From Lachnospiraceae bacterium (GTDB lineage Bacteria; Bacillota; Clostridia; Lachnospirales; Lachnospiraceae), in NCBI GenBank assembly GCA_017449765.1, contig JAFTFE010000183.1, positions 1-47,555 on the forward strand: a stretch of DNA of 47,555 nt, in the 5' to 3' direction. Both the position numbers and the translations under genes were made by a program. Each line of letters begins with the position of its first letter. The stretch's first letter is position 1. Under the pieces are notes generated by a model, which was not told the origin of the DNA, searched no databases, and saw only the letters and a program-made list of their open reading frames with translations. Positions 1-47,555 of this stretch are shown piece after piece.

Positions 1-306
1 GTGGATGAGGTCAGAAAAAATCTTGAAACCTATCCACTTGAGCAGGCAGTACCAAAGGCAATAGAGTATTGTATAAGTAATGACATATTGAAAGACTTCT
101 TGCTGGCGAATAAAGCTGAGGTTGTGAGTATGAGTATTTTTGAATATGATGAAGAATTACATAAGAAAACACTTTTGCAGGAAGGTTACGAAGAGGGATA
201 TGATATTGGTCTTAGTGATGGCATAGAGCAGGGAAGAAAAGAATCTCGTGAGGAGATAGAGCGATTGAAAAAGCTCCTTGCTGAAAAAGAGGAAATGTTA
301 TCATAG
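1..306 (+). CDS. C-terminal part of an Rpn-family nuclease/transposase-like protein (cut by window edge)
   Basis: Only the last 101 codons are present. The frame is open from base 1, so the GTG there is probably an internal valine codon. The piece has the pattern usual at the end of PD-(D/E)XK 'Rpn' recombination-promoting nuclease or putative transposase proteins, which are abundant in Lachnospiraceae: an 'IEYCISNDILKDFLLANKAE' helix, then 'VVSMSIFEYDEE', a Gly/Glu-rich segment with repeated E-G-Y and G-x-x-x-G steps, and a charged Glu/Lys/Arg coiled-coil tail. The nuclease core would lie upstream, outside the window, so activity cannot be judged. The family assignment comes from recall of the tail only and is moderately sure. 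A strong promoter and a terminator hairpin follow immediately. Confidence 0.6.
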   Translation: MDEVRKNLETYPLEQAVPKAIEYCISNDILKDFLLANKAEVVSMSIFEYDEELHKKTLLQEGYEEGYDIGLSDGIEQGRKESREEIERLKKLLAEKEEMLS

Positions 307-317
307 TAAATTTCCCC

Positions 318-346
318 TTGACATTTTACGACCAAACAATTAATAT
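318..346 (+). promoter_or_regulatory. sigma-A-type promoter upstream of pyrG
   Basis: TTGACA at 318-323 is followed by a 17-nt spacer and TAATAT at 341-346. Transcription would start near 352-354, about 10 nt before a strong terminator hairpin and about 127 nt before pyrG. No better promoter is seen between the terminator and pyrG. Confidence 0.75.
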
Positions 347-361
347 ATTTAGAGATGAAGC

Positions 362-402
362 AAAGGCGCTTCGAGTTTAACACTCGAAGTGCCTTTTTCT
401 TT
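362..402 (+). terminator. intrinsic terminator in the pyrG leader (probable attenuator)
   Basis: Bases 362-376 pair with 382-396 in a 15-bp stem with one G-U pair and a 5-nt loop, followed by a T-rich run (394-402). The hairpin starts only about 10 nt after the predicted transcription start and lies upstream of pyrG. A short alternative pairing exists: GAAGC at 357-361 with GCTTC at 368-372, which overlaps the left arm. It could also simply end the upstream gene. Confidence 0.75.
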
Positions 403-479
403 ATTTACGAAGTCGTATCACCGAGCCGACAGGCGAGGTGTAGCATGTCGTAAGAATAAATAATAGGGAGGGACCAAAG

Positions 480-2078
480 ATGGTTAAGTATGTATTTGTA
501 ACAGGTGGAGTTGTATCGGGACTGGGTAAAGGTATCACCGCTGCCTCGCTTGGAAGACTCCTCAAGGCAAGAGGATACAGGGTTACAATGCAGAAATTTG
601 ACCCTTACATCAATGTTGATCCCGGAACTATGAATCCTATACAGCATGGTGAGGTTTTCGTAACGGATGATGGAACGGAGACAGACCTTGACTTAGGACA
701 TTACGAAAGATTCATAAATGAAAGTCTCAATCATAATTCCAATATTACAACAGGAAAAATATACTGGTCGGTATTAAATAAGGAAAGACGCGGAGAATAC
801 GGCGGCGGTACTGTTCAGGTTATTCCACATATTACCAATGAGATAAAGGATCACATTTACAAAGATAATAATGATGATTATACAATCTCGATTATAGAAG
901 TTGGCGGCACGGTGGGAGATATAGAGAGCCAGCCGTTTCTTGAAGCCATAAGACAGTTTCAGGCTGAGGTAGGCAGAGAAAATGCGATTATGATTCAGGT
1001 TACGCTCATTCCGTATCTTAAGGCATCCGGAGAAATGAAGACAAAGCCGACACAGGCAAGTGTTAAGGCACTTCAGAGTATGGGAATTTGGCCGGACATT
1101 CTGGTATGTCGTTCGGATTATCCGATAGATGACAATATGCGGGAAAAGATTGCGTTATTCTGTAATGTAAAGAAAGAGCATGTTTTACAGAATCTTGATG
1201 CACCATCGCTTTACGAGGTTCCGCTTATGTTGGAAAAGGAAAAGCTTGCACAGGCTGTCTGTGAATGTCTTAAGCTTCCTTGTCCGGAGCCTGACCTTGA
1301 TAAGTGGAAGGATATGGTTTCAAGATTAAATCATCCGAACAATAAGGTTACTATATCCTTGGTTGGAAAATATGTTGCACTTCATGATGCTTACTTAAGT
1401 GTGGCGGAAGCATTAAAGCACGCAGGCATAGCCAATCATGCAGAGGTAAATATAAGATGGATAGATGCTGAAAAGCTTACGAGTGAAAATATAGAAGAAT
1501 TTCTTCATGATACGGACGGAATACTTGTTCCGGGTGGCTTTGGACCGAGAGGAACGGAAGGAAAGATACTTGCCATAAGGTATGCAAGAGAAAAAAATAT
1601 CCCATACCTTGGCATATGCCTCGGAATGCAGCTTGCGATTATAGAATTTGCAAGAAATGTAATAGGCATAAAGGATGCTGCAAGCATTGAGCTTGAGCCT
1701 GATACAAAAAATCCGGTTATAGCACTTATGCCGGAGCAAAACGGAGTAGTAAATATCGGAGGAACCTTAAGGCTTGGAGCTTATCCTTGTATATTAAAGG
1801 AAGGCACAAGGGCAGCGAAGCTGTATGGCAGGCTTGATATATCTGAAAGACACAGGCACAGATATGAAGTAAATAATGATTACAGAGATAAGCTTACCGA
1901 AAATGGTATGATACTTTCAGGATTATCACCTGACGGCAGGATAGTAGAAATGATAGAGCTAAAAGATCATCCTTACTTTGTGGCAACTCAGGCGCATCCC
2001 GAGTTCAAATCAAGACCGGATGATCCACATCCACTATTCTATGGACTAATTGAAGCTGCACTAACACATCGAACATAA
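480..2078 (+). CDS. pyrG: CTP synthase
   Basis: CTP synthase makes CTP from UTP, ATP and glutamine, the last step of de novo pyrimidine nucleotide synthesis, in the cytosol. The 532-residue length is normal. The N-terminal synthetase domain opens with a P-loop-like '[10 protein letters not shown]' and runs to about residue 265. The C-terminal class I glutamine amidotransferase domain carries 'GGFGPRG', the nucleophile Cys380 in 'GICLGMQ', and the His-Glu pair in 'AHPEF' near the end. ATG is preceded by 'GGGAGGGACC'. The gene stands alone behind a leader with a promoter and an early terminator, a layout that recalls the CTP-sensed attenuator of Bacillus subtilis pyrG. Confidence 0.97.
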
Positions 2079-2213
2079 ACTGAATTATATATGCAGTTTT
2101 TAAATAAATGATTAATAGCTTTATAAATTTAATCAATATAAATTAAAAAACTTTGGCGTGCCTGCGATAGACTTATATATCTGAGCAAGTACTTATAAAA
2201 GGGAGGAAACCAT

Positions 2214-5200
2214 ATGAACCAACAAATTATAGAAAACGGATTATATAACTCACAGTTTGAGCATGATAACTGCGGTATAGGTGCAATCGTCAATATAAAC
2301 GGCATAAAATCCCATGCAGTAGTCGGTGATGCCTTAAGTATAGTAGAAAATCTTGAGCACCGTGCAGGTAAGGATGCTGAGGGTAAGACCGGTGACGGTG
2401 TCGGAATACTGACACAGATTTCACATAGGTTTTTCAAGAAGATATGCAAACAGAATAATATAGAAATCGGCAATGAAAGAGAATATGCAGTAGGTATGTT
2501 CTTCTTTCCGCAAAATGAACTAAAAAGAAGTCAGGCAAAAAAGATGTTTGAAATAATTGTGGCTAAGGATAAGCTTGAATTCCTCGGCTGGAGAAAGGTA
2601 GATGTTAAACCTGATGTGTTGGGAAACAGAGCAAGAGAGTGTATGCCGTCGATATATCAGGCATTTATCAAAAGACCGGAATCGCCTATGACCGACCTTG
2701 AGTTTGATAGGAAGCTTTATGTGATAAGAAGAGAGTTTGAGCAGAGTAATGACAATACCTATGTCCCGTCGCTTTCGTGCAGAACTATAGTTTATAAAGG
2801 TATGTTTTTAGTTGGTCAGCTTAGGACATTTTTCAATGATTTACAGGATGAGGATTATGATTCGGCTATAGCTATGGTTCATTCGAGATTCTCAACCAAT
2901 ACCAATCCAAGCTGGGAGAGAGCACATCCTAACAGATTTATAGTGCATAACGGAGAGATTAATACGATTAAGGGTAATGCCGATAAGATGCTTGCAAGAG
3001 AAGAAACCATGCATTCGGATTATTTTTCGGCAGATGATATGACCAAGGTTCTTCCGGTTATATCACAGAGCGGTTCTGACTCAGCCATGCTTGATAATAC
3101 ACTTGAATTCCTTGTTATGAGTGGAATGGATTTACCTCTTGCAGCTATGATTATGATACCTGAGCCATGGGCTCATAATGATACCCTTACCCGGGAGGAA
3201 AGAGATTTCTATCAGTATTATGCAACTATGCTTGAACCTTGGGACGGACCTGCATCAATCCTTTTTTCAGACGGAGATGTGATGGGCGCTATCCTTGACA
3301 GAAATGGTTTAAGACCGTCAAGGTATTATGTCATGGATGATGGCAGACTGATTCTTAGTTCAGAGGTTGGTGTACTACCTCTTGATGAAAAACACATATT
3401 AAAAAAAGAAAGACTTCATCCCGGTAAGATGCTTCTTGTTGATACGGTAGAAAAAGTGATTCTTTCCGATGAAGAAATAAAAGAGAAATATGCAAGAAAA
3501 GAACCTTACGGAGAATGGCTGGACAGCAATTTACTTGAGCTTCATGATATAAAGATTCCAAATGAAAAGGTTATTTCATATACCAATGAAGAAAGAGAGA
3601 GATTACAGAAAGCATTCGGATACTCATATGAGGATTATCAGGAAGGTATAAGGAGTATGGCTCTTAACGGTGCCGAGGCAATAGGTGCAATGGGTGTTGA
3701 TACACCGATTGCCGTACTCTCAAAAGAATATCAGCCGTTATTCTATTACTTCAAACAGCTTTTTGCACAGGTTACAAATCCGCCTATAGATGCAGAGCGT
3801 GAGAAAATAGTTACTTCGACGACGGTTTATGTAGGTAAGAACGGTAATCTGCTTGAAGAAAAACCTGAAAACTGTCAGGTGCTTAAGATCCATAATCCTA
3901 TACTTACCGACCTTGACCTTCTTAAGATTGAGAAGATGAACAAGCCGGGATTCAAAGTGGCTAAGGTGTCAACTCTTTATTACAAGAGCACTCCAATGAA
4001 GAGAGTTATAGACCATCTTTTCGTAGAAGTTGATAAAGCATACAAAGAGGGAGCTAATATTTTAATATTGTCAGACAGAGGCGTGGATGAAAATCATGTT
4101 GCAATACCTTCACTTCTTGCGGTTGCAGCAGTTCATAAGTACCTTGTACAGACTAAGAAATGCACAGCTATGTCTCTTATACTTGAGTCAGGTGAGCCAA
4201 GACAGGTGCATCATTTTGCCACCTTACTTGGTTTTGGTGCGTGTGCCGTAAATCCGTATCTTGCACATTCTTCCATACAGGAGCTTATAGATGAAGGAAG
4301 GCTTGATAAGGATTATTATGCAGCAGTAAATGATTATGATGATGCAGTATTACATGGTATAGTAAAGATTGCTTCCAAGATGGGAATATCTACTATACAG
4401 TCATATCAGGGCAGTAAAATATTTGAGGCAATAGGTATATCAGAAAAGGTTATAGATGATTATTTCACAGGTACGGTAAGTCGTGTAGGCGGAATAACTC
4501 TTGATGATATAGCTAAGAAGGTTGATAAAGAACATTCCAAGGCTTTTGATCCGCTTGGATTAAACAGTGACCTTACTCTTTCTTCAGTTGGCAGGCATAA
4601 GATGAGAAGTCAGGGTGAAGCACACAGATATAATCCTCAGACCATACATATGCTTCAGACTGCAACCAGAGAAGGAAGCTATGATAATTTTAAGCAATAT
4701 ACAAGTATGGTCGACAGTGAAAAGACAGGTTACTTAAGAAGCCTTATAGAATTTAATTATCCTGAAAACGGTATACCAATTGATGAGGTTGAGTCAGAGG
4801 ATGAAATAGTAAAAAGATTCAAAACGGGTGCAATGTCATATGGCTCGATATCAGAGGAAGCTCATGAGGCACTTGCTATAGCTATGAATCACCTGCATGG
4901 TAAATCAAACAGCGGTGAGGGTGGAGAAAGTGATGAAAGAATTGCATCTGCAGGTTCAGACCATGACAGAAGCTCAGCCATAAAACAGGTTGCAAGTGGT
5001 AGATTTGGAGTAACCAGTAAATATCTGGTTAGTGCAAGAGAGATACAGATTAAGATGGCTCAGGGGGCAAAGCCGGGCGAGGGCGGACATCTGCCCGGAA
5101 AAAAGGTTTATCCTTGGATTGCCAAGACCAGACACTCAACACCGGGTGTGAGTCTTATATCTCCACCGCCTCATCATGATATATATTCGATCGAGGATTT

Positions 5201-6752
5201 GGCGCAGCTTATATATGATTTGAAGAATTCCAATAAATACGCAAGAATATCTGTTAAGCTTGTATCTGAAGCCGGAGTCGGTACGGTTGCGGCGGGTGTT
5301 GCAAAGGCAGGTGCGCAGGTAATACTTGTATCGGGTTATGATGGCGGTACAGGTGCAGCACCTCTTAGCTCAATACATAATGCAGGACTTCCTTGGGAGC
5401 TTGGTCTTGCAGAGACTCATCAGACATTACTTCAGAACGGTCTTCGTAATCAGGTTGTTATAGAGACAGACGGAAAACTTATGAGTGGCAGAGATGTTGC
5501 GATAGCATGCCTTCTGGGTGCGGAGGAATTTGGATTTGCGACAGCACCGCTTGTAACGCTTGGATGTGTGATGATGAGAGTATGTAATCTGGATACATGT
5601 CCTATGGGTGTTGCTACCCAGAATCCAAAGCTTCGTGAGAGATTCATTGGAAAAGCAGAATATGTAGAGAATTTCATGCGGTTTATCGCAAGAGAACTCA
5701 GAGAATATATGGCTAAGCTTGGAATGCGCTCCATAGATGAGATGGTTGGAAGGACAGACCTGCTTAAGAAGAAGGATAATTTAAACGAAAATGAGTCAAA
5801 GATAGATTTAAGTAAAATACTTGTTGACCTGTCAGATATAGACCATGAACTTATGACCTTCCATGCTGACAGAGCATATGATTTTAAGCTTGAGGAGACT
5901 AAGGATGAAAAGCTTTTGCTTGATAAGAAGCTTCAGACTGCAATAAAGAAAGGCAATAATATCAGATTAAATGTTGAACTTACCAACATTGACAGAACCT
6001 TTGGTACATTGCTTGGTGCTGAAATTACAAGGAATCATCCTGACGGACTTTCTGATGATACCATAGTTATAGATTGTAAGGGAGCGGGAGGACAAAGCTT
6101 CGGTGCATTTATTCCTAAGGGACTTACGATTGATCTTACGGGTGACAGCAATGATTATTTCGGTAAAGGATTGTCCGGAGGAAAACTTATAGTAAAAGCA
6201 CCTAAAGAGGCCGCTTATAATTCAGAGGAAAATATTATTATCGGAAACGTTGCCTTATACGGTGCAACATCAGGAAAGGCATTTATAGCAGGTATGGCAG
6301 GTGAGCGTTTCTGCGTAAGAAATTCAGGAGCTACCACAGTCGTTGAAGGTGTGGGTGAGCACGGTTGTGAATATATGACCGGTGGAGTGGCAGTTATACT
6401 CGGTCCTACCGGTAAAAACTTCGCAGCAGGTATGAGTGGCGGTGTAGCTTATGTATTAGATGAGCATAACACCTTATATAAGAACTTAAATAAACAGCTC
6501 GTTATTACAGAAAAGCTTGATACCAAGATAGATCAGGAGGAACTTAAGGAACTGATAAGTGAGCATGTAGCTGCCACAGGTTCAAGGAAGGGACAGGAGA
6601 TACTTGATAACTTCAATGATTATATCCCTAAGTTTAAGAAGATAATTGCAGGCGATTATAAACAGATGCTTAGGCTTACCGCCAAATACGAGGAGCAGGG
6701 CTTTAGCAGAGAAAAGGCACAGATAGAAGCATTTTCGGAATTTATGAATTAG
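2214..6752 (+). CDS. gltB: glutamate synthase (GOGAT), large subunit
   Basis: The large subunit takes the amide nitrogen of glutamine and passes ammonia through an internal tunnel to 2-oxoglutarate, forming two glutamates. At 1512 residues it is full length. A short propeptide precedes Cys20 ('HDNCGIGAI'), which should become the N-terminal nucleophile of the Ntn amidotransferase domain. The FMN synthase domain has 'GSISEEAHEALAIAMN' and a [3Fe-4S] cysteine set C1118-x5-C1124-x4-C1129. The C-terminal glutamate synthase beta-helix (Gly-rich 'GNVALYGATSG') closes the protein. GGGAGG precedes the ATG. gltD starts 15 bp after the stop, so the two form an operon. Confidence 0.97.
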   Translation: MNQQIIENGLYNSQFEHDNCGIGAIVNINGIKSHAVVGDALSIVENLEHRAGKDAEGKTGDGVGILTQISHRFFKKICKQNNIEIGNEREYAVGMFFFPQNELKRSQAKKMFEIIVAKDKLEFLGWRKVDVKPDVLGNRARECMPSIYQAFIKRPESPMTDLEFDRKLYVIRREFEQSNDNTYVPSLSCRTIVYKGMFLVGQLRTFFNDLQDEDYDSAIAMVHSRFSTNTNPSWERAHPNRFIVHNGEINTIKGNADKMLAREETMHSDYFSADDMTKVLPVISQSGSDSAMLDNTLEFLVMSGMDLPLAAMIMIPEPWAHNDTLTREERDFYQYYATMLEPWDGPASILFSDGDVMGAILDRNGLRPSRYYVMDDGRLILSSEVGVLPLDEKHILKKERLHPGKMLLVDTVEKVILSDEEIKEKYARKEPYGEWLDSNLLELHDIKIPNEKVISYTNEERERLQKAFGYSYEDYQEGIRSMALNGAEAIGAMGVDTPIAVLSKEYQPLFYYFKQLFAQVTNPPIDAEREKIVTSTTVYVGKNGNLLEEKPENCQVLKIHNPILTDLDLLKIEKMNKPGFKVAKVSTLYYKSTPMKRVIDHLFVEVDKAYKEGANILILSDRGVDENHVAIPSLLAVAAVHKYLVQTKKCTAMSLILESGEPRQVHHFATLLGFGACAVNPYLAHSSIQELIDEGRLDKDYYAAVNDYDDAVLHGIVKIASKMGISTIQSYQGSKIFEAIGISEKVIDDYFTGTVSRVGGITLDDIAKKVDKEHSKAFDPLGLNSDLTLSSVGRHKMRSQGEAHRYNPQTIHMLQTATREGSYDNFKQYTSMVDSEKTGYLRSLIEFNYPENGIPIDEVESEDEIVKRFKTGAMSYGSISEEAHEALAIAMNHLHGKSNSGEGGESDERIASAGSDHDRSSAIKQVASGRFGVTSKYLVSAREIQIKMAQGAKPGEGGHLPGKKVYPWIAKTRHSTPGVSLISPPPHHDIYSIEDLAQLIYDLKNSNKYARISVKLVSEAGVGTVAAGVAKAGAQVILVSGYDGGTGAAPLSSIHNAGLPWELGLAETHQTLLQNGLRNQVVIETDGKLMSGRDVAIACLLGAEEFGFATAPLVTLGCVMMRVCNLDTCPMGVATQNPKLRERFIGKAEYVENFMRFIARELREYMAKLGMRSIDEMVGRTDLLKKKDNLNENESKIDLSKILVDLSDIDHELMTFHADRAYDFKLEETKDEKLLLDKKLQTAIKKGNNIRLNVELTNIDRTFGTLLGAEITRNHPDGLSDDTIVIDCKGAGGQSFGAFIPKGLTIDLTGDSNDYFGKGLSGGKLIVKAPKEAAYNSEENIIIGNVALYGATSGKAFIAGMAGERFCVRNSGATTVVEGVGEHGCEYMTGGVAVILGPTGKNFAAGMSGGVAYVLDEHNTLYKNLNKQLVITEKLDTKIDQEELKELISEHVAATGSRKGQEILDNFNDYIPKFKKIIAGDYKQMLRLTAKYEEQGFSREKAQIEAFSEFMN

Positions 6753-6767
6753 GAAGGAGTGGTATAA

Positions 6768-8252
6768 ATGGGAAAAGCAACTGGATTTATGGATTATGAA
6801 AGAACAGACGGACCTGTTATAAGTGAAAAAGAACGTATTACCAACTTTGAAGAATTTCATAAATTACTTCCATCAGAGGAACAATGCTTACAGGCCGGAA
6901 GATGTATGGATTGTGGAGTGCCGTTCTGTCAGGCGGGCGTTATGATATCGGGGATGGCTTCTGGCTGTCCGCTGCATAACCTTGTGCCGGAAATGAATGA
7001 TATGGTATATCATGGCAACTGGGAGGAAGCATACAAGAGACTTGCCAAGACTCACAGTTTTCCTGAATTCACATCAAGAGTATGTCCTGCTCTTTGTGAG
7101 GCGGCGTGTACATGCGGACTTCATACAGCTCCTGTATCTACTAAAGAAAATGAGCGTTCAGTTATAGAATATGCTTATGAGAATGGACTTGTCAAAGAAG
7201 AAGCTTCAGATGTACGTACAGGCAAGAGTGTAGCTATCGTAGGAAGCGGACCATCGGGGCTTGCAGCTGCACAGCTTCTTAATAAACGAGGACATAAAGT
7301 TACCGTATATGAGAGAAATGACAGAATCGGAGGACTACTAAGATATGGAATTCCGAATATGAAGCTTGACAAGAGGATAATTGACAGACGTATCAGGCTT
7401 ATGGAAGAGGCTGGCATAGAATTCATATGTAATGTGAATGTAGGAAAGGATATAACAGCAGAAGAATTAGAGGAAAGATATGATAGGGTTATCCTTGCCT
7501 GTGGTGCATCAAATCCTCGCGATATAAATGCACCGGGCAGGGATGCAGACGGGATTTACTTCGCGGTTGAATTCTTAAAAAAGGTTACAAAGAGTCTGCT
7601 TGACAGTGATTTTAAGAAATTTCCGTATGAGCTTGCCAAGAATAAGAATGTCATAGTAATAGGCGGCGGTGATACGGGAAATGACTGTGTCGGTACTTCA
7701 ATAAGACTTGGTGCAAAGAGTGTAACCCAGCTTGAGATGATGCCGAAGGCACCTGATACACGAACAGAAAGTAATCCATGGCCGGAGTGGCCAAGAGTCT
7801 GTAAGACAGATTACGGTCAGGAAGAGGCTATATATAAATTCGGACATGATCCAAGAATATACTGCACGACAGTTTCTGAATTTTTAAAGGATGATAAAGG
7901 TAATTTAAGGGCAGTAAAGACAGTTGAATTAAAATCTGTATTTGACAAGAAATCAGGCAGATACAATATGGTACCGATAGAGGGTAGTGAGAAAGAACTT
8001 CCTTGTGAACTTTGTTTAATCGCAGCAGGATTTCTCGGAAGTGAGCTTTACGTGACCGAGGGTTTTGGTGTAGAATGTGATGGAAGAACTAATGTCAAGA
8101 CGGCAGCAGGCTCATATAAGACCGTTAAGGATAATATATATACGGCAGGCGATATGCACAGAGGACAGTCACTTGTGGTATGGGCTATCGCAGAAGGAAG
8201 GGCTGCAGCAAAAGAAGTAGATGAATCCTTGATGGGATACTCTAATTTGTGA
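6768..8252 (+). CDS. gltD: glutamate synthase, small (NADPH-dependent) subunit
   Basis: The beta subunit oxidises NAD(P)H on FAD and sends electrons through iron-sulfur clusters to GltB. At 494 residues it has the usual length. The N-terminal cysteine-rich part ('CLQAGRCMDCGVPFCQ', then 'CPALCEAACTCG') supplies two [4Fe-4S] clusters. The FAD Rossmann motif 'VAIVGSGPSGLAAA' begins near residue 155 and the NADP Rossmann motif 'VIVIGGGDTGNDC' near residue 297. 'YTAGDMHRGQSLVVWAI' near the end is the usual FAD contact. The start has 'AGGAAGGAG' upstream. It is the distal gene of gltBD; a 251-bp palindrome follows. Confidence 0.96.
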   Translation: MGKATGFMDYERTDGPVISEKERITNFEEFHKLLPSEEQCLQAGRCMDCGVPFCQAGVMISGMASGCPLHNLVPEMNDMVYHGNWEEAYKRLAKTHSFPEFTSRVCPALCEAACTCGLHTAPVSTKENERSVIEYAYENGLVKEEASDVRTGKSVAIVGSGPSGLAAAQLLNKRGHKVTVYERNDRIGGLLRYGIPNMKLDKRIIDRRIRLMEEAGIEFICNVNVGKDITAEELEERYDRVILACGASNPRDINAPGRDADGIYFAVEFLKKVTKSLLDSDFKKFPYELAKNKNVIVIGGGDTGNDCVGTSIRLGAKSVTQLEMMPKAPDTRTESNPWPEWPRVCKTDYGQEEAIYKFGHDPRIYCTTVSEFLKDDKGNLRAVKTVELKSVFDKKSGRYNMVPIEGSEKELPCELCLIAAGFLGSELYVTEGFGVECDGRTNVKTAAGSYKTVKDNIYTAGDMHRGQSLVVWAIAEGRAAAKEVDESLMGYSNL

Positions 8253-8502
8253 AATAATTGTGATGCTTAGCGTTATGAAACGATGTTGGCACATATGACA
8301 AGTTTCATCGCAAACACGCTTTCGCTCGGATTTCGGCGTAGCGGTACTAAGCTCTTGTCTGCAATTGATAATTACCTTTTTACTTTGTAAAGGTAATTAT
8401 CAATTACGCACAAATCACTAAGTACCAACGCCTACATACGGTTTGCTTATGAAACTGTCAAATTATGCCAACAGCAATATGATATAAGCTTCGCAATTAT
8501 TT
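8252..8502. repeat. long intergenic palindrome, family 2, copy 1
   Basis: The whole gltD-glnA gap is an imperfect inverted repeat. AAATAATTG at 8252-8260 pairs with CAATTATTT at 8494-8502, further blocks pair inward (GTTTCATCGCAAAC-like with GTTTGCTTATGAAAC-like), and the centre is a perfect 17-bp hairpin (8363-8379 with 8389-8405). It shares CACGCTTTCGCT (8315-8326), AGCGGTACTAAGCTC (8340-8354) and CTAAGTACC (8418-8426) with the palindrome after carB. No ORF of note lies inside. Confidence 0.85.
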
Positions 8503-8572
8503 TTAAAATATGTGCTTGATAGAAATCAGATTAAAAATGATGCCTGCTATGAGATGTAGGAAAGGAGATATT

Positions 8573-9793
8573 ATGCGTACGAAACAGGAAATATTGGATT
8601 TGATAGAGGAAGAGGATATTGAGTTTATAAGGCTTCAGTTTACTGACCCACTCGGTAATTTAAAGAATGTTGCGGTAACGTCGCGTAAACTTGAGAAGGT
8701 ACTGGATAATCAGTATGCCTTTGAAAATGAAAAGATATTTAAGATATATGAGGATGAGCTTTATCTTCGTCCCGATCTTGATACCTTTGCTATTCTTCCG
8801 TGGAGACCACAGCAAAGCGGTGTCGCAAGACTTATATGTGATGTATGCGACGGTGATGGTAACGAGATTGATTTCAGCCCGCGAACTATTCTTAAAAATA
8901 CCATAAGTAAGGCTCGTGAATTGGGATATGATTTCTATATTAATCCTGAGTGCGAATTCTTCCTTTTCCATACAGATGAAAATGGACAGCCTACTACACT
9001 TAGTCATGAGCATGCGGGACTTATGGACGTAGGACCTGTTGACCTTGGAGAGAATGCCAGAAGAAATATAGTGCTTATGCTTGAGGAGATGGGCTTTAAC
9101 ATAAATTCATCATATCACGAGAGCGCATCAGCCCAGCATGAGATTGATTTTGAGGAAGGAACATTGCTTAGTATGGCTGATGATATGATTACGTTCAAGT
9201 CATCTGTCCGTTCGGTTGCAAAAACCTTCGGGCTTCATGCTACATTTATGCCTAAGCCGCGTCAGGATCAGGCAGGCTCAGGTATGCATCTTAATATATC
9301 AGTATACAAAGATGATAGAAATATACTTAAGGATTATGCAAATGGTGACAAGGATAATCCGGGTGCATGGTTTGCAGGCGGTATTATGAAATATGCGAAG
9401 GAAATGTGTGCCATAACCAATCCGATAGTTAATTCATATAAGAGAGATTTTAATAATTCGCCTAAGCTTCACAGCAGAAAGGGAGAGGATGTGAAGCTTG
9501 AGTTTTCGTTTGCTGATCCTTCAGCAAATCCTTATCTTGCATTTGCATTGTTTGTAAATGCAGGTCTTAGAGGTATTGATGAAAAGCTTGTACCTGATGA
9601 AAGTTTGTATGCTGATGGCTTACCTGCAAATCTTCTTGCTGCTGTTAATTTATTTAAGAAAAGTCAGCTTGCAACAGATACCTTAGGAGCAGATTTTGCG
9701 GAAAAATATGCTATAGCTAAGGAAAATGAATGGAATGAGTATATGAGTCAGGTTTCAGACTGGGAGCTTCAGAAATATCTTTACAGAATATAA
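8573..9793 (+). CDS. glutamine synthetase type I-like protein lacking key active-site segments
   Basis: This 406-residue protein is clearly GSI-like but shorter than the usual ~440. ATG at 8573 is chosen because AAAGGAG precedes it and 'MRTKQEILDLIEEE' matches GSI N termini; an in-frame ATG at 8510 has no such site. Metal ligands are kept: E126 and E128 (PECEFF), E183 and E190 (ESASAQHE), H239 (GSGMH), E310; also the Arg of 'NSYKR' (R291). Lost are the 'FDGSSIEGF' loop (here 'FENEKIFKI', so the ammonium-site Asp is gone), the 'PGYEAP' flap with the catalytic Glu, and the arginines of 'NRSPLIRIP' (here 'NNSPKLHS'). The frame is intact, so this is not simple decay. It is probably a non-catalytic, perhaps regulatory, GS paralogue. 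It heads an apparent operon with ANTAR and carAB. Confidence 0.85.
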   Translation: MRTKQEILDLIEEEDIEFIRLQFTDPLGNLKNVAVTSRKLEKVLDNQYAFENEKIFKIYEDELYLRPDLDTFAILPWRPQQSGVARLICDVCDGDGNEIDFSPRTILKNTISKARELGYDFYINPECEFFLFHTDENGQPTTLSHEHAGLMDVGPVDLGENARRNIVLMLEEMGFNINSSYHESASAQHEIDFEEGTLLSMADDMITFKSSVRSVAKTFGLHATFMPKPRQDQAGSGMHLNISVYKDDRNILKDYANGDKDNPGAWFAGGIMKYAKEMCAITNPIVNSYKRDFNNSPKLHSRKGEDVKLEFSFADPSANPYLAFALFVNAGLRGIDEKLVPDESLYADGLPANLLAAVNLFKKSQLATDTLGADFAEKYAIAKENEWNEYMSQVSDWELQKYLYRI

Positions 9794-9804
9794 GGAGTAT
9801 ATAG

Positions 9805-10359
9805 ATGGGCAGTATTATTATAGCATTGCCTAAATTGAATGATTCGAAGAAAATCAGTGCCTTACTTGGAAGATATGGATTGGAAACCTTTGCCATATGC
9901 AGTGCTGCTGCATCGGTTTTGTCCAATGTCAATCAGCTTGAGTCGGGAGTTGTAATATGTGGACACAGCTTTCCTGATATGCACTCAAAGGAGCTTCTTA
10001 CGTATCTTCCGGATAATTTTGCGCTGGTTCTTATGACATCAAGGGAGAATCTGTCAAGGTGCCCGGACGGTGTCGTGACGCTTGCCATGCCCTGTAAGTC
10101 GAGTGATATAGTTAATACGGTCAATATGATATTAGAGCAGCAGAGCCTTAAGATTAAGAAAAAAATCGAAGAACAAAAGGGCAGGAAACGTGGTGAGCAT
10201 GGCAAAAACTATGTCAACAATGCAAAGCTTCTTTTGATGGAGCGTAACAATATGACTGAGCCGGAGGCATATCATTATATACAAAAATGCAGTATGGATT
10301 CGGGAAATACAATGGTTGAAACCGCACAGATGATTCTTTACATGGCGGTAGCTGATTAA
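9805..10359 (+). CDS. ANTAR-domain RNA-binding regulator with degenerate receiver
   Basis: The C-terminal part (about residues 135-182, 'AKLLLMERNNMTEPEAYHYI') looks like an ANTAR domain, a three-helix RNA-binding unit that stabilises antiterminator hairpins. The N-terminal ~105 residues resemble a response-regulator receiver fold, but the strand that should end in the phospho-accepting Asp reads 'GVVICGHSFPD' with no Asp at that spot, so phosphorylation is doubtful. A charged helix (about 105-133) links the halves and could dimerise. It lies 11 bp after the GS-like gene and 19 bp before carA, with its own AAGGAG. In clostridia ANTAR proteins often sit beside GS and GOGAT genes; the RNA target here is unknown. 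Confidence 0.8.
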   Translation: MGSIIIALPKLNDSKKISALLGRYGLETFAICSAAASVLSNVNQLESGVVICGHSFPDMHSKELLTYLPDNFALVLMTSRENLSRCPDGVVTLAMPCKSSDIVNTVNMILEQQSLKIKKKIEEQKGRKRGEHGKNYVNNAKLLLMERNNMTEPEAYHYIQKCSMDSGNTMVETAQMILYMAVAD

Positions 10360-10378
10360 TGAGTAGAAGGTGAAAAAG

Positions 10379-11470
10379 ATGGAACGAAAAGAGTTTGACA
10401 GAAAGTTAATTCTTGAAGATGGAAGCGAGTATTACGGATATGCTTTTGGTGATATCTCTGATAAGGTGACGGAGATTGTTTTTAATACCTCCATGGTTGG
10501 ATATCAGGAGATTATTTCCGACCCGTCCTATACATATCAGTCGGTGGTTATGACTTATCCGCTTATCGGCAATTACGGTATTGCTAACGATGATTATGAG
10601 ACTGATATACCAACAATTGGCGGTCTTATAGTAAGAGAGTATAATGATTTTCCGTCTAATTTCAGAAGTAAGAGAACTCTTTCCGAGATTATGGAAAAGT
10701 ACCATATAACAGGCATTTCCGGTATTGATACAAGGAAGCTTACACGTTCTATCAGAGACCTTGGTTCAAGGAGAGTGCTTATAACAGGATTAGATACCTC
10801 CGTGGAGGAGGGACTTAAAATAATCGAGGAGAACCCTTACGAGCATGATGCGGTTAAGTTGGTTAGCTGCAAGAGTAAGTGGCGTTCAAATGTTTTTGAT
10901 GCAAGATATCATATCGTTGCAATCGACTGCGGAATCAAGCAAAATATCATTCGTTCCTTAAATAACAGAAAATGTAATGTAACCATTGTTCCGTGGAATA
11001 CGCCGGCAGAGGATATAATTGAATTAAATCCTGACGGAGTATTTATTTCAAACGGACCGGGAGATCCGACAGATGTTCCGGAGGTTACTGAAAATATAAA
11101 AAAGCTTAGAGGTAAATATCCGATTTTCGGTATATGTCTCGGACATCAGATTATAAGTCTTTCGTACGGAGCAAAAACCTACAAGCTCAAGTTCGGACAC
11201 AGAGGCGGCAATCATCCGGTTAAGAATCTTATCACCGGAAAGATTGAGATTACCTCACAGAATCATTCCTTTGCGGTAGATGCGGAGAGCCTTAAGAACA
11301 CTGAACTTGAGGCGACACATATAAATATACTTGATGATACCATAGAGGGTGCAAGATGCGTAAAGGACAAGGTCTTTTCGGTGCAGTATCATCCGGAAAG
11401 TGCACCGGGACCTCAGGACAGCTCATATCTCTTTGATGAGTTTATAGAACTTATAGAGGAGGGTCGCTAA
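10379..11470 (+). CDS. carA: carbamoyl-phosphate synthase, small (glutaminase) subunit
   Basis: CarA hydrolyses glutamine and channels ammonia to CarB for carbamoyl phosphate, the precursor of pyrimidines and arginine. ATG at 10379 gives 363 residues, the usual length; it has AGAAGGTG upstream, whereas the in-frame GTG at 10370 lies inside that site. The N-terminal CarA domain is followed by a class I amidotransferase domain with nucleophile Cys253 in 'GICLGHQ' and the His-Glu pair in 'QYHPES'. The carB start lies one base after the stop, so the subunits are probably translationally coupled. The genes are in line with the GS-like and ANTAR genes, suggesting nitrogen-linked control. Confidence 0.96.
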
Positions 11471-11471
11471 A

Positions 11472-14400
11472 ATGTCAAAAAGAACTGATATAAAAAAGAT
11501 ACTTGTTATAGGTTCGGGACCGATTGTTATAGGTCAGGCAGCAGAGTTTGACTATGCGGGAACCCAAGCTTGTCTTGCACTTAAGGAGGAGGGCTACGAG
11601 GTTATCCTCTGTAACTCCAATCCTGCAACTATTATGACTGACCCTGCCATTGCAGACAGAGTATATATGGAACCTTTAACTCTTGAATATATGGCAAAGA
11701 TAATTCGATATGAAAGACCGGATGCCATTGTTCCAAGCTTAGGCGGACAGACGGGACTTAATCTTGCCATGCAGCTTGAGAAAAAGGGTGTACTTAGAGA
11801 ATGTAACGTCGAGCTTCTTGGAACCAGCAGCGAAAGTATTGAAAAGGCTGAGGACAGAGAACTGTTTAAGGAGCTTTGTGAGGAGCTTGGTGAACCGGTG
11901 CTTCCTTCACTTATAGCTAATTCCATGGAGGAAGGCTTGGAGGCAGCAGAAAAGATTGGATATCCGATTATTCTAAGACCTGCATATACTCTCGGTGGTA
12001 CCGGAGGAGGATTTGCGAAGGATGAAGAAGAGTTTAGAGAGATAATGAAAAATGCCCTTATGCTCTCACCTGTGCATCAGGTGCTGGTGGAAAAGAGTAT
12101 AAAGGGTTATAAGGAGATAGAATATGAGGTAATGCGTGATGCAAATGACACCGCAATTACCATCTGTAATATGGAAAATATTGATCCTGTCGGCATACAT
12201 ACCGGTGATTCCATAGTTGTCTGTCCTTCACAGACACTTACCAACAAGGAATACCATATGTTAAGAGACAGTGCACTTAAGATAATAAGAGCGCTTAAGA
12301 TAAAGGGCGGCTGCAATGTTCAGTTTGCTCTTGATCCTCATTCCTTTCAGTATTATCTGATTGAGGTTAATCCGCGTGTATCACGTTCGTCGGCACTTGC
12401 TTCAAAGGCAAGTGGATATCCGATAGCAAGAGTATCGGCAAAGATAAGCATAGGTATGGATTTGGATGAGATAATGCTTGCCAATACACCGGCATCCTTT
12501 GAGCCGGCACTTGATTATGTGGTTACGAAAATGTCCCGTTTCCCATTTGACAAATTTGCCGATGCCAATAATCATCTCGGAACCCAGATGAAGGCTACAG
12601 GCGAGGTTATGAGTGTCGGAAGAACCTTAGAGGAAAGTTTACTTAAGGCTATCCGTTCACTTGAGATAGGCGTATATCATCTTTACATGAAGAAGTTTGA
12701 CGGATATTCCAAAGAAGAGCTTCTTGATTATATAAGTGACGGAACGGATGACAGAATATACGCCATAGCAAGACTTCTTCGAATCGGTACTTCTTTAGAG
12801 GAAATAGCCGCAAAGACACAGATAGATATGCTTTTCCTGCGAAAGTTTAAAAATATTGTGGAGGAAGAAAATGTACTTGCCAATGCAGCATTTGATAGGG
12901 CAGAATTAGTATTTGCCAAGAAGATGGGCTTTTCTGACAGGATAATAGCTGACCTTTGGAAGTGCGATGAGGATGCGGTCTTTGAATATCGCAAGAAGGA
13001 AGGTATATTCCCTGTATATAAGATGATTGACAGCTGTGCCTCGGAGTTTGACAGCTATATACCATATTTTTACTCAACCTACGAGGATGAAAATGAGTCG
13101 ATTATATCCGATAAAAAGAAGATCATAGTTCTTGGTTCCGGACCTATCCGCATAGGTCAGGGTGTGGAATTTGATTATTCGACGGTACATGCAATAAAGA
13201 CCATAAAGGAATACGGATATGAGGCTATTATAATAAATAACAATCCCGAGACCGTTTCAACGGATTATACCACATCTGATAAGCTTTACTTTGAGCCTCT
13301 TACAGTGGAGGATGTTATGGACATTATTATCCACGAAAAGCCTGAAGGTGTTATAGCTTCTTTAGGCGGACAGACTGCCATAAATTTAGCGGAGCCGCTT
13401 ATGAAGAGGGGAGTTAAGCTCATCGGAACAGACTGCGAAGCTATCGAAAAGGCTGAAAACAGAGATGCTTTCGAGAAGGTGTTATTTGAGTTAAATATAC
13501 CGCAGCCGAAGGGGCAGGCAGTCACAAGTATAGAAGCAGGACTTAGGGCGGCAGAGGAGATAGGTTATCCTGTGCTTGTGCGACCGAGCTTTGTGCTTGG
13601 CGGAAGAGCCATGCAGATAGTGGCAAAGGAAGAACATTTGACACATTACCTTAAAAATGCGGTTGAGATAGATGAGGATAAGCCTGTTCTTGTAGATAAG
13701 TACATACAGGGTAAGGAGGTCGAGGTGGATGCCATCTGTGACGGAACGGATGTATTTGTTCCGGGCATCATGGAACTGGTTGAAAGAACCGGAGTTCATT
13801 CGGGAGATTCCATAAGCGTATATCCGCCTTACAGCATATCCGATAAGGTCAAGGAAACCATACTTGATTATACAAAACGTCTCGGTCTTGGAATAGGAAT
13901 TATCGGATTATTTAATATACAGTTCATAGTTGATAAAAATGATAATGTGTTTATAATTGAGGTTAATCCGCGTTCGTCAAGAACTGTTCCGTTTTTGTCA
14001 AAGGCAACCGGCTATAGTCTTGCCGATATCGCAACTCTCGTTATACTTGGCAAGAGCCTTAAAGAACAAGGGATAATAAAAGAAAGTGACATAGTAGATT
14101 TCGGTAAGGGAAGAGATATAGCTTTGTATCCTAATGAGAAAAAGCGCTGGTATGTAAAAGCACCTGCATTTTCATTTTCAAAGCTGAGAGGAATGGATGC
14201 ATATCTTTCACCGGAAATGAAATCGACAGGCGAGGCGATAGGCTATGACGATAAGCTTCACAGAGCCATGTATAAGGCGTTGGTCGCATCCGGAATAAAG
14301 CTTCAAAATTACGGAACCGTAATGGTTACTCTTGCCGATGAGGACAAGGAAGAGGCACTCCCGATAGTCAGAAGATTTTATGATATGGGCTTTAACATAG

Positions 14401-14693
14401 AGGCTACCGTCGGAACCGCAGTATTTCTTAAGGAACACGGCATAAGAACCAGAGTGAGAGGTAAGATGAGTGAGGGCAGCGAGGAAATACTGAAGGCTAT
14501 CCGCTCGGGCTATGTAAGCTACGTAATAAATACCCGTGCGATACTTTCGGGAATCCACTACGGCGACGGAGTATCCATAAGACGCTGCGCAAGTGAGAAC
14601 AACGTAACGATGTTCACCTCACTTGATACAGTAAGAGTGCTACTTGATGTACTTGAGGAAATTACAATAGGTATTTCTACGATAGATGCATAG
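11472..14693 (+). CDS. carB: carbamoyl-phosphate synthase, large subunit
   Basis: CarB makes carbamoyl phosphate from bicarbonate, ammonia and two ATP. The 1073 residues match the family. Two homologous halves each begin with a nucleotide-binding motif ('[19 protein letters not shown]' near residue 10 and '[19 protein letters not shown]' near residue 552) and carry an ATP-grasp core ('[18 protein letters not shown]', '[18 protein letters not shown]'). The last ~130 residues are the MGS-like allosteric domain. The ribosome binding site is inside the end of carA (GAGGGTCGC). The gene is intact. A 138-bp palindrome follows the stop. Confidence 0.97.
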
Positions 14694-14702
14694 ACTGTGG
14701 AA

Positions 14703-14840
14703 CTGCATCCTGACAGATGAAATCATCGTCAGGCACGCTTTCGCTACCCTCGTCACGCAGCGGTACTAAGCTCGAAAATACCTCGCTAAGTACCGGCGGA
14801 CTCAGAGTACCTGACTAATGATTTATCTGTCAGGATGCAG
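14703..14840. repeat. long intergenic palindrome, family 2, copy 2
   Basis: CTGCATCCTGACAGAT (14703-14718) pairs with its reverse complement at 14825-14840, and the pairing continues inward with mismatches (ATCATCGTCAGG with CCTGACTAATGAT). Internal blocks CACGCTTTCGCT (14734-14745), AGCGGTACTAAGCTC (14759-14773) and CTAAGTACC (14786-14794) also occur, in the same order, in the palindrome after gltD. The outer arms of the two copies are unrelated in sequence. It lies between co-directional carB and dapL. Confidence 0.82.
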
Positions 14841-14894
14841 CGCACAAGTTTATTGAATATAAGTTTTGAAATATTATGATAAGGAGAATTGATT

Positions 14895-16076
14895 ATGGTT
14901 AAGGTTAATAAGAATTATGGTAATCTCAAAGAAAACTACCTCTTCGCAGACATAGCGAGAAAGGTTGCGGAGTATCAGGCTGCACACCCTGAAGCCAACA
15001 TTATCCGTATGGGTATCGGCGATGTAACACTTCCTCTATGTAGTGAGGTGATAAAGGGGTTGCATAGCGGAGTGGAGGATATGGCAGCTGCGGAAACCTT
15101 CAAGGGTTATGGACCGGAGCAAGGATACGGATTTTTGCAGGAGGCAGTTAAAAGATACTATGAAAGCTACGGAGTATCACTTGAGACAAATGAGATATTT
15201 ATATCAGACGGTGCAAAGAGTGATGTGGGAAATATCCTTGATATATTTGACAAGGACAATACAGTACTTGTTCCCGATCCGGTATATCCTGTATATGTCG
15301 ACACCAACACCATGGACGGAAGAAATATAATATATATCGATGCCAATGAAGATAACGGATTTCTTCCTTTGCCGGATGAAGAAAAGAAGGCTGACATAAT
15401 CTACATTTGTTCACCTAACAATCCTACAGGTGCAGCATATAACCGTGAGCAGCTTAAGAAATGGGTTGATTTTGCAAATGCCAATTCATCTGTCATCCTT
15501 TACGATGCGGCATACGAAGCATTTATAGTTGATGAGGATGTTCCAAGAAGCATATACGAGATAGAGGGTGCAAAGACCTGTGCCATAGAATTTTGCTCCT
15601 TATCAAAGACAGCAGGCTTTACCGGAACAAGATGCGGATATACAGTTGTTCCTAATACGCTTTCCTTTGACGGCTTTAGCATTAACAAGCTTTGGCTTAG
15701 ACGCCAAACCACCAAGTTTAACGGAACCTCATATATAGTCCAAAAGGGTGCCGAGCAGGTATTTACAGAGGAAGGACAAAAGGAGATACGGGCAAACATA
15801 GATTACTACAGAGAAAATGCCAAGATAATCATGTCAGCTCTTGACGAGCTTGGAATAAAATACACAGGCGGCAAGAACTCACCGTACATTTGGCTTACCT
15901 GTCCTAACGGTATGAAGTCCTGGGATTTCTTTGATTTACTGCTTGAAAAAGCCAATATCGTTGGAACTCCGGGTGCAGGCTTTGGCGAAAACGGCGAAGG
16001 ACATTTCAGACTTACTGCGTTTTCCAATCATGAAAAGACAGCCGAGGCAATGGAGAGGCTGAAGGGAATATTTTGA
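14895..16076 (+). CDS. dapL: LL-diaminopimelate aminotransferase
   Basis: DapL converts tetrahydrodipicolinate directly to LL-diaminopimelate using glutamate as amino donor, a one-step route for lysine and peptidoglycan precursor synthesis. The 393-residue protein is a fold-type I PLP aminotransferase: N terminus 'NLKENYLFADIARKV' and 'RMGIGDVTLPL' are typical DapL, 'DPVYPVY' and 'SPNNPTGA' are conserved, and the PLP lysine is K238 in 'SLSKTAGFTG'. ATG at 14895 is preceded by AAGGAG at 14881-14886; the TTG at 14889 lies too close. Its use of glutamate fits the neighbouring nitrogen genes, though it is separated from carB by a palindrome. Confidence 0.93.
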   Translation: MVKVNKNYGNLKENYLFADIARKVAEYQAAHPEANIIRMGIGDVTLPLCSEVIKGLHSGVEDMAAAETFKGYGPEQGYGFLQEAVKRYYESYGVSLETNEIFISDGAKSDVGNILDIFDKDNTVLVPDPVYPVYVDTNTMDGRNIIYIDANEDNGFLPLPDEEKKADIIYICSPNNPTGAAYNREQLKKWVDFANANSSVILYDAAYEAFIVDEDVPRSIYEIEGAKTCAIEFCSLSKTAGFTGTRCGYTVVPNTLSFDGFSINKLWLRRQTTKFNGTSYIVQKGAEQVFTEEGQKEIRANIDYYRENAKIIMSALDELGIKYTGGKNSPYIWLTCPNGMKSWDFFDLLLEKANIVGTPGAGFGENGEGHFRLTAFSNHEKTAEAMERLKGIF

Positions 16077-16091
16077 AAAGAGGATTAACAC

Positions 16092-17360
16092 ATGAATATA
16101 CCGGACTTTCATATAACTGAACACTCTGATCTGGCAGAGCCTTATAAAGCATTTGTAAGGCAGATGTCGGACTGGTACAACGGAGGAGAACTTCCCGAAC
16201 TTGCAGGTCAGGATTTACGATTTACTTTAGAACTGCAAAGACAGAAAATGCAATCGCTTGGACTTGATATGCAATGCAATCTCAAAAATGAGGGATCAAA
16301 TCAAATCAATGTCGGGGGCGTTTCTTTCAGCGACAGAATATTTACAAACAGCATCATCGGCGGAAATATGAATTTAACAAGAAGCATTGGCAGCAATCAG
16401 GGCTCAATCTATAAAAATACAACGGATATCGGCCTTAGTACGGTAATCCAGAGCTTGAAGACAGATGCCCAACCAAACGCTTCAATGGCATTGTGCTGTC
16501 CACACTGCGGTGCGCCGTCTACACTGGGCGAACTCGAATCCGGCTGTAAATACTGTGGCACGCATTTCCTAATGAGCGAGCTTTATCCGAAAGTCATGAA
16601 CTTTTTTGTTTCTGAAAATGAGGATAAAGCTAAGAAGGATGCAAAAAGCAAGCGAGAACTGAAGATATTTATAATAGCGAGCGCCATACCGATGATAATA
16701 ATCGGGATGATATTCGGCCTGTTCGCAGGTCAAAACCAAAGTCCGACAATGAATATTGTCAGCGAAATTTTTGGTGGTTTATTATGCGGAGGGATGATTG
16801 GTATCATGCTGTTCGTGTTCAAAAAGATGTTTGAGGTATTTGCACTTATGGGCAAGGATCTGAGGGGCGGAGGAAAAACAGCATCAACTCTGGTTTATGC
16901 GAATAAGATTAAAAAGAATGATCCTGAGTTTTCATCCGAATATTTTCGTGATAAAATAATGTCTCTGTTCAGAATGGCTGTTTACAGCAAGGACGCTGCA
17001 GAGCTTGCCTGCTGTAAGTGTCAGTGCCCCGAAAATGCGGCAGACATCATTGAAGCACAGCTTTACAATTTCAGTATTACCGATTGTAAAATAAAAGACA
17101 TGGTATGTGATGTAGATGTAATACTTTATCTTGATTGCCTTCATTACAATAACGGAAAAATCAAAAGCAAAACGGATAAGTTCAAAATGCGTGTGAGAAA
17201 GCACATAAAGAACGAAACCGATCTTAGCTTTTCTTTTGCAGCCGTAAGCTGCCCGTCGTGCGGTGCAAGCTTTGATGCACGAAATGTAAAAGCATGTCCG
17301 TACTGCAATAATGTGTATTTGCATGAAGAGCATGACTGGGTTATTACTGACATCAGGTGA
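16092..17360 (+). CDS. membrane protein with two zinc-ribbon motifs, function unknown
   Basis: I do not recognise a characterised family. The 422-residue protein has a zinc ribbon at C136/C139-C152/C155, two hydrophobic segments (about 191-212 and 223-245), and a second zinc ribbon near the C terminus at C387/C390-C402/C405. The domain between the second membrane segment and the last ribbon (about 278-370) has an alternating helix/strand pattern that may be Tim44- or SnoaL-like; this is only a guess. The N-terminal 130 residues are polar and without signal peptide, so both ribbons probably face the cytosol. It begins 15 bp after dapL with AGAGGATT upstream and may be co-transcribed with it. 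It is convergent with the ATPase operon. Confidence 0.6.
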   Translation: MNIPDFHITEHSDLAEPYKAFVRQMSDWYNGGELPELAGQDLRFTLELQRQKMQSLGLDMQCNLKNEGSNQINVGGVSFSDRIFTNSIIGGNMNLTRSIGSNQGSIYKNTTDIGLSTVIQSLKTDAQPNASMALCCPHCGAPSTLGELESGCKYCGTHFLMSELYPKVMNFFVSENEDKAKKDAKSKRELKIFIIASAIPMIIIGMIFGLFAGQNQSPTMNIVSEIFGGLLCGGMIGIMLFVFKKMFEVFALMGKDLRGGGKTASTLVYANKIKKNDPEFSSEYFRDKIMSLFRMAVYSKDAAELACCKCQCPENAADIIEAQLYNFSITDCKIKDMVCDVDVILYLDCLHYNNGKIKSKTDKFKMRVRKHIKNETDLSFSFAAVSCPSCGASFDARNVKACPYCNNVYLHEEHDWVITDIR

Positions 17361-17410
17361 TTAGCTATAGAGTAATATAAAGGTTGTTTTAGTATATCAT
17401 AAGATTAATT

Positions 17411-18124
17411 TTATTGATGTTCATAAAATAATCTTTTTATAAATTGTTCTCTATTGTTTATAAACATATTGGTTACCTGATAACTGTCGGTGTCCTCATA
17501 TTCACAGATGTGAATTGTTCCATTATCAAAGGATAATATCTCCGCATCAGGAAAACCGAGAAGTATAGGGGAGTGTGTGACTATTATAAACTGTGAGCCA
17601 TCATTAACACATCTGTTTATCTCAAGCAATAAGGTAAGTTGTCTTTGCGGTGAAAGTGCAGCTTCAGGCTCATCTAAAATATATAAGCTATTAGGTTTAA
17701 AATTTTCCTGTGCCATAGACAAAAAGCTTTCTCCGTGAGATTGAAGATGTAAACCGATAGAACAACCTTGATTATATTCTGCTTCAGCCGTTGCAACATT
17801 ATAAAAGCTTTCGGCTCTTAAGAAATATCCCCACGTAGCTTTATTATATCCCTTTATTAATCTGATAGCTTCACATAATTCAGAATGTGAATCACAATTA
17901 GAAAAATTATAGTTTCTTGTTCCGCCCTCAGGGTTAAATCCATATTCAATAGCTATCGCTTCAAGAAGAGTGGATTTTCCGCTTCCGTTTTCTCCTACAA
18001 AGAAGGTTACAGGTTTATTAAATGAAAACTGATTAATATTTGCTATAGATTCAATTTTTCTTACATAGCTTGATTCACTGATTTTGTCCCAATTTATACT
18101 AAAACCTCTGATGAATAACTCCAT
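17411..18124 (-). CDS. small stand-alone AAA/ABC-type ATPase
   Basis: This 237-residue protein is an ABC-like ATPase domain with no membrane or accessory part. It has Walker A 'GENGSGKST' (about 44-52), a signature-like 'SHGES' stretch, Walker B 'SLYILDEPEAAL', and the H-loop 'IVTHSPILL'. Such proteins resemble the ATPase of predicted AAA_21/AAA_23 groups and the motor parts of OLD-like systems. No nuclease domain is fused. The start has GGAG upstream. It is the last gene of a reverse-strand trio after two small unknown genes, and it is convergent with the zinc-ribbon gene. Its role is unknown; DNA repair, defence or housekeeping ATPase are all possible. Confidence 0.8.
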   Translation of the reverse strand: MELFIRGFSINWDKISESSYVRKIESIANINQFSFNKPVTFFVGENGSGKSTLLEAIAIEYGFNPEGGTRNYNFSNCDSHSELCEAIRLIKGYNKATWGYFLRAESFYNVATAEAEYNQGCSIGLHLQSHGESFLSMAQENFKPNSLYILDEPEAALSPQRQLTLLLEINRCVNDGSQFIIVTHSPILLGFPDAEILSFDNGTIHICEYEDTDSYQVTNMFINNREQFIKRLFYEHQ

Positions 18125-18151
18125 AAATCAAACTCCTTCATATTTTATCGT

Positions 18152-18382
18152 TTATATTGCATTTTCTGATGGAATATACTGCCTATATGCATCCTCAAAA
18201 AAATCAGGCTGATTGGATATGAACTGTAAAATATCAGATGTTAAAGCTTTGGGATTATTTATAATAAATGTTTTAACTGCATCAAAACGTGATTGCTTTT
18301 TATTTACATATGTGATGACAGCAGCAACAAAGCCATAATATGAATCTTCTATATTTTCTAAAGTTTTTTTAAATTCTTCCAT
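18152..18382 (-). CDS. small protein of unknown function (76 aa)
   Basis: I do not recognise this protein. It is predicted mostly helical and soluble ('MEEFKKTLENIEDSYYGFVA' at the N terminus, then 'QFISNQPDFFEDAYRQYI' near the end), with no signal peptide or membrane segment. AGGAGGT lies just upstream of the ATG, which strongly supports translation. It sits 27 bp before the ATPase gene and 11 bp after the 82-residue gene, so the three are very likely one operon. It could be a partner of the ATPase or an immunity/antitoxin-like protein; nothing in the sequence decides. Confidence 0.65.
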   Translation of the reverse strand: MEEFKKTLENIEDSYYGFVAAVITYVNKKQSRFDAVKTFIINNPKALTSDILQFISNQPDFFEDAYRQYIPSENAI

Positions 18383-18393
18383 TCGGATACCTC

Positions 18394-18642
18394 CTAATAA
18401 TCATTTGGAATTTTAAGATATATGTTATAGTTATTAAATCCATGATTCTCAAACCAATATATATATGATGAACCATTTATATCAAATGAAGTATGTGCAC
18501 AGATTGGCTTGTTTTTATACTGAACTTCATATATGCTATTGATTTCACTATAAATTTTTTTGTATTCATCAGGATTTAACCAATATTCCGGATATAAATA
18601 TGGTAATCCATTATCATCTAAATGACGATTTATTTTTTTCAT
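18394..18642 (-). CDS. small protein of unknown function (82 aa)
   Basis: Unrecognised. The sequence is rich in Tyr, Asn and Trp, with short strand-like stretches ('PICAHTSFDINGSSYIYWF') and no signal peptide, resembling small cytosolic immunity-type proteins in composition only. GGAAGGTG precedes the ATG. It is the first gene of the reverse-strand trio; a candidate promoter lies about 90-120 bp upstream (18732-18760). The three genes are more AT-rich in feel than their neighbours, which hints at acquisition, but no repeats or integrase mark the edges. Confidence 0.6.
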   Translation of the reverse strand: MKKINRHLDDNGLPYLYPEYWLNPDEYKKIYSEINSIYEVQYKNKPICAHTSFDINGSSYIYWFENHGFNNYNIYLKIPNDY

Positions 18643-18731
18643 AAAATCACCTTCCTCTAAAATATTAAATTAGAGAAAGTCACTAAAAGACCTTCCTTTA
18701 TCAAAAGGAGAAATCTTATATAGTTACAGAC

Positions 18732-18760
18732 ATTGTAACATCATGCATATGTAATTACAA
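18732..18760 (-). promoter_or_regulatory. candidate promoter for the reverse ATPase operon
   Basis: On the reverse strand TTGTAA (18755-18760), a 17-nt spacer, and TACAAT (18732-18737). It would start transcription about 85 nt before the 82-residue gene. Confidence 0.5.
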
Positions 18761-18964
18761 CAAAATAAAACCTATAAAGAATCCTCCTTTATAAGTATAG
18801 TCTTAATAATTTTTTTCTTTGGTAAGTAAACAAGAAAAAGGTTTTTAGAATAAGTGGGGGATTGTATAAAGATATTAACTTGCTTATGGGAAGATTATAT
18901 ATTATCAGATGACAAAAGTAAATAAAAAAGATTATAATTCGACACATTTAATCCAAAGTTACCA

Positions 18965-18994
18965 TTGAATAACACCCCATAAAAGTGATAAAAT
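18965..18994 (+). promoter_or_regulatory. candidate promoter for DUF6110 and the P-type ATPase
   Basis: TTGAAT (18965-18970), an 18-nt spacer, and TAAAAT (18989-18994), about 58 bp before the ATG at 19052. Confidence 0.55.
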
Positions 18995-19051
18995 ATAAGC
19001 TAATAAAGCGGGGAATAAATAATATTTAACATATTTAAGGAGGACAAAATT

Positions 19052-19345
19052 ATGGCTTTTAATTGTGGAAAATTATGTACATTTGCAGCAGGAGTTTTAT
19101 TCGGTACAGCCGGAATTAAGGTTTTATCAAGCAGGGATGCGAAGAAGGTTTATACACATGCTACAGCAGCTACACTTCGTGCTAAGGACTGCGTTATGAA
19201 GACTGTCAATACTGTAAAGGAAAACTGTGATGACATCTATGCAGAGGCTAAGCAGATTAATGCGGATCGTGAGGCTGATGAAGCAGCCAAGATTATAGCT
19301 GATGTAGTAAATGATGAGAAAGAAGCCGTTACAGCAGAGGTATAA
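19052..19345 (+). CDS. DUF6110-like small membrane-associated protein
   Basis: The 97-residue protein has one short Gly/Ala-rich hydrophobic segment near the N terminus (about 9-25, 'TFAAGVLFGTAGIKVL') followed by 'SSRDAKKVYTHATAATLRAKD' in part and a long charged helix rich in Glu, Asp and Ala. This is the pattern I recall for DUF6110 proteins, which are found next to heavy-metal-type P-type ATPases in Firmicutes. AAGGAGG precedes the ATG. The ATPase starts 61 bp downstream in the same direction, so the two probably form an operon and may interact in the membrane, for example as a small regulator or accessory subunit. That role is inference. Confidence 0.7.
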   Translation: MAFNCGKLCTFAAGVLFGTAGIKVLSSRDAKKVYTHATAATLRAKDCVMKTVNTVKENCDDIYAEAKQINADREADEAAKIIADVVNDEKEAVTAEV

Positions 19346-19406
19346 AGGTATATCAACATATGAGCTATGTAGTATATACAAGTGTGTATTGACAGAGGAA
19401 TAATCT

Positions 19407-21485
19407 ATGAAATGTGTTATAAAGCATGAAACTAAAAACAGAATAAGAATACATCTTATGGCAGAGCGTCTTAGTATAAATGATGCTGACAGGCTGGAAT
19501 ATATATTTCAGAGTGACGAACGAATAAGCTATGTCAAAGTGTATGAGAGAACAGCGGATGTTGTTCTTGAATATAAAGGAAGCAGGGATGAGATTATAGC
19601 CCTGCTTGCTTCGTTAAAACCGGAAGAGTATGAGGTGTCTGACAGTGTATATTCAGCTTCGGGCAGGGAGCTTAATCAGAGGTATCAGGATAAGCTTTTT
19701 GACAGAGTGGCTGTAAGGTGTGTAAAAAAATGGATTTTACCGGCACCTTTTAGATATGCCGTGACGGTTATGAATTCACTTAAATATATCAAGGAAGGCA
19801 TAAAATGTCTGTGGCGCGGGAAACTTGAGGTGCCTGTACTTGATGCTGTGGCGATAGGTACATCGGTCATTCGCGGAGATTATGATACAGCGGGTAGTGT
19901 AATGTTTATGCTTGGTATAGGAGAGCTTCTTGAGGAATGGACACATAAGAAATCCGTAAATGATCTTGCGAAGATTATGTCGTTAAATATAGGAGAGGTA
20001 TGGGTTAAAACTAATGACAAAGAGGTTTCTGTACCTGTTTCCAAGGTAAAAGAAGATGATGAGATTATAGTCCGTATGGGTAAGACTATACCGTTTGACG
20101 GTGTTGTCGTATCAGGTGAGGCTATGGTTAATCAGGCATCTCTTACCGGAGAATCTGTCGCTATAGAAAAAAGAGAAGGTGGATATGTATATGCCGGAAC
20201 AATAATAGAAGAGGGCGAGATAGTTATACAGGTTAAGGCTGTATCAGGTTCGGGAAGATATGATAAGATTGTAAAGATGATAGAAGAGTCCGAGAAGCTT
20301 AAGTCTGATCTTGAAAGTAAGGCTGAGCACTTGGCTGACAAACTGGTACCGTATTCATTTGCGGGAACTGCCATAACATATCTTCTTACTCAGAATGTTA
20401 CAAAAGCCATATCCGTACTTATGGTTGATTATTCATGTGCTCTTAAACTTGCCATGCCGATATCGGTTTTATCGGCTATCAGAGAGGCGGGACTTAGGAA
20501 GATAACGGTGAAGGGCGGCAAATTCCTTGAGGCTATATCAGAAGCGGATATGATAGTATTTGACAAGACAGGCACTCTTACGAAAGCTAAACCGACAGTT
20601 GCAAAGATTGTAAGCTTTGATGACTTAAGGGATGAAGAAGAACTTTTAAGGATAGCTGCGTGTCTTGAGGAGCATTTTCCGCATTCGATTGCAAATGCAG
20701 TCGTGGACGAGGCTAAAAAACGTGGTATAGTGCATGATGAAATGCATACTAAGGTTGAATATATAGTTGCTCATGGAATTGTAACTACGATTGATGGAAA
20801 AAAGACTATCATAGGCAGTTATCATTTTGTATTTGAAGATGAGGCATGTATAATACCACCTGATAAGCAGGAACTTTTTGATAGTATTCCAAGAGAGTAT
20901 TCACAGCTTTATCTTGCTATGGAAGGGAAGCTTATAGCGGTTATCTGCATAGAAGATCCGCTTAGAGAAGAAGCTCATGAGGTTATAGACGGACTTCATA
21001 AGCTGGGATTTGAGAAACTTGTAATGATGACAGGGGATAACAGGCGGACTGCTAAGGTTATTGCTGCTAAGGTAGGCGTAGATGAGTATTACGCAGAGGT
21101 TCTTCCTGAGGATAAAGCAGGATATATAAGGAGAGCTAAAGAAGAGGGACACAAGGTTATAATGATAGGTGACGGCATCAATGATTCACCTGCACTTTCC
21201 GAGGCGGATGTTGGTATAGCGATAAGTGAGGGGGCAGACATTGCCAGAGAAATAGCTGACATAACCATAGGTGCGGATGAATTATACGGACTTATTACCC
21301 TGAAGGAATTAAGTGATGCGCTTATGGAGCGTATAAGGAGGAATTACCGGCAGATTGTATTTTTCAATACAGGATTTATACTGCTTGGTGTGTCAGGTGT
21401 TATTGCTCCTACAACGAGTGCGTTTTTACATAATTCTTCAACGCTTGTTTTTTCCGTGAGAAGTATGACTAAACTGCTTGATTAA
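19407..21485 (+). CDS. heavy-metal-type (P1B-like) P-type ATPase with SCALK membrane motif
   Basis: This 692-residue P-type ATPase should move a metal cation across the cell membrane. It has an N-terminal domain (1-75) without a CxxC metal site, the actuator motif 'LTGES', the phosphorylation site D386 in 'DKTGT', 'MTGDN' and 'GDGINDSPAL'. The intramembrane metal motif that is CPC, CPH or SPC in well-studied P1B pumps is here 'DYSCALKLAMP' (Ser343-Cys344, no Pro next to Cys). The usual 'SEHP' nucleotide-domain motif reads 'EEHFPHSIA'. It therefore belongs to a non-classical subgroup whose substrate cannot be read from the sequence. It follows a DUF6110-like gene. Confidence 0.9.
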   Translation: MKCVIKHETKNRIRIHLMAERLSINDADRLEYIFQSDERISYVKVYERTADVVLEYKGSRDEIIALLASLKPEEYEVSDSVYSASGRELNQRYQDKLFDRVAVRCVKKWILPAPFRYAVTVMNSLKYIKEGIKCLWRGKLEVPVLDAVAIGTSVIRGDYDTAGSVMFMLGIGELLEEWTHKKSVNDLAKIMSLNIGEVWVKTNDKEVSVPVSKVKEDDEIIVRMGKTIPFDGVVVSGEAMVNQASLTGESVAIEKREGGYVYAGTIIEEGEIVIQVKAVSGSGRYDKIVKMIEESEKLKSDLESKAEHLADKLVPYSFAGTAITYLLTQNVTKAISVLMVDYSCALKLAMPISVLSAIREAGLRKITVKGGKFLEAISEADMIVFDKTGTLTKAKPTVAKIVSFDDLRDEEELLRIAACLEEHFPHSIANAVVDEAKKRGIVHDEMHTKVEYIVAHGIVTTIDGKKTIIGSYHFVFEDEACIIPPDKQELFDSIPREYSQLYLAMEGKLIAVICIEDPLREEAHEVIDGLHKLGFEKLVMMTGDNRRTAKVIAAKVGVDEYYAEVLPEDKAGYIRRAKEEGHKVIMIGDGINDSPALSEADVGIAISEGADIAREIADITIGADELYGLITLKELSDALMERIRRNYRQIVFFNTGFILLGVSGVIAPTTSAFLHNSSTLVFSVRSMTKLLD

Positions 21486-21532
21486 TAATTCTTAAATTGT
21501 TGTAAATAAGGCGTTTTCGGGTGTGAATTGCC

Positions 21533-21561
21533 TTGACACATATGGTGCAATATGTTATAAA
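21533..21561 (+). promoter_or_regulatory. strong sigma-A-type promoter for the FliD-like gene pair
   Basis: TTGACA (21533-21538), 17-nt spacer, TATAAA (21556-21561). The leader to the ATG at 21651 is about 83 nt and includes ATAACTATaaatgtcATAGTTAT, a small inverted repeat just after the start site. No sigma-28 (flagellar) promoter pattern is seen. Confidence 0.75.
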
Positions 21562-21650
21562 TAAGATAACTATAAATGTCATAGTTATGTAACTCGTTGT
21601 CAAAATTACACATGGATGTGGTTTTTACCATCAAGGAAGGAGGTAAGTAA

Positions 21651-22373
21651 ATGGCTATAGGATTATCAGGTTTCTTCGGAACATCTAACACTAATCAAAG
21701 CCAGAGTATTTGGTCGTCAGGTTCGGACTCAGGTTCAACTATCCTTTCCGATTATGCATCTATAAAAAATGGTACTTATAAGAAACTTGCAAAGAAGTAT
21801 TATGCAAGTGATACTAAGTCCGAAGCAGATGCAAAGGCTGAGGATAAGAAGCTGACCTTGACAAAGAACGGTTCAGAATCCCTTTCATCATCCGTGAAAG
21901 CATTGATGAGTAATTCTTTATTCGAGAAGAAGAAAATCAGCTCTAAGGATGAGAAAACAGGTGAAACTTCTGAGAAAGAAGACTATGATTGGGAAGCAAT
22001 TACTAAGGCTGTTAAGTCGTTTGTTGATGATTATAACAGTGTTATAACCGATGCGGCAGATACAAATCTCAATGGTGTTTTAAGAAACACTCTTCATATG
22101 ACATCTGCAACAAAGGCAAATAGTAAACTGCTCTCAGAGATTGGTATAACTGTTGGTAAGGATAATAAGTTGACAGTTGATGAAGATAAGCTTAAAGAGG
22201 CTGATATTAGTACATTAAAGTCAGTATTTAACGGTTCAGGTTCATTTGCTGACAGAATATCAACAATGTCAGATGCCATAACGAAGGCTATATCTAATTC
22301 TGCTACAACATACACGAATAGTGGAAGCAGTTTACCATCAGCATTTTCTTCTATGTTTGAAACAGAGGTTTAA
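21651..22373 (+). CDS. FliD-like Ser/Thr-rich protein without signal peptide
   Basis: The 240-residue protein is polar, rich in Ser, Thr and Lys, and has no signal peptide or membrane segment. Residues ~115-210 look like the C-terminal part of flagellar cap protein FliD: 'VKSFVDDYNSVITDAADTNL' in part, then 'LLSEIGITVGKDNKLTVDE' and 'LKEADISTLKSVFNG', with 'FADRISTMSDAI' near the end. FliD proper is longer and has an N-terminal hook-binding domain that is missing here; 'SDYASIKNGTYKKL' near residue 33 recurs in flagellar-associated Lachnospiraceae proteins as I recall. It may be exported by the flagellar type III route or bind flagellar parts. AAGGAGGT precedes the ATG. The next gene follows after 32 bp. 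Confidence 0.6.
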   Translation: MAIGLSGFFGTSNTNQSQSIWSSGSDSGSTILSDYASIKNGTYKKLAKKYYASDTKSEADAKAEDKKLTLTKNGSESLSSSVKALMSNSLFEKKKISSKDEKTGETSEKEDYDWEAITKAVKSFVDDYNSVITDAADTNLNGVLRNTLHMTSATKANSKLLSEIGITVGKDNKLTVDEDKLKEADISTLKSVFNGSGSFADRISTMSDAITKAISNSATTYTNSGSSLPSAFSSMFETEV

Positions 22374-22405
22374 TTGTTTGTGATATTTCTAAGGAGGGAT
22401 GAAGA

Positions 22406-23029
22406 ATGGCAATAAGTTCAATTACTAATCAGGCGGCTAATAACATTTATAGCACCTATACAGATAATAAAGCTGTAAGTAAAGATACTACTGCTAAGGC
22501 TGCTGAGGCGGCATCAGATGTAGTATATGAGAAGTCAGCAGGTGACAGCACATCTAAGGCAACTTATTCTATCAATAAGATGAGTGCAAGTGACAGAAGT
22601 GCATTAGTAGATCAGCTTAAGGCAGATCAGACTGCAAGACAGCAGAGTCTTACAGATCTTGTGAGCAAGACTCTTGGACAGCAGGCTAAGAGCTTTGGTA
22701 TAGCAACAGGTGATGATTCTATCTGGAGAATGTTCGCAAGCGGCAAGGTTACTGTCAGTGAGGCAGCAAAGAAGCAGGCTCAGGAAGACATATCAGAAGA
22801 TGGATACTGGGGCGTAAAGCAGACTTCACAGAGATTGTTTGATTTTGCAAGTGCTCTTGCAGGCGATGATCCAAAGACTATGCAGGCTATGCAGAAGGCT
22901 ATGGAGAAGGGCTTCAAGGAAGCAACTAAGTCTTGGGGCAAAGAAATGCCTGAGATAACAGGTCAGACAAAAGATGCAGCTAACAAGCTTTTTGAAGAGT
23001 ACTATAAATCAAAGGGCATTACAGAATAA
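22406..23029 (+). CDS. soluble helical protein of unknown function, partner of FliD-like gene
   Basis: The 207-residue protein starts 'MAISSITNQAANNIYSTY', similar in style to the preceding protein and to flagellar rod/hook or secreted proteins: Ala/Ser/Asn/Thr-rich, no signal peptide. The C-terminal half (about 100-207) is a better conserved-looking helical domain with Trp and Phe ('ISEDGYWGVKQTSQRLFDFA', 'EATKSWGKEMPEITGQT'). I recall domains of this kind (possibly DUF5610) in proteins of flagellated bacteria, but cannot confirm it. AAGGAGGG lies upstream. A perfect 12-bp terminator follows, closing the two-gene operon. Confidence 0.55.
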   Translation: MAISSITNQAANNIYSTYTDNKAVSKDTTAKAAEAASDVVYEKSAGDSTSKATYSINKMSASDRSALVDQLKADQTARQQSLTDLVSKTLGQQAKSFGIATGDDSIWRMFASGKVTVSEAAKKQAQEDISEDGYWGVKQTSQRLFDFASALAGDDPKTMQAMQKAMEKGFKEATKSWGKEMPEITGQTKDAANKLFEEYYKSKGITE

Positions 23030-23052
23030 TATATACTTGAATAAATTATTAC

Positions 23053-23090
23053 AGGACTATCGTCTGTGACGATAGTCCTTATTTAATTTT
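23053..23090 (+). terminator. intrinsic terminator of the FliD-like operon
   Basis: Perfect 12-bp stem AGGACTATCGTC (23053-23064) with GACGATAGTCCT (23068-23079), TGT loop, then TATTTAATTTT. Confidence 0.85.
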
Positions 23091-23097
23091 AATAATG

Positions 23098-23126
23098 TTG
23101 AAAAAAGATATGTAATATGTTAGATT
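23098..23126 (+). promoter_or_regulatory. candidate promoter for pyrE
   Basis: TTGAAA (23098-23103), 17-nt spacer, TAGATT (23121-23126), about 35 bp before the pyrE ATG. Confidence 0.5.
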
Positions 23127-23160
23127 AATATATAAATCAGTATTAAAGGAGAATTATGAT

Positions 23161-23838
23161 ATGGAAAGCTACAAGCAGGAATTTATACAGTTTATGGTAG
23201 ACAGTGATGTACTTAGATTTGGTGAGTTTACTTTGAAGAGCGGAAGGAAGTCACCATTTTTTATGAATGCAGGATTATATGTAACAGGCAGTCAGCTTAA
23301 GAAGTTAGGTGAATATTATGCTAAGGCAATACATGAAAATTATGGTGATGATTTTGATGTTTTGTTCGGACCGGCATATAAGGGAATCCCTCTTAGTGTT
23401 GCTACAGCTATAGCATATAGTGAGCTTTATGGAAAGGAAATCAGATATTGTTCTAACCGAAAGGAAGCTAAGGACCATGGAGATGCAGGTATTTTGCTTG
23501 GAAGTCCGATAAAGGATGGAGACAGGGTGGTAATTATCGAGGATGTAACAACCTCCGGTAAATCTATCGAGGAGACATTTCCTATCATAAAAGCTCAGGG
23601 AGATGTAACTATAAAAGGTCTTATGGTTTCGCTTAACAGGATGGAGAAGGGCTTGGATGGAAATAAGTCCGCTCTTGATGAGATTAAGGATAAATATGGA
23701 TTTGAAGCGAATGCCATTGTTTCCATGGCAGATGTGGTTGAATGCTTATACAACAAAGAAGTTAATGGAAAAGTTATTATTAATGATGAAATAAAAACCG
23801 CTATAGATGCGTATTATGAGCAATATGGAGCAAAATAA
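23161..23838 (+). CDS. pyrE: orotate phosphoribosyltransferase
   Basis: PyrE joins orotate to PRPP, giving orotidine 5'-phosphate in UMP synthesis. The 225-residue length is usual. 'GEFTLKSGRKSPFFMN' near residue 21 is the N-terminal substrate loop; 'LFGPAYKGIPL' and 'CSNRKEAKDHG' are conserved; the PRPP-binding motif is 'VVIIEDVTTSGKS' (about 123-135). AAAGGAG lies upstream of the ATG. It is separated from other pyrimidine genes (pyrG, carAB are elsewhere in the window). An HD phosphohydrolase follows 49 bp downstream and may share the transcript. Confidence 0.96.
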   Translation: MESYKQEFIQFMVDSDVLRFGEFTLKSGRKSPFFMNAGLYVTGSQLKKLGEYYAKAIHENYGDDFDVLFGPAYKGIPLSVATAIAYSELYGKEIRYCSNRKEAKDHGDAGILLGSPIKDGDRVVIIEDVTTSGKSIEETFPIIKAQGDVTIKGLMVSLNRMEKGLDGNKSALDEIKDKYGFEANAIVSMADVVECLYNKEVNGKVIINDEIKTAIDAYYEQYGAK

Positions 23839-23887
23839 AAGGTTTAACATTAACGATTAGAAAAAAGATTGTAATTGAGGATATATT

Positions 23888-24469
23888 ATGGCGGATTTTA
23901 TAACAACATATTCAAAGATTAATTTTACACCTCTTGAGCCTGAGCCTGATGATATTAAAATCGAGGATATTGCACATGCTTTGTCTCTTATGTGCAGGGC
24001 AAACGGACACTACAGTGAGTTTTATTCGGTCGGAGCACACTCGATAAATTGCTATGATGAAGCAGTAGCCAGACAGGAGAGTGAGAGGGTTAAGCTTGCA
24101 TGTCTTCTGCATGATGCATCAGAAGCTTATCTTTCTGACATAACAAGGCCTGTTAAGAAGAATCTCGACAGATATATGGAGATAGAAGAGCATTTACAGA
24201 ATCTCATTTATGAGAAATTTTTAGGTTCACCGCTTACTCCATATGAGATACAAATGGTTAAAACCATAGATGATGCATTGCTATATTGGGAATTCTATGA
24301 ATTCACCGCAGTAAAATTAGGAGAAGCTGAACCTTACGTGGCCATGACACCGGACTTTTATAAAGGAACTATGAAGCAGGTAGAGACAGCTTTCCTTGAA
24401 GCCTTTAACAGCATAGATTTAAGCAAGGATAAAGAAAAGGTTACAATAAAATGGACCTTGAAGGCATAA
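23888..24469 (+). CDS. HD-domain phosphohydrolase (YfbR-like)
   Basis: The 193-residue protein is an HD-domain metal-dependent phosphohydrolase: His51 in 'SVGAHSINC', the His75-Asp76 pair in 'CLLHDASEAYLSDITRPVKK', and a later acidic 'KTIDDALLYWEF'. This arrangement is close to YfbR-type 5'-nucleotidases and similar phosphohydrolases that act on nucleoside monophosphates. The location right after pyrE makes a nucleotide substrate attractive but unproven. The usual second-domain extensions (RelA, GGDEF) are absent. Only a weak ribosome binding site (GAGG) is visible. A large palindrome separates it from the convergent MerR gene. Confidence 0.8.
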   Translation: MADFITTYSKINFTPLEPEPDDIKIEDIAHALSLMCRANGHYSEFYSVGAHSINCYDEAVARQESERVKLACLLHDASEAYLSDITRPVKKNLDRYMEIEEHLQNLIYEKFLGSPLTPYEIQMVKTIDDALLYWEFYEFTAVKLGEAEPYVAMTPDFYKGTMKQVETAFLEAFNSIDLSKDKEKVTIKWTLKA

Positions 24470-24485
24470 TGTTTGTAAAAATAAG

Positions 24486-24777
24486 GTCGGTTAGATATTT
24501 AGGTATACTCTAATGGTATATCACACTGAGACTGGCAGTCAGGAAGCAGGCAGTTACGCAACATGCAAGCAATTTGCTAAATCAGTAAATTCGAATTCTC
24601 TACGCTCTGCACGAAACAGACAACTCGCTTCGCTCAGACAGTCTGTTTCTGAGCGAGCCTATTCGAATTCTCGTTTTTGATTTCACGCAAATCGTGCAAA
24701 TCGTTGCTATAACTGCCTACTTCCTGCCTGCCGGTCTCAGCATAATATACCATTAAAGCATACCATATCTAACCGAC
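24486..24777. repeat. long intergenic palindrome, family 1, copy 1
   Basis: A 292-bp imperfect palindrome fills the gap between convergent HD and MerR genes. GTCGGTTAGATAT (24486-24498) pairs with ATATCTAACCGAC (24765-24777); further paired blocks include TAATGGTATAT with ATATACCATTA, GAGACtGGCAG with CTGCCgGTCTC, and AGGAAGcAGGCAGTT with AACTGCCTacTTCCT. The centre (24601-24662) is 62 nt identical to the copy after htpG and holds two competing hairpins, GAAACAGAC/GTCTGTTTC and CGCTCAG/CTGAGCG. ACGCTGCGCGT follows the right arm in both copies and abuts the MerR stop codon. Confidence 0.9.
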
Positions 24778-24788
24778 ACGCTGCGCGT

Positions 24789-25628
24789 TTATTGATATAC
24801 CTTTTCTATCTCCTGTGCCAGAAAGTCAGATGCTCCATTGCCCAGTTTTTCATCAATCTTTTTATATACCATTTCGTTTCTTAATGATTTTGCTAAGGAT
24901 AACATCATTGCTTTTTCGTCTTTCATTCGATAGAATTTTTTACATCCTGCACCGTATTCTGAGATTGATTTTGATATTTCACGTGAATTTCCGCTGTCTT
25001 TCAGTGATATAATATTTGTAATTATTGTATCTTCCCATTGCTTGAATTCCTGATTTTCTTTTTGTGGAACTTTTTCTTTGAGAAAAGATAAATAGTTATC
25101 CTTATTTCCATACATTTTTACAATTTCCGCATATTGTTCCTGCAGTTCCTTAGAAGAAAGAATTTCAATATAGTGTTTTTTCCATTCTTGAATGCTGCCG
25201 AATTCTTTAATCGCCAATTCCTGTATATCTTTTGGCATACGATTGGTCATTATTAAAAACATTTCTTCTAATTCAGACTTATTAAAAATAGAAAAATCCA
25301 TTGAGGTTTCGCCTTTTAAAACTTCATCAATGCCTTCAATCAGACGTTCTATACGTTCTTTTTTTGTGATAAGCATATTCTTTTGCATCGTAAGAATTTT
25401 GCATTTATCAAGGTCGGGATTATTGATAATCGCTTTTATTTCCTTCAATGAAATATCAAACTCGCGAAAAAACAAAATCTGTTGAAGAATTTCAAGCTTT
25501 GTATCATCATAAAGCCTGTATCCAGCGTCGCTTTTCAAGGACGGAGTTAATAGATCTATTTTATCATAATAATGAAGTGTACGTACGCTGATGCCTGTTA
25601 ATTTGGATACTTCTTTGACTGTTTTCAT
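24789..25628 (-). CDS. MerR-family transcriptional regulator
   Basis: The N-terminal ~70 residues are a MerR winged helix: 'MKTVKEVSKLTGISVRTLHY', 'YDKIDLLTPS', 'GYRLYDD'. A dimerisation helix follows, and then a ~170-residue C-terminal domain rich in Glu, Lys and aromatic residues that should bind an effector, as in TipA- or BmrR-like members, though I cannot name the domain. Start at 25628 (279 residues) is preferred: a longer frame from 25664 would overlap the -10 box, and CTCCTT (reverse AAGGAG) lies at 25640-25645. Its own promoter has the 19-bp spacer typical of MerR targets, so it likely controls itself. No transporter or other obvious target gene lies next to it. Confidence 0.87.
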   Translation of the reverse strand: MKTVKEVSKLTGISVRTLHYYDKIDLLTPSLKSDAGYRLYDDTKLEILQQILFFREFDISLKEIKAIINNPDLDKCKILTMQKNMLITKKERIERLIEGIDEVLKGETSMDFSIFNKSELEEMFLIMTNRMPKDIQELAIKEFGSIQEWKKHYIEILSSKELQEQYAEIVKMYGNKDNYLSFLKEKVPQKENQEFKQWEDTIITNIISLKDSGNSREISKSISEYGAGCKKFYRMKDEKAMMLSLAKSLRNEMVYKKIDEKLGNGASDFLAQEIEKVYQ

Positions 25629-25663
25629 ATATTTATAATCTCCTTTATCTCTTGATATAACCA

Positions 25664-25694
25664 ACTATAAACTATAACGCCACGTCAGAGTCAA
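25664..25694 (-). promoter_or_regulatory. MerR-type promoter with 19-bp spacer and internal dyad
   Basis: On the reverse strand TTGACT (25689-25694) and TATAGT (25664-25669) are 19 bp apart. The spacer region holds an imperfect dyad, ACTCTGACG-TGG-CGTTATAGT (25671-25691; 7 of 9 pairs). Over-long spacers with a central dyad are the classic operator of MerR activators. Confidence 0.72.
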
Positions 25695-25804
25695 TATGTT
25701 TTTCAAATATATTTTATCTGAGAAATAGAATTACAAAATATAATATAAAAATAATAAAGAAAATCTTTTTTTATTAAATAAATTAATTCAGCTCGAATAT
25801 CACA

Positions 25805-26141
25805 ACTTGCTTGTGATGTTCGAGTTGGTGAGGTGGATGTGACTATTGTAAGCTTTTTATGAAGTAAATTTGTATGTCATATGTCAATAGGCGCAGGGGG
25901 TATGGGGTTGCAAATGAACCGTATAAAAACGTGAGTACTTAAAGAAAAAGAATTGGGACATATTTTGCAAAAAGCAATTATATGTTCCAATTCTTTTGAT
26001 TTTAGTATCTCCTACGTTTTTATCCGAGTGAGAACGGGTTCATGGCAAACCCATAACACCGAAGCCGTAGGCATATGACATACAATCATTAAACTATATC
26101 AGTACAATAGTCATATTCACCACGCCCTTAATGTGATGAAA
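25805..26141. repeat. long intergenic palindrome, family 3
   Basis: Between the MerR gene and the GGDEF-EAL gene, GGTGGATGTGACTATTGTA (25832-25850) pairs with 26103-26121 (17 of 19), and pairing goes on inward through TATGTCATATG, GGGTTGC/GTTCATGG-type blocks and TAAAAACGT/ACGTTTTTA to a central 18-bp hairpin (25946-25963 with 25980-25997, one G-T). The paired region is about 290 bp. No coding signal is visible inside. It shares no obvious core with the other two families. Confidence 0.82.
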
Positions 26142-26153
26142 ATATATTAATAA

Positions 26154-28583
26154 CTAATGCATCAGCTTTTTCTTCTCTGTAATTATTTTAACCAGCTCGG
26201 CTGCAGTAATAGGCTTTGAGAAAAGATATCCCTGCAGCGTATCGCATAGCTGACCCTGCAGTATGGAAAGCTGGTCGTAGTTCTCAACACCTTCGGCTAC
26301 AACTGCGATATTCATCTGATGTGCAAGGGATATGATGGTATTAGCTATATATTTATCATTTTCGTTACTTGATATATTATCTACAAAGGACTTGTCAATC
26401 TTAAGCGTATCGATAGGAAGCTGCGTCAGATAATTAAATGAGGAGTAACCTGTACCGAAATCATCCAAAGCAACTGATACACCAAGCTCTTTAATCTGTC
26501 TTAATAGCTCAAGATTATGGTCAATGGATTTCATAAGGATACTTTCTGTAATTTCTATCTCAAGATATTCAAGACTCATACCTGTTTTTGCAGGAATAGA
26601 CTTAATAATGTCAATTAGATTATCCTTTTTAAGCTGGTTGGTGGATACATTTACGGAAACTTTAAAAGGTCCGTAGCCGTTCTTCATTATTGTATTGTTA
26701 AAAAGGCATGCCTCATATAAAGCCCATTCGCCAAGTTCGTTGATAAGTCCGTTATCCTCTGCTATAGGTATGAACTCGTTAGGAGAAATTAATCCAAGCT
26801 CCTTAGAATTAATACGCATAAGAGCCTCGAAACCTGTTATCTCACCTGTTGCCATATTAACCTGAGGCTGATAGAGAAGATAAACCTCTTTACGTTCTAT
26901 TACATTTGAGAGCATATCGCTTAATTCGTTCTTGCGTGATACATCATATTCCATATAACTTTCGAAAAATTTAAACTCGTTCTTACCTGAATTTTTGGCA
27001 CTGTACATTGCTATATCGGCATTTTTGATAAGCTCGCTGATTGCAAGACCATTCTGCGGGAAGAGTGCAATACCTATACTGGTTGAGATGTGTGCGGTCT
27101 CGCCGTTTAAATCAAATGGTTTGTTCGCCTGTTCGACTATATTATGTGCAAATTCCTTAAGTTCGTCAGTTGTATCATATGTGGATTTGAATACAAGGAA
27201 TTCGTCACCGCCGGCACGACATAAGATATCATCTTCCTTAGCGTATTTTCTAAGTAAATCAGCAAATTTAATAAGAAGCATATCTCCATAATCATGACCG
27301 AGAGTATCGTTAACATTTTTAAAATTATCAAGGTCAATAAAGAATACGGCATGATGAGTAAGATTGGTGCCGTCTTTATCGAAGACTTCATGAGAGAATT
27401 TTGTAAATGCGACTCTGTTATAAAGTCCTGTAAGATTATCATGATAAGCCAATTGTTCAATATTGGCATAGCTTTTCTTTAATTCGATTTCATTGGCGGC
27501 AAGAGTTTTATTGGACTCATCTAACTGCTTATAGTTACCGGAAATGATATCCATCATATTATTAAACATATCTGCAAGAGCACCGAATTCATTGTCTTCA
27601 TCAATATCTGAGCGCAAGTCTAAGTCACCGTCTGCAGCTTGTTTCATATCACTTATCAGTTCAACTATAGGGTCAGTGTATTTGTGAGTCAGATAATGAC
27701 TTATATATATAGCTATAGCCAAGATTATAATAAGTGTTATAATAAGTATTATAGGAAGAGTGGAGAGAATGGTCTGGTATTGGTTTCCTTCCTGCTTAAT
27801 GATGTATAACCATTTATGATTTTTAATATTGTAATATCCGTAAATGTTTTTTACGGATGATACGCCTGTGCTTAAAAATCCGTTTTCATATTCGTCTCTT
27901 AACACTGAAATTGCTTCGCGCTCCATATCCGGCATATCCTTAAAGCCTACCGAGTTAAACAGATATTCGCCGTCAGCGGTAAGCAGAAAAGCATTTCCGT
28001 TCTCAGGCATAAATGCACCAAAATACTCTGCCGGTATGTTTGCACGAATAATACCGACTACTGTGCCTTTAACAATAATAGGAGCAATTATTTCAATACT
28101 GTTGTTATTCTTGTTAATATTTGACGAGTTCATTATGGTCGTTTCTTTTATCTCAGTAACCGGAATCTGCATATATTCCTCCCAGTCACCATTTGCGTTC
28201 TCGTCCGAACTTGAGATAAGATAACCGTTTATATCATACATATAGAAATTGGTATAGCTGTTGGTATAAAATGATTTTTTCTCAAGTATTTCATCTACAA
28301 GTCCGAGATGCGAAGGAGATGAACCTGATACAATACCGTTGTAGCTTTCCAATGCAATATTTTGAATATCGGTTGAATTTGCAAGTCCCTCTGTCTCTGA
28401 TATCTGTACATCGAGCTGGGCGATAAAACCGTTTGCATAGGTTTCGGCGAGCTCTGTAGCGGAATTCTTTGCCAATTGCAGATATCTGTTATAAGTTATT
28501 ATATATATGAGGATTGTCATAATAATGATAGGCAAGGTTGACAGTAATATTAATGACAATCTGAGTGATTTTTTAATAGACAT
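26154..28583 (-). CDS. membrane-bound GGDEF-EAL protein with Cache-type sensor (c-di-GMP turnover)
   Basis: This 809-residue protein should make and/or break cyclic di-GMP. Order: TM1 (about 9-30), an extracellular sensor of ~240 residues in dCache style, TM2 (about 274-297), HAMP (about 298-352), a short coiled coil, GGDEF (about 378-545) with intact 'GGDEF' at 458-462, and EAL (about 560-805) with 'FEALMR' and 'DDFGTGYSS'. The inhibitory I-site RxxD position reads 'KEDD' (449-452), so product inhibition may be weak. Start 28583 is chosen because GGAG precedes it and 'MSIKKSLRLSL' gives a clean positive-then-hydrophobic N terminus; the longer frame overlaps the promoter. It is divergent from CheX-like/CheY. 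Confidence 0.93.
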   Translation of the reverse strand: MSIKKSLRLSLILLSTLPIIIMTILIYIITYNRYLQLAKNSATELAETYANGFIAQLDVQISETEGLANSTDIQNIALESYNGIVSGSSPSHLGLVDEILEKKSFYTNSYTNFYMYDINGYLISSSDENANGDWEEYMQIPVTEIKETTIMNSSNINKNNNSIEIIAPIIVKGTVVGIIRANIPAEYFGAFMPENGNAFLLTADGEYLFNSVGFKDMPDMEREAISVLRDEYENGFLSTGVSSVKNIYGYYNIKNHKWLYIIKQEGNQYQTILSTLPIILIITLIIILAIAIYISHYLTHKYTDPIVELISDMKQAADGDLDLRSDIDEDNEFGALADMFNNMMDIISGNYKQLDESNKTLAANEIELKKSYANIEQLAYHDNLTGLYNRVAFTKFSHEVFDKDGTNLTHHAVFFIDLDNFKNVNDTLGHDYGDMLLIKFADLLRKYAKEDDILCRAGGDEFLVFKSTYDTTDELKEFAHNIVEQANKPFDLNGETAHISTSIGIALFPQNGLAISELIKNADIAMYSAKNSGKNEFKFFESYMEYDVSRKNELSDMLSNVIERKEVYLLYQPQVNMATGEITGFEALMRINSKELGLISPNEFIPIAEDNGLINELGEWALYEACLFNNTIMKNGYGPFKVSVNVSTNQLKKDNLIDIIKSIPAKTGMSLEYLEIEITESILMKSIDHNLELLRQIKELGVSVALDDFGTGYSSFNYLTQLPIDTLKIDKSFVDNISSNENDKYIANTIISLAHQMNIAVVAEGVENYDQLSILQGQLCDTLQGYLFSKPITAAELVKIITEKKKLMH

Positions 28584-28623
28584 AATTTTTTCTCCATTTA
28601 ATATAGGTATAAATATACAAATT

Positions 28624-28652
28624 ATTATATATAAAATTTGTATATTAATCAA
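28624..28652 (-). promoter_or_regulatory. candidate promoter for the GGDEF-EAL gene
   Basis: Reverse strand TTGATT (28647-28652), 17-nt spacer, TATAAT (28624-28629), about 41 bp upstream of the chosen start. Confidence 0.65.
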
Positions 28653-28694
28653 TCGGTAATTAAAATTTTTTTGTTAATATTTACATATATTGAG

Positions 28695-28723
28695 TTGATT
28701 TATTAATTGAATTTGTGTATAAT
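28695..28723 (+). promoter_or_regulatory. candidate promoter for cheX-like and cheY
   Basis: TTGATT (28695-28700), 17-nt spacer, TATAAT (28718-28723), about 35 bp before the ATG at 28759. It is divergent from the GGDEF-EAL promoter, with about 42 bp between the -35 boxes, so one regulator could cover both. Confidence 0.65.
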
Positions 28724-28758
28724 TGAAACAGGATTTTTTTTAATAGAGGAGGAGTGAA

Positions 28759-29649
28759 ATGTTTGACGTATATTTTGGAAAGTATTTGCAGGATATAGGG
28801 GTTTTAACAGGCGAGCAATATAATGATATCATAGAGGCTAATCGTGTTAACAGAGTTAAGCTTGGTCTTATAGCGGTTAATGATGGTCTTATGACCAAAG
28901 AACAGGCAGAAGAAGTTAACAGAATACAGGCACAGCAGGATGCGCGTTTTGGTGATATAGCAGTTTCAAAGGGATATCTTACTGATTCACAGGTAGGGGA
29001 CTTACTTAAGAAACAAGGGGATTCATATCTTTTACTTGTACAGGAATTGCTCGAAAGAGATATTTTATCTCTTGATGAAATCCAACAGCATATTAATCAT
29101 TATAAAAAGTCGGAAAGATTTACTTCTCTTGATATAGATGCTTTGAAAAGCTCTGATATTGATAAGATAATTCAGGTGTTTTTAAGAGAGTCTACAGCAC
29201 CTGCTGTTATCAAAGACTATATTTCTCTTATGGCAAGAAATATCGTAAGATTTGTAGATAATAAGGTGAGGTTCGAAAGACTGGAACAGATTCATTCATA
29301 CACCAGTAAACATATAGCATCTCAGTGCTTCTCCGGAGATTATCAGTTGTTTATCGGTATAGGCGGTGATGGCAACAAGGTTATCGGCGAATCCTTTGGC
29401 AAAGAAGAATTTCCTGAGATAGATGAAGATTGTCTTGATTCCGTATGCGAGTTCATCAATGTTAGTAATGGAATATTTGCATCAAAGCTCAGTCAGGAAG
29501 AGATAACAGTTGATATGCTTCCGCCTGAGATGTATAATGATGTTACAAATATTGATACGGATGGTATGATGTTTATTCTTCCTTGCTTCATTCGTGAGCA
29601 GAGGGCAGACTTGATTATATGTATGGAAACCAAATGGAATATTAAATAA
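28759..29649 (+). CDS. two-domain signalling protein: MshEN-like repeats plus CheX/CheC-like domain
   Basis: The first ~95 residues hold tandem 'hydrophobic-G-x-L-T-x-x-Q' units ('GVLTGEQYNDIIE', 'GLMTKEQAEEV', 'GYLTDSQVGDLL') that resemble the MshEN/GspE N-terminal module, a domain that in some proteins binds c-di-GMP. The C-terminal half (about 160-296) looks like a CheX/CheC fold: 'CLDSVCEFINVSNGIFASKL' followed by 'VDMLPPEMY' parallels the E-x-x-N helix and the Pro-Pro step of CheY-P phosphatases. If so it may dephosphorylate the CheY encoded 11 bp downstream. GAGGAGG lies upstream. A divergent GGDEF-EAL gene makes c-di-GMP sensing plausible but unproven. Confidence 0.65.
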   Translation: MFDVYFGKYLQDIGVLTGEQYNDIIEANRVNRVKLGLIAVNDGLMTKEQAEEVNRIQAQQDARFGDIAVSKGYLTDSQVGDLLKKQGDSYLLLVQELLERDILSLDEIQQHINHYKKSERFTSLDIDALKSSDIDKIIQVFLRESTAPAVIKDYISLMARNIVRFVDNKVRFERLEQIHSYTSKHIASQCFSGDYQLFIGIGGDGNKVIGESFGKEEFPEIDEDCLDSVCEFINVSNGIFASKLSQEEITVDMLPPEMYNDVTNIDTDGMMFILPCFIREQRADLIICMETKWNIK

Positions 29650-29660
29650 GGAGAAAAGGT

Positions 29661-30023
29661 ATGGCTAATATATTAATAGTTGACGATTCAAGAACTTCAA
29701 GAAGAATCTTACGTGGTATACTTGAAGAAGAAGGACATACAATTGTTGGCGAAGCAAAAAACGGTCAAGAGGGGTATGACCTGTATGCAGAATATAAACC
29801 TGATCTTGTTACTATGGACATCACAATGCCTATTTTGACTGGCGTTGATGCATTAAAGAAGATAAAGGGTGAATTTCCTGACGCTAAAGTTATAATGGTT
29901 TCTGCTGCGGGCCAGCAGCATAATATGATAGAGGCAGTTCAAAATGGTGCGGCTGAGTTTATATCCAAACCGTTTGAGATGGATGCAATTAAGAAAGTTG
30001 TTAGAAATGTATTGGAATCATAA
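29661..30023 (+). CDS. CheY-type single-domain response regulator
   Basis: A 120-residue receiver domain with no output domain. The acidic pocket is 'VDD' (about 7-9), the phospho-acceptor is Asp53 in 'VTMDITMP', the switch Ser lies in 'IMVSAAGQQ', and the Lys is in 'ISKPFE'. All catalytic positions are present. Stand-alone receivers of this type act in chemotaxis or as phosphate sinks. It is co-transcribed with the CheX-like gene and ends in a strong terminator, so the two form a compact signalling pair; no CheA is nearby. Confidence 0.9.
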   Translation: MANILIVDDSRTSRRILRGILEEEGHTIVGEAKNGQEGYDLYAEYKPDLVTMDITMPILTGVDALKKIKGEFPDAKVIMVSAAGQQHNMIEAVQNGAAEFISKPFEMDAIKKVVRNVLES

Positions 30024-30039
30024 CTATGTATGTAAGAGT

Positions 30040-30070
30040 AAAAGGCACTCTTGTTTAGAGTGCCTTTTCG
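30040..30070 (+). terminator. intrinsic terminator after cheY
   Basis: AAAAGGCACTCT (30040-30051) pairs perfectly with AGAGTGCCTTTT (30057-30068), 5-nt loop. Confidence 0.85.
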
Positions 30071-30138
30071 TATGCGTTATTGTGTTATCATCAGACAGGG
30101 AGAAGGTTTGATGATTTGATTGAATAGGGGGATTTTAT

Positions 30139-31080
30139 ATGATTGAAACGGTGGTATCCGTTGATTTGATGATAGAAGAAAAACTCAAGATAAGGAAAAA
30201 TCATCTTGCGCCGGATATGTTGTCAGGAGATGAAAAAAGACTATGTATAGTATCAGGAATATACGGTGATGAACTCCAGGGACAGTATATATGTTATGAG
30301 GTTATCAGAAGAATTAAACAAGAGTTTGATAATTTAAACGGAATTGTCGATATTTATCCATGTTTAAATCCTATAGGCCTTGATTCAAGAAGCAGGGATA
30401 TACCTGACTCCGACATAGATATGAATCAACTTTTTCCGGGATCGAAATCAGGTGCTGTCGGAGAATACTCTGCGTCGTGCATCTTTGATGATATTAAGGG
30501 CTCAGATATATGTATAGACCTGCATGCCAGTAATCTCTACTTAAAGGAAGTACCTCAGGTAAGATTAAATGATGGTAATGTAGATGAACTTCTTGCGATA
30601 GCAAAGTGTCTGAATACAGATATGATATGGATTCATCCAAGTACATCCGTACTTAACGGAAGTCTTGCATATGCATTAAATGAAGCAGGTGTTAAGTCTT
30701 TGGTAATTGAATCGGGAGAAGCTTATAGAATTAACAAAGATTTTTGTGAGAAGATTATTGATGGAATATTTGCCCTGATGAGTGATATGGGAATATGGAA
30801 GGGGGATGTTATAGTACCTCATGTTCCGAGTATAACTAATGATGTTGATATGGTGTATATGAATTCGGAAAGCAGCGGAATATTTATTCCAAATGTGAAT
30901 TTATATGACAGGGTTTGCATAGGTGATGAGATTGGAAAGGTTGTCGATGTAATAACCGGTTCGGTTGAAGAGGTTATATATGCTGAAAGCAAGGGTATGA
31001 TATGCTCACTCAGAGATTATCCGGTTATTGAAGAGGGGTCTTTGATTGCACGTATAGTGGGTGGTGAAAAAGATGAATAA
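30139..31080 (+). CDS. AstE/AspA-like (M14-type) amidohydrolase with altered zinc site
   Basis: The fold resembles succinylglutamate desuccinylase/aspartoacylase proteins, zinc enzymes that cleave N-acyl amino acids. The first zinc motif, normally H-x-x-E, reads Y42-G-D-E45 ('SGIYGDELQGQY'), so the His is replaced by Tyr. The second ligand is present in 'CIDLHAS' (His129) and a catalytic-type Glu in 'LVIESGE'. It is 313 residues, close to the family length. The C-terminal ~80 residues form the usual barrel-like domain. The second copy starts inside its last codons (8-bp overlap), so the two are coupled and may form a heteromer. Substrate unknown. Confidence 0.75.
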   Translation: MIETVVSVDLMIEEKLKIRKNHLAPDMLSGDEKRLCIVSGIYGDELQGQYICYEVIRRIKQEFDNLNGIVDIYPCLNPIGLDSRSRDIPDSDIDMNQLFPGSKSGAVGEYSASCIFDDIKGSDICIDLHASNLYLKEVPQVRLNDGNVDELLAIAKCLNTDMIWIHPSTSVLNGSLAYALNEAGVKSLVIESGEAYRINKDFCEKIIDGIFALMSDMGIWKGDVIVPHVPSITNDVDMVYMNSESSGIFIPNVNLYDRVCIGDEIGKVVDVITGSVEEVIYAESKGMICSLRDYPVIEEGSLIARIVGGEKDE

Positions 31081-32008
31081 AGAACTTATTTTTTCTATGA
31101 ATACTGCCTTGAGAGGTGAGTATGAAATTCATGGATTTGCGTATGGACATGGTGAAAAAACCGCCTGTATAGTAGGCGCAATGAGAGGAAATGAATATCA
31201 GCAGCTATATATATGTTCTCTTTTGGCTGAAAAACTTGCAGAGATAGAGGCGAAGGGGGATATAGCATCAGGTAAGCAGATACTGCTTGTCCCAACTCTT
31301 AACTATAGTTCGATGAATGCTAATAAGGTTAGATGGATAGCGGATGACTCTGATATTAACAGGTCATTTCCGGGCAACTACAAGGGAACTGCGACAAGCA
31401 GGATTGCTGCTACAGTATTGGAGATTGCAAAGGAATATTTGTATGGTATACAATTTCCAAGCTTTTATATGGATGGTGAGCTTATTCCACACATCAGGAT
31501 GATGAAAACCGGTAAGGAGAGTACGAGTCTGGCTAATCTTTTCGGTATGCCTTATGTCGTATCAGGAATAACAAGGGCATTTGATTCATCTACACTAAAT
31601 TATAATTTACAGGAATCAGGTGTACAGGCATTTTCCGTATATTCAAGGACTACTAACTGGATAGATGATGAAAGTGCTCATATGGCAGTTTCATCGGTAC
31701 TTAGATTCTTGACAAGAATGGGTATTATTAAGTATGATTGTCATGGGGGATATATCTCAAGTGTAATTAATGAAGATTCTCTGGCATCAGTCAAGTCAGA
31801 AAGTTCCGGCTTTTTCAGGAGATTGGTAGGAACCAATCAGGAGATAACCAGAGGACAGATATTAGCGGAGATTGTTGATCCGATGACCGGTGAGATGAAG
31901 ACGAGTATAGTATCACCGACTGATGGCATAGTATTCTTTGTACAGGATGCACCGATGGTGTTCCAGAATACTGTATGTTACAAAATAATCAAAAGATTGC
32001 ATCAGTGA
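31073..32008 (+). CDS. AstE/AspA-like paralogue, probably without catalytic zinc
   Basis: This 311-residue protein is a diverged sister of the preceding gene. The H-x-x-E position reads R38-G-N-E41 ('VGAMRGNEYQQLY'), the 'DLH' motif is replaced by 'QFPSFYMDGELIPHIR', and the catalytic Glu region is 'AFSVYSRTTNW' with no Glu. It thus lacks both usual zinc histidines and looks like a pseudo-enzyme partner. ATG at 31073 (with GGTGGTG upstream) is preferred to GTG at 31061; it overlaps the end of the first gene by 8 bp. 'SPTDGIVFFVQDAP' near the end is the usual C-terminal barrel motif. The frame is intact. Confidence 0.72.
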   Translation: MNKELIFSMNTALRGEYEIHGFAYGHGEKTACIVGAMRGNEYQQLYICSLLAEKLAEIEAKGDIASGKQILLVPTLNYSSMNANKVRWIADDSDINRSFPGNYKGTATSRIAATVLEIAKEYLYGIQFPSFYMDGELIPHIRMMKTGKESTSLANLFGMPYVVSGITRAFDSSTLNYNLQESGVQAFSVYSRTTNWIDDESAHMAVSSVLRFLTRMGIIKYDCHGGYISSVINEDSLASVKSESSGFFRRLVGTNQEITRGQILAEIVDPMTGEMKTSIVSPTDGIVFFVQDAPMVFQNTVCYKIIKRLHQ

Positions 32009-32108
32009 AATAAGTATAAACTTATTAATGTTTAGCGATATTAAAAGATTTGATTTACATAATTTATGAGTGGAATAATAAAATAAAGATGACGGAAAGG
32101 GAAGAAAA

Positions 32109-35100
32109 ATGAGTAAGGTTAGAAGAATCTACGTCGAGAAAAAGGATGATTATGCAGTAAGAGCTAAAGAGCTTAAGCAGCAGTTCAAGGATTACTTAGG
32201 TATTAAAACTGACAATGTAAGAGTCCTTGTGCGTTATGATATGGAAGGTGTATCCGATGAGACTTATGCCAAAGCTAAGGTGACGGTATTCTCGGAGCCT
32301 CCTGTTGATACGGTTTATGAAGAAGGTTTTGAGCTTGGAGATAATGACAAATGCTTTTCAATGGAATATCTTCCGGGACAGTTCGATCAGAGAGCTGATT
32401 CGGCTGAACAGTGTGTTAAGCTTCTTGATGAGGAGGAAAATCCTCTTATTAAATCCGCAACTACATACATTATATCGGGAGATATAACGGATGAACAGCT
32501 TGAGGCGATAAAAGAGTATGTTGTAAATCCCGTAGATTCGAGAATTACTGATGAGACTAAACCGGAGACTCTTGCGACAAAGTTTGAAGAACCTGCTGAT
32601 GTTATAGTATTTGATGGTTTTAAAGATATGGCGGAGGACAAGCTTAACGAACTTTACAATTCGCTCGGGCTGGCGATGACCTTCAAAGATTTTCTTCACA
32701 TACAGAATTATTTTAAAAATGAGGAAAACAGAGATCCTTCCATGACGGAGATAAGGGTTCTTGATACATACTGGTCTGACCATTGTCGTCATACTACATT
32801 TTCAACAGAACTTACAGATGTTGAATTTGATGAAGGATATTATAAGGATATAATTTCAGAAACATATAAAAAATATGTGGATGCAACGAAGGTTATGTAC
32901 AAGGATAGAAATGATAAATTTGTCTGTCTGATGGATATAGCCCTTATGGCTATGAAAGAGCTTCGTGCAGCAGGTAAGCTTGAAGATATGGAAGTGTCTG
33001 ATGAGATAAATGCCTGTTCAATCGTTGTTCCTGTAACTATAGACGGTAAGGAAGAGGAGTGGCTTGTAAGTTTTAAGAATGAAACTCATAATCATCCTAC
33101 AGAGATAGAACCGTTTGGTGGCGCAGCAACATGTCTTGGCGGTGCTATAAGAGATCCGCTTTCAGGTCGTTCATATGTATATCAGGCTATGCGTGTAACA
33201 GGTGCTGCCGATCCGACAGTATCACTTAAAGATACCATGAAGGGTAAGCTTCCGCAGAGAAAACTTGTAAGAGTTGCAGCACAGGGCTACAGCTCATATG
33301 GTAATCAGATAGGACTTGCAACAGGTCTTGTAAATGAAATATATCATCCGGATTACGTTGCTAAACGTATGGAAATAGGTGCAGTAATGGGGGCTGCTCC
33401 AAGACGATGTGTTAAAAGAATGACCTCAGACCCGGGAGATATAATTATACTTCTTGGAGGTCGTACAGGAAGAGACGGCTGTGGCGGAGCAACAGGCTCT
33501 TCCAAGGCTCATACCGAAAGCTCAATAGAAACCTGTGGGGCAGAAGTGCAAAAGGGTAATCCTCCTACAGAGAGGAAAATTCAGAGATTATTCAGGCGTG
33601 AAGAAGTAGCATCACTTATAAAGAAGTGTAATGATTTCGGTGCAGGCGGCGTATCTGTGGCTATAGGTGAGCTGGCAGACGGACTTAATGTGGACTTAGA
33701 TAAGGTTCCGAAGAAGTATGCCGGTCTTGATGGTACTGAGCTTGCAATATCAGAATCACAGGAGAGAATGGCTATAGTTGTAGATCCTAAGGATGTGGAT
33801 ACTATGCTTGAATTTGCAAAGGAAGAAAACCTTGAGGCTGTACCTGTGGCTGTAGTTACCGAAGAACCAAGACTTGTCCTCAACTGGAGAGGCAAGGATA
33901 TAGTTAATTTATCAAGAGCATTTCTTGATACGAACGGTGCTCATCAGGAGACAGAGGTTAAGGTTGAAATGCCTGATGAAAGTTCTAAATATTTTGAAGA
34001 AAAGAAGGATACAAAGGATATAGAAAAGCTTTGGCTTGATATACTTTCGGATTTGAATGTCTGCTCACAAAAAGGTCTTGTTGAGATGTTTGATTCATCT
34101 ATAGGTGCCGGAACGGTTACTATGCCATACGGCGGAAAATATCAGCTTACACCTACACAGACGATGATTGCAAAGCTTCCTGTTCTTAAAGGAAAGACAG
34201 ATACGGTTACTATGATGAGCTATGGTTTTGATCCGTATTTATCAAGCTGGAGTCCATATCATGGTTCAATATATGCAGTTCTTACATCTGTTGCCAAGAT
34301 AGCGGCATCCGGTGGAGATGTAAGCAAGATTAGACTTACTTTCCAGGAGTATTTTAAGAGACTTGGTACTGATCCGTACAGATGGGGACAGCCTCTTGCA
34401 GCACTTCTTGGTGCTTATGATGTTCAGATGGGATTAGGCTTACCGTCAATAGGTGGAAAGGATTCCATGTCCGGAACCTTTAACGATATAGATGTTCCGC
34501 CTACTCTGTGTTCTTTTGCGGTTGATGTTGCAAGCTATATGAATGTTGTAACTCCTGAACTAAAAAAAGCAGGAAATATCTTAGTAAAGTTCAACATTGA
34601 TAAAGATGAATTCGATATACCGAGCTATCAGGATGCACTTGATAAGTACGGAAAGCTTTATGGCGCTATTAAGAATGGTTTTGTTGAGTCTTCGTATGCT
34701 GTCGGATTTGGAGGTGTGATAGAAGCGGTAAGCAAGATGGCATTCGGTAATAAGCTTGGTGTAGAGATAGAGGAAGCTTATCCGGCCGATAAGCTTTATT
34801 CCAAGGATTACGGTTCAATAATCCTTGAGATAAAAGAGGAAAATTTGGATGATTTGGGAATCCCTTGTATAGTTATCGGTAAGGTTATTGATGCGCCTGA
34901 GTTCAGATATGGTGACACGGTAATCAGCATGGATTCGGCTCTTTACGCTTGGACCGGAAGCCTGGAAAAAGTATTTCCGAATTACTCAAATGTATCTCAG
35001 GAGGATAGGATTAACGATAGTCTAAAGATAGAGGACGGAATTGTTAAGTCATCAATATATGATAAGGGAAGTATTCTTGTAGCTAAGAATAAGGTTGCCA

Positions 35101-35897
35101 AGCCAAAGGTATTTATACCGGTATTCCCGGGTACTAACTGTGAATATGATTCGGCGAAAGCTTTTGAAAGAGCCGGAGCAGAAGTGACCACCATAGTGTT
35201 TAAAAATCAGGATGCACAGGATATAAGAGATTCTGTCGATGCCTTTGTTAAAGCTATAAGTGAAAGTCAGATTATAATGTTCCCGGGCGGTTTCTCTGCA
35301 GGTGATGAGCCGGATGGCTCCGGTAAGTTTATCGCGACAGCATTCAGAAATGCAAGGATTGCTGATGAAGTTATGAAACTTTTAAACGAGCGTGACGGAC
35401 TTGCGCTTGGTATATGTAACGGTTTCCAGGCACTTATAAAACTTGGGCTTGTACCTTATGGCGAAATCAGACCTCAGTCAGAGTCTTCACCTACACTTGC
35501 GATGAACAGTATAGGACGACATCAATCCAAGATGGTATATACAAAGGTTGTAACAAATAAGAGCCCGTGGCTTAAGAAGGCTGAGCTTGGAGGTGTTTAT
35601 ACTGTACCTATATCACATGGTGAAGGTAGATTTGTCGCAAACAAGGAATGGCTTGAAAAGCTTTTTGCTAACGGACAGGTTGCTACACAGTATGTTGATG
35701 CAGACGGCAATCCGACTATGGATGAGTATTACAATGTAAATGGCTCTTACTATGCTATAGAGGGTATCACAAGTCCTGATGGACGTGTGCTTGGTAAGAT
35801 GGCTCACTCGGAGCGTAGGGGAGATGCTGTTGCAATCAATATCTATGGCGAACAGGATCAGAAGATATTTGAGTCAGGTGTTGAGTATTTTTCATAA
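32109..35897 (+). CDS. purL: phosphoribosylformylglycinamidine synthase, single-chain
   Basis: PurL turns FGAR, glutamine and ATP into FGAM, the fourth step of purine synthesis. The 1262-residue single chain fuses the synthase and a C-terminal class I glutaminase, as in Proteobacteria and many Lachnospiraceae, unlike the three-part PurSQL of Bacillus. The synthase core has 'DTYWSDHCRHTTF' and 'KNETHNHPTEIEPFGGAATC' in part; the glutaminase has 'PGTNCEYDSAKAFERAGA', 'FPGGFSAGDEPDGSGKF' and the nucleophile Cys in 'LGICNGFQ', with 'SHGEGRF' and a final His-Ser-Glu. GGAAAGGGAAG lies upstream. No purine riboswitch is seen in the 100-bp leader. It is monocistronic. Confidence 0.97.
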   Translation: MSKVRRIYVEKKDDYAVRAKELKQQFKDYLGIKTDNVRVLVRYDMEGVSDETYAKAKVTVFSEPPVDTVYEEGFELGDNDKCFSMEYLPGQFDQRADSAEQCVKLLDEEENPLIKSATTYIISGDITDEQLEAIKEYVVNPVDSRITDETKPETLATKFEEPADVIVFDGFKDMAEDKLNELYNSLGLAMTFKDFLHIQNYFKNEENRDPSMTEIRVLDTYWSDHCRHTTFSTELTDVEFDEGYYKDIISETYKKYVDATKVMYKDRNDKFVCLMDIALMAMKELRAAGKLEDMEVSDEINACSIVVPVTIDGKEEEWLVSFKNETHNHPTEIEPFGGAATCLGGAIRDPLSGRSYVYQAMRVTGAADPTVSLKDTMKGKLPQRKLVRVAAQGYSSYGNQIGLATGLVNEIYHPDYVAKRMEIGAVMGAAPRRCVKRMTSDPGDIIILLGGRTGRDGCGGATGSSKAHTESSIETCGAEVQKGNPPTERKIQRLFRREEVASLIKKCNDFGAGGVSVAIGELADGLNVDLDKVPKKYAGLDGTELAISESQERMAIVVDPKDVDTMLEFAKEENLEAVPVAVVTEEPRLVLNWRGKDIVNLSRAFLDTNGAHQETEVKVEMPDESSKYFEEKKDTKDIEKLWLDILSDLNVCSQKGLVEMFDSSIGAGTVTMPYGGKYQLTPTQTMIAKLPVLKGKTDTVTMMSYGFDPYLSSWSPYHGSIYAVLTSVAKIAASGGDVSKIRLTFQEYFKRLGTDPYRWGQPLAALLGAYDVQMGLGLPSIGGKDSMSGTFNDIDVPPTLCSFAVDVASYMNVVTPELKKAGNILVKFNIDKDEFDIPSYQDALDKYGKLYGAIKNGFVESSYAVGFGGVIEAVSKMAFGNKLGVEIEEAYPADKLYSKDYGSIILEIKEENLDDLGIPCIVIGKVIDAPEFRYGDTVISMDSALYAWTGSLEKVFPNYSNVSQEDRINDSLKIEDGIVKSSIYDKGSILVAKNKVAKPKVFIPVFPGTNCEYDSAKAFERAGAEVTTIVFKNQDAQDIRDSVDAFVKAISESQIIMFPGGFSAGDEPDGSGKFIATAFRNARIADEVMKLLNERDGLALGICNGFQALIKLGLVPYGEIRPQSESSPTLAMNSIGRHQSKMVYTKVVTNKSPWLKKAELGGVYTVPISHGEGRFVANKEWLEKLFANGQVATQYVDADGNPTMDEYYNVNGSYYAIEGITSPDGRVLGKMAHSERRGDAVAINIYGEQDQKIFESGVEYFS

Positions 35898-35900
35898 TAT

Positions 35901-35943
35901 TATATGGCTGTTGTATTTTGTACTTCAGCCATATATTTTATTT
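35901..35943 (+). terminator. intrinsic terminator after purL
   Basis: TATATGGCTG (35901-35910) pairs with CAGCCATATA (35926-35935), 15-nt loop, then TTTTATTT. Confidence 0.7.
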
Positions 35944-35962
35944 ATATTTCAATAATTTTTTG

Positions 35963-35991
35963 ATGACAAATTTGTATAAAAATGGTATACT
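35963..35991 (+). promoter_or_regulatory. candidate promoter for the chemoreceptor gene
   Basis: ATGACA (35963-35968), 17-nt spacer, TATACT (35986-35991), about 77 bp before the ATG at 36069. Confidence 0.5.
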
Positions 35992-36068
35992 GAAAACGTG
36001 TAATATTTTCAAATATATTAAACTTATATAGATTCTGATAAAAATCTTTTTGGAAAGGAACCGCATGT

Positions 36069-37790
36069 ATGAAAATCATTAAAAAGGTCAACGAAAAAAT
36101 AATTATTAAAGTGATAACTCTTTCAGCAATATTTCTCATTCTTACAGCTGCACTGGTAGGAACAATAGCAATTATAAAAGCCAAAAATATTATATATAAT
36201 TTGAATGCTGAAGAGCTAAAAGTAAGTGCATATCAGATGATGGATGAAGTATCGAATGAATATGACGGTGAATGGTCGTTTGAGAATGGAATTTTGTATA
36301 AGGGCGGTATTGAGGTCGGTACCGAGTTGGAAGAACAGTTAGATTCCATACATGAAAGAACAGACCTTGAATATACTATTTTTATGGGTAATATAAGAGC
36401 GATAACCACTCTTAAGGATTCAAAAGGTAATAGAATGGTCGGAACTGAGATTAAGACTCAGGGTGCACTCGATGTTCTTGAAAAAGGAGTTGACTTTCAA
36501 GCCTTTGATGTAAGGATAGATAACAAGGATTACAATGCGTATTATACTCCTTTGAAGAATGATGACGGAACCATAGCCGGTATGGTTTTTGTCGGTCGTA
36601 ATAAGGCAGATATCAAGGATGAGATTAACGGAATTGTTAAAAAGGTTATCATAGCAATAATTTTATTTAGTGGCATAAGCTGTGCATGTGGATTTTATCT
36701 TGCTAATCTTGTATCAAAGAAGATGCATATGCTTGCGGATGAAATATCAGAGATTGCCGACGGATATCTTAATAAAGAAATTGATTATGTACTTACTAAA
36801 AGACCGGATGAGATTGGTACTATAGCAAAAGCTGTAGCAGAGCTAAAAAATAAATTAAGTGATGTTATAGGAAATGCCAAGCAGTTATCTGAAAATATTA
36901 AGACAGCAGGATATGATTTGGCTTCATCTGCATCCAATGCCGCAGAAGCTTCAAAGCAGGTTACAGCTGCCGTAGAGGATATTACTAAGGGCTCTATGAC
37001 CCAGGCAGAGAGTGTACAGACATCTTCAGACAATACAAACTATATTGGTAAAGATATAGAGGGAATAACTCAAAATATTGATGAGCTTAACACTTTGGTT
37101 GACAGTATGTATGAGGCAAGTGACAGAACTATGACCGCTATGGATGGATTGCTTGAGCAGAACAAAGAGGTTACTACAGCTGTTGATTCCATACGTGCAG
37201 CCATTGAGAATACTGCAAATTCAGTACAGCATATATCACATATGACTCAGATGATTTCGGAAATAGCTGATCAGACTAATCTTTTGTCACTTAATGCCAC
37301 AATAGAGGCGGCAAGAGCCGGTGAGACAGGTAGAGGTTTTGCGGTAGTTGCATCAGAGATTTCAAATCTTGCAATCCAGTCTCAGGAGGCAGTTGTTAAG
37401 ATAGAAGAAGTGACTCAGCAGTTGGTTGATGATTCAATAAGCTCAGTTCAGATAGTTGATTCGCTTATAGGACAGTTCCAGACACAATCAGACCAGATTA
37501 TGATTGCAAAGGATGACATGGGTATTTTATCGGATGATGCAAAGAAGGTTCAGGATTCTGTAGAAGATACAGAGACTAAGACAAACACCATGAATGACAG
37601 AAAAGATGAGCTTGTAAATATTATGGTAGAACTTTCAGCAATATCAGAAGAAAATGCAGCAGCTACACAGCAGACAAATGCTTCTATGGAAGAGCTTGAT
37701 GCAACCTTCCATATTATTACTGATAACGCAGTTAAACTTCAGTCAATTGGAGAACAGCTTAGAAAACAGATTTCCTTCTTTAAGTTGTAA
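36069..37790 (+). CDS. methyl-accepting chemotaxis protein with Cache-type sensor
   Basis: A 573-residue transmembrane chemoreceptor. TM1 is about 12-36, the extracellular sensor about 37-188 (single-Cache look, with '[17 protein letters not shown]' and '[21 protein letters not shown]' as in sCache domains), TM2 about 190-215, HAMP about 216-270, then a long helical signalling domain. The hairpin tip that contacts CheA and CheW is present in '[20 protein letters not shown]'. No C-terminal CheR-tethering pentapeptide is seen. GGAAAGGA lies upstream. The gene stands alone between its promoter and a strong terminator. The ligand cannot be inferred. Confidence 0.93.
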
Positions 37791-37810
37791 AGCATTGAGA
37801 CGTGCAAAAA

Positions 37811-37870
37811 TAAAAGAACAGACAAACAATGTACTTGTACAGGTGAGTTTGTCTGTTCTTTTATTTTTAT
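37811..37870 (+). terminator. strong intrinsic terminator after the chemoreceptor
   Basis: A perfect 17-bp stem (37811-37827 with 37847-37863) followed by TTTTTAT. The loop contains GTACTTGTAC, itself able to fold. Confidence 0.88.
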
Positions 37871-37997
37871 AGGGCGAAAGCCCTACACCGAGTCGAGCGA
37901 AGCGAAGACGAGGTGAGCACGTCTTGGGAAAAAGACGTGAGCACGTCTTTAAAGACGAGGTGCTCGCGTCTTTAAAGAAGATGAAGTGAGCACCTCG
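37871..37997. repeat. cluster of short inverted and direct repeats before typA
   Basis: AGGGC-GAAA-GCCCT (37871-37884) is a tetraloop hairpin. It is followed by related units: AAAGACGTG-AG-CACGTCTTT (37931-37950), two GTGAGCACGTCTT, two AGACGAGGTG, two GTCTTTAAAGA, and CGAGGTGCTC (37956-37965) pairing with GAGCACCTCG (37988-37997). The typA promoter begins 10 bp later. CACCGAG and GAGGTG words also occur in the pyrG leader (419-441). Confidence 0.6.
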
Positions 37998-38006
37998 CCT
38001 TGGGTG

Positions 38007-38035
38007 TTGCAAAAGATGATTTGCTGTGGTACAAT
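38007..38035 (+). promoter_or_regulatory. candidate promoter for typA
   Basis: TTGCAA (38007-38012), 17-nt spacer, TACAAT (38030-38035). Transcription would start about 43 nt before the ATG at 38085, which rules out the longer frame from 37986. Confidence 0.6.
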
Positions 38036-38084
38036 AGCTAAGTTTGAAATGTATAATTATGAATTGATAAAAGAGGATGTAATT

Positions 38085-39923
38085 ATGAAGATAACAAGAG
38101 AAGATGTTAGAAATGTTGCAATTATTGCTCACGTTGACCATGGAAAGACAACTTTAGTAGATGAACTTTTGAAGCAAAGCGGTGTATTTCGTGAAAATCA
38201 GGAGGTTGCCGAGAGGGTAATGGACTCAAATGATATTGAGAGGGAGAGAGGTATAACTATTCTTTCCAAAAATACTGCCGTTACTTATGGAAATACCAAG
38301 ATTAATATAATTGATACACCGGGCCATGCTGACTTCGGCGGAGAAGTTGAACGTGTTCTTAAGATGGTTGATGGAGTTATACTTGTGGTTGATGCATTTG
38401 AAGGAGCTATGCCACAGACAAAGTTTGTTCTTAAGAAAGCATTAGAACTTGATTTGAATGTTATCGTATGTATAAATAAGATAGACAGACCAGAGGCGAG
38501 ACCTGCAGAAGTAGAAGAAGAGGTGCTTGAGCTTCTGCTTGAACTTGATGCAAATGAAAAGCAGCTTGATTGTCCGTTTGTCTATGCATCGGCAAGGGAT
38601 GGTGTTGCATCTTACAGTGCGGATGAGCCCGGAACTGATATGAAACCTATATTCGAAACCATAATTAAGTCAATCCCTGCACCTACAGGTGATCCTGATG
38701 CAGGTACACAGGTTCTTATAAGTACGATTGATTATAACGAGTATGTAGGTAGAATAGGAGTAGGAAAGGTTGATAACGGTTCTTTAAAACTTAATCAGGA
38801 ATGTGTCATAGTAAATGCACATGAGTTTGATAAAAAGGTTAAGGTTAAGATCGGAAAACTGTATGAGTTTGACGGACTTAATAAGATAGAGGTTGACGAG
38901 GCAAATATCGGTTCCATAGTTGCAATATCCGGTATATCGGATATTCATATTGGCGATACAATTTGCTCTCCTGATAATCCTGAGCCTATACCGTTTCAGA
39001 AGATTTCTGAGCCGACTATTTCAATGGATTTTATGGTTAATGATTCTCCGCTTGCAGGAAAAGATGGTAAGTATGTAACATCAAGACATTTAAGAGATAG
39101 GTTATTCAGAGAATTAAACACAGATGTATCGCTTCGGGTTGAAGAGACAGACACTACAGAGTGCTTCAAGGTTTCAGGTCGTGGCGAGCTTCATCTTTCA
39201 GTTCTTATCGAGAATATGAGAAGAGAGGGATATGAGTTTGCTGTAAGTAAGGCAGAGGTTATTTATAAGGAAGATGAGAAAGGCAAGAAATTAGAGCCTT
39301 TTGAACTTGCTGTTATTGATGTTCCGGACGAGTTTTCAGGAACTGTTATAAATATGCTTAACAATCGTAAGGGTGAACTTCAAGGGATGGCACCTACCGG
39401 AAATGGAACTACAAGACTTGAGTTTTCAATACCATCACGTGGTCTTATAGGATTCAGAGGAGATTTTTTGACCGCTACTAAAGGTAACGGAATTATTAAT
39501 ACTTTATTTGAAGGCTATGAGCCATACAAGGGTGATATGTCTTATAGGAGTCAAGGTTCTCTTATAGCATTTGAAGCGGGTGAAGCAATTACCTATGGAC
39601 TTTTTAATGCTCAGGAAAGAGGTACTTTGTTTATCGGTCCGGGTGAGCAGGTCTACGGAGGTATGGTAGTAGGACAGTGTGGAAAGACAGAGGATATCGA
39701 AGTTAATGTATGTAAGAAGAAGCAGCTTACTAATACGCGTGCATCAGGCTCTGATGAAGCACTTAAGCTTACTCCTCCTAAGATTCTTAGTCTTGAGCAG
39801 GCGCTTGACTTTATTGATACTGATGAACTTCTTGAGATTACACCTTCAAATATCCGTATCAGGAAGAAGATTCTTGATCCTACACAGCGTATGCGTGCAA
39901 AACGTGCGATGCAGAATGCCTAA
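38085..39923 (+). CDS. typA: ribosome-associated translational GTPase TypA/BipA
   Basis: TypA is an EF-G-like GTPase that binds the ribosome and helps subunit assembly under stress and cold. With the start at 38085 (AGAGGATG upstream, 'MKITREDVRNVAIIAHVDHG' in part) it has 612 residues, the family length. GTPase motifs are all present: G1 'AHVDHGKTT', G2 'RERGIT', G3 'DTPGHADF', G4 'NKID', G5 'YASA'. The elongation-factor domains and the typical C-terminal region ('SSRGLIGFRGDF'-like 'PSRGLIGFRGDFLT', 'TNTRASGSDEALKL') follow. It is monocistronic and ends at a palindrome facing the convergent prepilin operon. Confidence 0.95.
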   Translation: MKITREDVRNVAIIAHVDHGKTTLVDELLKQSGVFRENQEVAERVMDSNDIERERGITILSKNTAVTYGNTKINIIDTPGHADFGGEVERVLKMVDGVILVVDAFEGAMPQTKFVLKKALELDLNVIVCINKIDRPEARPAEVEEEVLELLLELDANEKQLDCPFVYASARDGVASYSADEPGTDMKPIFETIIKSIPAPTGDPDAGTQVLISTIDYNEYVGRIGVGKVDNGSLKLNQECVIVNAHEFDKKVKVKIGKLYEFDGLNKIEVDEANIGSIVAISGISDIHIGDTICSPDNPEPIPFQKISEPTISMDFMVNDSPLAGKDGKYVTSRHLRDRLFRELNTDVSLRVEETDTTECFKVSGRGELHLSVLIENMRREGYEFAVSKAEVIYKEDEKGKKLEPFELAVIDVPDEFSGTVINMLNNRKGELQGMAPTGNGTTRLEFSIPSRGLIGFRGDFLTATKGNGIINTLFEGYEPYKGDMSYRSQGSLIAFEAGEAITYGLFNAQERGTLFIGPGEQVYGGMVVGQCGKTEDIEVNVCKKKQLTNTRASGSDEALKLTPPKILSLEQALDFIDTDELLEITPSNIRIRKKILDPTQRMRAKRAMQNA

Positions 39924-39937
39924 ATAATAATACAAAT

Positions 39938-39992
39938 ACAGGTCAGTCAGAGGGTATACTTTAATGAACAGCATATCCTCTGACCGACCTGT
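39938..39992. terminator. palindrome between convergent typA and prepilin genes (probable bidirectional terminator; short family-1 relative)
   Basis: The 55-bp palindrome pairs ACAGGTC-GTCAGAGG-TAT blocks with ATA-CCTCTGAC-GACCTGT. It lacks a clean T-run. Its words GGTCaGTcAGA and GGTATACTtTAATG match the left arm of the 24486 palindrome (GGTCGGTTAGA, GGTATACTCTAATG), as if the middle were missing. Confidence 0.65.
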
Positions 39993-40010
39993 TACGCATA
40001 TAATTATTTA

Positions 40011-40652
40011 TTATTTGGCATCATCCGGATTGCCAAGATTTTCGTAGGCCGGGTCGACCTCAGGCCATATCATATAGCATTGTCTTCCTTTTCCCATATC
40101 ATTTACGCCGTTTTTAGACATAAAGTAACGGTTATCATTCATTCCCGCACCTACAAAAATATATATATTCTGGCTTTTGTCAGCGCAAATAATCCATTCG
40201 TCAAGAACATTGTCTTTTTCAAATTTGAGTGGAACCAAATCTGAATCAATATATTCTTTTATCAGTGGTGCCAAATCAATATTTTTAAGCTCGTCAGGAA
40301 GGGCAGTGTTAATAATGTGGAAATCCATAGCATATTTGGCATGTGAGCCTGTAGGAACATTTGCAAAGCCTAACACACGGTAGTATTTGTTGTCGCTTGG
40401 ATTCTGTTCCATATTGTTGCCATATGTGCTTGTAGCATACATCACAAAATCATAAAGCTGTTCATCACCTGCTATAGCGGCCTGCAGAGATTTTCCGATA
40501 GCTTCGGCAGTCTCTATATCGTGCGCTTTACGTGCTTTACTGATATATCTGATTACTCCTACTGATATTATTCCGGCTAAAATAGCCATAATTGCTATTA
40601 CTATTACAAGTTCAACGAGAGAATACCCCTTGTTGTTATTTTTTATTGTCAT
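40011..40652 (-). CDS. type IV prepilin-like protein
   Basis: The 213-residue protein has a type III (prepilin) signal: short basic leader 'MTIKNNNKG', then 'YSLVELVIVIAIMAILAG', with Gly before the cleavage site and Glu at mature position 5. Residue +1 is Tyr rather than the common Phe. The rest is a globular pilin-type domain (about 160 residues). It needs a prepilin peptidase and an assembly ATPase encoded elsewhere; none is in the window. Start 40652 has GGGAGGG just upstream, better than 40682. It is the last gene of a reverse-strand operon with a 90-residue ORF and argH. Confidence 0.85.
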   Translation of the reverse strand: MTIKNNNKGYSLVELVIVIAIMAILAGIISVGVIRYISKARKAHDIETAEAIGKSLQAAIAGDEQLYDFVMYATSTYGNNMEQNPSDNKYYRVLGFANVPTGSHAKYAMDFHIINTALPDELKNIDLAPLIKEYIDSDLVPLKFEKDNVLDEWIICADKSQNIYIFVGAGMNDNRYFMSKNGVNDMGKGRQCYMIWPEVDPAYENLGNPDDAK

Positions 40653-40682
40653 ATATAATCCCTCCCCGATTTTATAGAACAA

Positions 40683-40955
40683 TTAATTATTATCTTCTTT
40701 ATTTACTTCATGAAATCCTTCAAGCTCCTCATCCTCGGCAGGAAGGTCGTCATACAGGAGCTGACCTATATCAAGATCAACATTGTCTAAATTTTGGAGT
40801 ATGGCGGCATCCGAATTCTTAGGATTTATTTCTTCATCAAGCTTTTCTATTGTTGCCTTATCAAGTCCGGTCATAAGGACAACCTCATCAACCTCGATTT
40901 TTCCTTTTAACATTCTTCTTGCAACATCAAGTTTTGCTTTATCGGTATTATTCAT
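40683..40955 (-). CDS. small acidic protein of unknown function (90 aa)
   Basis: Unrecognised as a whole. Residues ~8-40 ('KLDVARRMLKGKIEVDEVVL', 'TGLDKATIEKLDEE') resemble the helical C-terminal module of Rpn-type nucleases/transposases, which carries a helix-turn-helix-like pattern; the rest is very acidic with no membrane segment. AAGGAG precedes the ATG. It lies 24 bp after argH and 30 bp before the prepilin gene on the same strand, so it is probably co-transcribed with both. It could be a small regulator, but no function can be given. Confidence 0.6.
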   Translation of the reverse strand: MNNTDKAKLDVARRMLKGKIEVDEVVLMTGLDKATIEKLDEEINPKNSDAAILQNLDNVDLDIGQLLYDDLPAEDEELEGFHEVNKEDNN

Positions 40956-40979
40956 TTATATAATCTCCTTGGAAAATAA

Positions 40980-42362
40980 TTAAATTAAGCTTTCAATATA
41001 TTTATCGTTAATTTCTATAACTTTATTTATAGCTTCCGGTCCGGGTGCACCTATTGTATTTCTCTTTTCAACACAGGTTTTAAGACTTATTGCTTCATAT
41101 ATATCTTCCTCAAATACAGGGCTTATCTTTTTATATTCGTCCAAGCTCATATCAAGAAGCGATATATTTTTCTCGATACAATAGAGTACAAGCTGACCTA
41201 CTATACCATGTGCATCTCTGAATGGCACACCATGATTTACAAGATAGTCAGCGGCATCTGTTGCGTTGGTAAATCCATTCATAGCGCTTTTTTCCATTGC
41301 TATTTTATTGAGTTTCATAGTAGAAATCATACCTGTAAATAAAGCAAGACATCCCTTGACTGTGTCTATTGCATCAAAGGTAAGCTCCTTATCCTCCTGC
41401 ATATCCTTATTATATGCAAGGGGAAGACCTTTCATGGTGGTAAGAATTGATGTCAGAGCACCATATACACGTCCTGTTTTACCTCTTACAAGCTCGGCTA
41501 TGTCAGGATTTTTCTTCTGTGGCATAATGGAGCTTCCGGTGCTGTAGGCATCGTCAAGCTCTACGAACTGGTACTCATTTGAGTTCCAGATAATTATTTC
41601 TTCTGAAAATCTTGACAGGTGCATCATAATAGTTGAGAAGGCTGATAACATCTCTATAACATAATCTCTGTCCGATACAGAGTCCATACTGTTCAAGGTT
41701 GGTCCTTTGAAGTCAAGAAGCTTTGCGGTAAGTTCTCTGTCAAGAGGGTAAGTTGTTCCTGCTAATGCACCGGCACCGAGAGGACAGTAGTTCATTCGCT
41801 CGTAGATGTCATCTATCCGTGACAGGTCACGTTTGAACATTTCCATATATGCACCTATGTGATGTGCAAATGTGATTGGCTGTGCTTTTTGCAGATGCGT
41901 AAAGCCGGGCATATAGGTATCGGTATTTTCTTTCATAAGTTTATGAAGTGTCTTTAGCAGGTCAATAACGAGAGTTTTTACTGATGTAAGTTCATCGCGT
42001 ACGTAAAGCTTCATATCAAGAGCTACCTGGTCGTTTCTTGAACGTCCGGTGTGAAGCTTTTTTCCTATATCACCGATTCTGTCTATAAGATTGGCTTCGA
42101 CGAAACTGTGTATATCCTCGTATTTGTCAGTGATTCCAAGCTTTCCTGCTTCCACATCATCAAGTATGCCGTTAAGTCCGTCTATAATCTGATTCTTTTC
42201 TTCGTCAGTAAGTATTCCCGATGCGGCAAGCATGGTAACGTGTGCAATGCTTCCTTTAATATCCTGTTTATAGAATTTTTTATCAAATGAAATTGATGCG
42301 TTGAAATTATAAACCAATTGGTCTGTCTCCTTTGTGAAACGACCACCCCAGAGCTGAGCCAT
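40980..42362 (-). CDS. argH: argininosuccinate lyase
   Basis: ArgH splits argininosuccinate into arginine and fumarate, the last step of arginine synthesis. The 460 residues are full length. Fumarase/aspartase superfamily motifs are in place: 'TGRSRNDQ' (about 105-112), '[10 protein letters not shown]' (His156 region), and the signature '[12 protein letters not shown]' (276-287) with the catalytic Ser at about 278. The start has GAGGT upstream. argG is not in the window. Two small genes follow on the same strand, the second a prepilin, which is an unusual operon partner. Confidence 0.96.
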
Positions 42363-42394
42363 ATTATTTACCTCACTATCTTTTCTTTTCGCAA

Positions 42395-42424
42395 AATATA
42401 TATTTATATAACATTTTACATCAA
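42395..42424 (-). promoter_or_regulatory. weak candidate promoter for argH
   Basis: Reverse strand TTGATG (42419-42424), 18-nt spacer, TATATT (42395-42400). The region is AT-rich, so a chance match is possible. Confidence 0.35.
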
Positions 42425-42452
42425 GGACTTAAATGTATCAAGTAAAAAACAG

Positions 42453-42481
42453 TTGATAGTTTTAACTTAATCTATTAAAAT
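42453..42481 (+). promoter_or_regulatory. candidate promoter for the 42516-44252 operon
   Basis: TTGATA (42453-42458), 17-nt spacer, TAAAAT (42476-42481), 34 bp before the ATG at 42516. Confidence 0.65.
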
Positions 42482-42515
42482 GATGAAAGGATTAATTATT
42501 TAGGAGGCATGTGAA

Positions 42516-42674
42516 ATGTATGAGAATTTGATGATGCTTATGGCGGCTACAGGTGATAACAGTAAACCGTTTCTTATAGCTATTTGTCTTATTGTTTCGA
42601 TTATACTGACTGTTGTATTAATAGTTACAGGTAAGAAATTTAACAATAATGATGACGATGATGATGAGGAGTAA
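42516..42674 (+). CDS. 52-residue single-span membrane protein
   Basis: A short frame not usually called. ATG at 42516 follows AGGAGG (42502-42507) at good spacing, and a promoter lies just upstream, so it is very likely translated. The protein has a short N-terminal part ('MYENLMMLMAATGDNSKPF'), one hydrophobic span (about residues 19-38), then 'GKKFNNN' and an acidic D/E tail. The 'ATGDNSKP' before the span looks like a sortase sorting signal ('LPxTGDN'), but there is nothing to anchor before it. It lies 9 bp before the transglutaminase-like gene, so the two are co-transcribed. Function unknown; a small subunit or regulator in the membrane is possible. Confidence 0.7.
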   Translation: MYENLMMLMAATGDNSKPFLIAICLIVSIILTVVLIVTGKKFNNNDDDDDEE

Positions 42675-42683
42675 AATATATTT

Positions 42684-43766
42684 ATGAATGAAGATAGAGG
42701 GAAAGTCTTATGGATTGTTCCGTTGCTTGTATTAGTTGTTGTGCTTGGTGCATATTTTTTTAACTGGGAGATAGGAGCACATTTTCATCCGGAACAGACT
42801 ACTTCAGATATGGCAGAGCTTTCAAAGATGATTTCGGATGAGATAGATGGCGGAAAAACCGGAGGAGTTTTTTATCTGTCCGATATCAGTATCGATGAAA
42901 TCACTAATATAAATGATTATATAATAAGCCTAAACGGAAGTGTAGACCAGTACATAGTGCTTAATAAAAGAAATAACAAACTTAAGGTTCAGTTCAAATA
43001 CGAAATATCTGATAATTATTATGCATATCAGAAGTATAAGAATGGTATGGATATTCCTGTGGACAGACCGGCAGCTCAAAAGCTGTACGAGCAGATGGTT
43101 TATGTTATTAACCAGGTGATTAAGCCGGGAATGTCGGATTATGAGAAAGAACTTGCAATACATGATTATATTGTGACTCATTGTGAATACGGATATACGG
43201 ATGGTGCTAATGAATATGCTTTCAGAGCATATGGTGTACTTGTGCATGGAAAGGCTGTATGTAACGGATATGCAGAAGCAATGGCACTTCTTCTTAACTG
43301 TGTTGATGTCGAAAATGAAATAATGACAGGCTATGCTGATGGAGAACTTCATGCATGGAACAGGGTTAAGCTTGATGGCAAGTGGTATCAGGTTGATTCA
43401 ACATGGGATGATCCTGTTCCGGACAGGATAGGATATGCAGGTCATATTTTTATGAATGTGACAGATGAAATCATGGATGATACACATATTTGGACAGTGG
43501 ATGATTATGAGGCATGCGACAGCATGGATTATAATTATTTTCAGCTTAATGGTATGATCGGTAACTATGATGCTTTTAAAAGCAAGGTTGAGTTTATGGC
43601 GTTGCGTAACCGAAATGCAATCATAGAATATGTACTTACTGATTATAATTCCTCTGATTATGACATGTCGAAGATAGCTAATGTTGATGGTGTATATGGA
43701 TTTACATATATACCGGAGAGCTATGGTCCATATAGTGTAATGACTATTAATTTGAATAAGAGATAG
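42684..43766 (+). CDS. membrane-anchored transglutaminase-like protein
   Basis: The 360-residue protein has an N-terminal membrane anchor (about 8-25) and an outside domain of the transglutaminase/protease superfamily. The catalytic triad is visible: Cys193 in 'GKAVCNGYAEA', His223 in 'ELHAWNRVKL', Asp238 in 'YQVDSTWDDP'. Such bacterial proteins cleave or cross-link peptides at the cell surface, often on peptidoglycan or proteins; the substrate is not known. The ~110 residues between anchor and core may be a binding domain. It is in one operon with the 52-residue membrane protein and the following gene. Confidence 0.85.
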   Translation: MNEDRGKVLWIVPLLVLVVVLGAYFFNWEIGAHFHPEQTTSDMAELSKMISDEIDGGKTGGVFYLSDISIDEITNINDYIISLNGSVDQYIVLNKRNNKLKVQFKYEISDNYYAYQKYKNGMDIPVDRPAAQKLYEQMVYVINQVIKPGMSDYEKELAIHDYIVTHCEYGYTDGANEYAFRAYGVLVHGKAVCNGYAEAMALLLNCVDVENEIMTGYADGELHAWNRVKLDGKWYQVDSTWDDPVPDRIGYAGHIFMNVTDEIMDDTHIWTVDDYEACDSMDYNYFQLNGMIGNYDAFKSKVEFMALRNRNAIIEYVLTDYNSSDYDMSKIANVDGVYGFTYIPESYGPYSVMTINLNKR

Positions 43767-44252
43767 GTGTATAAGGTGAAGAATTTTGAATATACAGGGG
43801 ATGAGGTAAAATCCTTTTTAAATGGGTTATTCACAAATGAAAAGTATGACAGCTTCTATCTTTTTGAAGCTAAGGCTGATGTGTCGGTTTCCTATTATAT
43901 AAACGGAAAAATCAACAAGGATTTTTATGATAAAGAGGAATACGAGACGCTGATCGATAAGGATTATATAAGCTGGCATGATATAAAAGGACAGCTGCTT
44001 GAATATATAAAGGCAGACAGACTTCCGATAAAACTTAAGATTATACTTATGTTTAATAATGATAATATTGGTCGGCTTATTGAAATGAATAATCTGCCCA
44101 TACATCCCGATAATGTAAGGGCGTTGTTCCTGAATATCAACTATTATGACGGTAAGCTGTCCGTAACAACCGGAACATCCTTAAATGTATTTACGTTAGA
44201 TAAAAGCCTTGAAGAGCTGTGGGATAAGACAGTGGAGAAGTATTATAATTAG
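43767..44252 (+). CDS. DUF5721-like protein of unknown function
   Basis: About 161 residues, soluble, without signal peptide: 'NFEYTGDEVKSFLNGLFTNE' in its N terminus, 'ISWHDIKGQLLEYIK', and a C-terminal 'YDGKLSVTTGTSLNVFTLDK'. I recall this pattern for DUF5721 proteins of Firmicutes, but cannot verify it. The start is unclear: GTG at 43767 directly follows the upstream stop, while GTG at 43776 has AGGTG at a better distance. The stop codon overlaps the left arm of the CIRCE element of htpG, so the operon ends exactly where the heat-shock control begins. Confidence 0.7.
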   Translation: MYKVKNFEYTGDEVKSFLNGLFTNEKYDSFYLFEAKADVSVSYYINGKINKDFYDKEEYETLIDKDYISWHDIKGQLLEYIKADRLPIKLKIILMFNNDNIGRLIEMNNLPIHPDNVRALFLNINYYDGKLSVTTGTSLNVFTLDKSLEELWDKTVEKYYN

Positions 44253-44275
44253 CACTCATTAAAAGTGAGTGCTAA
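44249..44275. promoter_or_regulatory. CIRCE element (HrcA operator) upstream of htpG
   Basis: Perfect TTAGCACTC (44249-44257), a 9-nt spacer, and GAGTGCTAA (44267-44275): the consensus HrcA binding site. It overlaps the stop codon of the upstream gene and is followed by TTTTTT, so its hairpin may also end the upstream transcript. The htpG promoter begins 8 bp downstream. Confidence 0.95.
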
Positions 44276-44282
44276 TTTTTTC

Positions 44283-44311
44283 TTGACATTCTATTTTAAC
44301 AGTATTATTAT
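44283..44311 (+). promoter_or_regulatory. htpG promoter
   Basis: TTGACA (44283-44288), 17-nt spacer, TATTAT (44306-44311). A TATAAT at 44311-44316 would need a 22-nt spacer. The leader to htpG is about 120 nt. Confidence 0.75.
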
Positions 44312-44337
44312 ATAATCAATATAAAATAAATCCAGGA

Positions 44338-44380
44338 GGAACGCCTATGCCGCAAAGCGGCATACTTTTAAATGCGTTCC
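44338..44380 (+). other. structured htpG leader: nested hairpin covering a start codon
   Basis: GGAACGC (44338-44344) can pair with GCGTTCC (44374-44380), enclosing a perfect 7-bp hairpin ATGCCGC/GCGGCAT (44347-44353 with 44357-44363). The structure would mask the AGGAGG and ATG of the small leader ORF. Confidence 0.55.
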
Positions 44381-44406
44381 GACGATTTGCCGCCGAACGA
44401 ATGTGA
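44347..44406 (+). CDS. possible 19-residue leader peptide in the htpG leader
   Basis: ATG at 44347 lies 7 nt after AGGAGG (44334-44339) and opens a 19-codon frame (MPQSGILLNAFRRFAAERM) ending at TGA 44404-44406, 32 nt before the htpG ATG. Both its ribosome site and its start codon lie in a hairpin. It is too short for homology; it may be a translated leader that couples to htpG, or chance. Confidence 0.4.
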   Translation: MPQSGILLNAFRRFAAERM

Positions 44407-44438
44407 GGGGCGTAACAAATTTTAGGAGGAATGTTAAA

Positions 44439-46454
44439 ATGGAAAAACAGGGAAGCTTATCAATTAACAGCGAGAATATATTCCCGATTATCAAGAAATG
44501 GCTTTATTCAGACCACGACATTTTCATAAGAGAGCTTATTTCAAATGGCTGTGATGCAATTACGAAATTAAAGAAGCTTGCCATGATGGGCGAGTTTGAG
44601 GAGGTTGAAGGAGAGGAGTACAGAATAGATGTTTATGCATCTCCAAAGGATAAGACAATAACCTTCGTTGATAACGGACTCGGTATGACTGCTGAGGAGG
44701 TTGAGCAGTATATCAATCAGATTGCATTTTCGGGTGCAACTGACTTTATCAATAAATATAAGGATAAATCAAATGATGACCAGATAATAGGTCATTTCGG
44801 ACTTGGATTTTATTCAGCATTTATGGTAGCTGACAAGGTTACTATCGAGACTTGCTCATATAAGAAGGATGCTGTACCTGTATTCTGGGAATGTGACGGC
44901 GGTACGGAATTTAGCATGACCGAGAGCGATGACGATACCAGAGGAACGGCAATTACTTTATATCTTAACGAGGACAGTTATGAGTTCGCAAATGAATACC
45001 GTGTAAGAGAGGTTATTCAAAAGTATTGTGCTTTTATGCCTTACAATATCTACTTTACCGACGAAGACAAGGCTGAGGAAGAGGCTAAGAAGAAGGCTGA
45101 GGAAGACAAGAAGAAGGACAAGGTTATCGAGGTTGACACAACTGAGGAGGATGATCTTGTAGGTGATACTGCTGATAAGAAGGATGCGGAGGATAAGGCT
45201 GATACTGATGCAGAGAGCAGCGAAGTTTCTTCCGATGAAGAAAACGAGAAGAAGGAGACTCCGCTTAATAACACCAATCCGCTTTGGCTCAAGAATCCTA
45301 AGGATTGTACTGATGAGGAGTATGTTGATTTCTATCAGCATGTATTCTTAGACTTTAAGAAGCCTTTGTTTTGGATACATCTTAATATGGATTATCCGTT
45401 TAATTTAAAGGGTATTTTATATTTCCCTAAGATTAATCCGCAGTACGACCAGCTTGAGGGAACGATTAAATTATACAATAATCAGGTGTTTGTAGCTGAC
45501 AATATCAAAGAGGTTATACCGGAGTTCCTTATGCTTCTTAAGGGTGTAATCGACTGTCCTGATATACCGCTTAATGTATCAAGAAGTGCTCTTCAGAATG
45601 ATGGTTCGGTTAAGAAGATTTCCGACTATATCACGAAGAAGGTTGCCGATAAGCTGTCCGGTATGTGCAAGACAGATAGAGAAGAATATGAGAAATACTG
45701 GGATGATATCAGTCCGTTTATAAAATTCGGCTGCTTAAGAGACGATAAGTTCTGTGAAAAAATGACCGATTATATGCTGTTCAAGAACCTTGAGGGTAAG
45801 TATATTACGCTTCCTGATTATCTTGAGGCAGGCAAAGAAAAATACGAGAACAAGGTATTCTATGTGAGTGATGAGATTGCACAGTCACAGTATATCAATA
45901 TGTTCAAGGAAGAGGGCATAGACGCAGTTTACCTTACTCACAATATTGATAATCCGTATATCACTCACCTTGAGAGCAAAAATGAGAATGTTAAATTCTT
46001 GCGTATAGATGCTGACCTTGCGGATAATTTCGTAGGCGAAGCGCTTACCGAGGAACAGACTAAGGAATATACGGATAAGCTTACCGAGACCTTCAAGAAA
46101 GCTACAGGCAAGGATAAGCTTACTGTCAAGGTTGAGAGTCTTAAGAATGAGAATGTATCATCCATGATTACATTATCAGAGGAGTCACGCCGTATGGCTG
46201 AGATGATGAAGGCATACAGTATGCCGGGCATGGATCCGAATATGTTCGGTGATGAGGGAGAAACTCTCGTACTTAATGCCAATAATAAGCTTGTCAAGTA
46301 TGTGCTTGACAATCCGGAGGGTGAGCATACGAATACAGTATGTTGCCAGCTTTACGACCTTGCAGTGCTTGCCAATAAGCCTCTTGCACCGGAGGCGATG
46401 ACCGCATTTGTAGCAAGAAGCAATGAAGTGCTGAATATCCTCATAGGAGAGTAG
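44439..46454 (+). CDS. htpG: molecular chaperone HtpG (Hsp90 family) with a charged linker
   Basis: HtpG is the ATP-driven bacterial Hsp90. ATG at 44439 (AGGAGG at 44424-44429) gives 671 residues; GTG at 44403 is rejected. The GHKL ATPase domain shows 'ELISNGCDA' (33-41), 'DNGLGM' (78-83) and 'GHFGLGFYS'. Residues ~207-274 form a Lys/Glu/Asp-rich linker ('KAEEEAKKKAEEDKKKDK', then Asp/Ser-rich), followed by 'PLWLKNPKDCTDEEY', the start of the middle domain. E. coli HtpG lacks such a long charged linker; eukaryotic Hsp90 has one in the same place. Control by HrcA is shown by the perfect CIRCE site. Confidence 0.95.
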   Translation: MEKQGSLSINSENIFPIIKKWLYSDHDIFIRELISNGCDAITKLKKLAMMGEFEEVEGEEYRIDVYASPKDKTITFVDNGLGMTAEEVEQYINQIAFSGATDFINKYKDKSNDDQIIGHFGLGFYSAFMVADKVTIETCSYKKDAVPVFWECDGGTEFSMTESDDDTRGTAITLYLNEDSYEFANEYRVREVIQKYCAFMPYNIYFTDEDKAEEEAKKKAEEDKKKDKVIEVDTTEEDDLVGDTADKKDAEDKADTDAESSEVSSDEENEKKETPLNNTNPLWLKNPKDCTDEEYVDFYQHVFLDFKKPLFWIHLNMDYPFNLKGILYFPKINPQYDQLEGTIKLYNNQVFVADNIKEVIPEFLMLLKGVIDCPDIPLNVSRSALQNDGSVKKISDYITKKVADKLSGMCKTDREEYEKYWDDISPFIKFGCLRDDKFCEKMTDYMLFKNLEGKYITLPDYLEAGKEKYENKVFYVSDEIAQSQYINMFKEEGIDAVYLTHNIDNPYITHLESKNENVKFLRIDADLADNFVGEALTEEQTKEYTDKLTETFKKATGKDKLTVKVESLKNENVSSMITLSEESRRMAEMMKAYSMPGMDPNMFGDEGETLVLNANNKLVKYVLDNPEGEHTNTVCCQLYDLAVLANKPLAPEAMTAFVARSNEVLNILIGE

Positions 46455-46479
46455 AACTGTCCGATATATGTGTAACAAG

Positions 46480-46770
46480 GTCGGTTAGACTGTATGGTAT
46501 GCCCTGATAGGTAATTGGAATTAAGACCGACAATATAAAAAGCAGGCAGTTTGCCAACACGCAATCAATTTGTTAAATCAGTCAACTTGAATTCTTTACG
46601 CTCTGCACGAAACAGACAACTCGCTTCGCTCAGACAGTCTGTTTCTGAGCGAGCCTATGCGAATTCTCGTTGCTGATTTGACACAAATTGTGCGAATCGT
46701 TGGCATAACTGCCTGCTTTTATTTTGCCGGAATTAACACAGCTTCTATCAGGGCATACCGTCTAACCGAC
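46480..46770. repeat. long intergenic palindrome, family 1, copy 2
   Basis: This 291-bp palindrome fills the gap between convergent htpG and the lipoprotein gene. GTCGGTTAGAC at the left pairs with GTCTAACCGAC at the right, and inner blocks (GGTATGCCCTGATAG with CTATCAGGGCATACC, AAAGCAGGCAGTT with AACTGCCTGCTTT, GCCAAC with GTTGGC) pair in turn. The core 46597-46658 is identical to 24601-24662, and ACGCTGCGCGT follows in both. The arms differ between copies yet stay self-complementary. Confidence 0.9.
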
Positions 46771-46790
46771 ACGCTGCGCGTAAAAAAATT

Positions 46791-47243
46791 TTATTTATGC
46801 TGCCAAGTACCGATTATATAGAAGTTTTTGTTAATCTTCTCACTATCCATAGTCGTGTACCATGTCTTTATAGATTTAATTGCTTTCTTTGGTTTTTCAG
46901 AATACAATAATCCCATTGTTTTTGTTTCATCGTTCCAAAATATTACATAGGAATCTTCAATCCAAATATATGAAAAATCCTGCTGTGCAATTTCAACACA
47001 TGACTTTATTTCAGCGATATCTTCAATATCAGATAAGACCACGACATATCGTTCTGCTTTGCCATCAATGACCTTGTATTTATCATTTTTACAGTTATTT
47101 AAAACATATTCGGCAACAAGTTTATAATCCGAAAGATTTTTAGAAAGCCTTTCTGCTTCAGAACTTTTGCTGCAACCATATATGGAAATCAAAAAACAAG
47201 CTATTAATATTGATACAATAATTTTTTTGTGAGTCAATCTCAT
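46791..47243 (-). CDS. lipoprotein of unknown function
   Basis: The 150-residue protein starts 'MRLTHKKIIVSILIACFLIS' followed by 'IYGC', a signal peptide with a lipobox and Cys24 as the lipidation site, so it is probably anchored on the outer face of the membrane. The mature part is rich in Lys, Asp and Tyr with alternating strands ('YVVVLSDIEDIAEIKSCVEI', 'DSYVIFWNDETKTMGLLY'); I recognise no family. Start 47243 is chosen over 47273 for the GGGAGG upstream and the clean signal. It has its own promoter and is convergent with htpG across a palindrome. Confidence 0.78.
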   Translation of the reverse strand: MRLTHKKIIVSILIACFLISIYGCSKSSEAERLSKNLSDYKLVAEYVLNNCKNDKYKVIDGKAERYVVVLSDIEDIAEIKSCVEIAQQDFSYIWIEDSYVIFWNDETKTMGLLYSEKPKKAIKSIKTWYTTMDSEKINKNFYIIGTWQHK

Positions 47244-47272
47244 ACTTTCTGCCTCCCAATTCATATATTTCA

Positions 47273-47301
47273 ATATTAATTAATACGTTAAATATTGTCA
47301 A
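47273..47301 (-). promoter_or_regulatory. promoter of the lipoprotein gene
   Basis: Reverse strand TTGACA (47296-47301), 17-nt spacer, TAATAT (47273-47278), about 30 bp before the start codon. Confidence 0.7.
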
Positions 47302-47411
47302 ATATATTAATATACATATTATATAATGTTATATAGCTCAAATATCGCAATTCACCACATTCCTAATGAGTTAAATATAAATATATCAAATCAGGAATAT
47401 TTTTTCATTTA

Positions 47412-47440
47412 TTGACATATAAGAATAAGTGTGATAATAT
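47412..47440 (+). promoter_or_regulatory. strong promoter pointing out of the window
   Basis: TTGACA (47412-47417), 17-nt spacer, TAATAT (47435-47440). The gene it serves starts beyond base 47555. Confidence 0.72.
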
Positions 47441-47446
47441 TCATTT

Positions 47447-47470
47447 TAGTTAGTTATTCATAACTAACTA
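47447..47470. promoter_or_regulatory. perfect operator-like palindrome at the transcription start
   Basis: TAGTTAGTTAT (47447-47457) and ATAACTAACTA (47460-47470) are exact reverse complements around a TC centre. It begins 6 bp after the -10 box, so it covers the start site. TAGTTA/TAACTA repeats of this type are typical of MarR-family operators. Confidence 0.65.
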
Positions 47471-47555
47471 TTTGTGTAAATCATGTGGATTCTCTTTATT
47501 TTAGTTGTAACTGCTGAATGCAGCTAAATAGCCGGAGCCCCCGCTGCCGGCTTGA

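Follow-up and report, generated by a model that had tools for sequence, protein, structure and literature searches.

What are the two long palindromes in the window, by which we mean the whole 47,555-nt stretch of Lachnospiraceae DNA analyzed here, and how can their arms differ from one copy to the other and still pair? A preliminary description of the sequence had pointed to two palindromes of ~290 nt with a common 62-nt center, the same end words and the same flank, and each of these features is found at both copies (Table 1). Positions 24601-24662 and 46597-46658 are identical at 62 of 62 positions, with the next base differing on both sides; GTCGGTTAGA and TCTAACCGAC lie at 24486 and 24768 in copy 1 and at 46480 and 46761 in copy 2; and ACGCTGCGCGT follows each copy. 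As had also been stated, the arm sequences of copies 1 and 2 are unlike each other, yet each pairs within its own copy. Folded as single-stranded DNA with dinucleotide shuffles as control, copy 1 reaches -77.9 kcal/mol (shuffle mean -28.2; z -13.1) and copy 2 -82.1 kcal/mol (shuffle mean -31.3; z -14.4); an equal or better fold was obtained in 0 of 200 shuffles for either copy.

Copy 1 fills the gap between the convergent ORFs 23888-24469 (+) and 24789-25664 (-, MerR-like), and copy 2 has an Hsp90 gene (44403-46454, +) on one side and a reverse-strand ORF (46791-47273) on the other. The flanking ORFs 23888-24469 and 46791-47273 have no Pfam match. This Hsp90 gene, the 3' end of which lies ahead of copy 2, has a GA-cis RNA (RF02987, 71.9 bits) at its start (44331-44421).

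Table 1. Positions of the two palindromes and their parts in the window.
Feature	Positions	Strand	Remark
Copy 1, long imperfect palindrome (arms and tip)	24486..24777	+	R1 match 24560-24705
Copy 1, left arm, private sequence	24486..24559	+	end word and shell words common to a subset of copies
Copy 1, conserved tip/core	24560..24705	+	146 positions of model R1; conserved irregularities
Copy 1, apical loop ACTCGCTTCGCTCAGACA	24623..24640	+	exact matches in other genera of the class
Copy 1, right arm	24706..24777	+	
Copy 1, small foot hairpin ACGC-TGC-GCGT	24778..24788	+	adjoins 3' end of convergent ORF at 24789
Copy 2, long imperfect palindrome	46480..46770	+	R1 match 46556-46701
Copy 2, conserved tip	46556..46701	+	R1 match
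Copy 2, apical loop	46619..46636	+	
Copy 2, small foot hairpin	46771..46781	+	

A search of related genomes, as proposed in the preliminary description, showed that the palindromes are not an isolated pair but members of a high-copy family. With copy 1 as the query, 35 matches were obtained at E <=0.001 in the genome that carries the window (G000), some of them partial or self-reverse; by reading, these matches have the tip in common and differ in their self-pairing arms, and a subset also has a common outer shell. We built a covariance model, R1, from 46 diverse tips and searched 37 genomes of the genus with 85 candidates scored per genome, a procedure that may give low counts. R1 matches are present in at least 15 of the 37 genomes: at least 25 places in G000, at least 22-49 places each in G004, G008, G015, G019, G022, G023 and G024, at least 10 in G012, at least 5 in G032, and at least 1-3 in five other congeners. 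Among the 85 candidates scored per genome, no match was seen in 22 of the 37.

In samples of 392 genomes from the order and 391 from the class, the exact 18-nt loop is found in 20 and 30, respectively, the latter belonging to 22 of 222 genera; both counts include G000. The reversed 18-mer, used as a control, gave no match in the class sample and three in the order sample, the latter confined to two genomes in which the motif itself is present. Outside the genus, 31 of the 35 exact-loop sites scored against 20 shuffles are long hairpins (our own locus L254 was excluded and one site was lost at a contig edge), and the sites L260, L261, L270 and L271 fall below the long-hairpin threshold. One genome from another genus of the same family, G283, holds 72 exact copies on two contigs; among the genomes listed, the 16 other members of its genus, g26, have no exact loop. 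Most of the named genomes with the repeat are Lachnospiraceae MAGs from the rumen; the exceptions are one MAG from mouse gut and Clostridium bowmanii. In these two the loop occurs 147 and 10 times when up to two mismatches are allowed, and the reversed-pattern control is likewise high (106 and 7) because the loop motif is nearly a mirror repeat and mismatches are allowed. The exact loop pattern has no match in the viral contigs scanned, and the window tip has none in phages or plasmids by distant blastn. The literature that we searched yielded no description of this hairpin repeat; the loop core string or its complement appears there in at least six papers, all on other subjects as judged by title.

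The two palindromes are copies of a large, dispersed, intergenic family of ~300-nt DNA hairpin repeats, patchy across Clostridia, many of them from the rumen or gut. In being multi-copy, intergenic and patchy the family is REP- or MITE-like in kind, as had been suggested, and it is best filed with the dispersed palindromic repeats. Several copies in G000 lie at contig ends (C25, C71, C109, C122, C148, C183), and therefore the repeat probably breaks draft assemblies of these bacteria.

Outward from the tip, the element consists of the 18-nt loop ACTCGCTTCGCTCARACA, a variable stem, an internal loop, further covarying stems and the arms, and in our own genus a conserved block around AAATCAG/CTGATTT lies between the covarying stems and the arms. 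The conserved tip comprises the loop and ~64 nt per side with conserved irregularities. The arms, often ~30-80 bp, are locus-specific in sequence and self-complementary at each locus; copies lacking self-complementary arms, which the preliminary description had looked to as counter-evidence, are not the pattern observed, since the 16 copies drawn and 25 of 26 copies drawn from G283 have long ones. The boundary between the two parts is sharp in G283, where the profile covers 25 of the 26 drawn copies, from 30 loci of the 72 places: within 60 nt of the loop, mismatches plus gaps amount to 18-33% in each 10-nt bin, and at 61-110 nt to 3-9%, rising farther out, such that an irregular tip is kept next to a nearly perfect arm. 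Our own genus (91 copies) has a rougher, less sharp boundary, with 12-46% up to 60 nt, 20% at 61-70, 7% at 71-80 and 18-38% thereafter.

Small foot hairpins stand 3' of both window copies. In several congeners the unit is formed by two long hairpins arranged tail-to-tail with a short perfect hairpin between them, and G283 holds five tail-to-tail pairs, 400-530 nt apart. Four tips carry an extra ~80-nt repeat at the same kind of place (L063:1277, L114:6899, L120:1312 (+), L099:4595 (-)); a scan of the loci and the window that allowed up to six mismatches found no further copy of it. It might be another mobile element, one restricted to a narrow target, or else a sign that tips have been exchanged. 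At L047 (G022), a tandem repeat with a unit like ATACGGACTATTTTGCATAAAG follows one hairpin.

The pairing of the tip is supported by covariation. We used 46 of the 87 remaining tips, mutually <88% identical, in the tip alignment A1, having left out tips with insertions (L063, L114, L120, L113) and L101/L104; L072+600 (a reverse copy) and L059 (a loop insertion) were left out of both tip and arm analyses. In this alignment 93.5% of cells are paired (78.6% in shuffles), 32 of 44 pairs have changes on both sides, and 322 cells are double changes compared with 93 in shuffles, none of 500 shuffles being as high; structures slid along the alignment gave 27-41. The covariation first suspected from two copies is thereby borne out. 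The two mutually exclusive center hairpins of the preliminary description fared less evenly: the alternative can be drawn in the tip type of the window, but it lacks covariation support because in 46 diverse tips it amounts only to the near-invariant CTCA and TGAG, and TGAG is missing beside the loop in the five G283 pairs read.

The arms behave similarly without being conserved in sequence. For 17 of 18 ortholog pairs that could be scored, within-copy complementarity averages 0.87 (0.60-1.00), and arms at the same site in two species are identical at a mean of 0.70 (0.33-1.00), random copies giving 0.54. In two G283 clusters of 8 and 14 copies, the within-copy arm match is 0.93 and 0.95, and the between-copy match 0.79 and 0.66. 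Arms conserved without compensation had been named as a second kind of counter-evidence; among the 143 arm pairs that have changed in 12 chosen ortholog pairs, 46 show compensation.

Covariation is usually taken as proof of a functional RNA, and a structured RNA was among the identities first considered. The element might be a 3' UTR hairpin acting as an mRNA stabilizer, a terminator or a processed RNA, in which case compensation would reflect selection for RNA pairing. Its placement is compatible with such a role: the copies are mostly at gene 3' ends, and of 87 copies 44 have convergent, 41 tandem and 2 divergent neighbors (typed for the 87 of 94 copies with a called neighbor on both sides, using simple ORF calls and counting paired copies twice). 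REP-like repeats are placed in the same way, as would be any sequence that does harm in promoters. Also in favor of an RNA role, the pckA copy of G004 adjoins a hairpin that resembles a terminator and has a T run; against it, the tip is found in either orientation among tandem copies (25 forward, 16 reverse).

The wobble pairs bear on this more directly. In a selected RNA, G·U should be tolerated and A·C should not. Scored symmetrically over 91 copies, those with short flanks being left out, the arms have 133 G·T and 212 A·C and the tips 113 and 114, counts that, like those below, come from related sequences and hence are not independent events. On the transcribed strand, assigned by the upstream gene in tandem settings and omitting the 2 divergent copies, the G·T/A·C counts are 90/84 in the arms and 52/47 in the tip. 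The plus strand of the tip gives 27 G·T vs 53 A·C, and 25 vs 51 at covarying pairs. For 30 RNase P RNAs from the genus, run through the same steps, the counts are 391 G·T vs 4 A·C (45/1 at covarying pairs). The minus strand of the tip, folded alone, is the exception in favor of RNA, with G·T 131 vs A·C 20 over all pairs and 65 vs 19 at covarying pairs; this ratio is far below that of RNase P, and a weak preference or mild selection on the minus strand is possible. Rfam at gathering thresholds over the whole window reports only the GA-cis RNA, away from the element, and at permissive thresholds it has no match in the element region. Wobble pairs are thus tolerated no better than A·C, unlike in RNase P, which argues for a DNA-level process: the arms are apparently matched through DNA rather than RNA, the repeats are probably maintained at the DNA level, and we regard an RNA-level element as unlikely.

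We give a small chance to the possibility that the repeat is a REP/RAYT system (Y1 HUH) or derives from another known insertion sequence, as a MITE of a DDE transposase would. The conserved irregularities and loop recall REP recognition (PMC8266576). Direct repeats of >=7 nt, as a target-site duplication would leave, are present at the edges of 6 of 25 G283 copies vs 1.4 expected (5.8%), an excess that is marginal, as the largest shuffle reached 25% and with it the observed fraction. The transposase-recognized hairpin of the preliminary description is weakened in its Y1 version: PF01797 (Y1) is found in 8 of 37 congeners but in only 2 of 8 high-copy genomes, it has no match in G000 or the other 6 high-copy genomes, and it is present in 6 genomes without copies. 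We therefore rejected Y1_Tnp as the mover, its presence not tracking the copies. Upon reading the two window copies, we saw no GTAG 5' of the hairpin at either. Ten ORFs between or beside nearby copies (listed from L248, L252, L270, L011 and L367-L371, where L252 and L270 end before the second copy) contain no transposase family by Pfam; they belong to hydrolase, CoaE, melibiase, aldo/keto reductase, zinc-ribbon, glycosyltransferase and peptidase families or have no confident match. The PF01797 scan of 37 congeners and these 10 ORFs thus yielded no enzyme for the repeat.

Comparison of sites with and without the element bears on another explanation, to which we assign a slim chance, namely that the conserved tip inserts into the loops of pre-existing chromosomal palindromes, the arms being those of the host. 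Private arms beneath common tips, and nearly identical arms carrying different tips, would both be expected from this, whereas arms form families within a genome as if they had moved together with the tip. At spoIIA, the element is present in G000 and G004, which keep the usual terminator upstream of it. In 28 element-free genomes the intergenic region spans 74-221 nt and the loop motif is found in none of the 28; 21 have only terminator-sized inverted repeats (loops <=12 nt), which, like the terminator kept in G000 and G004, speaks against such insertion, and 7 have, at the place of the terminator upstream of spoIIAA, ungapped arms of 12-21 nt round a 60-65 nt loop (L165, L166, L168, L169, L173, L175, L176), the latter in favor of it. 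Near eno, the tip is present in G024, and G008 has the same outer palindrome without a tip, a state that suggests deletion between short AAC repeats rather than an unoccupied target. Upstream of eno in G023 (L313) there is, by reading, a long palindrome with arms apparently homologous to the ones in G008 and G024 but with a different interior that lacks the loop motif; an arm-like palindrome of this kind is in favor of insertion. At pckA, again by reading, G004, G008 and G024 have the element and G000 and G023 lack it; in G019 it continues past the contig end. Presence and absence at spoIIA, pckA and eno indicate that the sites are dynamic.

The order in which changes accumulate can be followed in G283. 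Copy pairs that are >=90% alike (7 pairs from 6 copies, not independent) have 24 one-sided and 6 two-sided compensated changes; those 80-90% alike have 46 and 34; and those 60-80% alike have 203 and 588, such that changes between diverged copies are often compensated in this genome too. One-sided changes come first, and two-sided changes accumulate and later outnumber them, a succession in keeping with mutations that are afterwards corrected to match the opposite arm. That the one-sided stage is visible fits poorly with arms synthesized afresh at every move, or with purifying selection strong enough to hide that stage. Snapback copying at transposition, in which the second arm is self-primed at the tip such that new copies are perfect and differences two-sided from the start, would account for the sharp boundary at ~60 nt and near-perfect long arms of G283, but is highly improbable given the mostly one-sided changes between the closest copies there and the compensated arms of same-site orthologs.

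The pace of arm evolution is uneven. Two-sided changes make up 24% and 12% in two ortholog pairs whose fourfold-site divergences are 0.23 and 0.09, rates that would be fast for ordinary compensatory substitution. Across the 12 ortholog pairs, the two-sided fraction shows no steady rise with divergence: at fourfold divergences of 0.25 and 0.65, respectively, two-sided changes are absent from L066/L087 and L085/L106, and the arms of L026/L070 and L049/L110 are near the unrelated level at 0.16-0.17. As described in PMC8794818, template switching in replication can repair stem pairing and give compensatory changes. The arms of the repeat are likely matched by such quasi-palindrome correction; selection on the DNA hairpin, which these comparisons do not separate from templated correction, is possible instead.

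The tips appear to have a history of their own. In the G004 ortholog of copy 2, the left outer part is 99% identical, the right 83% and the tip only 63%. The tip of copy 2 itself is 97% identical to that of another G004 locus (L082), and the tip of the G004 ortholog is 93% identical to that of another G000 locus (L009). The simple reading is that tips were swapped between loci by conversion. Most of the genomes being drafts or MAGs, this exchange may in part be an artefact of mis-assembly; the correctly paired arms indicate that the assemblies do not generally jump between loci. A footprint of one-arm rewriting was looked for in copy 2, with a mixed outcome. Three candidate patterns were rejected: a clean core inversion at pckA (L122 vs L049/L110), where the arms are almost as dissimilar as unrelated ones and the core of L122 reads as another subtype; a clean core inversion at L052/L066, whose arms are likewise near the unrelated level; and a replichore orientation bias in G283, for which the complete list of 72 copies mixes strands.

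Based on these observations, we propose, at about even odds, that the palindromes are a dispersed hairpin repeat in which (i) the arms are rewritten by template switching, (ii) the tip is selected and recognized, and (iii) tips are exchanged between loci. The region would fold when single-stranded, as on the lagging-strand template, during repair or in a cruciform, and DNA synthesis would switch template onto the opposite arm, with the result that one arm is rewritten and the two drift together. Selection may keep the irregularities of the tip, with a putative trans-acting protein recognizing the folded hairpin; by analogy with the Y1 proteins of REP, this protein could also have spread the element. 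Ectopic conversion limited to the common tip would swap tips between loci. If this proposal is correct, each locus has a private self-complementary pair of arms beneath a common, exchangeable tip. More tentatively, and in our estimate somewhat less likely than otherwise, the repeats may form a Clostridia-wide class whose tip is recognized in folded form by a putative non-Y1 enzyme and whose sequence-free arms are continually rewritten by hairpin-templated synthesis.

Very strong covariation here comes without wobble tolerance on the modeled strand, and at many natural loci, which provides a chance to measure hairpin-templated DNA rewriting and to distinguish it from RNA selection. The family also points to a putative hairpin-recognizing activity in Clostridia and to genomes that tolerate dozens of long, near-perfect palindromes.

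Among known systems, the structured non-coding RNAs of Rfam are like the repeat in their strong covariation, and differ from it in that the repeat lacks wobble tolerance on the plus and transcribed strands and has no family match. MITEs and palindromic intergenic repeats, for which we take RUP, ERIC, Correia/NEMIS and YPAL to be the comparison families, are likewise short, dispersed, non-coding, built of inverted repeats and patchy between lineages, and the terminal inverted repeats and high copy number of MITEs are both found here; unlike in MITEs, the tip and not the ends is most widely conserved, and the arms covary at each locus. Quasi-palindrome template switching offers a replication mechanism that restores stem pairing through compensatory changes; in PMC8794818 it is described for RNA genes, whereas in the present case its targets would be dispersed DNA repeats, dozens of them in each genome. 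REP/BIME elements with TnpA-REP (RAYT) have in common with the repeat their high-copy intergenic palindromes, conserved irregularities of loop and stem and some inverted pairs, the counterpart of BIME pairing in the Clostridia repeat being the tail-to-tail pair. They differ in size, E. coli REPs being 29-37 nt (PMC8266576) compared with ~290 nt here, and in the GTAG foot and cognate Y1 protein: the window copies have no such foot, Y1 does not track the copies, and the arms of the Clostridia repeat are free in sequence.
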